DNA of 64,000 nt from Paramarasmius palmivorus (Eukaryota; Basidiomycota; Agaricomycetes; Agaricales; Marasmiaceae). The DNA lies in NCBI GenBank assembly GCA_037176845.1, contig JAYKXP010000001.1:558001-622000 (forward strand). Direction: 5' to 3'. Shown here in pieces: positions 1 to 64,000 of this stretch. A program made the translations under genes and the position numbers. Within the stretch, counting starts at the first letter, position 1, and every line of letters starts with the position of its first letter. Below the pieces are notes generated by a model. The model was not told the origin of the DNA. It did no database searches and saw only the letters and a list, made by a program, of their open reading frames with translations.

Positions 1-2363
1 CACGGTAGCTTGAATGATCTAGATGCCTGCGCAATACCTCAAAAAACCTTTCCACTGCGTCCCATTGGACATCTTCGAGCACAAAAGTGCTTGGATTCTT
101 ATATACAGGCCAAGGAATTGCTTCGTGGATCAGCGGTTTGAGCTCTGAGAATTTGGTTTTCTCAAACTCGTCCACGATGCACTTGAAACGGGCAACGGCG
201 GCGACCTCTGTCCAGAAGTAGTATGAACACAAGAGCTGGGCGTCTCTTTGTTTACATCTCTCCTTCTCCTGCAATGTTGCCTTTTTCCAAGCTTGTTCTC
301 GGCGTAGTTTCTCCTGGAGTTCCTTCTCAGCACGCTCTCTTTCCGCCTTCTCCTTCGCCTTCCGTTCCTCTTCTTCGCGTCTCTGCCGTGCCAACTCCTC
401 GCGTATCTTTGCTTGGGCACGCTCAGCCTCCTCTTCCTGCAACCTTTTCATCCGTCTCCTCGAAAACTCGAGTTCTTCCTCCTTTTCCTTCGCTTCGCGG
501 GCTTTCCTAGCTTCTTCCCATTTAGGACGATCGTTCTCGAGTTCCAAGAGCTTTCGCCTGGATTCGGAGACTTCGAGTGATCTAGTAACTGGACTACTTG
601 TGCTTCGAGTCCTTGATCTTCGTCTTCGACCCTTCTTCCCGTGCGGCACGAACTTCAGCAGATAGACGCTCCACTTCCTTTTGGGATTTCGCAAGGCTGG
701 ATTCGAAGCGTTTAGCCTCTGCGGTATAGTATTCTACTTCGAGTTGAGAGTCTTCCAATAACGTCTCGAGGTCTGAGATCTCCTTGTTTGCCTTCTCGTG
801 CGACAACTGGATACCGACCAGCAGAGCCTTTTGACGCGAATTGTCTTCCTTGAGACGCGCCAGCTCCTCACGCAGTTGCCTATTCGAATCACGAACACTC
901 TCCAGCTCCGTAAGCGTGTCCGCCTCGCGAGTACGCAGACTCTCCATCTCTTCACGTAGCCGTACAGTTTCGTCTTTCCATGTTTGGGCAATCTTTTCCG
1001 CGAGATCCATTTTTGACGACAGCGAATGAACCTCGTTCTCGGGATCTTCGCCGACTAGAGTTGGACTCGAGGCAGCATGGTCTCTTGAGTGGAGAGGTTC
1101 GTCCTCTGTGACGCTGAAGGTGGGCTCTGGCGTTGATGGCTGGAAAGGTGGCTAGTTTCCGGGTGAGATGACACTTAGTGATATGGCTGGACAACGTACC
1201 TCCGAAATCTGAGTCTGCTCGTGTGAGGTGTTGGAAGCTTGCCCCTGAAATGCTTTAAGGACGCGGGACAGATAGACTGAAGCATCAACTATTGCTTACC
1301 TGGGCCGTAGTGCACAAAGACCGTCCCTGTTTCAAGCTGACATGTAGCTTCTTTTTGCCGATCTTCTTTCCGTGCATTGACTCGATTGCCTTGAAGGCTA
1401 GAATGAAGAATGAAGGATCACTAGTACCCTGACAGTCAGCTGGCTGTGCAACTCACCTTCCTCGCGTGTTTCATAAGTAACGAAGCCAAATATTTGTGAT
1501 CCACCTCTTCTGCTAACCAGACGAGAACTGCAGTCGTGTTGTAATCAGAGTATTGAAGAGTAACAGGAGTATATCTTCGTACTCAATAACCTTTCCAAAC
1601 TGAAAAGCCAAGTCAGCCCCTTGACGGCTATAATCAGATAAATCAGTATTCTCACCTCTACAAACATATCAGACAAAGCGGTATGAGATATGACATCTGG
1701 GGGTAAAGACTTTGAAAAAAAAACCTGTCAACATCGTCAAAGGAAAAGTCGGGTAGCGCCACCAACCGAGACGTATACTGAGCAGGGGTTGCAAAGCTGG
1801 AGCTCCAAACCTAGCTCCTTCTTTTCAGTGAGACCCTCCTCCGCATCACATGCATCTTCTTCTCCCCAAAACTGTACAATAGTGGCGACTACATTTTCCT
1901 CGTAGATAGAGTAAATCGGCCCATAGACCCTCAAAGCATCATATATTTCGGCACAACTCATAGAGTCAGATCGGCGCGGCACCATGCGTATTTTTGCTCG
2001 TGGAGATGAGGTGAACAAGGGTAAGATGGGTTGAGAGAGACTTGTTGAAAAAGAAACACGTTGTGGAGGTGACATGTTTGGGATTTCCCGATTTTGAAGG
2101 AGAGCCATGGCCTTTTCGGCTGTGATACACGCTGGTCAATCAGAGCTCGAAATAAACGAAAGCAGGAGAGCCGCACCATTCTCGCAGTTGTCAAATTCAG
2201 CTCTTGCGAATTTCGACTCTTGTTTGGGAGGTGTTTTCTTGAGAACGACAAAGGCATCAGGGAACTGTCGGAACAAAGCTCTGATGACATTCAGCTCGAC
2301 ATTTTTCGGCAAGTCTTCAATGAACAGACGTGGCTTTTGCAGGGAGGGATGGGGTTTTCGCAT
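1..2363 (-). CDS. RRM-domain RNA-binding protein with long coiled-coil tail (3' end cut by window edge)
   Basis: Multi-exon gene read leftwards from the ATG at 2363. The first exon encodes an RRM-like fold (LFIEDLPKNVELNVIRALF ... KFARAEF). A second RRM-like unit lies at about 2000-1800 (AEIYDALRVYGPIYSIY ... VATIVQFW). A third at about 1690-1320 has a recognisable RNP1-like stretch (SQIFGFVTYE) followed by KKLHVSL. From 1010 leftwards the protein becomes a long charged coiled coil rich in E, K and R (heptad-like LREEMESLRTREADTLTEL). The last visible part reads IPWPVYKN and then AVERFFEVLRRHL. A role in mRNA binding or processing is inferred from the RRMs; the exact family was not recognised. 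Several introns of 50-80 nt are implied. The frame near 594 meets a stop unless another intron is present, so the join to the segment below 590 is uncertain. Confidence 0.7.
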
Positions 2364-2533
2364 CGTTGTAGACGGAACCGTGCTGCGGTGAAAAGCCTAA
2401 GCCTTCCATATCCATACTTACACGTTCCAGCTTTGCTTCTTTACGTACAGTTCAATGAAGCTTCTGCGGCGCTTACTTATAAGCCCGGCGCCAGTTCTCT
2501 TAGCCCAAGTCAACAAAGAATTCTACAATTTAC

Positions 2534-3738
2534 TCATAGACTGAACTTTGCACGAATTTTGAGACCAATCACCCCACCTCCCTTGCCATCCCAACCTGGT
2601 ATCGGAGCTCGACAAACAGGACAACTAGGAAGGTCATCAGATAAGTAAACGACAAGGGGGTCTTAAGAGCTTACCGTGCACCATCTTCGTCACGACCCGA
2701 TCCCGTGAGTGTCCCTCGCTTCAACGCAGCCTTGATTGCTGCAAATAGACATGACCCACAACATATATGACCACATGGCGTGAGTGTCGCATTTGTTGGG
2801 GCAGAGAAGCATATTGGACAAGTATAGTCCGCTAAGGTTGCTTCAGCTTCTGCTTCTGGGGTGACCTCTCGTGCCAAAGAGTCGATTTCTTCTGCCTTTT
2901 GTTTCCCTTTTCCTTTCGAGGAAGACGGTAACGACATGGATGGTTCTGCAGAACCTGAGGAAGTGCCCGCTAGGGAGTTTGTGAGTTTCACCGGAGTGTC
3001 CTCGTCATTGAGAATATGTGAAAGACTCGATGCATTGTTTGAACGAGTGGATGTCGAGGACAAATTGACTTGGGGATGTACAAGCTGTGATGACACGATG
3101 GTCTCATCATCTGTTTCCTGGTCTTCTCCTAAAAGTTGGGGCTGTTGATGAGATGAGAGATGAATTGGTTCAGGAATGATGAAGCGCGATGTTCTGCCAG
3201 TGACAATTATTTCTTCCTCTGGGGGTTCCGGTGGTGCTACTAGTGAAAAGTATTAGTATCTAAATTTCACTGCCATGTTGATTGACATACTCAGTTCTTC
3301 GATGGGCACTGAGCCACTCTCTTCTTCTACTCTGGAGCTCCTGCCAATGTCGGGGGTCATCGAGTCCTCTGCAGCGTTACCGCTCCTCACTCTACTTGAG
3401 CCTTCAGCAAGACCAACATCGTCTTCCAACACCCTTCTTTTGATCCTTCCATCATCAGAGTCCCCATCTGATGAGGCCCGCCTCTTTGAGCCTCTTGGAG
3501 AGAAGTTGCTTGACATGGTCGGATCTGGAGTTTGTTCCAAGACCATCCTATGCGCTTGAGGAACTGATGCTGGTCGATTCTGTGGGGCACTGATTGTCCT
3601 TGAACGAGCTGAATTTGAGTTTCGGAGTCGTGAAGCTATCTGGCTAGCCTGATAACGAGGGCGAGGAGTTCTGCTGGTGAGGGGTGCTGGTAAGGGTGAA
3701 TCATCGTGGGCTTGAGAACCACGATTCCGCCTAGCCAT
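2534..3738 (-). CDS. C-terminal RING-finger E3 ubiquitin ligase, SUMO-targeted ligase (Slx8/RNF4)-like
   Basis: Three exons. The N-terminal two thirds are low-complexity and basic/serine-rich (MARRNRGSQAHDDSP start). The protein ends in a C3HC4 RING: CPICFSAPTNATLTPCGHIC..C, an intron at about 2645-2686, then CPVCRAPIPGW and a short tail ending KIRAKFSL. The splice at 2686 restores DGAR-CPVCRAP in frame. A RING placed at the extreme C-terminus after a disordered acidic/basic region, with short I/V-rich stretches (EEEIIVTGRT) that could act as SUMO-interacting motifs, resembles the Slx8/RNF4 type, which ubiquitylates sumoylated nuclear proteins. RING identity is firm; the STUbL assignment is inference. 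The gene starts 120 bp from the divergent PIN-nuclease gene. Confidence 0.8.
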
Positions 3739-3858
3739 TAATGGGTTGAGCCAAACAAGGGGTACACAACGCGTTCGGTCACATTGGCGTCACGGTCACA
3801 CTCAACGTTTCGCCGCTTACTCTTTTTTCTGGCTGTTTCTCAGGCATTCCAAAGGAAG
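3739..3858. promoter_or_regulatory. Short divergent intergenic region, shared promoter
   Basis: Only 120 bp separate the start codons of the minus-strand RING gene and the plus-strand Swt1-like gene, so both promoters must lie in or overlap this stretch. No TATA box is evident; short CA/TC-rich tracts are present. Confidence 0.5.
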
Positions 3859-5177
3859 ATGGAAGACATCGAAATGGACTCGCATCAGTATGATTCTCAG
3901 AAAAGTTCACAGGAATCTGTAGATGTCGTCGACGTCAAGATGGAGAGTATGAAAGATTCACTCCTGTTAGCAACCCAGTGTCAGTGTGCAGATGTTCATA
4001 TGGGCTGATTATAGGATATCGTCTGGACCTACCTCGTAATCGATACAAATGTGGCTCTGGATTGTCAGGACGCTATCAAGCAATTCATGCGGGACGCAGA
4101 GCAAGCTGGCCTGTCGTTGACGGTGGTCATTCCCAGCAAAGTCATACGAGAGCTAGACCGGTGAGTAGTGGGGAATTTAGTAAGATAGACACGCTTTACT
4201 CAAATGCAGTTAGCCATAAGAACCTTAGCGATAGGAAGAAGGCTTGGTCAGCCAGAACTGCTGCGAGATGGATTCTAGAAGCAGTAGAGGCCAGGAAGGA
4301 TAACTTCAAAGTACAAGCAACTCGAGAGACTGCAGACGAATGTTATCAGCGGACCAATGAGGACTCTGACGGAAAGATTCTATGCTGTGCCCTATATTTC
4401 AAGCGGTTGGGCAGGCCGTTTGTGTTGAGCGGGGACAAGTTTTTCTGTGCTCGTTGCAGAGCAGACGGTACGTGTGTATACGGCGAATTCATGTTTAGTA
4501 GCTCATCATAGCTCTTGCCAGACGTAGAGACTCCAACAGCCGCCGATATCTCTCGGCTGTCAAGCCGCGCTCTTGCCAAACAACTTTTCCCCGGCAGCAG
4601 CTCAAAAAACTTCACAGGCTACTATCCTGACTACAACGGAGACTCCGTGATTATCAGACCAGACAAAGAAGAGCCTATGGAAGTGGATATGGGAGAGGTA
4701 AATCTATCACAGCATCGGAACTCAATATCCGAGGAAGACGCGAAGAAGTCTTTCCATTTAAAGATCGTCGACGACATCACATTCACCCTAGCAGCTCTCG
4801 TCACTCGCGTTAACAAGGTCAATCCAAGATTACTCACTATCAACAGCCTATCCAAATCCATACACGCCGCCCCAGCACTAACAGACGAACCCGAAAATCA
4901 AGACTTCGCTAGATGGACTGCCGCTCAGTTGATAGCTCACTTGGAGAGGAGGAAGCGCGTTCTGCCATCCATGACCGCCAGTCTCGGAGGGTTTCTAACG
5001 AAACCTTACAAGGCCCGGTCAGGAGCCAGGACTATTGCCGAATGGAGTTCAGCTGATTGGCGAGAATGCCTCGCAGCTTTGGAAACTCTTGCGACTGCCT
5101 GGGAGGATGAACCACTCGAGACATTATTACGAAGTCTCCTGTGTCCGTTCAATGATATCTTTCAAGATTTCCATTAG
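3859..5177 (+). CDS. Swt1-like PIN-domain endoribonuclease
   Basis: At least four exons. The second begins DIVWTYLVIDTNVALD, the hydrophobic strand plus the first catalytic Asp of a PIN domain, and continues to VVIPSKVIRELD, the typical second strand/helix. The next exon gives KKAWSARTAARWILEAV and later NEDSDGKILCCALYF, with the acidic residues expected for the metal site, then PFVLSGDKFFCARC. The C-terminal exon (about 4515-5177) is a less conserved helical region. Swt1 proteins are nuclear endonucleases that degrade defective mRNPs at the nuclear pore; that function is taken from family knowledge. The start at ATG 3859 and the first splice phase are uncertain, because no clean phase-0 donor joins exon 1 to DIVWTY. 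The stop is at 5175-5177. Confidence 0.75.
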
Positions 5178-5461
5178 GCTGGAAAAATAGGAATGGCGTT
5201 CAGCTGGGGCTTGGGATGTACCGGGGGTTCTGCATTGGGTCGATACTGATCGAGATAATTTACATTTTGCGAATCGTTAACAAGTTGAGGTAGGTATTAC
5301 AAGGTATCCTTGGGTTTAGTAGAGGTGCTTGGGCGACGAGAGGGTTTCCGATGAAGTCTCGAACGATTGTACCGTACTGATGGAAGTCATTTGAGGAGTC
5401 GAAACAAGAGCTTCTTGTTTTACGAGGCTCGAAGCTGGAGATTCTTGCCGAATGGTAGTGT

Positions 5462-5955
5462 CTAGTTGCGCACCTTGGTTCGGTGTAGGAATGTTCTTGA
5501 CATGTTGCAGATGTACTCCTTCGACTCGGTGTTGTTGTGGTACAGAGAAATGAAAGCCGCAGTTTGCTTCAGAGGGGGTTGCAATTGGTTGGAGTAGCGG
5601 TGTCCCTGGATGAACCTCCGTTTGAAAATTTTAGTTTTGAATGGACTGGAACGCGTCATTTCTATCGTACCTCTTCCTCATCGTTTTCCGAATATTCAGT
5701 GCGTTGTTTGACGCTGTGGTCCGAATGCCGATCCCCTGAGCGGGTTGCATTGTAAAGAGACTTGAACAAATCAGACATGTAAAAAGGTCAAACAGGGCGA
5801 CGACTTACGACGACATCATTATTGACCATCCATCTACGATACACTTCCTGGTGAAATTGATCTGCTACTACTTCACGGTCTACTTCGAGGTTTGAGGCGC
5901 GGTTTGGAACAATTGCAGGAAGATGCCAAGAAGTAAAAACGGGGAAGCGAATTCT
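5462..5955 (-). CDS. Small hypothetical protein, possibly incomplete
   Basis: Minus-strand reading gives joined coding-like segments: a 5' part containing VADQFHQEVYRRWMVNNDVV, a GT..AG intron at about 5734-5807, a middle part (GIGIRTTASNN), another short intron near 5605-5660, and a last exon RFIQGHRYSNQLQPPLKQ ending RTKVRN and a stop at 5462. No start codon is clear upstream, where the frame is closed by a stop near 6000. I do not recognise the family. It may be a remnant or the end of a gene whose 5' part has decayed. Confidence 0.3.
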
Positions 5956-7180
5956 TGTGCGGAACACATGCAGCGCGACGAAGATACAGACAAGTTACGA
6001 GTTCGAATGTTAATGAGACTCGTTCTTTATGGTGAGCCCAGGTGAAGCCATCTATTCAGGTATTTCTCCCACGAAAAAAAGCACAGCCTCATCTCGCTAC
6101 GACGCTTCGTGTTCGCTTTGAGCTCGAGCCTGACTCATACCAACCATTTCCTCCATGCCTTGCGCTGAGACGTCAGTATAATGTAGGGAATGCCAAACTA
6201 CATGGAATAAACAAGGTATGGGCATCCTTCTCTCACAACTCTAGCGGCGACTCATTTTCAAAGTTCAAGCACTACTTTTACTATTCGGCAGCCGGGGAAT
6301 CTGTCAGATCATGGCCTCGTCGATTATACCGAATAGTAAATATACTGCCCATGATGACCAGGACGAAATACTTACGGAATCACCTCCGTTCAAACGCAAG
6401 TAACCTCGTTCACGCAGAACGGCACTTTGATCTCAAAGCTCCTACTATCATTGCTCACACCTTGGTGTTTCGGAGATCGATGGCATGGACACTTCGTAGG
6501 CGAATCAGACAATGTTTGGAGGATGCCGAAACTCAGAACTGAGTGGTTAACAGGTGCGTACCCAATGATATATACGAATCCTAGCAGCGGCTAATGCATA
6601 ATGTTTGGTTCAAGTTCAAGGAAGCTCATGCACGGTACAACTCTGACGTTTTCACTCTGATCAATACCCGCGCGTGCAAGTCCGTGCAAGCAAGCTACAT
6701 GAATCCATCAACTCCCGTTAACGAACGCCCATCAAAGGACCGTCCATGGATTTCACTGGCGCAATACTCTCTGAAAAAGCAAAGTGTAGGAGTGCCGGGA
6801 TTTGGACCAGTTTGCGGGATTTTGCTATTTATTCATCAACACTACACAAGCTGTACATGTATTCGTCGATGCGCTTGTGTTGGTTGTATGAATACCTATG
6901 GAATTCAATGCTGGTCGCGGAGAGAGCCCATGCATGGCAATTCACCATGTCACCCGGTGGTATTCGGTAACTTCAATTTGGTTCGGGAAACCTTTGTTGA
7001 GGTCAAAAAGCTCAACATTAGGTCTGTATTCTACCAACGCATACATTGAGTCTCGAATCATGTTGTGACATTTCTTTGAATCCTCCGAATGACGTGTCGA
7101 TGTGTCGGAATAGAGAGGTGGATAAGTTACTTGAAAGTTCTTACGGTCAGTTCGGCTCCCCGTTCCCGCGCCGTCGCTCT
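5956..7180. other. No supported gene
   Basis: The longest open frame here (plus, 6042-6542) has an erratic composition without a recognisable motif. Nothing else stands out before the MITE. Confidence 0.5.
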
Positions 7181-7183
7181 TTA

Positions 7184-7701
7184 GGCCCTGTTCGGATAAA
7201 ATTCCGATTTCCTGGAAAAAGGAAAAAGGCAAACCGGGGGCTGCCGAGGAATTTCCCATCTCCATGATTTTCAAGCGCTCGACCAGGCGCCTCCAAGCGC
7301 CGGTACGTCTTGAGGTTGAAAATTGTCTCTATACCAGCATATACGCCACTAAATGTGGGCGGTATGCAGCAGAGTCTTTACAATGTATTCAAAACAATAC
7401 GTAGTGTACATTATACATGAAAATACACATCCTAACCTCCCATTGTACCCTAGAACTTGTGAACTCTCTGCATTTCTAAGTTGCTATGACCTCTACAAAA
7501 GTTTGTTTGACTCACAGAAGCCTCAATACGGCTCTCATTGTCAAATCTACTATTCTAGGAGCGTCCCATTTGTTCCTCAGTACTAGTATTGCTAGAATTG
7601 GGGCGTCTGGAGCTCAATATCAGTGACGGGAAAGCGGTCCGGTAACCCCGGTTTGCGTTTTTCCTTTTTCCACTGAACTGGAATTTTATCCGAACAGGGC
7701 C
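7184..7701. mobile_element. Tourist-type MITE (PIF/Harbinger class), non-autonomous
   Basis: A 518 bp element with terminal inverted repeats. The left end starts GGCCCTGTTCGGATAAAATT (22 bp perfect, 7184-7205) and its exact reverse complement closes the element at 7680-7701. Similarity continues inwards for about 35 more bases with mismatches: GGAAAAAGGAAAAA then GCAAACCGGGG, and the mirror of this before the right end. The element is flanked by the 3-bp direct repeat TTA (7181-7183 and 7702-7704). GGCCCTGTT-type termini with a TTA/TWA target duplication are the hallmark of PIF/Harbinger elements and their Tourist MITEs. There is no transposase frame inside, so it depends on a transposase elsewhere. 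Confidence 0.9.
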
Positions 7702-7704
7702 TTA

Positions 7705-8982
7705 CGGGTGACACGACAAACAAGTGCCCAGAGTGACACTTTCCTTCATACCTCCATCAACCCGACCCGCGAGGTATGTCGTTCGGAGTCCTTGAAACTG
7801 TCATCGTCGTCGCTCATGCGTCAGTCATCATACACGTTCATTTTATTATCCCAGCTCATTGGCGAAAAAAGGCTATATCATACACCGGAGTGAAACAACG
7901 AAACTTGAAGTCTAGGGAACACCTATTTGTGGCCTTGAGGTATCTTGGATGAAGACTAGAACAGAAGCTAGAACAGAAGCATATTCACAGAGACAGGAAC
8001 TCGGGTGCACTATCTTAACACCTTTATCTCTTCGTTCTGTCACTCAACTTGAACCTCACCTAGATACAAAAGTCATTGATCTATCACTGCCGTTCCGAAC
8101 AAGAAAGCCCCTTGTCTGGCCGATGACAACACGATGAATACTTCTGTTTCCTCGTATGATCCATTACGTCGATTCACATCGGTTTCTCTAGGTCTTTGCC
8201 TTAGATACTGCACGTCTAGTACGGGTACTGGCACCAATGCTATTCAAGCACCAATTGTTGGGAACAGGGCACCTGGGCTCAAAGAAAGTTGTCTGAAGGT
8301 TTGATGGGCTGGTAGCGCGGAAAAGGAACCCTGTTAGTAGCGATGTATGTGATGTTCATCATACAGTTGCTGATATATTCTGGAGTCATCGGACAGTTTT
8401 TCGTCACTTCAATGAACGTGTAGCTGTGATTTTAGATGATTCTATCCCATCACCATTGTCGTACAACAATCTGAACGATGGATCAAGTTTATCTATACGT
8501 ACCTCAAACAAGCTGTAGAGGTGTTCCTTAGAGTCATTCGCCGACACTGTTTATGGAGAGAACACATTGGGATGGGATTGTAGGATGCTGTCGTTTGGCA
8601 TTGGGGCGGCAAGCATGTAAGTTACCGCCAACATAAGTATGATAGAACATCTCGATAGTTGACGAAGAGCTGTTCTAGGACCTATGACATTCCTCATGAG
8701 AATTCACACAAAGACTATTTGTAGCTTTTTCTCTTTCGAGCTCATGATACTTCTCGTCGGAGCTGATCATGTATCAGCTCGACACAATAAGACGCGATAC
8801 ACAGGATGAATGCTGCAGCTTTCCGCGATGATCACTCATTTCCATCCCTTTCCCATTCCAATAGTCCAATCACAACTGTTGGCAGCTGAACTCTGTCGCC
8901 CCTATCTCCGCTTATATACCTGATGGTCGTATGTGCTACAAGTACTGTGACAATGAATTGCTGACTCACACCCGTATATGAG
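7705..8982. other. No supported gene; possibly decayed membrane-protein exons
   Basis: No long frame carries a convincing domain. A short direct repeat (ctagaacagaag) occurs at about 7957-7980. Fragments at 8190-8400 could be relics of the upstream exons of the remnant that follows, but the frames are interrupted. Confidence 0.4.
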
Positions 8983-9234
8983 GGTATCGCACCAACACTC
9001 ATTAACCTGTGTACCAGTCTTGGCTTATCACGTAGTGCCGTTCCCGACTCCCAGATGCTCTCTACTCTACGTTTCGGGGAGCCACCTGAAGCTGCGGCAG
9101 CCACTAGTACCGTTGAGCGCTCTGAAGTGCATACCGTGGACATTCAACCTGAGCGAGGATCCACAAATGAAAGCGACGATATTGAGGCACAGAAACACGA
9201 TGCCTCCCCCGAAACTACCGCGAGCAGGGTGTGA
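8983..9234 (+). pseudogene. Last-exon remnant of an Agaricomycete seven-helix membrane protein
   Basis: After a plausible acceptor AG at 8981-8982, the frame reads GIAPTLINLCTSLGLSRS, then a polar tail (STLRFGEPPEAAAATSTVER) ending at the TGA at 9232-9234. A short GIAPTLIxxR-like end of the final helix followed by a disordered tail is typical of a large unnamed multi-helix family in mushroom-forming fungi. I could not find intact upstream exons with the preceding helices, so this is probably a decayed copy. Confidence 0.35.
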
Positions 9235-9454
9235 TTACGCCGGAGTATAGAACTTCATGTTCAAGGTTTCGGACACCGGAAATCAAAATGATGAAAGATG
9301 GCTAGTATTTATTGAGTTGTACTTTTTCTTCTTGAATCGTCTGTACAACGCCTTTGACAGGCCTAATTTATGAACCGATCTCGTTACCTAAAAGCTCGAA
9401 GTCAGTAATAACAAAAAGAGAGGAATGAAATCGCGCCCACTATCCTCTGAGTCC

Positions 9455-10830
9455 TTTGTGGGCGTTCCGACGAAGGTGTTAGCTTGTCAATAAAATTGGC
9501 TGAAAGTCCCGGTGAGTACCAAGAACGAAGGAGACAGTACATTCATCTCCAAGCCTTCTCCCTAGGTCGCAGCCTGCGAACCTTCAAGCTTTGAGCCGAA
9601 GAGTATCTGGATTCGCACTAGCAAAGCTGGAGGCAATACTACCAATGAATCGGCTGAGAAACATGAAAGAAGGAGAACATACCAATATCACATCCAAAGA
9701 CCACTGTGTCGATCCTCCTTCCAACATCAGACCCATAGTCATGACGAAGCCTGAGGCCTAGCCACCGCGCCAGCATTGAGATTTGTCCGACAATCAAGAA
9801 CAGGCTGCAGAAGAGCTTTACATTGGGAGAATTTGTCGCCCAAAGCTGGAGATAAAGGTATCAATGACTCGGCTCGTAAGGAACATGAAAGGTGTCAACA
9901 TACCATGTTTGGACTTTGAGAAATTCACATCGGTCCCCTTTTCAACACCAGCTTGAGGTTTGCCAGCCAATGCACAAGAAGTCTGGCTCAGTGCTTTACG
10001 TCCAAGTCGGGCATGGAGAAGGTTAACTGGCTAAGACTCCAAAGACATGGAAGGCGTCGATTTTCGTGGCCAAAAACTCCGAGTTAGATAGTCTAGGTGA
10101 GTACCCTTGAAGCTTGAAGAATGAATGGAACACATACATACATCTCCGAGCTCGAGCCCTTCTCCCGAACCTCCAAGCTTCAAGCCTGGGCCCTGAATGC
10201 AGTGGATAAAGTGGAGGTAGTAACAGGCATCAATGACTCGGCCAGGAATACGAAAGAAGGAGAACATACCGATATCGCATCCAAAGACCATTACATCAAT
10301 TCTCCTTCCAATGCCCCGTGGTCATGATGAATCCCTGCTCCAGCCACTGCTCCAGTCTCTAGGTTCGTCAACAACCAAGAACAACTTTCTGAAGGAGACT
10401 AAGACGTCAGAGCTCAGTTGACTCGGACTGCCGAGACTGACCTGAAAAGGTACCTCGAGAACGAATGACTCAACGGCCTATGTCAAACATATACATGCAT
10501 CTCCAAGTCTTCTCCCTAGGTTGCAGTCTGCTCACGAACTTTAAACCGAAAAATGCCTGGGTTCGAACTAGATAGAGATGAAGGTAATACTATCAACCAC
10601 TCGGCCAAGTAATACAAGGTGAACATACCAATATATCAGATCCAAAAAGCGTTGTGTTTTCGCCGAGGCAAGAGCAAACCCCATTCTGGTGCAGCAGCTG
10701 TACGTCGGATTGAACACGGACAGCCTCGTGATTCATGCTTCGTGATTCGTGGAGAATTCAGCTTAAAGCTTCAAAGACCACTGCTGAAAAGTGGGGCTGA
10801 AAAAGTCCAGGTGAGTACAAGGTTCTAGTA
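9455..10830. repeat. Degenerate tandem repeat, unit about 360 bp, 3-4 copies
   Basis: Recurring blocks in the same order. One block is like 'ccggtgagtacc' (near 9508, 10090, a weaker form near 10447, and 10808). A second is 'catctccaagccttctccctagg' (near 9545, 10140, 10498). A third is 'tcaatgactcggc...gaacataccaatatc.catccaaagacca' (near 9645, 9860, 10225, 10580). Successive 'gaacatacc' marks are about 219, 366 and 359 bp apart. On the minus strand two units read the related GRRIDTVVFGCDIG and GRRIDVMVFGCDIG before a GTATGTTC donor-like site. The copies have diverged and contain stops. The origin is unknown. Confidence 0.6.
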
Positions 10831-12343
10831 CTAGCGATATCCGATGTATGCTGAGGAATTCCGACGATTTCTGTGAGGGCCGGTGTCGTTCTGATGGCAT
10901 CTGACGATTTTCTTGCAGTGGAAGGCCTTCGCGCGCTCACTTGATTGCTACCGAACGATTTAGTTCGAGTTAAAGCTGGTCTGTGCACGTCATTACAGCA
11001 ACCTGTCGTAGTCTGACTTGGCACTCACCTTCTTTCTTCCCAACCACCATCTTCCCCGCCAACCCTCTGCCCACCAGGGCACTTTGTCCTTCTCTTGGTA
11101 TTTCCGACTCTTTCCTCGTAGATTTGATGCTGATTTGAAGACCTCAGAACAGGATCAAGGACAGTGACGTTGGAGTACATTGCCATGACAGCAATTGATC
11201 TCAGGTACGTAGCGTCACCTTATCTTAGATTCTTACTAACTGCCTTGTGGGTTTTGCAGGTGTGTTGTCGGTCGCGTCAGGATTGAACGCGAGATAGGTG
11301 CGTCACAAGGCTTTGACTACTTTCATAATCCTGACCGTGTTCATTGGAGCTACGGAATTGTGTAAGGTGGACTTGGGTTGGGCGAGGGGGTTCATTGAGA
11401 TTTGACTTCAAGAATAATGAATGTTATTTCGAGCCATAATTGAAAGATCAGATGCCAACATCTGTTGGATACCTCACATCGTCGAGTTGTAAGCTGTAAG
11501 GCCCTCAAGGTGCGGACCGACTTCATCAAACATGCCATGTTCCTTCCTTCCATCCTGGCGTGACGTTCCATCTCATAGGGCAAGGAAACAACCTGCGATG
11601 CCAAGTCATCCTTCTGTCCTACACCCTTGTTGAATTGTGGATATGATGGTTGAATTATGACTGATTTCTTGGTGTACGAGATACAGGTCTACCATCTACC
11701 AGCGTCTACCGCTCTTCCTACTACACGAACTCGTTCCTGTCGGAGGTTAACGCCGACCCATTCCAGACTAGTCCAAGTAGAATGAGAGGTCCACAATCTA
11801 GAGGTGGCAGTTTGGTTATAGCAGAGGCAGTGGGGTGTGCGGTAGGCGAAGATTCAGACATGATAGTACTGGTTCAACAGGACTGAGTCTACAGCGAAAA
11901 AATGGGACGGCGCTTTCACCCTGACCACCATCATCAATGCCCCGACATCACATTCCGCAAAAAGTTCGCGAATCCACGACCCTTCCTTGCCCGTTGCGCA
12001 TTACCAAAACATCCACAACGTCGTATGTGTGGATATGAGAGAGGCTCATATTCTACCCAATCATATTCACTGGTGGTCTGTAAGACATTATCGATAATCC
12101 TCGGATTCTGTACTGAAATACGCATTCTCTCTCACTTGATAGACTTCAACCATTGCGGAGAAATATATTTGCCATAGTCATCGAGAATACAGATTGTTAT
12201 GCTTCAGCCTTCAAGACCACCGAGGTATGACTACAAAGAAACTACAAAGTTTGCGATATTGACCAATATTTCAGGTGTTTGCTGGAAACGAAACGCCCGG
12301 CGCGTCTGAATTCCTGGCGGCGAGGTGCTTTTCGCCGGATTTT
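10831..12343. other. No supported gene
   Basis: Several splice-like GT..AG intervals occur on the plus strand (for example around 11200-11380), but no connected frame gives a recognisable protein. It may be a decayed gene or a non-coding transcript. Confidence 0.35.
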
Positions 12344-13905
12344 TTACACCACTGGTTCATCCTTCCATCCAATGTTAGCGTCGTCTACGGGGAAAGCTCG
12401 CCTCTAGGGTGTGAACCACCGTGTCAGTTTAACCATTTTCTTGGGCTATATAAGACTGAACTTACCACAGGCTCGTCCTTCCAACCAATGTTGGCGTCGT
12501 CGACATCCAGTGCACGCTTCTACGATAGACATCGTGTTAGCTGTCATCAATGACATTCAAGACCAGACCTACCACTGGTTCGTCCTTCCAGCCAATGTTG
12601 GCATCGTCAACGTCCACGGCCCGTCTCTGTTTGTGTAATGAGCACAGGCTTCTCAGACCGGACCGGGACATACCGTTGGCTCATCCTTCCATCCAATGTT
12701 AGCCTCGTCGACGGGGAGTGCACGTTTCTGCGTTTGCTTTTAGTCTTCGCTCTTGTGTCTCAGGAACTTTCACATACCACTGGCTCATCCTTCCACCCGA
12801 TGTTGGCGTCGTCGACGGGGAAGGCACGCTTCTACAGATATTCTCAGTGTGGTTCATGACATGAGAAATGTTACTAACCACAGGCTCATCTTTCCAACCA
12901 ATGTTGGCATCATCCACCGGGAAGGCGCGTTTCTAGTATCGTCGTCATGACCAAGATCAATGATGATGAGCAGGTTTCAACATACCACGGGTTCGTCTTT
13001 CCAGCCAATATTTGCATCATCAACGTCCAATGCTCGCCTCTGTTCGAGTAACGAGTTGATCTCATTAGGGCAAACAATGCTGGATCAAACACCTACCACA
13101 GGCTCATCCTTCCAGCCAATGTTGGCATCATCTACAGGAAAGGCACGTTTCTGGGGACCGTCGTCAATGCAAGCCAGGGTAGGCGAATTCGGACATACCA
13201 CGGGCTCGTCTTTCCAGCCAATATTTGCATCGTCGACATCCAATGCTCGCCTCTGCAGGTCGTGAATACGTGTTTGTCACGGGATGCAACGTGCTGAACG
13301 CATACCACAGGCTCATCCTTCCACCCAATGTTGGCATCATCAACTGGGAATGCACGCTTCTGTTGTCATTGTCAGCGATGATTGGTACCCACCATCATTG
13401 TGCATGCATACCACGGGCTCATCTTTCCAGCCGATGTTGGCATCATCAACTGGGAATACGCGCTTCTGTTGTCTGTGTTAGCACACGTTCTGTTTACCAG
13501 GCTTCAACGTACTACGGGCTCGTCCTTCCAGCCGATGTTTGCATCGTCAACAGGGAATGCACGCTTCTACCGGTGTCATCAGTATACCAGATGCGATACG
13601 CAACGAACCCTACATACTACAGGTTCGTCCTTCCATCCAATGTTCGCATCGTCGACCTCTAATGCACGTTTCTTCATCTGGCATTAGTACATGGTCTGGT
13701 GGTGAACGAGGACATTTAAACGTACAACTGGTTCATCTTTCCAACCGATGTTGGCGTCGTCGACTGCTAAACCTCGCTGTGGTCCAGTCAGTGCCATTCA
13801 TCTGATAAATGGTGTACATCCACTTACGGCTTCCCTTGTAGGGGCGCCAGACACACAGATGGCCAAAGCCAAAGTGAGCAATGCTAGGAGATTGAACTTG
13901 AACAT
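12344..13905 (-). CDS. Secreted Kex2-processed repeat peptide precursor, 14 repeats in 14 micro-exons (dikaritin/RiPP-like)
   Basis: Exon 1 (13828-13905) encodes a signal peptide, MFKFNLLALLTLALAICVSG, followed by APTREA. Then come 14 exons, each holding one repeat with consensus KRAFPVDDANIGWKDEPV. They lie at 13726-13776, 13618-13671, 13513-13566, 13412-13465, 13306-13359, 13199-13252, 13097-13150, 12986-13039, 12879-12932, 12778-12831, 12674-12727, 12573-12626, 12466-12519 and 12344-12403 (the last includes the stop). All internal exons are exactly 54 nt and phase 0; the first repeat exon is 51 nt. Introns are 47-62 nt. The total is 278 residues. Every repeat after the first opens with KR or RR, so cleavage by the Golgi protease Kex2 and trimming would give 16-residue peptides. 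The repeats contain Trp but no Cys or Tyr. Divergent UstYa-type genes nearby suggest oxidative modification. This reading is from the sequence; processing is inferred. Confidence 0.9.
12350..13776 (-). repeat. Exon-intron tandem array, 14 units with a period of about 101-116 bp
   Basis: Regularly spaced, highly similar 54-bp blocks separated by dissimilar 47-62-bp stretches. The block centre (reverse complement of 'tccttccagccaatgttggcatc') encodes NIGWKDE. The spacers begin with GT and end with AG when read on the minus strand, so they are introns. Blocks at 13199 and 12986 are almost identical to each other and differ from their neighbours (RRALDV type), which suggests duplication of a two-exon unit. 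Confidence 0.9.
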
Positions 13906-13957
13906 GTCGAGGATACAAAGAAGAGGATGATGTTCTGAAAGGCCAACTGTAAGCGGC

Positions 13958-13965
13958 CTTTTATA
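13958..13965 (-). promoter_or_regulatory. TATA box of the peptide precursor gene
   Basis: TATAAAAG on the minus strand, about 53 nt upstream of the precursor start codon at 13905, inside the 546-bp region shared with the divergent UstYa-type gene. Confidence 0.55.
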
Positions 13966-14451
13966 CAACAACAGCTCCCCAACTTACTTGTTGTGGGTAG
14001 TAATGCACCATATGGTCCATGAGGCCTTTTGCGAATGACTTTACAAGAATGGTGTGAAAGTTTGGTCGCCATACTGAATAGGGCGAATCGTGCTCCTCGA
14101 TTTACGGGGCGTAACGGGCATTCAGAGTAGCGAGAAGCCTGTAGTCTCGCTAGAACCCCGGGGTCACCGGGCGCGCGGAAAGCGGTTCGAAAGGCCACAA
14201 TGTGGCTCTGGATTACTGAGTACAACACGATAAGAAGTTGGATCACGAATTGATACTAATCCTACTATTCATCCAGGAATAAACCTAATAGTTCGGGGCA
14301 CAACATCATTCAAGTTATTTGATACCTCCGAGACTGGCCAGGTGAGCCTCTATCCGGGGAATAGGGCTTGTATTCGCTTATGATTCAGACTCATAGGTAG
14401 TCAAGCTTTCTTCAAAGCATACCGTCCTTTCCCCAGAAACACCCCAGCGAA

Positions 14452-15466
14452 ATGCAACCCGAAGAACGTCGTCTTCTTGTCCCCAGCGAAGGAGAGGATG
14501 TGGAAGGTCCTGAGCCTGCCATCAAGCATCGCACTAGTGGCGTCACGAAGTATGCACCGTCGTACAGGAGCCTATGGGTCCTAGTCGTCCTGCAGTCTGC
14601 GCTACTTCTGGCTTGCTTCACAGCTATTGCGATTTTGCTCAGGCGCGATCATGGTAGCCATTGTTCTTCCCGTGTTCTATACTGTAAGTGCTCAGTCCTG
14701 CAAACTTTTTACTTTGCACTCACACAGACAATTGTACAGCTCCTGCTCTCGATGCCGTTGAACCTCAGATCAAGGTCTTCAACGTAGGCTTTGAAGGAGA
14801 TCTGTCCCCCTACCAAATTCCGTCATCTCCTGAGCTTGACCGAGCATGGGACGACTTGTACCAATGTAGGTGTCATGAATACATTGCGAGCACTGCAACT
14901 CACGAAGGAAATGGACTACAGTCGGTATTTCTCGAATCACGAAGGAGGAAGCTACTCAATTGCCTAACAAGACGCAACCCATCCCCGGTGACGAAGATCA
15001 CTATATTGCTGAACTAGACGTCTTCCATAACCTACATTGTTTGGTAAGGCTGATGCTATGTGATGATTGCCTAGCCGGCTCATCCTTCTGCTAGAACATG
15101 GTACGAAAAGCTCTTGATCCGGTCTACTATTCGAATTGGAACATCACCGAGAACGCAAAGGCCGCTCAGCATGTCAGTCACTGCGTCGACTGGATACGCC
15201 AGTCTATTATGTGCCATGCAGATACCAGCGTTATTGTGTACGTTTCTTATTCTTGCTATCTAAGGTCCGTATTGATTTGATACAGGTGGCAATGGGAAGA
15301 CTGGGCCAACGAAACCCTCGTAAGGGGTAAAGTTGCGCACACTTGTCGCAATTTCGAAAAGATTCAGGATTGGGCAAAAGAACATCAGATTCTCGATAAA
15401 TTTGACGGTAGCGTTCATCTGACAGATGATATTACAATTCCTGTGCTACAGTCCGGTGATCTGTAA
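14452..15466 (+). CDS. UstYa-type (DUF3328) oxidase, copy 1
   Basis: Five exons: 14452-14683, 14728-14865, 14922-15043, 15095-15237 and 15286-15466. The N-terminus is cytosolic and polar (MQPEERRLLVPSEGED), followed by one membrane helix (LWVLVVLQSALLLACFTAIA). The luminal part has the family landmarks: LDRAWDDLYQFGISRITKEE, LPNKTQPIPGDEDHYIAEL, then both signature motifs HNLHC (split from NM by an intron) and HCVDWIRQSIMC, and finally VWQWEDWA and HTCRNF. UstYa-family proteins act on ribosomal peptide precursors in ascomycete ustiloxin, asperipin and phomopsin pathways, making side-chain macrocycles. A similar role on the divergent repeat precursor is inferred. The frame is intact throughout. 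Confidence 0.88.
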
Positions 15467-16163
15467 AGCAATCAATGTATGTACAATGTTGTAAAGTTCA
15501 CCGGAGAAAGTGCTGAATATCCCCCGAGTCGTATCAGCATGTTAGGTGCTAAGTCCTATGATGATTTGTGAGCAGACGTCTCTAGAACGGACTGTTTTCG
15601 TAACGCTCAACTGCTGTAGAACCGATGTAAAACTCACTTGTTGCTGGTTCCTGAACGTGTTGAATATCGATGTTTACCATTGCCACCGCGGGAGAAGAGC
15701 TAGAATTTGAAATCGCTAATCAGCCTCTTTGATAGCGATCGCTTCTATCCCTTCTACAATTTACGTGGATGGTTCTCAAGTGTTCTTGACCCTCGATGCG
15801 CTCAATCAAAAAGGTTTAAATTTAGACCATGAAAACCTCACAGGCAGCTCCTCAACGCCGGTGAGTCTGATTATTGTTGCTTGATAGGTACTTTTTACGA
15901 ACCCGTCCTTGCTTCTAGCATGTGGATACACCTCAAAGCCATTCAGTGAAACCGCATATCAAGAGCCGGAGCTGGTCACACTACACTAGCTGCTCCATTC
16001 GCAAAAGATGTACGCCTGTTGAGAATCCCGCATTGGCCGACATCGACCATACCTCAGATTGTTCCATTGCAATTTGATAGGAGCATCACGTATAGCTTCT
16101 CTTCATGGGATATTATAATTACCGGTACCCTCAGACCTCAGGCTTCAGTTCTGAAGCCCAACC
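15467..16163. other. Intergenic region between the two UstYa-type genes; no gene seen
   Basis: Only short interrupted frames are present. It presumably contains the promoter of the second UstYa-type gene. Confidence 0.5.
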
Positions 16164-17134
16164 ATGTTCCGAAACTTGAACTCAACCTACAATCGTCTTT
16201 CTTCCAGCCCTGATTACGACGAAGAGGACCCCTTGGATGTAAAGAGCACATCCAAGCGGTCGTGGTGTTCACCTCGATTACTTTTACTAATCGTTCTGGT
16301 CGAATCAATCGTCCTAGTATGGGCTCTGTTGGGTCCCCCACACCCCCCTCTTAGGTGTCCTTCGGAGTCCACGCTTTTTTGTGCGTATATCAAGATCGGG
16401 TATTGATTTTTTGTTGATTCTCCACTAGCCCCAGCAAACGAAGCTGTCGAATATCACGTTAGGACGTTCACCTACGATCCTAAATTTCATCTACCTCCGT
16501 CAGACGAACTAGACGCCTATTGGCAGGAGTTATACAGCGGTATGTTGTTCCATTCCTGAGTCGAATGCTTTCCCTCACTTGAATTACAGTGGGCGTATCC
16601 AGGATACCCAAGAACCAGGCGGCCCTCCTGCCTAACAGGTCTGTGCCTATTCCCGGTGGATGAGGGTCACTACATCATCGAGCTCGATGTCTTCCACAAT
16701 TTGCATTGTCTGGTTAGTTGCTAGACGGAGCATCCCTGGTGCTGGGACTAATCGCATTCTGCAGAACATGATACGCCAGGCACTCCATTCAGATTACTAC
16801 GCTGACATGGCGATGAACGTAGATGACAACACAGGCCATGTAGACCACTGTGTCGATTGGATCAGACAGGCCCTCATGTGTGCAGGTGATACAAGTGCCA
16901 TTGTGTGGGTATTCAACTTCGTCCGCATATCTGTAAAGAGCAACACTGAATACTAGCCTCATCAGATGGGGATGGGAAGAGAAAGAACAGAAGAACAAGT
17001 TCCGCAAAGAGATTGCGCACACATGTCGGGATTTTGGGAGAATTCGTGAATGGGCAGTGAAACATCGATTAACCAACTATGATGCCTCAATCCGAACGGA
17101 TGACGATGGTATTGTCATTCCTATCATCCATTAA
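16164..17134 (+). CDS. UstYa-type (DUF3328) oxidase, copy 2, with an apparent frame break
   Basis: Same exon plan as copy 1: 16164-16380, 16429-16539, 16590-16712, 16765-16904 and 16966-17134. It has a short polar N-terminus, a membrane helix (LLLLIVLVESIVLVWALLG), then DELDAYWQELYS, VGVSRIPKNQAALLPNRSVPIPG, HNLHC, NMIRQALHSDYY, HCVDWIRQALMC, VWGWEEKEQ and HTCRDF. In exon 3 the expected PIPGDEGHYI is reached only by ignoring one extra G at about 16658-16659. As written, the frame hits TGA at 16660-16662, before both signature motifs. Either the gene is inactivated or the base is an error. Downstream exons look fully conserved, which favours an error or a very recent break. Confidence 0.8.
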
Positions 17135-18677
17135 TATTCATGTACCGCATTTCATTAGTTAATCCAAGCTCCTGGTCTGCTCGCACTAGATTACATCGTG
17201 GTTTCCGATACAGGTGTACGCTCACGAGATTCCAGCGTGTGCCTTGTTCATTTAACTTCATTTAGCAGGTGATTAACTTACGAAAGTCTCTGTCGTCTTC
17301 AGCTTGTATCGGAGAGCGATTACTAGTAAAGGGAATGAGAGTCCGATTTGAAGAGAACCGGCTTGGGTTGGGCTCGATCTGGAAGGTCTCGTTCGCCCGC
17401 CTGAGCGCCGAGTTCTCGTCAGATGAGCAAGATTGGTACGTACTTCACACCGTGACTGTATCGCCCTCATTCGCCACGCGTGTAGAAAATCTTAGCCAGA
17501 CTACTCTGCTTGATATTCGGATTCATGCTAGCATTCCTATCCGCCTCGCATATTGAGAACGCTATCTTGAAGAATGAAGAGTGCTTCGGCGGGTGGGTAA
17601 GAAAGTAAGTTGTTGGGAGAATGGAGGAAGGTTAAACGTTGATGGCAGGAGCTGTCAGGGCTCCGACGAGTTGCCCGTGTTGTCATGCACTCGGGCCCGT
17701 TGTACCTAACACCACTGTGTCCTCCTGGACATCCAGCATCCATGATCCATTTCCACGGTACTGGCAGAACCAAGGCAGGAGTACCGACGGATACTATTTC
17801 TGTAGAGGTTATCAGGCATTCTACCTAAACTCCTCATAATACATGCCGAATGGAACGGACAGTTCAAAGGTTTTGAAGGGCCATCCGCAACGGGCTCAAG
17901 CACCTGCCTTTCAGAAAGGATGAGGGATTTCGCTTGAAAGTTTTACAGTTGGTGAGATGTTTGAACGTTTGACTGATTGACCTTTGCATTTAGTAAAGCA
18001 CCACCAACACGTTTATTGACAGATCTTTGTCGCAATGACCCCACCAGGATGATGAAGCTTTTTCACTCGAAATCACTCAGCTTGTACAGTGGCGGAACGC
18101 AGGGAATGCGTATACGACAAGAAGTCCCGATAAACCTGAGTTGGTTAGGATGCAGTACCCTCGAAGGGAAGCTCTGGGCCTGGCGTATTTATGTCGGAAA
18201 TCTTCACAAACCGTCAAAGGCGCTGCGCTTGGAGATATCCACCAATGGAGTTGATTGAGGTATGTCGGAGCTCGCTTTGGGGAGGAAATGCTAATCTGAT
18301 CCTCGGATATGAACGAAAATCTGTAGTCAACAGTCCCGCGATGCAAATACGATATGCACAAGATACACACTATGCTTGAAACCTGTCTGGTCGATTCTCA
18401 AGAGTATGTGGTTGACGAAAAGACTTCCCAATATGCATATTGCTACGACGCACTAGCATACTACCTCTCGAGCCATTATTTTACACCCTGTTATCGTGCC
18501 AATCCCGCGGAGCTATCACCTGCTGGTCATCCCGATATCATACGTTTCATTCCATATCTGGGGCTTCGGTTCCAGTGGAATCTCATAACTTCCCTCTATG
18601 TCGCCCAAAAACCAAAGACTCCGCGGACTTCCCTTTTTTCCTTCTTTCCTTGTGTCGTGGGGTACCGGCTGCAAAAC
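17135..18677. other. No supported gene
   Basis: Small frames on both strands (for example 17269-17556 and 18354-18677) lack motifs. The frame at 18354 only runs into the start of the F-box gene. Further cluster genes such as a peptidase or methyltransferase are not seen here. Confidence 0.45.
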
Positions 18678-20040
18678 ATGTCCACGACAGCGCCAGCGCT
18701 GCCTGCATTCACAGGGTTCGCACACTCTGACTTCCCACCGACAGTCCTTTCTGCCATACTCGCGTATACCGTCCAAAGGAAACGTCTTCGATTTGCGCAC
18801 CTGCGAAGCCTCATTCTCAGAGGCCTACAGGGTAAGCCAAGTGTGCAGACGATGGCGAGACGTTGCTCTGGCTACACCCGAAATATGGGCCACCATTTCG
18901 ATCCACTCAGTGGATGGTGAGTGGCGCTCTGGAGTCTTGAAGCACCTCAAGGCGCATATCGATCGTTCCAACGGTGTGTTGTTAAATGTCGATGTCGAGA
19001 CGGACGAAATATCGAACGATCAGTTTTTTCTTGCGCCATTTCGGAATATGCTGAGCCGATTGGGATCCCTGCACCTTCATACAGGAAAGCAGAGCGCTGA
19101 TACGGACTGCATCGTCAGCAAATATCTTCGCATTGCTCCCAAGGTTCGGATTGTGACGCCAGATCACTGTATAGAGGTCAAAACGAACGACCAAAGGCAG
19201 ATGTTCTCGGTTACTTTTCTTCCAACCTTATTTTACACCACTCCTTCTCAGCTCGCAAAGGCTCCACTCCTGGCTTCTAGGGCGCACATAACCCATCTCC
19301 ATATTAAATGTAACTGGCAAACAGCATTTATTCTACTCGGAGATTGCCCGAATATATTTTTGGCGCACTTTATTATTCCACCTTATGGCTTCGCAGAAGC
19401 GCCGTCATCCACAAAGCTGTATTGGGCGACGGTCAATCATCTCATAATTCCTTCGCTCAGGCACCTCACCATCCAAGTCCTCCATGCCTTTCTCCCCGGC
19501 CACGATTATCCATTCCCATCCGTCACCACTCTCCTCGACGCATTGAGCACACCCTCTCTGGCATCGTTCTCGCTGATCTCTGATGCCAATCAAAACCCGC
19601 ACTCCATCTATCCTCCTCCGAATGCACAGTTTCTTGAAGCTCTGCCGAGTTTCCTGTACCGGTCTTCTCCTCGCATACAACGTGCATGTATCGAGGGCGT
19701 TCCCATATCAGGATTCGAGATCGTACTCGTAATAAAAGCCATGCAATGGCTAACGGAATTGAAGCTGAGGGAGGCGAAGGGACGTACCAACAAGCTAGTA
19801 ACAACAGCTTTTCTGGGTTTGTTGGCTAGTCCCGCATTACCTTATAATGGTGCGGTACAACTTTTGATCGAGTTAGAGCTTGCGTCATACTGATGATATT
19901 CAGTACTAGTGCCTCGACTCAAACACCTTCATCTAGAGGTGAATGATGATGGATGGGATAGTGGTGCCCTTGAGGATATGTTGGAAGTGAGGTTCAAGCG
20001 GGGGCTCAGGTCGAGCGTTGTCGGGATAACGCCTGGGTAG
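18678..20040 (+). CDS. F-box protein (Agaricomycete type), frame broken inside the F-box
   Basis: The start at ATG 18678 gives MSTTAPALPAFTGF, then the F-box opening FPPTVLSAILAYTV. The continuation (KGNVFDLRTCEASFSEAYRV, then SQVCRRWRDVALATPEIWATI) is in another frame, and the change falls near 18771-18780. The rest is a leucine-rich-like C-terminal region (SLHLHTGKQ, ITHLHIKCNW, LRHLTIQVLHAFLPG, LTELKLREA). An intron at 19850-19903 joins LPYN to VLVPRLKHLHLEVNDDGWD; the stop is TAG 20038-20040. F-box proteins are substrate adaptors of SCF ubiquitin ligases. The target is unknown, and this family is large and fast-evolving in mushrooms. The single frame change suggests a pseudogene or a consensus error. 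Confidence 0.7.
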
Positions 20041-21012
20041 AAGGATGGGAGTTAAGATTGGATATAGAGCGTATGAAGCATTAAAAAAGGAAGGGCTTGT
20101 ACTTCGTCTCGTGAAGAGGAGCCTCAATAGCGAGGAAGAGTGTATCCTGATGGGCTACGCTGATTGATGAACAGTGGACGTTCAAAACGAAGCTCGGCTT
20201 CGGCGGTTTAGCTAGCTTTGCATGACGACTTTTACCGATACGCTTTTATAACTCATGGATTATGTACAATAGTTTACACTTCATGGACACCTCAATAAGT
20301 ACGTATCTGTACGCCAAGCAACAACTTGCCCTTAGCGCCAGTGGCACTGATGATTTACGTCTATCTATCTATCTATCTCCCTATGGTATGTGCCAGCCGC
20401 CGGACCGGCTCTAATTTCGACGTCCATACAATTGTACATTACACCCAAGTCACCTTGTTTCTTGCCCTGATCCCTGGTTCGGTATTCAAGCTCCAAGAAC
20501 GCCACAAACACGGTACGCGGTACTATGTGGTCACGATTGTAAGAATTTGGGTCGTATGATGCACTAGCCGCGTTTTTTGCGTTTTAGGTAACGATTCTTT
20601 TTTCTTCTTTTCACTCAGTTTTCACCTTCTCTAGGGAGTAGCAACACCTATGTTGTCATGGACGGTAGTTTCAATGATGAAGTCATTGCCCGTTATAATG
20701 ATAATCAGACACGCAAGCGACATCGGAAATCATTGGCACGGGAGGGAGGGAGTTGCGCCCAACTCTGAACGCTGCGATTATATATGTTGGGCATGATTGA
20801 TAAGTAGCGAGACACAGCAACCTGCATACATGGTGCGTGGAACAATGACTTGTGTGTGCACGTCCGACTTACCACTCAATAGTAGCATTCCACGACACAC
20901 CGTCACGTTCGAAGCTTTGGGTGTTGTTCGCCCAGAGGGTCAGGCGTGTGGGCCCCTTCATATATCCCAAGCCTGTTCGAATTGTCTAGTTGCAAGCAAC
21001 ACCGCGTTGTAG
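20041..21012. other. Intergenic; contains a (CTAT)n microsatellite
   Basis: No gene is seen. A perfect short CTAT tandem repeat lies at 20361-20378. Confidence 0.6.
20361..20378. repeat. Microsatellite (CTAT)4
   Basis: Four full CTAT units plus CT in a row. Confidence 0.9.
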
Positions 21013-22291
21013 ATGCCTGAGCCGGCTGATCTATATCGCCGGTATTGGACGGGTACCTTTGGTATCTAGAGAATCCCGAACAATGATGATTTTGACTCAC
21101 TGTTGAGGATGCGCTCAGTGAGCAATACTCAGTCCTTGGCTCTAATTTGGGACTTTATAAAGCAACTGTACCCTATGGTGCCGCCCCACTTTCGTACTTT
21201 ACGCAGGCGATGTACGATCCCAACGTAAACACTGAAAAGTCTTTTTGGAACGCCGAGTACGTGGTGCCAAAAGATTCTTTCCGGACGTGAAGGCATACTC
21301 ACTGATATCTAGACCAGATACGCAACTTCATCGTAGACACCGACAGAGTCTTTGGACAAAGGTATATCTCAAGTGATGCAAGAGACATCCCAAAATGTTG
21401 ATTCTGATATGTAGGGAAGGCGACGTCAATGTTTTGCTCGCTTTTTCTTATGCACAATAGGGATCTCCCTATACATGGTCTTTTGTATCTTCTCGTCATT
21501 AATCCTGGTGAGCGAATATGACTACTTTGTAAATTAACGAGACTCATCATGTTCATTACTAGTGGCTCAAACCTCCGAGTGTCAGTTTCAAGATGGACAA
21601 TACGGGCACGGGATCCAATACCCCCAGAGTACGTAGCTTTGAGACTCTGGATAGTACTACTGAGATTCTTACCCATTCAGGTGAACTTCACAATGGACGG
21701 TGTCACAATACCGCTCAAAGCTAACATTTCGTAGGTGCTTCGTCAAACACTTTCTATCCTGCGACTGAGCGCTTTCTAGTGTCAACAACCCCAACTACAT
21801 TTCGGCGAAACTCGACAAGCTTCAGATGGAGGTAGGCCTGTTGACTTACAGTGTGGTCTAAGGACTCATAACGATGTTTTTCCAGTTGATCTACCCTACC
21901 AGGGTTGCGAGCGTGCCTCTCGGAGAAGTCTCCTTACAAGACATCACATTCAATACCAACTCAAGGACAAACTTCACGCTTTCATTGGATATCGATTATC
22001 AGTACAAGGTCGATCCAAGGAGGAGCGTACTCATTGATGTTGCACAAAAGTGTGGCATCCTCAGGAACAAAAAGAGTAAGCTGAGGGTGGAACTCCATAT
22101 CAAGGTAAGAACACAATCTTGTCGGTTTGACTAGCTAATCACTCCCCCAGGCTAATGTCAGAGTACTTTCGACCGCGATAAGACCTACAATATCAACCAG
22201 CTTCGAATTTGATTGTCCAATTGAACAGGGCGTTATCGAGGTGGGGATGACATATATGACCTTGCGGAGAGCACTGATCTTTAGTGCATAG
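21013..22291 (+). CDS. LEA-2-like single-pass membrane protein of basidiomycetes
   Basis: Multi-exon gene. A cytosolic part (VLGSNLGLYKATVPYGAAP, then a basic stretch HRRHRQSLWTK) precedes one membrane helix (FFLCTIGISLYMVFCIFSS). An ectodomain typical of LEA-2 folds follows: WLKPPSVSFKM, VNFTMDGVTIPLKANISVNN, NPNYISAKLDKLQM, LIYPTRVASVPLGEVSLQDI, then TNFTLSLDIDYQY, CGILRNKKSKLRVELHIKA, NVRVLSTAIRPTIS and a terminal CPIE. Introns of about 50-80 nt separate these blocks in consistent phase. The chosen start (ATG 21013) with a splice to the acceptor before 21150 keeps the frame, but it is the least certain point. Homologous fungal proteins are vacuolar or plasma-membrane proteins of unclear function (Tag1-like); that placement is inference. 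Confidence 0.65.
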
Positions 22292-22782
22292 GCCATGAGA
22301 CAGCAAGTCCCTGTGTTTCTGGTAGCTAACGAGGATTCGTGACGCCTGCTCCCGCTGTCATCAGCTCTTGGGTGGATTAGGACGGATACCGGATGATTTA
22401 TAGGGCATAGGTTTCTCCGTGTACTTGGCCGCTCTGAATCAGTGGCAGGGTACTTCTTGCCACAATGCCAGATTATGATACGAATCCTTGAGACTAGGAA
22501 TGCAGCCGGCAGTCTTGTGCCATTGATCTCGATACACCGCTAGAATCATCTGACGGGTTACAATGAGAAGACTGTCCAGAAAAAGACAATAGAGAAGATA
22601 AACCCGAGTCAAAGACGAAAAAAAGGAAGTTTGTGAGCAGACCAAGCTGTTGGTACTTGTTGACTTACTTGGTATATATGACTTGGACGGTATGACTTGA
22701 CGTGCAACACGTTCCTTCTAATCCTTCACTTGTCCTTTACTTCTACCTTTCATTTCTATTTTATATCATTCTATCGCATCTA
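22292..22782. other. Intergenic region, promoter side of the NYN gene
   Basis: No gene is seen. The stretch before 22783 is pyrimidine-rich (ctt/ttc tracts), as often seen upstream of fungal starts. Confidence 0.5.
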
Positions 22783-25647
22783 ATGCTTCGCTCAAACTCT
22801 GATACGACCACAACAACGAGTTCGCCAACTCCAGTCAGTCCTTACTTCTCTTCAAACCTACCCTCCGAGTCGGAAACTACGGATGGCGAGTGAATATCTC
22901 AACCCCCAGGCCGTACATTACTGACTAGCTCTGCAGAAATACCCGACCTTGGGCAGTTTGCTGCCGTTTTTCGAGCTTGGAACCATTTCCAGCCGCTTCC
23001 AAGAACTGTTAGCACAACTCTCGCTGCCCGGCAAGATCAGGCGTCTTCCTCATCTCGCACTCGATCCTTTCCAGCATCGTCTTCAGCAATTGAATCTGAC
23101 AGCGATCAGATACAAGAGAGTTCTACCGTATGGAATCACCGACCAATTGCGTCCTACTTGTCGTCTCTGGCAGACACCAACAATACCACCAACACCACCA
23201 ACACCACCACCCTGACCGACACAGAAACTGACAGGGAGCGGCAGCACCTACGCAGTCACATATCCTCATCTATTTCACCCGATACCTCTCACCACAGAGT
23301 CTACGATGTAGCGACTGCCGCCTCCGATGATGACCCAGATGTCGACATTGACGGCGGTCCGCGCCCTTCTGATACTGAGGGGGAACAGCCTCGCATGGTT
23401 CAAATAGAAGATATGGACGAGCTTGACTCTACGTTTGGCCACGACATTTATGATGATGATGAAAGCAATGGGAAGGATCTACGACATGTGGAGCCGAACA
23501 ACTTGGCCTTCGATCAACTGCATGTCAAGGATGACCACACGGCATCCTTGACCGACCTTGGAGATGTCAGTCTTCAAGATATTGAAGAGCAGCCTTCACT
23601 AGGACTATTAGATGAAGCCCTTCGTTATATTGCCGCAGAGCGCGAGAGATGGAATGCTCAGCGTGAAGCAGGCCTTACCAATGGAATGACGAACTCCCCA
23701 TTGGGTATTGGTACGTGTTCAGTTTCTGTGCTTATAATTTACACTGATCATTTGGACATAGAACCCCGCCGGAAGCGTCGCCGAAAACGAAGAACACCAC
23801 GCGCTCATTCCACCACACGAACTACCACTGCCAGTACCTCGTACTCGCTCGCCGATACTTCTAGTTCTTCCACATCATTCCCTGCTTCCTACTCGACACC
23901 TTCTCTTCTGAATACCATTTTTCCATCCGCCAATGGCAGAGACGATGGCGATGATGGCGATGCTGATGATTCTTCGTCCTCTTTCGACCAACATTACAGC
24001 AGTGGGTCACTACACGGTATCACACATCAGACCAAGTTCAAATCGACACCGGGAACTCCCGCTCGTAGACCTAGTCGTCGAGGTGCAAGCAAGCAGGTGG
24101 CAAGGCACTCGCCAACGCAAACGAAGCTCAAACACGCGAGGTCCACACCTCAGCTGCGAGACGTTCGGCAAGAGAGCGTGGTCGACGAAATCGAAGAAGA
24201 TAATCCACGGGTACAGCAGCTGAAATCACTAGGCAGGAAGCTGGAGAAACTCTTCCCAGAAGACCGATCATATCTCCGGCAAGTGGGATACGGTTTGCTC
24301 GGTTCCCCACTTATCATCGGCGGACATAGTCCGGGTTCTTATTTTGATCGTCCCACTGGAGACGAACTAGCATCAGACGGGGTACTTGGAGCATTTGTTG
24401 ATACCAGAGGCGGCCAGGCCCACGGTCATCAAGGATGGTGGCGAGGAGGAGAGATTGATTCATGTATTCGTCGATCAGTGCGTTTACCACCTTACCAAGA
24501 TTATTTTACTCCATACTAATGAAAGGAACAGTTCAAACATTCTTATTGGGCTATTGAACTATTTAAAGCGTCACCCTCGTCAACATCCTCAATACCATGA
24601 CGCGTCTCAATCCTCATCCGGACCGGACAATCCTGCAGGAAACTTCATGTCTCCAAGTTACCCTAAACCACCTAAACATCTCTCGCATTCGGCACTAACA
24701 CTCATCCTCGAACGAGGTCGGCCAGTAACCCGGAGAGTATTGGTCACGTCTTCTCCATTATACCAGCCTATGACTAGTGCCGAAATGCTGGGTTTCGAAG
24801 TTCGAGTATTTGCTCGTGTCCCAGATTTAGGGGATGGAATGGATAGACAAAGAGATAATGCGGATCGACAACGACAAGGCCTACCGTTTCATGGCCACAA
24901 GAGAAGTGTGAGCTCTGGCTCTTTCACTACTATCAACAACAACGTAAATAACTCAGGGACCGGAGGTCCTGAACTTTCTTCATCGCCAAAGAAAGGAAGA
25001 AGACGAGCTGGCAGTGTAAACACTGCAGCGGTAGTAAACAATGGTCCACCTGCCAGCAGTAACAATCGCAAGAAGGGTCACTACAGAGGACCTTCGGGAG
25101 GCGGCACGTCCACGGAGAGTGAACAGGGCGGGAATGGTAGTGGAAACGGAGGTTTCCCGCAAGCCTTTGTGCGGAGTCTAGGCGGTGCCGCCTCAATGAA
25201 CATTTCCAGCGGAAATTCATCGACAACACTGTTGTCGTCCTCGGTTCCCAACTCTAATGTGTCCACGCCACCAGTCACAACTCCTGGTCAAGCTGCCCGT
25301 ATTCGATATCGCGAGCAAGGTGTAGATGAGTTGTTACAACTCAAGCTTCATCAGGCCCTAGCCTCTCTCGATGGGCCTCCTCCAAAAGACAGCACCATCA
25401 TTCTTGCAACCGGCGATGGGAACTCGGGGCAGTTTAACGAGGATGGGTTTCTTGGTAGTGTGAGGACGGCGTTGAAGAGAGGATGGAAGGTTGAGCTATA
25501 TGCTTGGGAGGGGGTCTGAGCCGAGCATGGAAAAGAGAATTTGGTGAGGGGAGTGAGTGGGGATCCGCTGGTGCACGAGATGGGCCTAGGTTCAAGGTCA
25601 TTGGCATGGAGCAATTCGGCAGCGAGTTGGTCGAACTTTATTTTTGA
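22783..25647 (+). CDS. NYN-domain (PIN-like RNase fold) protein with low-complexity regions, frame-broken
   Basis: Starts MLRSNSDTTTTTSS. A disordered Ser/Thr/Asp-rich region follows (IPDLGQFAAVFRAWNHFQP, later NNTTNTTNTTTL and a basic RRKRRRKRR). The NYN-like domain begins RLIHVFVDHSNILIGLLNYL (intron about 24478-24531 restoring DHSN) and continues RRVLVTSSPLY, ALASLDGPPPKDSTIILATG, DGNSGQFNEDGF, TALKRGWKVELYAWEG. This is the VDxSN ... ATGDGN ... GW.VE..AW pattern of NYN/LabA-MARF1-type domains, predicted RNA nucleases. Two frame changes are seen: one near 24405-24420, before RPTVIKDGGEEERL, and one at a run of five G at 25510-25514. As written, the latter ends the protein at 25519. One more G would extend it to about 25647 (FKVIGMEQFGSELVEL). 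Confidence 0.72.
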
Positions 25648-25973
25648 TGGTGGACTATCAGAAACCTATGCCTTCCTTATCTATGTTCTGGCTTTTATAT
25701 TGTATTGGAAGGCCGAAGAAATGCTGAATTTTGTTGTATGGCAAGACTAATTACTGCAATAAGGCATATACATTGTATCCAAGAATAGTTAAACATAAAT
25801 ACAGGTAGCCCATGTACGTGTATAGAAAATTCATATTGCTATCCCTATTCCGTCATCTAAACTTTGGGGCAATGAGGTCTGGGAAACGAGCACTCCTTCC
25901 TGTAAGTGCTGGGTGTGTAAGCGCGGAAGTAGACGACACAAGGCGATGTGAGGGGTACACATGGCACAAGTCA
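25648..25973. other. Short convergent intergenic region
   Basis: 3' flanks of the NYN gene and the DUF6533 gene; A/T-rich, no gene. Confidence 0.5.
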
Positions 25974-27400
25974 TCATTTTGCCTCGCTTGAATCAGCGTG
26001 TTCACGAATGTGCAGGATGACTCGGCTAGTGAGTACGGAGTACAGCACTCGCTCGAGTCTAAAACTTTATGTTAAACCACGGGAAGCAGGAAAGCGCTCG
26101 AAGTACTACTCACGATCCAAGAAGATCAAGTAGTGTTTTCTATTTTGAATCCGAATGAGACAGTATAAGATTTATTTAGGAATGCCCACTGACCGGTGCG
26201 AAAGAGTATCACAATGACATTTGTAAGAGACAGCCCTGTGAGCAAAGTCCTGGTTAAAAGCGACGAAGAGATCCAATAGTAAACGAGGCAAACCAAAGAG
26301 ATAGACATAATAAAGTATTCCTGCGAAGAGAGTCATGCTGGGCACAATACGACGCAGAGAAGCGAAACGCACCGTCTCGATAGACAATTTTTGCGAGTGT
26401 GTTTCGGCCCCCGTTGCACCCTTCTGAAGTAGTTGATATGCAGATCAAGGGTTGCTAGTCTGCGAAAGACGTACAATTCCTCATACAAGCAACTGCCATC
26501 ACAGCCAAAAGCCCTTTGAAAGCTCAGTGTCAGGTCTCTGTACCTAAGCAAATGCTTATGAGTTACCTGTTTCGTAAACCATCAACAACACCCAACAGAT
26601 CCACGAATAAGACTGTGAGGATCTCACAAAACATCCGCGTTCGTTTGAAGCCAACCCGTTAGCAGGACCAACTATAGTGTTGCATCAGAAATTGTTAGGC
26701 ATTCGAAGAAAACCGGTCTCACAGGTAACAGTTCTGAAGAACCGCTCTTGAATTATGATGCTGGGTAGCCAGCAGATAACGAAGAAGATTGGAAGCAAGA
26801 TTGCTAAGGTCCTGGTTCGTCCAGAAACAGCCCATGCACGAGAAGTGAGGATTACTAGCTTGACATCAGAATAAGAAGCGGCAGAAGTCACTTAATCAAC
26901 GTACTTTCTGAGAATGCCATACTCGCAGAGAACATCCCTGTGAAGGTAACTTTGAGCTTGATGCATTCAAGAGATGGATTTCCGTTGCACCCACATCCGC
27001 TGGCCTCGTAGTAAATCAAGCACATAGTGTCATTCGGCTTGGGTACAAACTGTCCTGAATGCCAAATTCGGCCGTTTGTGCATTCAGACATAAATTGGAA
27101 CTTACTGAGCAAAACGAGACCACATGTGTCGATGAAGGGCATATATCGTTGCAGGAGAAATAAGACCTTCATCACGCTGAACGGCGAGGACCAGATATAG
27201 TTGATCTCCATTGCGAGGGTAATCAAGTAGTCGTAAACTAATACTGCAACACTGACAACTGGATTCGGTCAGTGCTGGTATGATGCTTCAAGCAAGTCTC
27301 AAACCGTGAAAATACTTTAGAGGAGAAAGAATCAGTGATATGTTAGGAACCAAGGAATCAAACGCACTGAGACTAGTTGCAGGTTGAAGGCTGCGTCCAT
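25974..27400 (-). CDS. DUF6533 seven-helix membrane protein
   Basis: Starts MDAAFNLQLVS. After two short introns (possibly with a 10-nt micro-exon around YFH) comes the DUF6533 core: LVYDYLITLAMEINYIW, SSPFSVMKVLFLLQRYMPF, IDTCGLVLL. Later exons supply further helices (RAWAVSGRTRTLAILLPIFF, then LFAGILYYVYLFG). The end is the typical RVLYSVLTSRVILHIRE followed by a polar tail, with the stop at 25974-25976. The family is greatly expanded in Agaricomycetes. It is receptor-like by topology, but no ligand or function is known. Internal exon joins between 26100 and 26900 were not all resolved. Confidence 0.7.
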
Positions 27401-27636
27401 CAACGCGTCCTGGGACATCATAGGGAGAGACATGATGGCTTTTCACCAGAGCTCACCGATGAGACGAGTGTATATACCGTTTTGGAGAGGCCACAACTCA
27501 TTTCTTTCGGGTCCACAAGGTGGTGCTGATCGATCAAGAAACCCATGGGAGACCATACTGAATCGGAGAAGCAGTTCCAGTGATGCAAAACTATTGATAT
27601 CATTCCAGCAATCTCTACAGCGATGATCTGTTACTA

Positions 27637-28042
27637 TCACAATGCTTCAGCTGCTGATATGTACAGCACTAGAGGCATAACGGTGAGATGCCATGTCAAT
27701 CACGAGGAGAGGGCGACTCACCGTTGTTCCCTCGAATGAACGCATCCCCGTATCTGTTGGTTACTTTCCCATTAACATGCTCTTCTGTTTGCTCCAAAGC
27801 AATGTTCATATATCCATCGAGACACGAGAGTATGCCTAAGAGTTGCATAAGAAACGCGCGATGCAATTTAGGCAAGCAGAGAACGTACCTCGGTAGTCTA
27901 CGCCAGAATTCAGACGAACGATGACCTTTTTCCCCACTACACCCTTGAGAAAGTCTGTCGGTGACCCAGTGTGGCCCTGAGGGGGGGCTGGGGGAGGAGA
28001 ATGGTCGTCTATTGGTTGTGGTGGTGGTGGTGATTCGTCCAT
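27637..28042 (-). CDS. LSM6: U6 snRNA-associated Sm-like protein LSm6
   Basis: Three exons. A proline-rich N-terminal extension (MDESPPPPQPIDDHSPPPAP) is followed by the Sm1 motif SPTDFLKGVVGKKVIVRLNS, GVDYRG, an intron, then ILSCLDGYMNIALEQTEEH, NGKVTNRYGDAFIRGNN, an intron, and the terminal LYISAAEAL. This is the canonical LSm6 sequence. It acts in the LSm1-7 ring (cytoplasmic mRNA decapping) and the LSm2-8 ring (U6 snRNA in splicing). The proline-rich extension is longer than in yeast. All joins are in frame. It is divergent from DIM1 with only 74 bp between starts. Confidence 0.93.
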
Positions 28043-28116
28043 AAAAGTTTTAGCGCTCGAACGCTTGTGACTTCAAGTCAATAAGCGCCCAGGTCTGCAT
28101 ATTTTTTTCTTCCACC
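28043..28116. promoter_or_regulatory. 74-bp divergent promoter between LSM6 and DIM1
   Basis: Start codons at 28042 (minus) and 28117 (plus) leave 74 bp for both 5' UTRs and core promoters. A T-run (atttttttctt) lies just before the DIM1 start. Confidence 0.6.
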
Positions 28117-29335
<1,219 letters not shown>

Positions 29336-29592
29336 TACCACCAGCTTGTGGCTGCCCTCGTCACGCCCATCGTTTTGGTTCTGATAATAACAGATCCAAG
29401 CCCACCGAGCCCAACCGACATGTCGGTCGTGGGCCAGAAAACCACACGAGTCTGTCTTTGCGTGCCTCGTTACTTGTGCTCCGGGCAGTGCAAGGTATTA
29501 TGAGCTTTATCATATTCTTTGTCTAGTTGTATGTAGTCCATGAGTACAGGGTGGTATGTAGCCAATAACGGCGTGTAATTTTGTACCAATAA

Positions 29593-30567
29593 TCACGACA
29601 CATGGATTGAGGAGATCTCATCCGCATTAGATACTACAAGCGATTCATAGAGATAAATGATCCCGAAGAGAAGGAAGAGCACTGCTCCGCCAAGGGTGAC
29701 TGTGTGAACTGTTTGAGCGAACGTGTTCGCCGAGCGCACATGAGATGAGACTCACTATGCTTGACAGAAATTTTCGTTGAAACATATTTGCCTCCAATGA
29801 CAGCAGCAGCAGTACAGCATCCATGCCCTATTATGGTTCCAATCGCCACTACATATGCATTCTGTTGACGGAAACATTCAGCGATTGACACGTCACGGAA
29901 AAAGTTCAAGACCAACATGAGCTGCTCCCAAAGCAATGGTTGCAATCTGACTACGGTCACCCCACTCTCCCAAGAATGTGAGTACGAACGCTTTCACAAA
30001 GACGGGTCCTAAGAAGAAGCTGCAGAAGTTTCTGGCGCCCTCCATGAAAGAAGCTTGTGATCTGTGGTTGTGAGCAGGCCTGTGTCGTTCTTCTGAGCTG
30101 CTTCGTCGCCTGCCACCCTCTTCCATTTCTTCAAGGGGAATAACACGACCGTTTGATTCGGGGGCGCCGGTGCCATCGTGTCGCGCGTCGTCTTCTTCGA
30201 TTTCTTCCTCTGCCTCTTTCATCTCCTCTTGGATTTTCTCGTTCCCCGCTTTCATCTGTCGCCCTTCTACCATCATCTTAGCCCCAAACACGAGGAAAAG
30301 AATTCCTGCTGCCAATTGAGTCCACTGTCGTGGCAACAACGAGGGTAGAATATGGCCCATTGCTGCGGACAGGATGGACATGACCACGAGCGACCCAAAG
30401 GCTCCAGCGAAAACGACGGCTCGCGGGTTGCTCATAGCGAGTATGGCTGCTATCAAAAAGGTTTTGTCTCCCACTTCTGATACTATGATCATTGCAAAAG
30501 ACTGGACTAATGCCTGGAGGGTGCCCTCAGTTTCGACCTGGCTGCCATTTCCTACACCGGTAGACAT
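29593..30567 (-). CDS. GDT1: GDT1/TMEM165 family Ca2+/Mn2+ cation exchanger
   Basis: Starts MSTGVGNGSQVETEG. It has the two family signatures: ALVQSFAMIIVSEVGDKTFL and, in the second half, LTFLGEWGDRSQIATIALGA (E-x-G-D-[KR]-[ST]), each in a cluster of membrane helices. Between them is a long acidic then basic loop (EEMKEAEEEIEEDDARHDGT). Exons continue NAYVVAIGTIIGHGCCTAAA, VIGGKYVSTKISVKH and VTLGGAVLFLLFGIIYLYES. It is a Golgi/ER membrane protein supplying Mn2+ for glycosylation and buffering Ca2+ (family knowledge). Joins are in frame and the stop is at 29593-29595. It lies tail-to-tail with DIM1. Confidence 0.92.
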
Positions 30568-30815
30568 CAAACACAGGACTCGCGGACTAGGAAAACACGT
30601 TAAGTGCTCGTTTCAAGCTGATAGAACACGGAACACACTTGTGGTTTGAGGGTAGGAAGAAAGAAAGATGTAGGGCCAAAGTTTTGGTTCGGTGGGGTGG
30701 TGTCAGAGCATAATACTTCCTTCTATTTTTGGAAATTCTCCGAACTTGGTTCCTTCAAATCTTACATTCCTTCGCAGACCCAGGTCATCGGTATATTATC
30801 AAGCACCAGTTCTAT

Positions 30816-33800
30816 CTATTGCTTGAAAGGAAAAGAATTGTTTATTTTTGCAACAAAAATATCTACACGCTCCCCGGTACTCTGTACGGTATGGTGCTTG
30901 TCCGAGGACCTAACTCGAACGCCGCCACCTTTGGTTGTGGTCGTCAGACCTACACCATGGATGTGGTAATCTTCGCCGACAATTTCCTTCACGGCCAACA
31001 TCAATCGATCCAAACGCGAAATAATGCCGAACGCAGTAGATACGCCAACACAAAAGATCCTAGCAGTTGAAAGTTGAACTTCTGTGACAACAAGAAACTA
31101 AGGAATCCATACATGTATTGCTCGTTTTCCAACGTCTCGGGTGTGAGTGTCCGAGGAAGACCATAATCCTCCTCTGCTTCTCGTGGAACAACATTGAGTC
31201 CATGATACTTCAGCATGAAGCGATCTATCAAAGGACATGGTGTGATTTGAGGAAGTGGGTTCCCGGTTCGTAAGGCTGTCGCTATCATACCTTGACGATT
31301 ATGAGTTATAGTATGCAAGAGAGTAGCCCGAAACTAACTGACTTATGACAGCAAGAATATCCCCTTGGAAATTGGGGTCTGAGAATCGAGTTCGACTGAG
31401 GAAAGCCCGAGTCCAGGCAGGCTCCAGGTGCTCGATCACGGATAGCAAATGTGAAAGTGAGTAGGTGAGCGCGCTTTGCATGCTTGTATATCAGAATGGA
31501 AGCCATCATTGAGCATAATTCGCACTCACAGCTGAAGTTCAAGTACTCGGTGGTATCGTTTAGCTGGCCATCTCCCACGCAAAGAGAACTATAAGATAGG
31601 AAAGATCAGCTACAATGGCTTCACTGACTGTCTGAGCCTACTTCGTAGATGACGTTCGCTTTCAAGACAGCAGATCGATTCAACTTGCTGCGATCGCGAC
31701 GAGGCTCGTAACAATCTCTTGGCTTTCCTCTGTGCTCCGGGAACTGGCGTATGAAAGAATAGCGCAGTAAATCGCTCCAATCTCGGATGTGGTCGTGGCA
31801 AGTGTGGCACGTTGATATCTTCTGATTGTGTAGGACGGAGGGAAGAATGAGAAAATGCTAGGCGAGTATTGAGTCAAACTGTAGCAAGTACGTATGGATT
31901 TGACCTACAAGGCAGCGGTTACTCCGACTGTAACGAAGAACAAATCGTCGCTGTTGATTCATTAGCTGTTAGGCGAGGCAGACGTAGATTGTGTAGTCAC
32001 ATACCCATGCAACGTCCCATCCCACACCCTAAAAATAACGAATGAGTCGAGGCACTCACAACGACATATGTAAAGCACTCACAGGATTACCAGGTAAGTG
32101 AATGATACTGTCCTGGTACGAATAACCTACGACCTGGATGAAGTCGCTCAGCGATCGCGGTCTAACTGATGGCAATAGGCAGCACGTACAAGGAACGTCG
32201 TGACAAGGAAAATAAGTACCGTCATGGGTGGACCTGGATAATATAGACGCAAGTAGAAAAGGAACGGCATCGCGACAGCACACACTGCTGCCAAACCATA
32301 TGGACTGCCACGTCCAGAGCCAGTGGACATGTACCTGTAGGAAGAATAAGATGCCCGGCAAGAGGAGACGACAGAATCTACTTACCATAACACCATTCCG
32401 ACTAGACCTCCCAAAAAGGTACTGGTGAATACGTGCAACTTGTCCAAAAGTTGTATCTCCTCGGAATCGTGCCAGAGTCAATTGTGCCATGATACTGGTG
32501 ATGTCAGTGGGGCGGTCTGTACAATGATTTCACGCTGCTCACATTGCCCAAACAAATCTGTTGTCTGCAAAGTGGGTTAGAAGTCGGTCTCCTCGGAAGC
32601 GTTCCTTGCGACTCACTGTACGCGAACTGAGCCGACGACTGAATGAAGGACGGCAGGCACATAAGAACTGTCGCAGATATTTAAGAAACGGTACAATAAG
32701 CAGAGTAGGCGACTCAACTGGTCAATATTCCCGCTTTCACAGCATACAGTGCGTTCCCGCCCCCTAGGCCAGCGACGAATTTGTAAATACCGCTAATGAA
32801 CCACTCAAACACATTGCTAGGGGGAAGTGCGTCGGGATCTCGAGGACGGGCCATCCCAAGATCATTCATTATCGCCGAAGTCAAGCCCTGAATCGTATCG
32901 GGATCTTCCTCATCATGATTGATCCCATGCTCGTCCAGTTCCCACCCGTTCCAGCGAAACATGCGACTGACTGGGGTCCAGAGCCGATTGTGACGACGTT
33001 CTTTCTCGAGACGAATGACTTCGTCGAGCTATCGAAACAGTGAATAGTTGGAATAACGCTGGAAAACGTCAAACTCACCAGTTCCATGATCATGGTCGAA
33101 AACCGCATGAGGTGATACTGGTAGACGTAGCAATGAAAGAGGTAACGATGGCTTGGAGCTTCAACATCTGAATCTCCCTTCACATCGAAAATAACTCTCC
33201 ATGGTTCAGTAACATTGTGTCTAGCCAAACAACAGTTCGTTAGTGAAAGCGCAAGGTGAAATCTCGCAAAACGCTGGCAACTTACCGCCCTTGGGTCTTG
33301 AAATTTTCGCGAGTAGCGTGACATGCTTCTCTCTCAAGGCTTGTAACTCGTCCAGCTTCTTCTGCCATGCATCATTCTTGTTTTTTGTACTCACCCAAAA
33401 ATTCCATCTCCCTTTACGAACATTTTCAAGCCATGCCTGCATCCACACCAATGACTCTCGACAGCTAACTAATAGCTCGTCGCAGCATTCATTCAAGTAG
33501 CTCTTTCGAACGTTCTGTGTAGTATTCACTTCTTGGATCGTAGAAGTGAGTGTTCTCCAAGTCCAAATATCGATGTGACTCGAAGACGCCCACAGCATGA
33601 TCTTCCGGCTTGTGCATTCGCGGTAGAGAAATATGTGAGAGATGTGAAAGAGCATTGAATAAGAGATTGTGATGGTGCGAGTGATGATGATGGTGATGCG
33701 AATGGCGGTGGAAATGGGCATGAGAATGTCCGCCATGAGAGTGGGAGTGTGGATGGAAGGCACTCTTTCGAAGGGTTCCGGACGGGGTAGTGGGAGTTCC

Positions 33801-35402
33801 GGGAACCGATTCGTCTTCAGTATGGACGTCAGTAGTGGCGGTAACTGCCCTACCAAGTTTGTTTTCTTCTTCTGCACGAGAACCGATACGCTCAAGAGAT
33901 GGAGCTCGCGAAGGGCCGCGCTGAAGGTGCAGCAGAGGTAGGTCTAGACCTCACCGGAGTCATGGCGCCAGGAGTGCCAGGTCTTGAGGAGCTGGTGTCA
34001 CCGGAAACCTTTCTCGTAGTGGATCGATGAGCGTCCAATATATCGTCATTCCATTGGCACGAACCGCCATCCGTCTTGCCAGGTTATGTATTGACTTGTA
34101 GTCCGTTGGCTGGAACCTATTGTAGATTAAATCGCTTTGAAGAAGACGCCCAGCGATAGCTACCGGTGTCAAGGCTGCTTCTGCGCCTTTGACGACTTCG
34201 GACAGACTTTCGCTAGTTTTCACGAAGTCGGGCGAAGTTGAAGGCATTTTGAGAAGCTCTCGATGTAAATCGATTGATTTGACAAGTGGACCGAAGACGT
34301 CTTGTAGACGTGCTGTAAATTGGGCCGAAACTGTCTGCGGAAAAAGTAACATGGCCGCGAGAACTGCAATCACGGAATGGAACCCGAGAGGAATAAGGAT
34401 AGCCTGTCCGATCTATGGGCGGAGCTTTGTCAAAAGATGACCCTTTACATCATGGGTTTGTTCATACCTGGTAATACGGGAAAGGTACGAGGGCGGAAGT
34501 AGTAAGGGATATCGCTGGTATCACATATGAGTTAAGAAGTTGCGGAAAAAACGGTAAGAATACTTACTCAAACAAATGCACGAAAGTATACACGCAAAGA
34601 GATAAGGCCCTGGCCCCTTGCGGGCACGAATGTAGAGTAGCACGACAGTGCCCACAAACATGAAGACACCTAGAACTACAGTAGGCTATGGCAAGAGGTT
34701 GGTGTATGTTCGACCGGAACTTGATAATACCACGTACTGCCGCTTCGATGTATCTGCCTCCTGAAGCTATCGCTTCAAATATATTCACGCTTTCGTCTCG
34801 ATTTCTCCGAGCCAGATGAGCGAGTCGCATTCCTAGGCAGCACCATCTATCGGATGTTCAACTCAAAACCAAGAGGTTTTGTTTAAAAAAGAAAAACGTA
34901 CGCCCAAGTCGTGGCCACGAACGAGATAATGAGTACTTCGCGTTCGATGACGATCAAAAACGGGTCGCTGGGTGGTGAAAGGATAGACGCTGGCCGGTTC
35001 TGTGTTAGGAGCTTTTCACGAGATTGATGGCAAAATAGACACCTATGAGGATCAAGAAAGCCGCCTTGCCAAGCGTACATCAATAGGTGAAAATCCAGAC
35101 CTATAGTGACGACATACCTGTCCCATATACCTTTCCACCGAGGGGATGACGAAGAGTACCACCGACAGCCAAGCAGCCACTGCACACCGTAGAACGACCT
35201 TTATCTTGGACCATGTCCAGTTATTTGGAATCCATTGTAGACTTGCCGGTAATTTGAGGTCGAATTTAAATGTGGAAGAAGATGGAATGACTGCCGAGGA
35301 ACTTGAACTCGAGCCCCTCAGAAGGCTGTTTACCCTTTTCGCTGTCCTTTTCGGTTTTGCGGATGCGGTTCGCCATGGAAGAGGCTCAACCAGATCGAAC
35401 AT
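30816..35402 (-). CDS. Large multi-pass transporter, ArAE/DUF2421 family (putative ER transporter 6TM N-terminal domain)
   Basis: Many small exons. The N-terminus MFDLVEPLPWRTASAKPKRT is followed by WSKIKVVLRCAVAAWLSVVL, FVIPSVERYMG, the opening of the ArAE_2 N-terminal membrane domain. A helix with FPQTVSAQFTARLQDVFGPL and the long soluble segment LHRELLKMPSTSPDFVKTSE follow. Next is a striking histidine-rich loop (about 33600-33760) and QEHAVGVFE-like text (EDHAVGVFESHRYLDLENTH). The C-terminal DUF2421 half ends MLKYHGLNVVPREAEEDYGL, LDRLMLAVKEIVGEDYHIHG. It is likely an organic-acid or drug exporter; the substrate is unknown. A frame change near 33490-33500 separates SKELL from NECCDELLVSCRESL. 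Exon joins are otherwise provisional. Confidence 0.8.
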
Positions 35403-35665
35403 CGGAAAAAAGAAAAGTCGAGTAATTGGAAGACCAGAGCAAGTGTGTCATACCCTTCTGTTTTTAGACTAGATTTTGAGTCAAAATAATTGGTACGATT
35501 GTGATTTCCCCATCACCCCGCATGAAGCCGGTTGTGCCTGCTGGCCTGCTGTGCAGAGAAGCTCCTTCTTAGCCCCGGAATTCTAATCATCATGTCAAAT
35601 GCCTCCATCATACACATGCCCCTCGCCCAAATGCAGGCGACTCCACTTCTTGCTGCTGTACAGTC
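35403..35665. promoter_or_regulatory. Divergent promoter region between the transporter and ATG27
   Basis: 263 bp between two outward-facing start codons. No obvious TATA box. Confidence 0.45.
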
Positions 35666-36943
35666 ATGTCGCTGAGAACGCTGGCCTTGCTCCTGGCGTC
35701 CTCCCTGGCATTACCCTCGCATGCGGAACCCAATCTCTCGTTTCATCTGGTCGATGGTCTAGAACCGCTCACAGATTGCACTATCGTAGATAGGGACAGA
35801 ATCTACAACCTATGTCCAATGATGCAAGATACCAGACTCTTCCTGAGCCTTGGTCAACCTGGTGCATCCGGACAGGTGAGTCCACTTTTCTAGTAGCGGG
35901 CTTGTGTATCTCATCCGACACCCCCAGTGCTCTGACGAGGCTTGGATATGCTCCCTAGGTCCGTCAAGATGCGATTTGCTATTAATAAGGCATCTCAGCT
36001 CCCATTATAGACTCCAGTACTGCTGTTCCAATCGGATTGACGCCTTCAGCATGGAAAGCTAATCACGAGTTGGGCAAGTTGCTCATTTTTAACCCTTATT
36101 CCAATCATTATTTACACAAGATTAGACGGCTTATCAATACTCTTCCGAGATGCTGGGTATCGGCAGTCTGCCCTTGTAGAATTTGTTTGCAGCGTTGAGA
36201 CTACGATGGTATGTCTTTTGCTTCTTGACCTTTTTGCTTTTATCACACTGAAGCCAATACAGCATAGTAGTACACCGTTGTACGCTGGTGAAAGAGATGG
36301 CACCTACTCTTTCCGCTGGTCCTCGAAGGACGCCTGCCCCATCATTATTCCTGATCTTCCATTCTCCGCTATGCAAGAGGAGCCCAACGACAATAACGAA
36401 GATGGCGAGGGTGAAGGTGATAAGGGCTTATGGATCCAGCCACTTCGCCGCATGTTTCTAGAACACGGGCAGCCCTTACTGTTTTGATCATAGGGTAAGC
36501 GATCTCCTTTCGTTGAGGACCCAGATTCTAACTGTTCAACACCATCTTTTAGGCTCGTATTTTTATCGACGTGTTATTTCATCTACAATCCCCCCACACG
36601 TCTCATAGACACCTACCTCCGACCACATCTTTCTCGAATATCATCCAGAATACCTCATCTTAATCTCGAGACGCTCCCCCAACAAATCAAGGGCTTGAAC
36701 CTAAACCCCATGTCCAAGAAATCCAAGAGACGGGGTCGCTCTCAATTCCGTCCAGGCGAGAATAATCTCGTACAATGGGCTCAGGAAGATATGGGGTTAA
36801 ACGGAGATGAGGACGTTATGGTTAACGCCGCTGAAGAGGACGACACATTGCTTGACGAATACATACCCCTGAGCGTCGGGATGGGTTGGAATGGCAGGGG
36901 ATCCATAGCAAGGAACTATGGGACTGCTCGTTTTGCTCAGTAG
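35666..36943 (+). CDS. ATG27: Autophagy-related protein 27 (type I membrane protein, MRH domain)
   Basis: Signal peptide MSLRTLALLLASSLALPSHA, then a luminal domain with paired cysteines (LTDCTIVDRDRIYNLCPMM, CSDEAWICSL, LSILFRDAGYRQSALVEFVC, GTYSFRWSSKDACPI). This is the mannose-6-phosphate-receptor-homology pattern of Atg27. A membrane helix (AALTVLIIG + LVFLSTCYFIYN) follows, then a basic cytosolic tail and the end YGTARFAQ. Atg27 helps traffic Atg9 vesicles for autophagy. The segment before the helix is out of frame with the luminal part: a missing G near 36424-36428 would join GDKG to LMDPATSPHVSRTRAALT. A second doubtful join lies near 36062-36125. These breaks need confirmation. Confidence 0.75.
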
Positions 36944-37306
36944 TGCTCCCCTAAAGGGCCAGGACTTCTTTAGAGCTACTACCTTTGTCATGCCTTTCAC
37001 TTGGATATGAACTTAACGTCCGACCTGTACATATGTATCATCTCATCTACTGTAGATATAAGTATGACCGCCGCATTTACACTGATGCGCACGCTTTTGG
37101 CGCATTCAGAGGAAGTCCTTCATCCAAACCTGCCAATCAGATCGGCAAATCGACGTATAAGCTGGATGACGTTCTAGAACACCTCGAAAAAGTTGATAGC
37201 ACAGGTTTTGTATTATAGTAATTACTTAGGTGTAACAACAGCGATGCTACTAAACAAGCCCAACATGAGTAAAGAGTGGGAGCCAGGGGACTTTCTACAA
37301 CAGATC
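36944..37306. other. Convergent intergenic region, no gene
   Basis: 3' flanks of ATG27 and the permease; only short shadow frames. Confidence 0.5.
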
Positions 37307-39963
37307 CTAGTTGGTGAACAGTATGCGGTAGATACGAACATAGAAAGGAGCGGCTGCACGTTCAGCGCGGTATTGGCGCATGTCTTCGACAGTAAGCCAG
37401 CTCTTTCGTCCAGTCTGTTCACAGTGAAAGCTTGTCAGAAGTGAATTATGAGTGGGAAACTAAACAACTCACGTCAAGGTCGATCTCGTGTGCACGACGA
37501 GGGCGAGTACGCTTCCAGGCATATCCAGCGACCCACATTCCAATGATGATTGGTGCAGCCATGTAAGCCTCTGTATCAGTTCATTAGACATCGCAGCTCG
37601 AGAGAAAGAGCGAGAGAACGTACGGAAGAAGCTTGCAACACGGTCGCCGCTAGTTCCCTCGAAGTTGGGGGGCCAGATGGCCTGAGTATAGTAAATCAAT
37701 ATTCTAAGAACGACAGAAGAACGGAAGACACTTACAACGTAGAATTGCGCAATCAAGACGAGAACGATGAGGATAACACCAAACCATGAGCCGTATTCGC
37801 CACCCAAAGCCTTGAAAGGTAGTTCTTCAACAGAGTGGCCCTGTACCTTCCAAGCACGACGGAATCGAAGACTAGATAGGTTGACGTCATCAGCTATACC
37901 AAGAAATTCCTGAAGAATACTCACTGGCAAATACAAATGGAGAGCCAAGTAATCAGGGTTGAGAGGGCAGAAATAGCAACAAGCCAGTCGACTAATGAAA
38001 GTTAAGCTCCGTGCAAGTGAACACCAACGAAATGATAATACGCACAGACAGTTGCACCATCTTCAGCGGTCTGGATGTATGCAATGGGCGTTGAGATGAG
38101 GAACAGGACCACGGACCACAACGGACGACTGGATTTGTCGACTACCAATTATTGATTGTCAGTTGCACTCAGAAAGCCATATACATGGGCTTCCGTACCG
38201 TATGTGAAAATCCGTGGAGCGTAGCCGTTTTCAGCGAGAGCAGTGAGGGTACGTGATCCAGCGTAAACACTGGAAAGACCGATGGAAAGAACGGAGATAC
38301 AAATAGTCACGTTGATCAGGTCTGACCGAGTCGACGTCAGTATGCGAATCAGGTGTTGCCATAAAAACTTACGGTTCAATCCAGGGATGCGTGCCCTGTC
38401 GAGGGCAATGACGAAGGGGGAACTTGCTGTTTAGGTGTAAGCATGGATAGCAAGCGTATCGAATCCAGAAACACATACCCGCACCACCACCTCCAAGAAG
38501 TCGTTCTTCGGTGTAGGGGAGGAGCAATCCGATGATTGTGAGAGATGTGATGTAGATGAGGGTCTAAATGAGCGTGAATACTAGTCTTAGCACGGTCGAA
38601 ACCGAATTGAACATACGATACGCCAGAATGTACCCTTGACGGCGGCTGAAGACGAGTTAAATCCTTATGTCGAGTAAGAACAGTGTCTTGGTCTTACCAG
38701 GCATGGTTTTCCTGGGGTCAGGGGTTTCACTAGCAGCGAGGCCGACAATTTCCGTTCCAGCAAATGAGAACGCGGCTGTCGAGGGGTTGGTTTAAGAAAT
38801 CAGAGATCAATAAAATAAATACCAGTGACGAACACCGAGCAAACGCCTTGGAAGCCATTGGCGAATGCTCCGGGGTCCTTCCAGTGCAGGCCTCCAATAT
38901 AGCTGCTGTAATCACCGTCGCTGGGACCTGAAGAGGATTAGCTTGAATTATGGTAGGAAGCAGGTTGTCGACATGCCTCCTCCGCATATACAGATAATGC
39001 CGATAAACATGAACATGACCACGACAAGAAGCTTCAGACAAGAACTCCAAAATTCTTCCTCCGCAAATCCTAGGGTGCCGAATATACTAATGAGCACTGC
39101 AAAGGTGTCAGGGCCAGGTCTCACAAAGCACAATCCAAAACACTCACCCAGAACAATCCAGAAGATTGTGATCCACCCTGCTACTGGGAAGTTCTGCGCG
39201 GCTGGCCAATAATTCACTGTCGTGACCGCAACCGTAACTTCCAGAGGAACGACGACAATCCATTGCAAGACGTAGTTCCAGCCCATAGCAAACGCAAAGC
39301 CGGGATCAATGAAACGATCCGAAAGGGTGTAGAAACCACCAGAGACGGGGTACACAATAGCCATCTCGCCGAGAGCCTACGAAGCCGTTCAGTAATGTAA
39401 CGTTATTATGCATTCTTCTCCCTTACTTGAGTGACGTTAATCAACATCATACCAATGAGAATCCTGCGAAAGCCATGTCAGTCGCAATGGAAAATCTGGG
39501 GAAAGTAATGCGCCTACCATGCAATGAGTACACCAGCGGGACCACCTCGATGCAAGGCACTTCCAGAGCCGACGAAAAGACCAGTACCGATACTACCACC
39601 TGTATTGCTTCATTAGCCATCGATGCCAGAAGGGGAAGTGAAATAATTGGACGCACCGACAGCAATCATGGATAAATGACGGGGCTTCATTTTTTGCTGA
39701 AGCATAGGCCCTTCGGCCTTCAGCCTTTCCCTGTCTACATCACTGAGATCTCCAACAACCACTTGTCCACTTGAGAGAAGTTAGAAAGAATATAGAGTCT
39801 TGTCGACTGAAACATACCCAGTTGAGCCCGGTGCACGCTTGAAACTTTCGAGGTTGACACCAAGACGAGTCCATATAGATTCCTTTGAAGGATCGTAGAA
39901 CTCGATGTGATGGGAGGACGTAGAACTGGCACTGTCCAGCTTCTCCTTCATTACGGGCTCCAT
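37307..39963 (-). CDS. Fungal amino-acid permease (YAT/AAT family, 12 TM)
   Basis: About a dozen exons. The cytosolic N-terminus is [20 protein letters not shown]. The first membrane block reads [38 protein letters not shown]. Then come [40 protein letters not shown] and [20 protein letters not shown], the conserved GTE...E.(N/D)PRK permease signature. Later helices lead to [20 protein letters not shown] and a C-terminal tail (EIDLD, intron, [20 protein letters not shown]) ending ILFTN at 37307. It is a plasma-membrane H+/amino-acid symporter by family; substrate specificity cannot be told. ATG 39963 was chosen because the longer frame upstream starts only at a TTG. Confidence 0.88.
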
Positions 39964-42900
39964 GAAGGAAATGGGTTGCGCTGATCGCAATGGGGGAGGT
40001 TCCGCAAGGTGCTTCTCTCGTTTTTAAGTGCATAACGAATCGAGCATCTTTCCTATCAAGGCAACGACGATGTTAGGAATGGGTTTATTTCCAATTGGTC
40101 CCTGGAGAAACCCAAGCGACAGACTCACATGCTTCATGATAAGACTTGGCCGAGAGAGAGGAGCCGCGCATAATCTAGTATCAAAACGGAAGTCTTGGCC
40201 TCGTCCTGACATTGGCATCCCTGGATGGATCTGGAACTGTACTCAATTTCCTCCGAGTTGTAATCTACTGCAATGATTTTGTTACCTCCATGGCCGATAG
40301 CAGGTAGTGTATCCCAATTGCAAGGGCTAGGAATTCCTGTTTTACATTCCAAGAGCGTGGAGAAAGCCTGTTGCCAAGAGAGTGACGATGTCAGCGACGC
40401 TTCGATAGCATGAAGATTTAAGAGTATGTAAGTATACGCGAGTGAGCGTGGGGTTCGTGGGAAAGATGTATTGCCGGCCAGATCACTGGTCGCGTGCACA
40501 GCTCAAAGGCACCTGATTCTCACTGTCCTCAATCCTACCGATCCTGTACACTCTAGCATTCCCGAGTCCTCAATTCTCAAGGCTTTTTCTATTCAAAAGT
40601 TATGTCTGTGTTGTCCAAGTGACCCGTCGCTATAGACTACTTATCAGCTTTCCGCTTTCCGCGACCAATCCGCGACCATAACATAAAACCGTTCGCTTGT
40701 CCATCATATCTACAACTTGGCTTGCCAACCTGAGGTTATTCGATCGGGAATCATAACGCCACGAAACACGACACCAGACTCGACTTTCCAGATCCATATC
40801 ACCTGTTATACAGCGGGTGAATTCAGATCTGGCCACATACCTGGACTGTCGATCCTTTGTTCAGACTTTCGTCGTGAGTCTGGGTAAAGCTATTTGCCTC
40901 AAGGCCTTAAAGTCAGCGGCACGAAGGTGATTCGGCATCCCCCGAATGGTATTGTTGTCATGTAGAGCCATGATTTCATCTGGGAGGGAAAGCGGAACGA
41001 ATCTGAATTGAATGGACAATATCGTCTTGAGGGACAACTTCCCCGCACAGTGCCTGAACCTAGCCGCTGGAGCCTAGGATCACAAGTCTTCAAAGGTTTA
41101 CCTGCCGAATGTCACTATTGTGTCAGAACTGAAAGTGGTGCATATGGCACTTGCCACTCTTGCATGTTACACCTGTTACACGTAGACACAGTGCTGCAAG
41201 AGCCCGGAGAGTCTTGTGCATTGCTCCGAATGATACGCATCTGCACCTGAAGTTGGAGAGCTGCCCAGGTAGTCGTCCCGCTGGGCCTGATCAACAAATA
41301 CATATGGTGATTTGACCTCGCGGGTCGCAAACTGTTCTTCCGGGATGCTTATCGCTATCAAAACAGCCATAGCAACAACGCTTTGTCCCCATCTTCAAGA
41401 CGCCCAGAAATGTAAAATTTCAGCATTGATAGGGCGAGCTGTAATAGGCTATAATTGCCTCAGAGGCGTCTAGTGTAAGCTCTACACCCGCAGATTCTCT
41501 TTCGCTTTACTCATAGCATTCAACTGGGACGCATAGTAGGTGCTCGTATATACTTTATTCTGTTGAACAACTAGCCCGATATCACGGAGACAATGGTCTC
41601 CGTGTCATCGCTGCTAGTTGGAGCTCCAGACTTGTTTTAGACTTGTGGGTCATAGCACTACATATCTTCAAGGCCCGTTATCGCGAGGCCTCGGGCAGGA
41701 AAGAATGACCGATCACCCTACAAATGTAGATGCCAAGCACAACTGTCTGAAGTTCAAACGCTTACTTAAGTAAAACTTGGGATGCAGAGGTCTGAGGGGC
41801 ACAGGCGTATCTATTGGATTGAGAAATCGACAATCATTCAGGTCACTCATGCAGTTATCCCACGAGGTCGGCTTGTAGGAGACTAGGACGAGACTAGGAT
41901 GCAGTCTTGCGTGCGACCGACATGCCTTTTGGATCCCTTCATTAATGAAGTAGTATTCAAGAAGTTTAGAGTCGTGGAGAGATGAATACTATAAACACCC
42001 GTCATCTTCAAAGTGCCATGGAACCCAGATAATGCTCACTGCTGTGGATGATAACAGACATTGACGTCCATGATGACTTCGATCAACAACACAAGAAAGA
42101 AGCCTTGCCCGTCTGACTCTCTGCCGGATTGTCCTGGTTCAGGTACATTTCAAAAGAAGCAGTAACCTTGCACAAACCAGTCGCCAGTTCGAGACAGACT
42201 GACAATCGTGAAGATCAATAACGTTCTGCCAAGGTCGTTGAATTAATGCCTGTGGTCGAAAGAAACATGGTCAATTTTTGCTGTCGTGTTGGCATCAAAT
42301 GGAGATTCACGGCTCACGCTGACCTAAATATCGTGAGGGAGTAACATTCTACAGACCTTGGCGCCATTAGATGGTAATATGGGTCGTGGGTATGAACTGG
42401 TCAGTCCACCACGGAAGCAGTGGGGTGTTGGATACCGTCTCCACAGTTCTGATAGCGAGCTTGGAAGCCTTGCCTTGGTATGATGTTTAGTGTGATGGTC
42501 GTACTTGTGGCGCTTCCCGTGACCGATCGTCGGTTTTGGATGGATGGATGCGTTGAAGTGCTACAAGAGACTGCTCGGGATAGCTCAAAGAGGGAGATTG
42601 ATGATGCGTTAACACTTTGATGATCGTTCACAGCGTTCCGAGTGCGGCATGCTAGTGTCGTCAAAGTAATCGGGCCGGCACGTTCCTACTTAGTATGACG
42701 AAGCTTCGGGCATGGAGGGGATGGAGGGGACCGATGGTATCTACCTATTGGTCCAGTATATCATCGTCACAGAAAGGCCGACCAGGTCTACCAGTATGTT
42801 TTACTAACTGATCATTTCGAGCGCACCGTTTCAAAGCTTAGTTCGGTAGCGTTGATGCACTGCCCGTGAGTAAAGAATACCGACCCAAAATGGTATAACT

Positions 42901-43403
42901 ACCACGTCAGAGCCATGAATCTTTGTCGTCAAATGAGTCGGTCCAAAGCAACTACATCCGGGTTCCGCCAGTTTGAAGCTTGCGGAGGGGTAATTTTTAT
43001 AGGAGGCGAGACGTCGGCGAGATGCCAAGATATTTTCCTCCAAGTTCCCATTGTCCGGGGGCGATGCATTCTGAACGGGCTGCGGAGATACAAGTTGAGG
43101 ACACAGAGCAGTTTTCAGAACTAGGATGCGAGAATTTTGAAAGTTGATAGGGTAGGACATGTTATCGGGTAGAAGAGAAGAAACACGAAACTTGAAAGGG
43201 TTTGGCCAAGGTCGATCATGACAAGAACTTTCGCGTTACATAATTAAGGAATCAGTGCACAGTTGCTTTCCACAGTCACCCAAGCAAGGCTCTGCAACTG
43301 CGCTCAAGCGGTGCCCTCTCCCTTTCCTCCCACCTTCAAGACCTATTTTCGCCGTGCTGGTTCTCGGTCTCTGCACAAACCGGATACCCTTCACTATTAT
43401 ACT
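39964..43403. other. Gene-poor 3.4 kb region
   Basis: No frame on either strand shows a recognisable domain or a convincing exon chain. Candidate frames (40134-40499 minus, 42831-43160 minus, 41008-41250 plus) are short with irregular composition. A GGATGGAGGGG-type short repeat occurs at about 42713-42730. The stretch before 43404 should hold the flippase promoter. Confidence 0.5.
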
Positions 43404-46400
43404 ATGTCTTTTCTAAAGCGCCCGACAAATGCCAGGGATTCAGACAGCGAGGACGAAACCATCGACCCAGAGCTAAGGCTCAGGACAGTCAGGACGGCTC
43501 ACTCTGCGATTGCAGAGTCGATACGGTCAGAGCAGAGGGCAGAGAGAAGGAAGAAGCGGAAAAGAAAGGGATTTTTTCGGAGAGCCAGCGAGAAGAAGCA
43601 ACCAGAGGCTACGTCTTCGGGTCCGGGACCTACAGAGATACCTGGAGAGAGGCGGAATGTGTATGTCAACCATCCGTTAGCGCATCTGGAGGTCGACAAC
43701 AATGGTGAGCCGATAGCTCGTTATGAACGAAACAAAGTCAGGACTACGAGTGAGTGCCGTCTTACTAGTGCCATGCATGAACTGATTTAGTCCTCGCGAA
43801 GAATACACCATTCTTACCTTCATCCCAAAGAATCTATACGAGCAATTCCGTCGGTCAGTACAGTTCTTTTACTGACATATCAAGCACATCGCCTCTAATG
43901 CCTGCACCTATTAGTGCCGCCAACATGTTCTTCCTTACCTTGGTTGTGTTACAACGTACGGCTCTCTCTTCTTATTAAAAGACCAATATCTCATGACAGT
44001 ATCCAGTCTTCCCTATTTTTGGGGCAGCCAGCGGTGCCATCGCCGTTATGCCCCTTGCATTCATTCTTACAGTCACTGCCATCAAAGATGCCGTGGAAGA
44101 CTATCGACGAGCCACCCTCGACGAGGAAGTAAACACATCTGCCGTCACCCGCCTTGGAGGATCGTTCCGTAATGTCAACCAACCCAAAGACCCTCGTTCA
44201 TGGTGGGAGAAACTTACTGGGGTACCCCATCCTCGCAAGGTCACAAAGGGTGTTAGAAAGCTACGCGACCGAGAAGCTGGAGAAGCTGGCCAAGGAATGC
44301 GTATCATGCTCAATCGCAACAATAACTCATCCCACAGTGCTCTCACCGATCCCGCTAATCTGAGCAGCTTGGATCTGCCTGTCGGGGTCGGCGGTAGGAG
44401 ATTGGACGATATCCAAAGCATCGACTCGCATAGCTATCCCCCGAATGATGCATCTGTTGCATCGCTCTCGGAAACATCTACCAAGATAGCTGGTCGCTCG
44501 AACGAATGGGGGCAGTTTGGATCAACATCTAGCTTCCCAGGAGTAGACCAGTCCCGGTTAAGTCTCGGCGGTGTTGTTGACTATCGCAAAAACACCCATG
44601 GTACCACAGTTTGGGAACGGACGTTATGGAAGAAGCTTGAAGTTGGGGATGTCGTCCTTCTCCGGGACAACGAACAGGTACCGGCGGATATTGTCGTCCT
44701 TGCCACCTCAGATCCTGATGGCATGTGCTACCTTGAGACAAAGAATCTGGACGGCGAAACAAATCTCAAACCTCGTAAAGCCGTCAAAGGAACCATGAAC
44801 ATTTGCTCAGAAGAGGACATTGAACGTTCGTCCTTCTACCTCGACTCCGAACCCCCTCATCAGAATCTCTATCTCTATCATGGTGTTCTCCGCTATAAGG
44901 ACAACGTCACTGGAGAGCGAAAGCAAGAGCCCGTCACCATCAACGAGTTTCTGCTCCGTGGCTGCGCCCTGCGCAATACGGAATGGGTCATAGGTCTCGT
45001 GGTCTTTACCGGGGCTGACACCAAAATCATGCTTAACGGAGGCGACACTCCTTCAAAGCGAAGTAAGATCGAGAAGGAAACCAACTTCAACGTCATAATC
45101 AACTTCTGCGTATTGCTTGCTATGTGTATCATTGCGGCAATTAACAGCGGTGTCGAGGAGGGCAAAACTGGGACAAGCGCCAAAGTATTTGAAGTCGGTT
45201 CTGCACCCACCAGTAGCGTCATTGTGAATGCCATCATCACTTTCGTGTACGTATTTCATCTCTTGCCTTTCGCCATGTCGTACTGATTTTCTTTCAGGTC
45301 ATGTCTCATTGCGTTCCAGAACATTGTCCCTATCTCCCTTTATATCTCCATCGAACTCGTGAAAACCATTCAGGCCTACTTCATCTCCCAGGACATCGAC
45401 ATGTACTACGAACCATACGATACGCCATGTGTCCCAAAGACATGGAACATCTCTGATGACCTCGGTCAGATCGAATACATCTTCTCGGACAAGACAGGCA
45501 CTCTTACTCAGAACGTGATGGAGTTCCAAAAGTGTTCGATCAATGGAGTTGCATATGGCGAGGGTGTCACCGAAGCTCAGCGAGGCGCAGCGAAGCGAGA
45601 GGGCAATAATTCCGAACTGCTTGACCCAGCAGAGTTGAACGAGAAGCTTGCGTCCTTCAAGCAACAGATGATTGGTATTATGGAGCGGAGTTTCAAGAAT
45701 CGATATCTCCAGCCAGAAAAATTGACCCTCATTTCTCCCAAACTGGCTGAGGATCTGGTTAATCGAAACGGAGAACAGAGGAGCAACATCATCGCTTTCT
45801 TCAGAGCTTTGGCAGTCTGTCATACAGTCTTGGCCGATCGACCCGACGCGCAACACGATCCATTCCACTTGGAATACAAGGCAGAATCTCCTGACGAAGC
45901 AGCTCTAGTGGCTGCTGCCAGGGACGTTGGGTTCCCATTCGTTGCCAAGACGAAGGATGGGGTCGAAATCGAGGTCATGGGGCAGAAGGAAAAGTACGAA
46001 ATCTTGAAGGTTTTGGAATTCAATTCCACCAGAAAGCGAATGAGTGTTGTTGTACGGACACCCGACGGCAAATTAGTTCTGTATACGAAGGGTGCTGACA
46101 GCGTCATCTATGCAAGGCTAGCGCCAGACCACGACCCGGTTTTGAAGGAGCGGACGAACAAGGATATGGAGACCTTCGCGAACGGTGGTTTAAGAACGCT
46201 TTGTATCGCTTACAGGGTTCTGGATGAAGATGAGTACATGTCTTGGTCGCGCACCTACGATGCTGCTACAAACGCTATCGAGAATCGTGATGAGGAGATC
46301 GATAAAGCCAACGAACTGATTGAACACTCTTTGTTGATTCTGGGAGCTACTGCGCTCGAAGATAAGCTGCAGGAGGGCGTTCCCGAGGCCATAGAAACGC

Positions 46401-48981
46401 TGCACAAAGCCGGTATCAAACTATGGATCTTGACAGGTGGGTTAATGATTCACTTGGTCATTTTCGTATTCGATTAATGAATTCATATAGGCGATAAGCT
46501 CCAAACTGCTATCGAGATTGGCTACAGCTGCAATCTCCTCAAGAATGATATGGATGTTATGATTATATCTGCAGATTCAGCCGAGCAAGCCCGGTCCCAG
46601 ATCGAAGCAGCGCTCAACAAGATAGCTTCGGTTCTGGGACCTCCTTCATGGGATGCACGGAAGAGGGGCTTTGTTCCTGGTGCCCAAGCTTCCTTCGCTG
46701 TAGTGATTGATGGAGACACTTTGCGACACGCACTTGATCCCGAGTTGAAGAGCATGTTCCTGAACTTGGGTACTCAATGCGAAACTGTCATTTGTTGTCG
46801 TGTTTCCCCTGCTCAGAAAGCCCTGACAGTCAAGTTGGTGAGTTGCGGCCTTCTCTAGTCGTTCCTAGCCTCACTCTCTAATGTTCCTCAAGGTCAAGGA
46901 TGGAAGAAATGCCATGACTTTATCCATCGGTGACGGTGCCAACGATGTTGCTATGATCCAGGAGGCCAACATTGGATGTGGTCTCTTTGGTCTCGAAGGA
47001 TCGCAAGCTGCCATGTCTGCTGATTACGCATTTGGCCAATTCCGTTTCCTGACCAAACTACTTCTTGTCCATGGGCGATGGTCTTATCAACGTGTCGCTG
47101 ACATGCATAAAAATTTCTTCTACAAGGTGCGCCATGTCTTTCACCGAAGGTTTTTCTTCAGTTAAAGCTCAATATCCTTAATAGAATGTCATATGGACCT
47201 TCGCGATGTTCTGGTACCTCCCATTCAACAGGTGAGTATTTGTCTCCCGATACGTCTTCTCAGGAAGCTGATGTAATGCACCAGTTTCGACGCGACATAC
47301 CTGTATCAATACACGTTCATCTTGTTGTACAACCTTGTATTCACATCGTTACCGGTCATTGTTATGGGAGGTGAGCCCGTTATCCGGTTGGTCGATATTA
47401 TAGTGGCTGACTCCTCGCAGCCTTCGATCAGGATATCAATGCAAAGGCGGCGCTTGCTTTCCCTCAATTGTATATTCGAGGTATCAGAGGTCTGGAGTAT
47501 ACTCGCATGAAGTTCTGGACGTTTATGTTCGATGGTCTCTACCAATCTGCCGTGGTGTTCTTCATCCCTTATTTGGTGTGGACTCTTGGCCTCACAGCGT
47601 CTTGGAACGGGAAGGGACTGGAATCTTTATCTGAGTTTGGAACTACGGTTTCAGTTGCTGCGATTTTTGCTGCGAATACGTTTGTGGGAATGAATACCAA
47701 CTAGTATGTCTCGTTTTTCTATCCTCATGATGATCATGTAACTAATCCTCTATCTAGCTGGACTATCATGACGTGGATTGTTGTCTTTGGGTCCACTCTA
47801 GTTATGCTGCTATGGATCCTCGTCTTTTCTTTCTTCTTTAGCGCGGACTTCATTGACGAAGTCATCATTCTTTTTGGTGAACAAACATTCTGGACTACGA
47901 CCATTTTCGCCGCTGCAGTTGCACTTAGTGAGTTCAGATATACTATCTATTTCATGATGCTGATATAATTTATCAAGCTCCTCGTTTCATTTGCAAATTC
48001 ATTTCGACGGCGTACTACCCGTTGGATAAAGAAATCATACGTGAAGCGTGGGTAGCCGGAAACCTCAAGGATCAACTAGGAATCCGACATAGAAAGGATC
48101 GCCGAAATCAGAGTGTCAGTTCTAGTACCCTTGAAGCCGCCCCAATGTTCCACCAAGCCCACAACCGCTCCGTCTCTGAAGCGTCACTCAATAATCCATA
48201 CGAGCCAGCCATGTCAAGAAGTCCTGGCGATGGATACCCGCCGCTACATGCTCCCCATTCTTACGCAGATACACCGCCTATGAGCGAGGCTTACGATGCC
48301 ATTCACCCAGACCAAGGACCCTCACAGTATGCCTCATATCCTCAGCAACATCTCGGCCCGCCGACAGCATATAATGGATCGCTGTCACCAGGGCCATCCT
48401 CGCCTGGACCACGAGGATCTTATTATTCTGCCTCTGATATACCGCCTCCTTCACCGATGCCATCGCCCCAGTATCGATACCCCGATGGGACCGTCACATC
48501 AACCCCACCCCCGCCCAGCCGACGAGGCAGTGTTGCCACGAGAGCTTCAGTACCCTCATCCCCTAGAGCGCCCATGCCAAGTCCACCTACATTACAGCCA
48601 CCGTCAGGGCCTGCTGCGGGCTTGGTCCGACGTCTGAGCGGTGGTGCTAGCCAGTACCCCCACGATCCTGGCTCGTATGAAATGCGAGTGAGGAGTCCAC
48701 CATTGAGTGGCAACAGCCACAGTGACAGTGGGCATGATCATCAGTCCTTGCAATATCACGGGCACGGGGAAAGATCAGCAAGTGCCGCAAGCGCGATGAG
48801 TTATGCCACTGCAAACGAAGAAATGTGGGATCACCGACAACAGCTCAGCACGCAGTATAACCCTTCGCACCGTTACACCCAACACAAGGTTCTCAGGGAT
48901 ACTACCCCAATGAGGACGTCTCACAATATGATGGATAGGCGGGCCAGTGCTATGTCGTGGCAAGGTGGACGGGCTTTGTAG
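43404..48981 (+). CDS. P4-type ATPase, phospholipid flippase (Dnf1/Dnf2-like)
   Basis: Large intact multi-exon gene. An acidic/basic N-terminal tail ([20 protein letters not shown]) is followed by [40 protein letters not shown], the first membrane pair. The actuator region includes [20 protein letters not shown] and [12 protein letters not shown]. The phosphorylation motif DKTGTLTQN lies at about 45490, [14 protein letters not shown] follows, and the hinge is [20 protein letters not shown]. The C-terminal membrane domain runs MHKNFFYK...[14 protein letters not shown] to [20 protein letters not shown]. The tail is proline/serine-rich. P4-ATPases move aminophospholipids to the cytosolic leaflet at plasma membrane and Golgi, usually with a Cdc50 partner. 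The long linker between the second helix and actuator is typical of fungal Dnf1/2. Stop at 48979-48981. Confidence 0.95.
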
Positions 48982-49461
48982 ATGGGTTTTAGATGTTTGT
49001 TTTCTGTGCTTCGGACGATGTTCTTGATTTCTGCCGATCTTTTTTTATTCATATTGTTTGATGGACTTGACTTCTTACATCTACTTTGGTCTTTTGTGAA
49101 CACAGATGCTGCACATATTAATTATCTATATACCATTCAAGTAACATGGAAACTGCACAAACCTCCAAAGGACGTTACGTAAATTATGTCCTATTATTCC
49201 TTACGACCTGTTATGATCAATGATACCTCAATGATTTTGAATCGTTTTTGCTAAATGGAGGGACAGGTAGTGCGAAATCTCCAAGAGACTGATTCGTGGT
49301 CACTGATTGGACAGAAAGTGACGGGCTGTGGTCTGTGGAGGACCGAAATGATCAAGGATAATCCGGAATTTCGGCTAGACGAAAATAGACTTCAGGACCT
49401 TGTCAGTAACCCAAATGCTTCCTTAGTTTCACACCGAGTCATCTTGAAAAAATCTTGCCTC
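48982..49461. other. Intergenic, no gene
   Basis: A/T-rich 3' flank of the flippase and the 5' region of the next gene. Confidence 0.5.
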
Positions 49462-52400
49462 ATGCCGCCAGTAACAACTGCAGACTCGGCCGAACAGAAC
49501 GGCTCCTCTTCTGCTTCGTCGATTCTCAAAGAGAGGAGATTCAAACTAAGCAGGTAGGTATATTGCAAGTTAAGTTCCGAGTCAACTGCTTATTGATGTT
49601 ATATTCACAGGGCATGCGACCGTTGCCGGTGAGCTCGAGTATTGCTTGGTCGACTGCGCAGGACGTTCTAAAGCAGAATCATAGGCGAAGGCGTATTAAA
49701 TGTGACGAAGGGCACCCTTGTCAGGCATGTCTAGCAGCTAGTTCTCCATGTACATTCGAGGAACCTGGGAAGAGGACGCATCCACACAAGTCCAAGTGAG
49801 TGTTCTGTCATTCAAAATGGCACATGTGTTTATCTATTCAGACGCACGGCAACCCTCGAGGACCGAATGCATCATCTCGAGACGTTGATCCAAGCAATTC
49901 CTCCTGCGGTCTTTGCGGCTGGGGGTAACCCCGCAACATTGAATTCTTTAAAGGTTATCCTACCGGATCTCCCATCTACACCAGCCATGCTCCCCAACTT
50001 CCCTTCTGGCGTTCCTCCACCTTCCCTACATGTTTTTCCATTAACAAACCCTTCCACTCATTTTACACCAGCATCTCAACCTGATGACCAGAAGCCCAGT
50101 CCTTACACTGCATTCCAGTCCTTTATGGGTGGTCTTCAATCTGCCGGTAGCCCAGGAAATCAGGACCAATTAGCAGATGCTACTGCACGCCTCTCCATAC
50201 ATGACTCTTACCTTTACACGGACGACGAGGGATACACACGATGGCAAGGCGAAACGTCCGGGCTACCTCTGCTTGACCTGCTGATCGAGCGGAAGGTACC
50301 AGAGTCACCTGAAAACACAGTCAAGATGGATTTAACTTCTAGCTCTCCATCTCCGTCCATAACGCAGCATTCGGAACCGTTATGGTTCCCCAATCGCACC
50401 TCGAAACGCATGGACATAAACCCCCAGACACTATGGAGGTTAATAACAGCATATATTCCTCCAGATCTAATGGACAGGTGCGTCATTTGCCTCGAAGTGA
50501 TCTCATCGTCTCAATCCTCTCTAGTCTTGTACAATGCTACCTCTCGACTTCTTACTATCTACTCCCCTTCCTTCACGTGCCGACATTTCTATCTGTAAGT
50601 CATGATGTCTTCGCTTGCCTTGCAATGAATTCATTCGTTATTCATAGGACTACGGTAACCCATTGAAATGGGGCGAACCAGGATTTGCTACCTTCATTGT
50701 CGCGATATGCTGCCTCGCTTCTCGGCATGTCGATGACCCAAGAGTACGTGGAAATCCCAGCACTGGGATTTCTGCCGGGACCCAATGGTTCGAATTGCTC
50801 GGACGTCTTCGCATCCTTCCTATTGCCGACAGACCAACACTCTACACCATACAAGCCGACCTTATCGCCGCTGTCTATGCCGTTGGACTTGGCCGTCTCT
50901 CGAAAGCTGCAGCTCTTCTCTCAGAGGCTGTCACGATATCTATTGATGCAGGCCTACCATCGCTCTTCAGATACATACGACCTATTCGATCCTATCGAGG
51001 ACGAAGTCCGAAAACGAACGTTCTGGTGTGTGTACATCTGGGATAAACAACTCTCCGCCCATTTTGGTCGACCTCCAATCATTCGACTAAAAGATTGTGA
51101 CGTGAGCGAGCCAGCGCCGGTGGACGACGAGTTTATTACGAAAGAAGCCGTCGGAATTCCTCCTCCTGGCACAGAATGTCGAATGAACGCATTCGTATAC
51201 TCTCTGCGAATCATGATGGTTCTGGAGTCAGTGTTGGACGTTCCTATTCCCCGTCCAGCGTCATCACCTTTTATGCGAAGGGTTGCCTGTGTTGACAGGA
51301 TCAAAGGGATTTAGCGAGTTAAGGGAAGAGGAGGCACTACTGGATGAGATACATAGGAGTATACCGCCATTCTGGACACAAAGTGCTGAGACGGTCGCAA
51401 GCGATGATATTATCCGACTTACTCAAGCTGAGAGGCTTGTTTTGCGCAGAACACTTCGTCAGAATGCTTGATATATCGTCATCGATTCTCACAAAGAGTT
51501 GGAGAAAGGTTGACAGGAGGTGCCGATGAAGAACAGAAACAGAAGCAGACCGATGCCGAGAAGGAGGCGATGATTGCGGCACACGCTTCAGCGCTGCAAA
51601 TTATTGCTACTCATGTTCACATTGCTGGGAAGGGGCTGATGACCTACTGTAAGCTGATTCTTAGTTTGTGTGAAGAATTCGCTGACTTTTGACATCGATC
51701 TTAGATGGTGTGCACGTTATTCATCAATTAACCCAAGCTGGAAGAACCCTGGTCGCCATCCTCCTTTGCTGCAAGTCGGAAGCAATGCAGCCACTGATAG
51801 CGCCTGGCCTGGATGCTCTACGTTCGTGCGTGGGACTACTGCGTAGATTCAGTGGTCGATATGTATGCGGTCTACGCTCCGGCGATCTTTTGGAGGAATT
51901 CTGCCGATGTGAGTCCCACGCGTCAAGTACAACTAATACTGATAATCCTTCTCCAGTGACGCAAATTCCACTGGAGCCAACACGTCAGGACAATCCACAG
52001 GACAATACTCGACCGGCATGGATTCGCCCCGTGCGCAAAAAGACTATTTCCAGTGTTACACGGTCTAGTCAAAGTGGTGAATCTCATCATAGTAGTCCGG
52101 AAGCATTCTCTCCAACGGATTTCTTCAATTCGGACGTTGCGAAACATTTTACGACCTCGGCAAATGGCAACAATCCTACCGCATCCCCTACTACTGCCTC
52201 CGCTACCACTCCTGGCCAACAGCAACACTTTGGATCGCAACCGTCCGATAGCCCCAACGCTGGGTTCGTGGACCCTACTGGCTCCATGAATATGGATTTA
52301 CTGCGGGATAACTCGCACTTGTACCTGTCACCAGCGGACATGATGGCGATGTTTGGGGATGCGACAGGCGTGGACATGTTCTCAAATGAATTCCTCCAGA

Positions 52401-52477
52401 TGCCTACGTCGCAAGGAAACGGGGGGACGGGTTCGCCTGAAGCCAGTGGGAATCCATCTTCACCGTTTATGAAATGA
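49462..52477 (+). CDS. Zn2Cys6 binuclear-cluster transcription factor with fungal-specific TF domain, several frame breaks
   Basis: The DNA-binding domain is split by two introns: RFKLSR | ACDRCR | [21 protein letters not shown]. Six cysteines in C-x2-C-x6-C-x5-C-x2-C-x6-C-type spacing are followed by [17 protein letters not shown] linker ([20 protein letters not shown]) and a long Ser/Pro region precede the fungal-specific TF domain: [93 protein letters not shown], then [19 protein letters not shown] and [14 protein letters not shown]. The nuclear regulator resembles XlnR-type factors, but targets are unknown. The conserved blocks fall into different frames at about 50955, 51281-51293, 51437-51443 and 51467-51472, each as if one base were extra. 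Confidence 0.8.
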
Positions 52478-52740
52478 ACGGACATGGGCAAGGGATGTCG
52501 ACTTCTTGATTCAATTAATATGTTTTACTCTTCTGGGGATTGATAGTGAACACAAATCCTGTAGCTTGGTCATTAGTTCAACCTAACTCTGTATCCCATA
52601 ATATTTGTCTTGTACTGCTTAAATAAACTGCTTGCATCTGAACCTCGCGAACTTGTCCCCCCCTCGCTGAGTCGGTCCCGATGTTCCTAACGTAAGTTCA
52701 ATAAGGGTGAAGCAACGTGGTTCCTCGTGGTTCCTTTAGG

Positions 52741-52783
52741 GTTGACGTTGCTTGACGATCAAGCTTAAGCGTTCAACGTCAAC
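52741..52783. repeat. Short inverted repeat
   Basis: GTTGACGTTG (52741-52750) and its exact reverse complement CAACGTCAAC (52774-52783) enclose 23 nt that contain a smaller CTTGA/TCAAG pairing. It lies about 260 bp after the transcription-factor stop, so it may be a 3'-end hairpin or chance. Confidence 0.4.
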
Positions 52784-53392
52784 GTTCAAAGCGCCCAGCG
52801 CTTCTTTCAAGAAGCCGACTGCTTCTATGTAGGTGCCGCACAGGTTACTCATGATAGATTTCAGGTTGATATTGCAGCCTGGGTGGAGGAATGCGTAGCT
52901 TGAGGTGGGACTACATGAAGACTGACCTTGAACATGCTTATTATGGGTGTTGGTTTATTCGACATCGGGGGCAATACCGGACCATTGTGATGGATGTGAA
53001 GGGGTAAAAGGGCCGCGCAGATCCAATACGAGATCCCATCACCACTCAAAAACGCATTGTCCTTTGTTTACGACTTTTTTGGAAGGTGTCGGTCCTAGAC
53101 TTAACTTTGTCATGCCGCTCTCCATATTTCTCCTTTCCCTCCTCCATTCCTTCAGCCAGTAATTCCTCATATTTCATATTTCATGCTTTTATAGCGTTTC
53201 GCCTAGACCATTCAGCAACATCATATTCCCTGTCTCGGGTCTACTTTGTTTTGCTCAAAGCGGAAACAAATTTCGACGACAGAACAATAAGAAGGGGCGG
53301 CCAAAGGGTTGCCACTGGTTGAACGTCGCATCATAACCCACGCTTGATTCAGATGCTTGTATGAACAAAGCAAATCGGCGTATAGAACAAGC

Positions 53393-53400
53393 TATATATA
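53393..53400 (+). promoter_or_regulatory. TATA box of the F-box gene
   Basis: TATATATA about 71 nt upstream of the ATG at 53471. Confidence 0.5.
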
Positions 53401-53470
53401 CATGGCGGGGTGAGCTTGACCCTTCAATCCATCTTCTTCGTTCTCATTCAACTTTTCTTCGCCGACCAGA

Positions 53471-55449
53471 ATGATATGGACCACCTCATCGTCGATTCAA
53501 CGACTTCCTATCGAACTGTTGTCGTACATCTTCGTGCTTGGGACTCATTCCCATCGTGACAGGATATCGTCATCCCAGGAACCTAATTTCGACGCGGAAA
53601 GCATAAAAACACCACTCATCTTTGCTTCTGTCAGTCATCATTGGCGGTCCGTCGCCCTGAATACCCCGGCGTTATGGACAAGTCTCTGCATCACCGCCGG
53701 CTCTTTAGAGAGCAATGAAAACGGCCAGCCTCCGACTCTTAATACTTCTCACATAACATCCTACCTCTCCCTTTCGCGGACACAACCACTAGATGTTCTC
53801 CTTGATGCCCGGGATATAGGCTGGGACTTTCAAGAGCCCGAGTACGTACCTTCATTTCGATCTTTTAACCATGTTGGACTCACTAATTCGATCCCGGCCC
53901 AGGATACCAAATTTCTCTGATCATTCAGATTATACACCTCCATTTTCTTCTCAATCAATCAGCGTCGCCATATCCCTTTTGCTCCCTCACCTTTCCCGCT
54001 GGAAGACAATGGTGATCCTTACCGACACTTGGGCACCCATGTATACCGCTTTGAACATGATCAACGGGCCGCTCACAATTAATGGCGCATCACTTCTCGA
54101 GGCTCTCACTTTAATGCGATGCAATGACTTTGTCAGTCATTCGGCACAATTTCAACCCCGTCATATGAGGCTGCCTCTGTTCCTGAAGCCGACATCCCCT
54201 CGTCTTTCGGATGCCGTGCAGTGGGATCTTCTCCCTAGGCTACGGAGTCTCAGTCTCCGTGGCGTGCATGTTTGTTGGTCGTCTCTATCTACTATCATTT
54301 CCGAGCGCTCGTCGCTGGTACACCTCGACCTGTCGTCTCATTGTCTAGACGTCAGACCCTCCCTGTTTCGAATTCCGTGCCATTCTGAGCTCCTGCCCCT
54401 TGCTCCAGAGCCTGATAGTCAACGGTTCAGGCTTTTGTTTGGACAAAGCGACCACCGTTACAGGCTACCCCATTTTTGGGAAGCGAGGAGCATTAGAGAA
54501 CGCCGAACCCGTTTGGCTTCCTCACCTCGATCTGCTTCACGTTGGCTATCGATCCGGCCAAGACGCTCGCCAAATACTCGGTCTTCTCAGTGCGCCGAAG
54601 TTGCGTGCCTTGGTACTGGAGGATGCCACACATCCTGGGGAGATTGAGGAGGTGAACGCCAGCAATATCCTTGATTATATCGCCTCTGGAAGCGATCCGG
54701 TTGGCCTGGAGCTTCCTGTCATTATGTGCATGCGTGCTCGCCCACACCACTCTATCTTCGGGTTCTCATCACCTCTTTCCGCTCTTGGAACAGGTTACCC
54801 TCAAGGGTGTAAAATCAGGGCCACAACATTTCCAGAGATTTTTCGAATCGTTACCTGGACTGAAATCCGTTGCGTTAAGCAACATTTCTGCACCCATGAG
54901 CATCCTATCTGCCTTGCTCCCGTGTAGGAACAGCTCCATCGCTTCGGACTACCGTCCACGACGTCATAGCAGCGGCTTCTGCATACCCATCTCACCCGAC
55001 ACCCAGCCCAGAGGCTTGCTGCCCACCGCAAGCACATCAACCACCCAGCCGCTAGTTTCCCATTTCATGTCTTCGGTGTCCAACGTCGCTCTTCCGAAGG
55101 TATTCTGAACCCCTTGACGTTCTCCCACGATTCTTTTCCGTGCCCTAAACTCGAGCATCTATCAATGAAAGGAAGCGCGTTGACGATACGAGATCTTGAC
55201 TTCGTCGTCGCTTATTTTGCCAGAGAAAGGTCCCGTTTGTCTTTCTTTCGTCGCATGGACATCTATCTAGAGACCATTGGGAATGTCTGTGCCTCCTTCG
55301 ACGACGTTTTGGCTCGACTTGGCAGACAACAATGTCAAGGTTTAGGCAACATCGTAACGCTCAGGTACTCATCCCCGAATTCCGGTGGATTGGAGCTCAG
55401 AATTTTCAAGTCCTCGTATGGCTTGGACGAAGAGGAGGTCGGGGAATGA
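53471..55449 (+). CDS. F-box/leucine-rich-like protein (Agaricomycete type), frame breaks in the C-terminal half
   Basis: The F-box opens close to the N-terminus: IQRLPIELLSYIFVLGTHSH, then SVSHHWRSVALNTPALWTSL, the canonical mushroom F-box. An intron at about 53840-53902 joins FQEPE to IPNFSDHSDYTPPF. Repeats with a leucine-rich character follow: LLPRLRSLSLRGVHVCWSSL, SSLVHLDLSSHCLDVRPSLF, LLQSLIVNGSGFCLDKATTV, LHVGYRSGQDARQILGLLSA, LFPLLEQVTLKGVKSGPQHF, FPCPKLEHLSMKGSALTIRD. These blocks lie in different frames, with a change near 54370-54376 (SLFRI to RAILSSCP), another around 54740-54770 and possibly one near 55090. SCF adaptor function is from family knowledge; the target is unknown. Confidence 0.65.
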
Positions 55450-56233
55450 TGTCTGAACCAATCTCCCAAAGGACTTTTTCACTCTTGTTTCGATATATGT
55501 AGCTTACATGTGGCTTTTCGGTTTCCATTGGATGCGTTCCGTGGTTCTTGAATCATTTTATGCCTGTATCATTCGGCAAAGAATTGTATATTAGTTTCGA
55601 CTCCTGTACGTTCACACTTCCATGTACATAACAAAAGCTTGCTAGAATTTGGAGCACCTTACACAGGTCCAAAAGTCAGCCAAATCGTTGGTTGATATCA
55701 TACTGCCGTAGCTAAGCAGACATACATGGAATAAATATACTCTCGGTATGACCCGTGAGTATGTACATTGAGAACAGAATGCGCAAACCAAAAATATCGG
55801 GAGTGAAGACGTATAGAGAATTTAAGGCGGAGAAGAGAGAAAATGCATTATATGAACGAGTACGAGCTACATCTCGATATCATGGCGATCGCACATGTAC
55901 ACAAATACACCTAACATGAGGAAGACGACACACAACAAATATAGAGATACCATGGACGGTAGAAGAGCAGCAACGACAACACAGAAGACTTGACTGGAGA
56001 AGAGACTGCCAGAAGGTCGCAGCCGAACAAGATCAGTGAGTGATCACAGACCATGCTGAAAAAAAAACCTCAAGAGGCACCCAAATCGAATCAAAAGATT
56101 GAGGAAATGGTACACAGAGATAGGATACAAAGAAATTGAAGACACAGATTGCCGTATAGACGAATGGGTCGATAAGAGATTAGGTCGCCTATAAGTCTAT
56201 CAGCTACACAGCAATTAGCGGGGACCAGAGAAT
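55450..56233. other. Convergent intergenic region, no gene
   Basis: A/T-rich stretch between the stops of two convergent genes; no motif noticed. Confidence 0.5.
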
Positions 56234-56945
56234 TCAGACCTCAGTGGTGTCCTCAGCGGTTCCGGCTTCAGCAGCAGCAGCCTCTGCTTCAGGTTCTTCG
56301 GCGATGGCTTCTTCTTTATTTGCAGCAGCAGCAGCAGGTTCCGCCTGGACCTAGCAAGTTACAGCCGTTAGAATACAAGTGAAGAGGGGGGTGTATCGAC
56401 CAAACAAATTACCTTGGATGCAGGCTTCTTCGACCCCGCACGAGATGCGGGTTTCGCAGAATTGGCACGCGATGGTGGCTTGGCGGATGCTCTGGAAGCA
56501 GGTTTCGTGGCTTTGGAAGGGGGTTTGGCGCTGGCCTTGGACGCTGGCTTGGCGCTAGCTTTGGATGCTGGTTTTGTGGCCTTCGAAGCAGGTTTGGCCT
56601 GTGAAAAAAACATCCATGGTTAACGGCACTGTTCAGTCTTAAGGCGTAGCAGCTTTTGCAGTTGCTACAGTTTAAACAAGGATGTCTCACCTTCTTGGAT
56701 GGTGGTGCCTTATCTCCCCCGTCTGCAGCACCCTCCTCGTCGGCCTTGCGCTTCTTGCCCCTTGCGGTTGACTTCGGTTTTTCCTCGCCATCAGCCTTCG
56801 GCTCCTTGTCAGCTTTTTTAGAACGAGGTTTGGCAGGAGCCTTCTCGACTGGTTCGGGTTTGGGCTGGTCCTTGATCCTTGACGAGCGACGAGGCTCCGC
56901 AGCCTCAGTCGCACCTTCCTTAGGCGTGGCAGCTTTGCGAGGCAT
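56234..56945 (-). CDS. Basic nuclear protein with PASKA-type repeats, HMGN/H1-tail-like
   Basis: Three exons. The first encodes MPRKAATPKEGATEAAEPRR, SSRIKDQPKPEP and stretches of KKADKEPKADGEEKPKSTAR, ending APPSKK at the donor. The second is almost pure repeat: AKPASKATKPASKASAKPAS, then KPPSKATKPASRASAKPPSR, ending KKPASK. The third is acidic and alanine-rich (VQAEPAAAAANKEEAIAEEP) and ends GTAEDTTEV. There is no globular domain. A basic tract of short P/A/S/K repeats plus an RRSSRIK-type motif followed by an acidic tail is like HMGN proteins or the tail of linker histone H1. A chromatin-binding role is inferred. GCA/GCT runs in the last exon code for poly-Ala and may vary in length. Confidence 0.75.
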
Positions 56946-57306
56946 CACTGAAGAGTGTGATACAATAGAAAAGGGGAGGAATTTATGGGAGAAATGGGAT
57001 CAAGATGGTGGAACAGGGAAGAGTTGAAGAGACGCGTCTGTTGTAAACAAACCGTCCTCAGCGCCTCACGTGCTCACTGTGACGCATGGGCAAACAAGAG
57101 CAGTCTGAGTCTGAAAGAGCCCTTGTTCTTGAGTTTTGGATTATTGAACACTGTCATTGATAGGCTAATAATGTATATGTACAAGGCACAGGGTTTTGCA
57201 TCAGGGTCCTATTCCGCTGCCAATAAATTAAGGGAATGCTGGTGGTATAATCATGTAATAGGAATAGGTGTACGACAAAAACAAGCTGAGAACGTGGCCT
57301 GCAGCT
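56946..57306. other. Intergenic, no gene
   Basis: 5' flank of the basic protein gene and 3' flank of the protease; no motif noted. Confidence 0.5.
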
Positions 57307-59323
57307 TTAAGACCTGAGAATACACCCTACCCACAATGTAGCCAAAAATCCATGTAGCCAAGTCCATCTATGAGAAGGTATAGCACGATTTGTCCGGCCA
57401 TTACTTTGAGTGTCTGTGGGATTGGCCAAGGGCACACCGTCTGAATTGGTAGCAGCAATCGCCGGGGTGCCAGTTGGTGCGCCCTCTACGATACCTTTGC
57501 ATCATGAACCAACTTAGTAAGACATTTCTATAGATGAGTGGAAATAAATACCCGGGAAGTTGCCATCGCCATCTCTGGCAGATTGGACAGCCGCGCGGTA
57601 CTGATCATCCGCATCGAGCGGTACAGTAGACAAAAATCCAAGCCGTGGTGGGTCTAAAGATGGGTGTGTAAGATTTCCATAGTAGTACGAAGACAGAACA
57701 CTATGAAGAGATCAGTGCTCAGAAAAGCGACACCGGAGATGGACTATGAGGAGCTTACCTCTTCAAGAATGGATCGCCCAAGCTCCAACTATAAAGGTAT
57801 CCGTCGCCTTTGGTTGGGGTATCCGTTATAACCACGTTCATACCACATGTTTCTATGCTATCCTCGAATATTTGTGAAACGAAGTCACGCGGATCAACTG
57901 GGAACATGCTCCCCCCGATTTCGAAGGCGAGAGTGTGCGGGGTGTCGCAAGGAGAACCGAGAGCCTCCCAGTCTTTGTGTTATCTCCTGCACTACGTCTG
58001 AAGGTCCTCGTAGTAGTGAATTTCCCTGTTAAAGACTATGAGACCGCCCAACCGCCGATACCTTTGATTGAACTCACAGTGTCAATCAGCGCAGACAACG
58101 AAATGTCTGGAGCAGCAAGCGTCGAGCGAGGCAGTTTTTCTCCATCAAAGTAAACGTCGTCAATGGGAATCTCCCATGCGATGGGGTACACTTCGCCAGG
58201 CGAGTCCGGTGGTCCATTCAAGCCACCTTCCTCTGGAGGGTATGTCCTCAGCGGAACCCATGTCAAGCTTTCATTCTTTACCCCAGATGGTAGCTCTCCA
58301 ATACTCAAGATCCCCGCATTACCACCGATGTCGATGTGTTTCTCTGTAGTGTAATGGTGACCATCGGGACGAGGTTGAGAGAAGCAATGATGCGGTTCAT
58401 GACTGGGCCATATGTAAGCCAAGTGGACATGATGAGTTCTGCGATCATCGAAGCACGGGAACTTGAGGATTGACGTGGTTCGTGACGAGAGGTAAGGGAA
58501 ATCGAATTGGTGAGCTCCGAGATAGCAGGGAAGGAAGTACGGCGAAAGTCATGGCGCTTTGAAAGAACAGCATCGCGCCGCAGATTGTTGTTTAGGTAGT
58601 CGTGCTCAAAGAGTTCGAACCAAATCATGCTGCCAAATATGAGAAATCATTCGCGCTAAATCAAGGATCAACTCACCTGTTGATTGGAAAACCCAACCCG
58701 AAGATACCTGCTGAGCCTGTCCGAAGTACAGAGTGTTCGTTCGATTTATAGCCCCAAAATACTGGTCTTGTATGCCCATTCCCGCGAGGTTCACTTGGTC
58801 TTTCCCGATGAGCCCCATCGCGTGCGTTCCCGTGAATGAGTCGCCATATAGAAGCCTAACATCCAGCCCAGTCGACTTGAAGACTGGATTGGGGGTATCT
58901 CGTAGTGCCAAACGTATCCCCACAATAAAGAGAGTCGCATACGTCAGAAACAGCCCATAAATCACTAGAGCCGGTATCTTTGGAAGGGACACAAAAGACG
59001 CCGGATAATCAGCATGATGATTGGTTCAGGCGAGCCATGACATACCCAAAATCAGTGGTACGGGTGTACTCCCAATGTTCAATAAAACATTATATGTTCT
59101 AAAGAAAGGTTTTGAGATTCGTCGGCACAGATAGGCTGCACAGTACGCACACATCGAAAGTAGCTTCCCAAACCCACCGCAGCCTTCGTTCTAGCTTTGA
59201 AGGTCTCTGTGTTCTATAAATTGGGATATGTAGCCCGTCTGCTGTGCGCCGTTCCCCCACGAATGTCCCGAGTACAATCTGAGGCAAGAGCAGAAGTACC
59301 AAGCTCGCAGGCAATGCCCGCAT
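57307..59323 (-). CDS. Secreted, probably GPI-anchored aspartic protease (pepsin A1 family), frame breaks
   Basis: Signal peptide MRALPASLVLLLLPQIVLG and a short propeptide. The first lobe has YNVLLNIGSTPVPLIL, intron, then DTGSSDLWAVSDVCD, the first catalytic DTG at about 58970. GLDVRLLYGDSFTGTHAMGL (flap with Tyr-Gly-Asp) and DQYFGAINRTNT follow. The second lobe has IDIGGNAGILSIGELPSGV, IAWEIPIDDVYFDGEKLPRS and ALIDTGNSLLRGP, the second DTG, at about 58080. Then come WSLGDPFLKSVLSSYYYG and a Ser/Thr-rich C-terminal segment with a final hydrophobic stretch (WLHGFLATLWVGCIL), as expected for a GPI signal. Frame changes occur near 58880-58892 (between the flap and the cysteine pair) and near 58335-58345 (LQRNT to IDIGGN). 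It is divergent from the GH127 gene, so it may be co-expressed in secretion. Confidence 0.8.
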
Positions 59324-59864
59324 TCTGCGACGGAGAGGATTGAATGCGACTCTCCCAACCCGTCGAAGAAGGGATAAATAGATGGGCTGTTACTTGGCAT
59401 TTACCAAGACCAGGAAGGTTGCTCACGACTTTGCCCATCAATCTTCCCGGTACCAAGTGAGCGCTCCGTCCGTCCGCGTCATCCTTCAATCCAACACTCC
59501 CAATATTCAGGATCTGCATCGACCACGACCCTCGGATTCGAGTTAGAGGCGTAGAAAGTCTGTCCACGGATCCAGTCAGGAATCAGAAGCACGCGTCGAC
59601 GAAAAATCGGATTACTTGGCGATACGGCAGTCGAACCAAAATACTGGTATGGCATCCATCACTTGTCTGTTCGACTCAGTCCATTTGATACTTACAGTCT
59701 CGTTCTTCGGTTCTGTATTCGACGCGGTGTGTGTAGCTTCCTCGACATTCCAAATCCTAGCACGGGTATGGTGGTAGAATGGTCCAATGACCGCGGATCC
59801 ATTCGTCGCGGACCTTCCTTGATAAGCCCAAGGTTGTTATCACGCAACTCTTCCTTTCACGAAC
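59324..59864. other. Divergent region with a possible minus-strand coding remnant
   Basis: Promoter side of both flanking genes. On the minus strand about 59480-59830 reads coherently: SATNGSAVIGPFYHHTRARI ... NETYFGSTAVSPSNPIFRRR, LIPDWIRGQTFYASNSNPRV, VVDADPEYWECWIEG and a stop. A GT..AG intron at about 59646-59699 separates the two parts. No ATG in that frame was found and the family was not recognised. Confidence 0.35.
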
Positions 59865-62800
59865 ATGCGCGCTCTTGTCAGTACAGCCATCTTGGCTTCA
59901 GCAGTATATACTGTCACGGCCAAGCGTGCGTCTACATCCCAGTCCTAAGAACGATTACATACTGACAAGAAACTTTGGACACCTCCAGTTGCACCCAAGG
60001 CATTCTTGACGTTACCCTTGGGCACGGTAAAACCGGCTGGATGGCTTCATGACCAGGTGAATATTCCAAAAAACCAGCATTTCGAGGCGATCTCACGGAA
60101 GATGACAGCTTCAAGTACAGACGGACGGCATAGCTGGACACATGCACGAGTTCTACGATTTGTGCGTCCTGGTACATGCCTTCCGAGTTGTTCAAAGCTA
60201 AATAGAAATCACCAGGGTGTCAAAAACAGACTGGATTGGCGGAGACTCCTATTACTCTTACCTTGAAGAAGGTGAGTGTTGGCAGTTTTTCTTGAAGCCC
60301 TGCCCATCGGTTCATGATGTTATCAAGCGGGTAGTTATTGGTTTGTGAGTTTTAGGTCGGCTTTCAGGCTAAGCGCCCTCTTTCAATCTCGGTCTGGACC
60401 CAGAACGCCATGGTACCCAATGGAATTCTCATGAACCATTCCGTCATCAACGAGAAAACGCAAGAATTCCTTGACTACGTGCTTCAGCATCAAGACGCTG
60501 CTGGTTGGCTAGGACCGGAAGTCGGAACGGATAAACTCCGGTATCTTTGGGGAAGGTATGCACTTTTATTTATCTGAACCAAGTTTGCTACCAAGCGAGC
60601 TGTTGCTAGATATCCTTTTTTCTTTGGAGCCATACAGATGGTCGAGTACAAGCCTGAACTCAGTGATAAACTCGTCCGATGCCCTGCACAAATTCGTGAG
60701 ATTGGCAAACGATATGCTGAGAAATGGCGAGGGTGTTGACAAGTGGGCGGAAACTAGATGGGAAGATTTCGTTATAGCCTTGCAATGGTCAGGATAAGCC
60801 AGTCTTCCTTTACGCATTTCTGAAATCGCTCTAAAGGTTATACGACAATCACCCCAATGGTCAAGAGGATTTGTTGATTGATACGATGGTGAGATTGAAA
60901 TGGAGCGGTGCTCCTTGGGAAAGAGTCTTTTCGGAAGAGGTGAATAACAAAAGTTCATTAGTTTGAAAAACACTCAAACCAGTTTATAGCTCTTCCCAAG
61001 GGGTCCAGGTGAAATGGAGATGTTCCGGATCCTCGATTCGCAACGCTGATTAGCAACAAGTCGAAGGACTTCCAAATCCTTTCGGAAAGGAGCTCTACGT
61101 CAGTACTATTTCTCCCTGCAGTATGCGAGACTGACCCAAACTGACCTTTATTTCATTCTAGTGGCACGGTGTAAACTTGGCTGAAGGCCTCAAAGCCCTG
61201 CCGGCAACTTATAGATTCACTCATAATTCCTCGGGTCTGTGGCTCTCATCTAAAGCAGAGATATAGACTAACAGCGTGAACACACCAGACTTGAAGGCGG
61301 CTAGTCTGAGTTGGGATCTCTTGTACAAATACCATGGACGGCCTTCGGGTGCTTTTGGAGCCGATGAGATGCTAGCAGGGCTAGAAGCAAATCGAGGGTG
61401 CGTGGCTCTGATATCTTGTGCACTAGCGTTGACAAGACCATTTTTCCCTAGGTCAGAACTATGCCTAGTGGTGGTATGTTTATTTGGTATCTATTATTAG
61501 TCACCAAGTTCTCATTCGTGAACAAAGGAAGCCATGTTTTCGTCAGTCACCTTAAGCAGTGTGCGCTTTCGCTCTGACATACGCATAGAGGGTCGTATCT
61601 GTATCAAGTGATCGGAGATCTCAAGTTCGCTGATCAGGTAAGTCCAAAAGGCTAAGGGGTTACTCGATAACCACAAGCTGATCCATCGGCAGGTGGAAAG
61701 AATGGCTTATAATGCGTTGCCAGCCACGATAACTGCTAGTATGTCACTCATGGATGATCTGAAACAACCTCATTGAACCGGCCTTCCAGACATGTGGGGA
61801 AGGCAATACTTGCAGCAGCAGAATCAAATTGCGGCGAAGAACATGACACCGTGCGTCCAATACTAAACTTCCCCAAAGGACGTAATCATAACCGTTGCGT
61901 AGAAATCCTTTCCCGGAAGACGGCCCTGACTCCAATATCTTTGGTCTAGAGCCTAACTATCCGTTAGAACTTCGCTTTCTTGATCTTTTGCTGGTGATTT
62001 ACGCCAGTTTAGGTGCTGCACTGTTAACTTTCCACAAGGCTGGCCTAAATTCATCACGAACGCGTTCCTCACTTCTCCAGACAAAAGATCCCTAGTGCAT
62101 CTATACCTAGGACCTTTTGACACGAAGGTGATTCTAGCAGAAAGTAAGTTTTTGAAAAGTTCGTTGGTAGCGATATGCTTATGCCGATGCTCTGCTAGAC
62201 AATACCGTTGTGGTTTCTGTGGATACCTTGTACCCTTCGGAGACACACTTCGGTATCATATCACAGCACAGAAGGACTTTGACTTTTACATCCGTGTGGC
62301 TAGCTGGGTTGTCAATGGGTCGATATCCATAAATGATGGGGCCACGAAGAAACTAAGCCCAAGCAAAGGATTGCATAAGGTAAATATCAAGAAAGGAGAC
62401 ACGACTTTACTAGTGCAAGTTCCTGCACGAATTACGATAGGTACCAATAAGCTTGAACCATTTCATCACTGTGCTCATTCAAAACCGACTAGAAAGTAGA
62501 CCGCATGGCTCTGTTGCAATTCATCGAGGTCCGCTCAATTACGCATTTGATAGTGGGTATCAAATCATCTCGTTCCCAGTTTTCCTGACCATCGTTGTTC
62601 CATCAGTCATACGCACCGAAACGGTGTTGAAAGTAGACCCACGTGAAAGCCGCGCTGTTGATCTGCAGTACGATGCTGCTGAAGACTGGGAGTATGCCAT
62701 TGACCCTACACAACTTACCTATCAATACAATCCACCCGAGAGCGGGAAGTTACCTTCGCCGATCTTCGAATCTGGTCGCACACCCTCTACAATCACCGCA

Positions 62801-63055
62801 GGTTGCCTGTCACATTGAATGGCCTTTAGGTGGAGACACCTTTGCTGCTTCTCCACCGGAGCATCCTTCATGCATTGGTCCCAACACCGTAATCACCCTC
62901 TCGCCGTTTGGTGTAAGTTCGTCTATTCTCTTTTAGTTCTCCCGCTGATCTTGAATACACAGACGACAAAGTTGCGAATCAGCGAATTCCCGGTCGTCGA
63001 TTTGATTCAGAACACACTGGAAGATCGAGGCCCTCAGGTACCTATGCATTTGTAG
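59865..63055 (+). CDS. GH127 (DUF1680) beta-L-arabinofuranosidase-like glycosidase, secreted
   Basis: Signal peptide MRALVSTAILASAVYTVTA, then APKAFLTLPLGTVKPAGWLH, DQ. The (alpha/alpha)6-barrel core shows TDWIGGDSYYSYLEE, QAKRPLSISVWTQNAMVPNG, GWLGPEVGTDKLRYLWGR, ELCLVVEAMFSLRYLYQVIG (Glu and Cys of the active-site motif), FADQVERMAYNALPATITAD, then FGLEPNYP | CCTVNFPQGWPKF, the paired cysteines that bind Zn in GH127 enzymes. The beta-sandwich follows: PFGDTLRYHITAQKDFDFYI, RVASWVVNG, SVAIHRGPLNYAFD, and the end TTKLRISEFPVVDL. About 15 short introns. The enzyme likely removes arabinofuranose from hydroxyproline-rich plant glycans (family knowledge). One frame change near 62797-62803 (TITA to VACHIEWPLGG). 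Confidence 0.85.
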
Positions 63056-63615
63056 GCACTCGCGGTCTAACAGTCCAAAGTGGGAGTTCGTATATTTAGT
63101 ACATCGGAATCAACAGGGCTTTCTAGTGAATTGCACTGCTATACGCCAAGAGACCCGGCCACTGCACTATAAGTACTGGCGGTCCAAAGGATGTCCCCGC
63201 TTGTCCAACCAAAGCCAGCCTGCTGCACGAAATGAGATGATAATAGTGTGCTTTGTACTGATCTGTGAAGTCTATTCACCTCCCCGACGATCGCAGATGA
63301 ATTGGGCTTTGAGAACTAGGCCTAGGCGAGATCGGAAGTCTACGAATTGAATAAGGCGCTGGTGGCATTGGGAGTTGGGGATATTGGGCCGATAAAAACT
63401 TCGCTTAGAATTTAGGCGCGGAGTCGCGTCATGGGCGCTTGTGGATCATTGACCCTCTGCCAACGTTCATCGCTGTCTATGTACAAAAGAAAACAAGAAT
63501 ATTACACCAAGAATACACCATCCTACACTCATGCACGTAAAATACAAATCCAAGCCTCCACTATGAAGATTGTCAGGAGACCAAAAGGTTCATCAACCGC
63601 TCACAATCTCATTAC
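63056..63615. other. Convergent intergenic region, no gene
   Basis: Contains no motif. The plus-strand frame at 63431-63895 is the antisense shadow of the carrier exon. Confidence 0.5.
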
Positions 63616-64000
63616 TCAAACGAAATCGTATCCTTTGCGCCTAGAGAAATCGACCAAGTTCTTCAACTGCTCCAACGTGAGGAAGATCAAGATGGTCGTG
63701 GGTTGGAGACGCATCCATGCTGGGACCCAACCCTTGAACATGAACATGGCGCCTTCATTCCTGAACGCGGTCTTGATGGCTCCGATAGTAGACTATTGGA
63801 CCTGTCAGCACTGTTATACACACAATCTATTTGCACGACCTACACTTGATCCAGGTCCTGAGGCATTCATGATTCGGCTCTGTTGGAAGATTTGAGTATA
63901 ACCTATTGACGATATCGCTACTAGGCAATGACGTACCTTGAGAACATCAGCAGGTGAGCAGACCGTGGTCGCAACCGTGCCCTATACAGTTTTCAGTACT
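63616..64000 (-). CDS. Mitochondrial carrier, dicarboxylate-carrier-like (5' part beyond the window)
   Basis: The last three exons are in the window. GTVATTVCSPADVLK is the Px[DE]xx[KR]-type carrier signature. After introns follow SRIMNASGPGSS and STIGAIKTAFRNEGAMFMFK, GWVPAWMRLQPTTILIFLTL, EQLKNLVDFSRRKGYDF and a stop at 63616-63618. FKGW.PAW.RLQPTT..F...EQL is typical of the mitochondrial dicarboxylate carrier (Dic1) subgroup, which exchanges malate or succinate for phosphate across the inner membrane. The subgroup call is inference from the C-terminal third only. Confidence 0.8.

What the first reader, a model, noticed from the sequence alone, without database searches (positions are those of the whole stretch)
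12344..13905. A secreted precursor with 14 near-identical peptides bounded by KR/RR
Seen: a signal peptide followed by 14 repeats with consensus KRAFPVDDANIGWKDEPV. NIGWKDEP is invariant in all 14, and VDD in 13 of 14 (VDE in the exon at 12674). All repeats after the first begin with KR or RR. Established: Kex2 cuts after KR/RR in the Golgi, and multi-copy precursors of this type make fungal ribosomal peptides (ustiloxins, asperipin, phomopsins) or peptide signals. Inference: this gene releases up to 13-14 copies of a 16-residue, Trp-containing peptide. I know of no described product with this sequence.
Basis: partly seen in the sequence, partly recalled or inferred. Interest (0 to 1): 0.93.

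Follow-up and report, generated by a model that had tools for sequence, protein, structure and literature searches.

The report
Exon-by-exon mushroom peptide precursor
A mushroom gene appears to encode fourteen copies of one small tryptophan-containing peptide, each copy in its own exon, beside genes for enzymes of a family known to cross-link fungal peptides; it belongs to a little-described family that gene annotation tends to miss.

Summary
Confirmed. The minus strand at 13905-12344 holds a 15-exon gene: a signal-peptide exon, then 14 exons, each carrying one copy of (KR/RR)xxxVDDANIGWKDEPV, all introns in phase 0, 47-62 nt. Synonymous sites between copies are saturated while the core hardly changes (pS 0.825, pN 0.014), so the copies are old and under selection.

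Head to head, 546 bp away, is an intact UstYa (DUF3328) gene, of the family needed to cyclise ustiloxin-type peptides; beyond it lies a second UstYa gene with a broken frame. The genome is Paramarasmius palmivorus. Seven of its eight UstYa loci of this class have a head-to-head Trp precursor; none of seven loci of the other class do, alleles merged. Four precursors share VDxxNxxW (50 of 51 Trp), and so do annotated Mycena proteins, one near its own UstYa-A/B pair.

Best reading: a UstYa-modified, multi-copy peptide precursor. It resembles dikaritins but has Trp instead of Tyr, no tyrosinase on the contig, and one exon per copy. Cleavage, cross-linking and product are untested.

The parts
13828..13905 (-). 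precursor exon 1: signal peptide MFKFNLLALLTLALAICVSGAPTREA
   Evidence: signal peptide by inspection only
13726..13776 (-). exon 2: repeat 1, RGLAVDDANIGWKDEPV (no dibasic pair)
13618..13671 (-). exon 3: repeat 2, KRALEVDDANIGWKDEPV (an acceptor 6 nt upstream is also possible)
13513..13566 (-). exon 4: repeat 3, KRAFPVDDANIGWKDEPV
13412..13465 (-). exon 5: repeat 4, KRVFPVDDANIGWKDEPV
13306..13359 (-). exon 6: repeat 5, KRAFPVDDANIGWKDEPV
13199..13252 (-). exon 7: repeat 6, RRALDVDDANIGWKDEPV
13097..13150 (-). exon 8: repeat 7, KRAFPVDDANIGWKDEPV
12986..13039 (-). exon 9: repeat 8, RRALDVDDANIGWKDEPV
12879..12932 (-). exon 10: repeat 9, KRAFPVDDANIGWKDEPV
12778..12831 (-). exon 11: repeat 10, KRAFPVDDANIGWKDEPV
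12674..12727 (-). exon 12: repeat 11, KRALPVDEANIGWKDEPT (the one VDE copy)
12573..12626 (-). exon 13: repeat 12, RRAVDVDDANIGWKDEPV
12466..12519 (-). exon 14: repeat 13, KRALDVDDANIGWKDEPV
12344..12403 (-). exon 15: repeat 14, RRAFPVDDANIGWKDEPVV and stop
13960..13965 (-). TATAAA, 60 nt before the precursor ATG
   Evidence: TATAWW within 100 nt of the ATG in 6 of 7 UstYa-linked precursors (not C31) and in the C18 one; 7% of random 100-nt windows of the window have it
13906..14451 (.). 546-bp intergenic stretch between the divergently transcribed precursor and UstYa-A; probably a shared promoter
   Evidence: distance; shared promoter is inference
14452..15466 (+). UstYa-A, 5 exons (14452-14683, 14728-14865, 14922-15043, 15095-15237, 15286-15466), 271 aa, one TM-like helix, HNLHC and HVSHC
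   Evidence: (PF11807, E 2e-53); NCBI VNI00_000166, 98% identical
16164..17131 (+). UstYa-B: second UstYa gene; matches in pieces and changes frame within one exon, near 16.65 kb, so broken or a sequence error; not mended

Best explanation
The gene encodes a secreted, multi-copy precursor of a UstYa-modified ribosomal peptide. Shown: 14 near-identical units, each in its own symmetric phase-0 exon, 13 of them preceded by KR/RR; an intact UstYa gene transcribed divergently from 546 bp away and a second, broken UstYa gene; the same head-to-head arrangement at six further loci of this genome; a shared VDxxNxxW core in four of the genome's precursors and in Mycena relatives. Inferred: the precursor enters the secretory pathway; kexin cuts after KR/RR and a Kex1-type enzyme trims, giving up to 14 peptides, most of 16 residues, such as AFPVDDANIGWKDEPV; membrane-bound UstYa, acting in the same compartment, oxidises the core, most likely at the invariant Trp, joining it to a nearby residue or desaturating it. 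Because every repeat exon is symmetric, exons can be duplicated, lost or skipped without disturbing the frame or the Kex2 sites, which would let copy number change easily.
For: Gene anatomy and splice sites. Purifying selection: core pS 0.825 against pN 0.014 over 91 pairs. UstYa-A matches PF11807 at E 2e-53, with HNLHC and HVSHC; the model of its database copy has mean pLDDT 79.5 and one N-terminal TM-like helix. Seven of 8 UstYa loci of this class have a Trp precursor and 0 of 7 of the other class; Fisher p 0.0014, or 0.007 if the one found by a targeted look is dropped; a tree separates the two classes, support 0.84-0.93. All 7 are head to head with the UstYa gene, 354-1778 bp between start codons. 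50 of 51 Trp in four P. palmivorus precursors have D at -6 and N at -3; in six Mycena/JGI proteins 48 of 63 have D at -6 and 52 of 63 N at -3. In M. kentingensis a relative (MKEN_00537300) is on a contig of the same length as a UstYa-A (537700) and a UstYa-B (537600) with nearby locus tags. Two P_proprotein loci in the genome.
Against: No transcript, peptide or product was seen. UstYa-B in the window is broken by a frame change, so a two-enzyme pathway may not work here unless this is a sequence error. The described dikaritin products are linked at Tyr or Phe (PMC9233826 passages); the core has no Tyr, and no tyrosinase match lies on this contig. Dibasic sites are scarce in some relatives. One UstYa locus of the same class (C56) has no precursor in view, and the C31 units lack the VDxxN part. 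The precursor on C18 has no UstYa match in the 6 kb fetched.
Confidence: 0.7

Rival explanations
1. An ordinary KEX2-processed repeat protein that yields linear, barely modified peptides (signal or interaction peptides); the UstYa genes act on something else or no longer work.
For: KEP peptides found in Coprinopsis, Lentinula and Pleurotus are linear and minimally modified, and knock-outs of six C. cinerea kep genes had no apparent phenotype (PMC9769878, introduction and discussion read). UstYa-B in the window is broken.
Against: Seven of 7 UstYa-linked precursors are head to head with a UstYa gene, against 0 of 7 loci of the other UstYa class with any precursor, and the pairing recurs in Mycena. 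The core is not preceded by XA/XP runs of the STE13 type.
Confidence: 0.2
2. The repeats form a stable secreted or wall-bound protein that is not cut, the dibasic pairs being incidental.
For: Some relatives with the same motif have few dibasic pairs (C26: 1 for 16 Trp units; M. leptocephala: 1 for 17 Trp).
Against: In the window gene a dibasic pair sits at the same exon edge in 13 of 13 repeats after the first. The near-fixed 13-residue core with freer flanks and the UstYa linkage fit a substrate better than a structural repeat.
Confidence: 0.05
3. Alternative splicing is the point of the architecture: exon skipping makes a set of proteins with different copy numbers, as in micro-exon genes of schistosomes (recalled).
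For: All 13 internal repeat exons are multiples of 3 and in phase 0; exons are symmetric in the C84, C26, C99b and C21 models too.
Against: No transcript data. Symmetric exons are also what tandem exon duplication leaves behind, and product identity hardly changes with skipping, because the copies carry nearly the same core.
Confidence: 0.05

Closest known systems
Dikaritins (ustiloxin, phomopsin, asperipin-2a, victorin) and epichloecyclins
   Same: Secreted multi-copy precursor with KR/RR between units; UstYa/DUF3328 genes next to it; two UstYa paralogues, as in ustiloxin biosynthesis (PMC7329392 section 7).
   Different: Basidiomycete; Trp core without Tyr; no tyrosinase match on this contig; one exon per copy; no other tailoring gene recognised in the ten flanking open frames that I gave to Pfam.
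KEX2-processed repeat proteins (KEPs) of Le Marquer 2019, Umemura 2020 and Vogt 2022
   Same: Signal peptide and repeats bounded by dibasic sites; Umemura counts 103 of 1680 Basidiomycota KEPs near DUF3328 genes (PMC7329392 section 7).
   Different: That survey used annotated proteins (passage). The window precursor found no match at E 1 or below among the 7993 candidates scored, and the five-precursor profile found no P. palmivorus protein, although UstYa proteins of that genome are in the database. Term searches found no 'intron' or 'exon' in PMC7329392 and PMC6339444; PMC9769878 has 'intron' once, in its methods.
Basidiomycete RiPPs: amatoxins/phallotoxins and borosins
   Same: Ribosomal peptide products of mushrooms; amatoxins/phallotoxins also carry a cross-linked Trp, to Cys (PMC9233826 passages).
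   Different: [quoted passage not shown] here a signal peptide, many copies and UstYa.
Plant BURP-domain copper cyclases (burpitides)
   Same: Enzymes that cross-link aromatic side chains; UstYs and BURP cyclases are listed together as such families (PMC12186524 passage).
   Different: Different enzyme family; plant; no relation was tested.
Schistosome micro-exon genes (recalled)
   Same: Secreted products encoded by many short symmetric exons.
   Different: No sequence relation tested; here each exon is one repeat of a Kex2-type precursor.

Membership tests
Dikaritin / ustiloxin-type RiPP precursor | N-terminal signal peptide | tested here: met
   Hydrophobic N-terminus MFKFNLLALLTLALAICVSGA, by inspection; no predictor run
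Dikaritin / ustiloxin-type RiPP precursor | Many core copies separated by KR, RR or KK | tested here: met
   13 of 14 copies preceded by KR/RR
Dikaritin / ustiloxin-type RiPP precursor | UstYa (DUF3328) gene beside the precursor | tested here: met
   UstYa-A 546 bp away, PF11807 E 2e-53
Dikaritin / ustiloxin-type RiPP precursor | Core Tyr (Phe in victorin) as cross-link site | tested here: not met
   0 Tyr in the repeats, Phe in 7 of 14 only; Trp in 14 of 14
Dikaritin / ustiloxin-type RiPP precursor | Tyrosinase in the cluster (required for ustiloxins and phomopsins) | tested here: not met
   16 tyrosinase matches in the genome, none on contig C1
Dikaritin / ustiloxin-type RiPP precursor | Side-chain cross-linked product | not testable with these tools
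   needs mass spectrometry
UstYa family (UstYa-A protein) | PF11807 match with two HxxHC motifs | tested here: met
   HNLHC at 155 and HVSHC at 186 of P0001; 181.9 bits against cut-off 25
KEX2-processed repeat protein (KEP) | Secreted repeats bounded by Kex2 sites | tested here: met
KEX2-processed repeat protein (KEP) | Kexin encoded in the genome | tested here: met
   two P_proprotein (PF01483) loci on C58; the protease domain beside them was not checked
KEX2-processed repeat protein (KEP) | Peptides actually released | not testable with these tools
   no peptidomics
Alpha-pheromone-like KEP | XA/XP dipeptides after the Kex2 site (STE13) | tested here: not met
   residues after KR/RR are AF, AL, AV or VF
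Amatoxin (MSDIN) / borosin | Short single-core cytoplasmic precursor (MSDIN), or core fused to a methyltransferase (borosin); both definitions recalled | tested here: not met
   secreted 14-copy precursor, no Pfam family over its cut-off

The most novel reading that the evidence does not exclude
Mushrooms of the Marasmius-Mycena line have a whole class of UstYa-made peptides built on a DxxNxxW core, in which UstYa oxidises tryptophan (for example an Asp/Asn-to-Trp or Lys/Ile-to-Trp link), and in which copy number is written exon by exon. Micro-exon structure hid the class from protein-based surveys, which led to the suggestion in print that cyclised KEPs hardly occur in Basidiomycota.
Probability: 0.35. 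Interest if true: 0.85.

Novelty: new variant of a known kind. Interest (0 to 1): 0.66.

Why it matters
Umemura (2020) saw few DUF3328-linked KEPs in Basidiomycota and offered, as one of two explanations, that cyclisation of KEPs 'might hardly occur' there. Here seven such precursors sit beside UstYa genes in one mushroom genome, and no annotated copy of the window, C84 or C26 precursor was found. If UstYa acts on Trp, its chemistry is wider than Tyr and Phe, and there is a ready set of paired enzymes and cores (A-clade and B-clade UstYa with VDxxNxxW) for testing it. The one-copy-per-exon gene is also a clean natural case of exon duplication under selection: 14 copies with saturated synonymous sites and an almost unchanged core. 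P. palmivorus is among the fungi named as causes of cacao thread blight (PMC8581569 abstract, seen in the listing), so a role in plant or microbial interactions is possible but untested.

Tried and rejected

Literature limits: ten searches of an open-access library. Searches found no account of one-repeat-per-exon UstYa precursors or Trp-type UstYa products in mushrooms in the titles, abstract starts and term passages that I saw. One search found 0 papers with any of five of the peptide strings. Searches concerned the organism and SP7 effectors. Chiang, Ohashi and Tang (JACS 2025) on a copper-dependent DUF3328 enzyme was seen only as a reference title, is not held, and could bear on the Trp question. 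Subscription papers are mostly absent.

Full report
What is there. On the minus strand, 13905 to 12344, the window holds a gene of 15 exons. Exon 1 encodes MFKFNLLALLTLALAICVSGAPTREA. Exons 2-15 each encode one copy of a unit with consensus KRAFPVDDANIGWKDEPV. All 14 introns are 47-62 nt, GT-AG and in phase 0, and internal repeat exons are 54 nt (51 for the first), so each is a self-contained cassette that starts at the dibasic pair, the first apart. The pattern for the core occurs 14 times in the 68.3-Mb genome, all here.

Selection. Over the 91 pairs of copies, core synonymous difference is 0.825 per site and nonsynonymous 0.014; for the whole unit 0.789 and 0.071. The variable residues are just after the dibasic pair (AFP, ALD, ALE, AVD, ALP, VFP, and GLA in the first copy); VDDANIGWKDEPV is nearly fixed, with one D-to-E and one V-to-T change, both in exon 12. 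Intron interiors are barely more alike than shuffles. The copies are therefore old and their core is held by selection.

Neighbours. The next gene, UstYa-A (14452-15466, plus strand, 5 exons, 271 aa), is divergent, 546 bp away between start codons, and matches PF11807 (UstYa) at E 2e-53. It corresponds to VNI00_000166 of Paramarasmius palmivorus (98% identical over the full length; the two models differ at one exon edge), which names the organism (Agaricales, Marasmiaceae). UstYa-B (about 16164-17131, plus strand) follows; its pieces match the C26 UstYa-B but change frame inside one exon near 16.65 kb, an exon that is open in the C26 counterpart. That may be a sequence error or a dead gene; it was not mended. 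No tyrosinase match lies on this contig. Of ten flanking open frames that I chose from the list, Pfam recognises a RING finger, a PIN domain and an F-box, and nothing in the other seven.

A family in one genome. The genome has 36 UstYa matches, a lower bound. I fetched DNA around every place that one search lists, with unequal flanks: about 7-10 kb on each side for most loci of the first class, and 7-10 kb in all for most of the second. The matches fall in two classes, sorted first by motif; a tree of the fragments, without the two interrupted UstYa-B genes, separates the same two groups with support 0.84-0.93. Counting allelic contigs once (C31 and C85, 99% alike; C99a and C199, 96% alike with many gaps; C205a and C152, 90% alike over 5.2 kb), class 1 has 8 loci: the window, C84, C26, C31, C99b, C21, C99a and C56. 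The repeat-array scan finds Trp-containing intron-split arrays at six of them. A targeted look finds a reduced precursor at C99a, with one clear unit, DTPFDNKTWFKRE; C56 has none in view. The seven class-2 loci (C205a/C152, C205b, C11, C103, C5a, C5b, C49) have none. Fisher's exact p is 0.0014 (7/8 against 0/7), or 0.007 without the targeted one (6/8 against 0/7). All seven precursors are head to head with the UstYa gene, 354-1778 bp apart (start codons picked by eye), and six of seven have a TATAWW box 43-82 nt before the ATG, against 7% of random 100-nt windows.

Exon structure of the relatives. C84: 16 exons, all boundaries phase 0, one or two units per exon (the last exon is uncertain). 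C26: 9 exons, phase 0, mostly two units per exon. C99b: 6 exons, 5 units. C21: 8 exons, 8 units; both phase 0, one unit per exon. C31: one IFAxxAW-type unit per exon in the model, but boundaries not all phase 0, and that model is less certain. These models were steered by motif bonuses or chosen by eye. For comparison, the introns of UstYa-A are in phases 1, 1, 0 and 2.

The motif. In the window, C84, C26 and C18 precursors, 50 of 51 Trp have Asp at -6, 50 of 51 have Asn at -3, and 50 have Val and one Ile at -7: VDxxNxxW. The C21, C99b and C99a units are looser (Asp/Asn-rich, then W and KRE), and the C31 units (IFAKTAWEDA) share only the Trp and the acidic tail. The C18 precursor (L029) has no UstYa match in the 6 kb fetched.

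Other species. A profile of five precursors finds six proteins with E of 0.1 or less among 7994 candidates: Mycena leptocephala, M. vulgaris, M. kentingensis, M. albidolilacea (named 'Mur ligase', apparently a fusion by annotation) and two from JGI contigs. No P. palmivorus protein is among them, although the window, C84 and C26 precursors lie within the length range searched and UstYa proteins of that genome are in the database. The six carry VDxDNxSWxIG-like repeats: 48 of 63 Trp with Asp at -6 and 52 of 63 with Asn at -3; shuffles of each sequence give at most 2 DxxNxxW against 5-16 observed. In M. kentingensis the precursor MKEN_00537300 is on a contig of the same length (4,011,168 bp) as UstYa proteins MKEN_00537600 and MKEN_00537700. 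In a tree of the 120 UstYa proteins listed (of 204 found) the two fall apart: 537600 in a 19-member B clade (support 1.0) with the C26 UstYa-B, 537700 nearer the A proteins of the window and C26. The module precursor + A + B thus appears in two families, Marasmiaceae and Mycenaceae. Whether Mycena precursors have one exon per unit could not be tested: no fungal DNA other than this genome was at hand.

Mechanism. Established (literature seen): KEP precursors are cut in the Golgi by KEX2 at dibasic sites and trimmed by KEX1, and DUF3328 proteins are indispensable for cyclising ustiloxin, asperipin-2a and phomopsin cores. Two P_proprotein loci are in this genome. Inferred: the same steps here would give peptides mostly of 16 residues, and UstYa-A would act on them. 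Trp is the only aromatic residue present in all 14 copies, so it is the most likely site, but which residue it would be joined to is unknown, and an oxidation without a ring is possible. The structure model of UstYa-A's database copy has no solved relative that Foldseek or VIA-align ranks with confidence, so nothing is claimed on its metal site.

What is known and what is new. UstYa-linked multi-copy precursors are a known kind, also counted in Basidiomycota (103 of 1680 KEPs), and UstYa-like genes are expressed in Pleurotus fruiting bodies (16 genes, 6 developmentally expressed, passage of PMC8893723). New here, as far as the searches listed show: the VDxxNxxW family, its tie to A/B UstYa pairs, the divergent arrangement, and the writing of single copies as single exons. 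The last may explain why protein-based surveys miss it: the published survey used annotated proteins (passage), and no annotated copy of the window gene was found. I file it as a new variant of a known kind, not as a dikaritin: two dikaritin features (Tyr core, tyrosinase) were tested and not met.

Doubts. There is no expression or peptide evidence. Some family members lack regular dibasic sites. UstYa-B is broken in this assembly, and the C84 UstYa-B also reads poorly in the same stretch. The flanks searched were not equal, though all precursors found lay within 2 kb of their UstYa gene. The JGI proteins could be spliced transcripts or intron-poor genes; this could not be told.

Noticed in passing
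L029:2951-3527 (-), contig C18 of the genome: Another secreted small protein with VDSTNSGWV, VDPCNNWHV and VDACNNGWTV units and a TATA box, but no UstYa match in the 6 kb fetched: an orphan member of the family.
   Followed up: partly
L010 and L012 (contigs C31 and C85): Two allelic copies, 99% alike, of a precursor with IFAKTAWEDA-type units, several bounded by basic pairs, one per exon in the model, beside a UstYa gene; the core lacks VDxxN but keeps the Trp and an acidic tail.
   Followed up: partly
L017:5330-5677 (-) and L022:200-1900: A reduced precursor with one clear unit (DTPFDNKTWFKRE) at contig C99; its counterpart on C199 is full of small indels, so that contig is either a decayed allele or poor sequence.
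   Followed up: partly
loci C205, C11, C103, C5, C49 and C152 (L027, L030-L036): A second class of UstYa-like genes, mostly in pairs (one with HxxHC, one with FHQLRC, FHQLEC or the like), with no repeat precursor found nearby; their substrate is unknown.
   Followed up: partly
window 9538-10606: Several dispersed direct repeats of 32-68 nt, 63-90% alike, in a gene-poor stretch next to the cluster; perhaps remains of a mobile element.
   Followed up: no
window 18589-19890 (+): Open frame with an F-box-like domain just beyond the cluster, probably its outer border.
   Followed up: partly
P0126 (Mycena albidolilacea): Database protein named Mur ligase whose C-terminal part is a VDxxNxxW repeat precursor: apparently two genes fused in annotation.
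   Followed up: no
window 16164-17131 (+); also the second UstYa gene of C84 (L013): UstYa-B is interrupted by a frame change in an exon that is open in its C26 counterpart; the C84 UstYa-B also reads poorly in the same stretch.
   Followed up: partly
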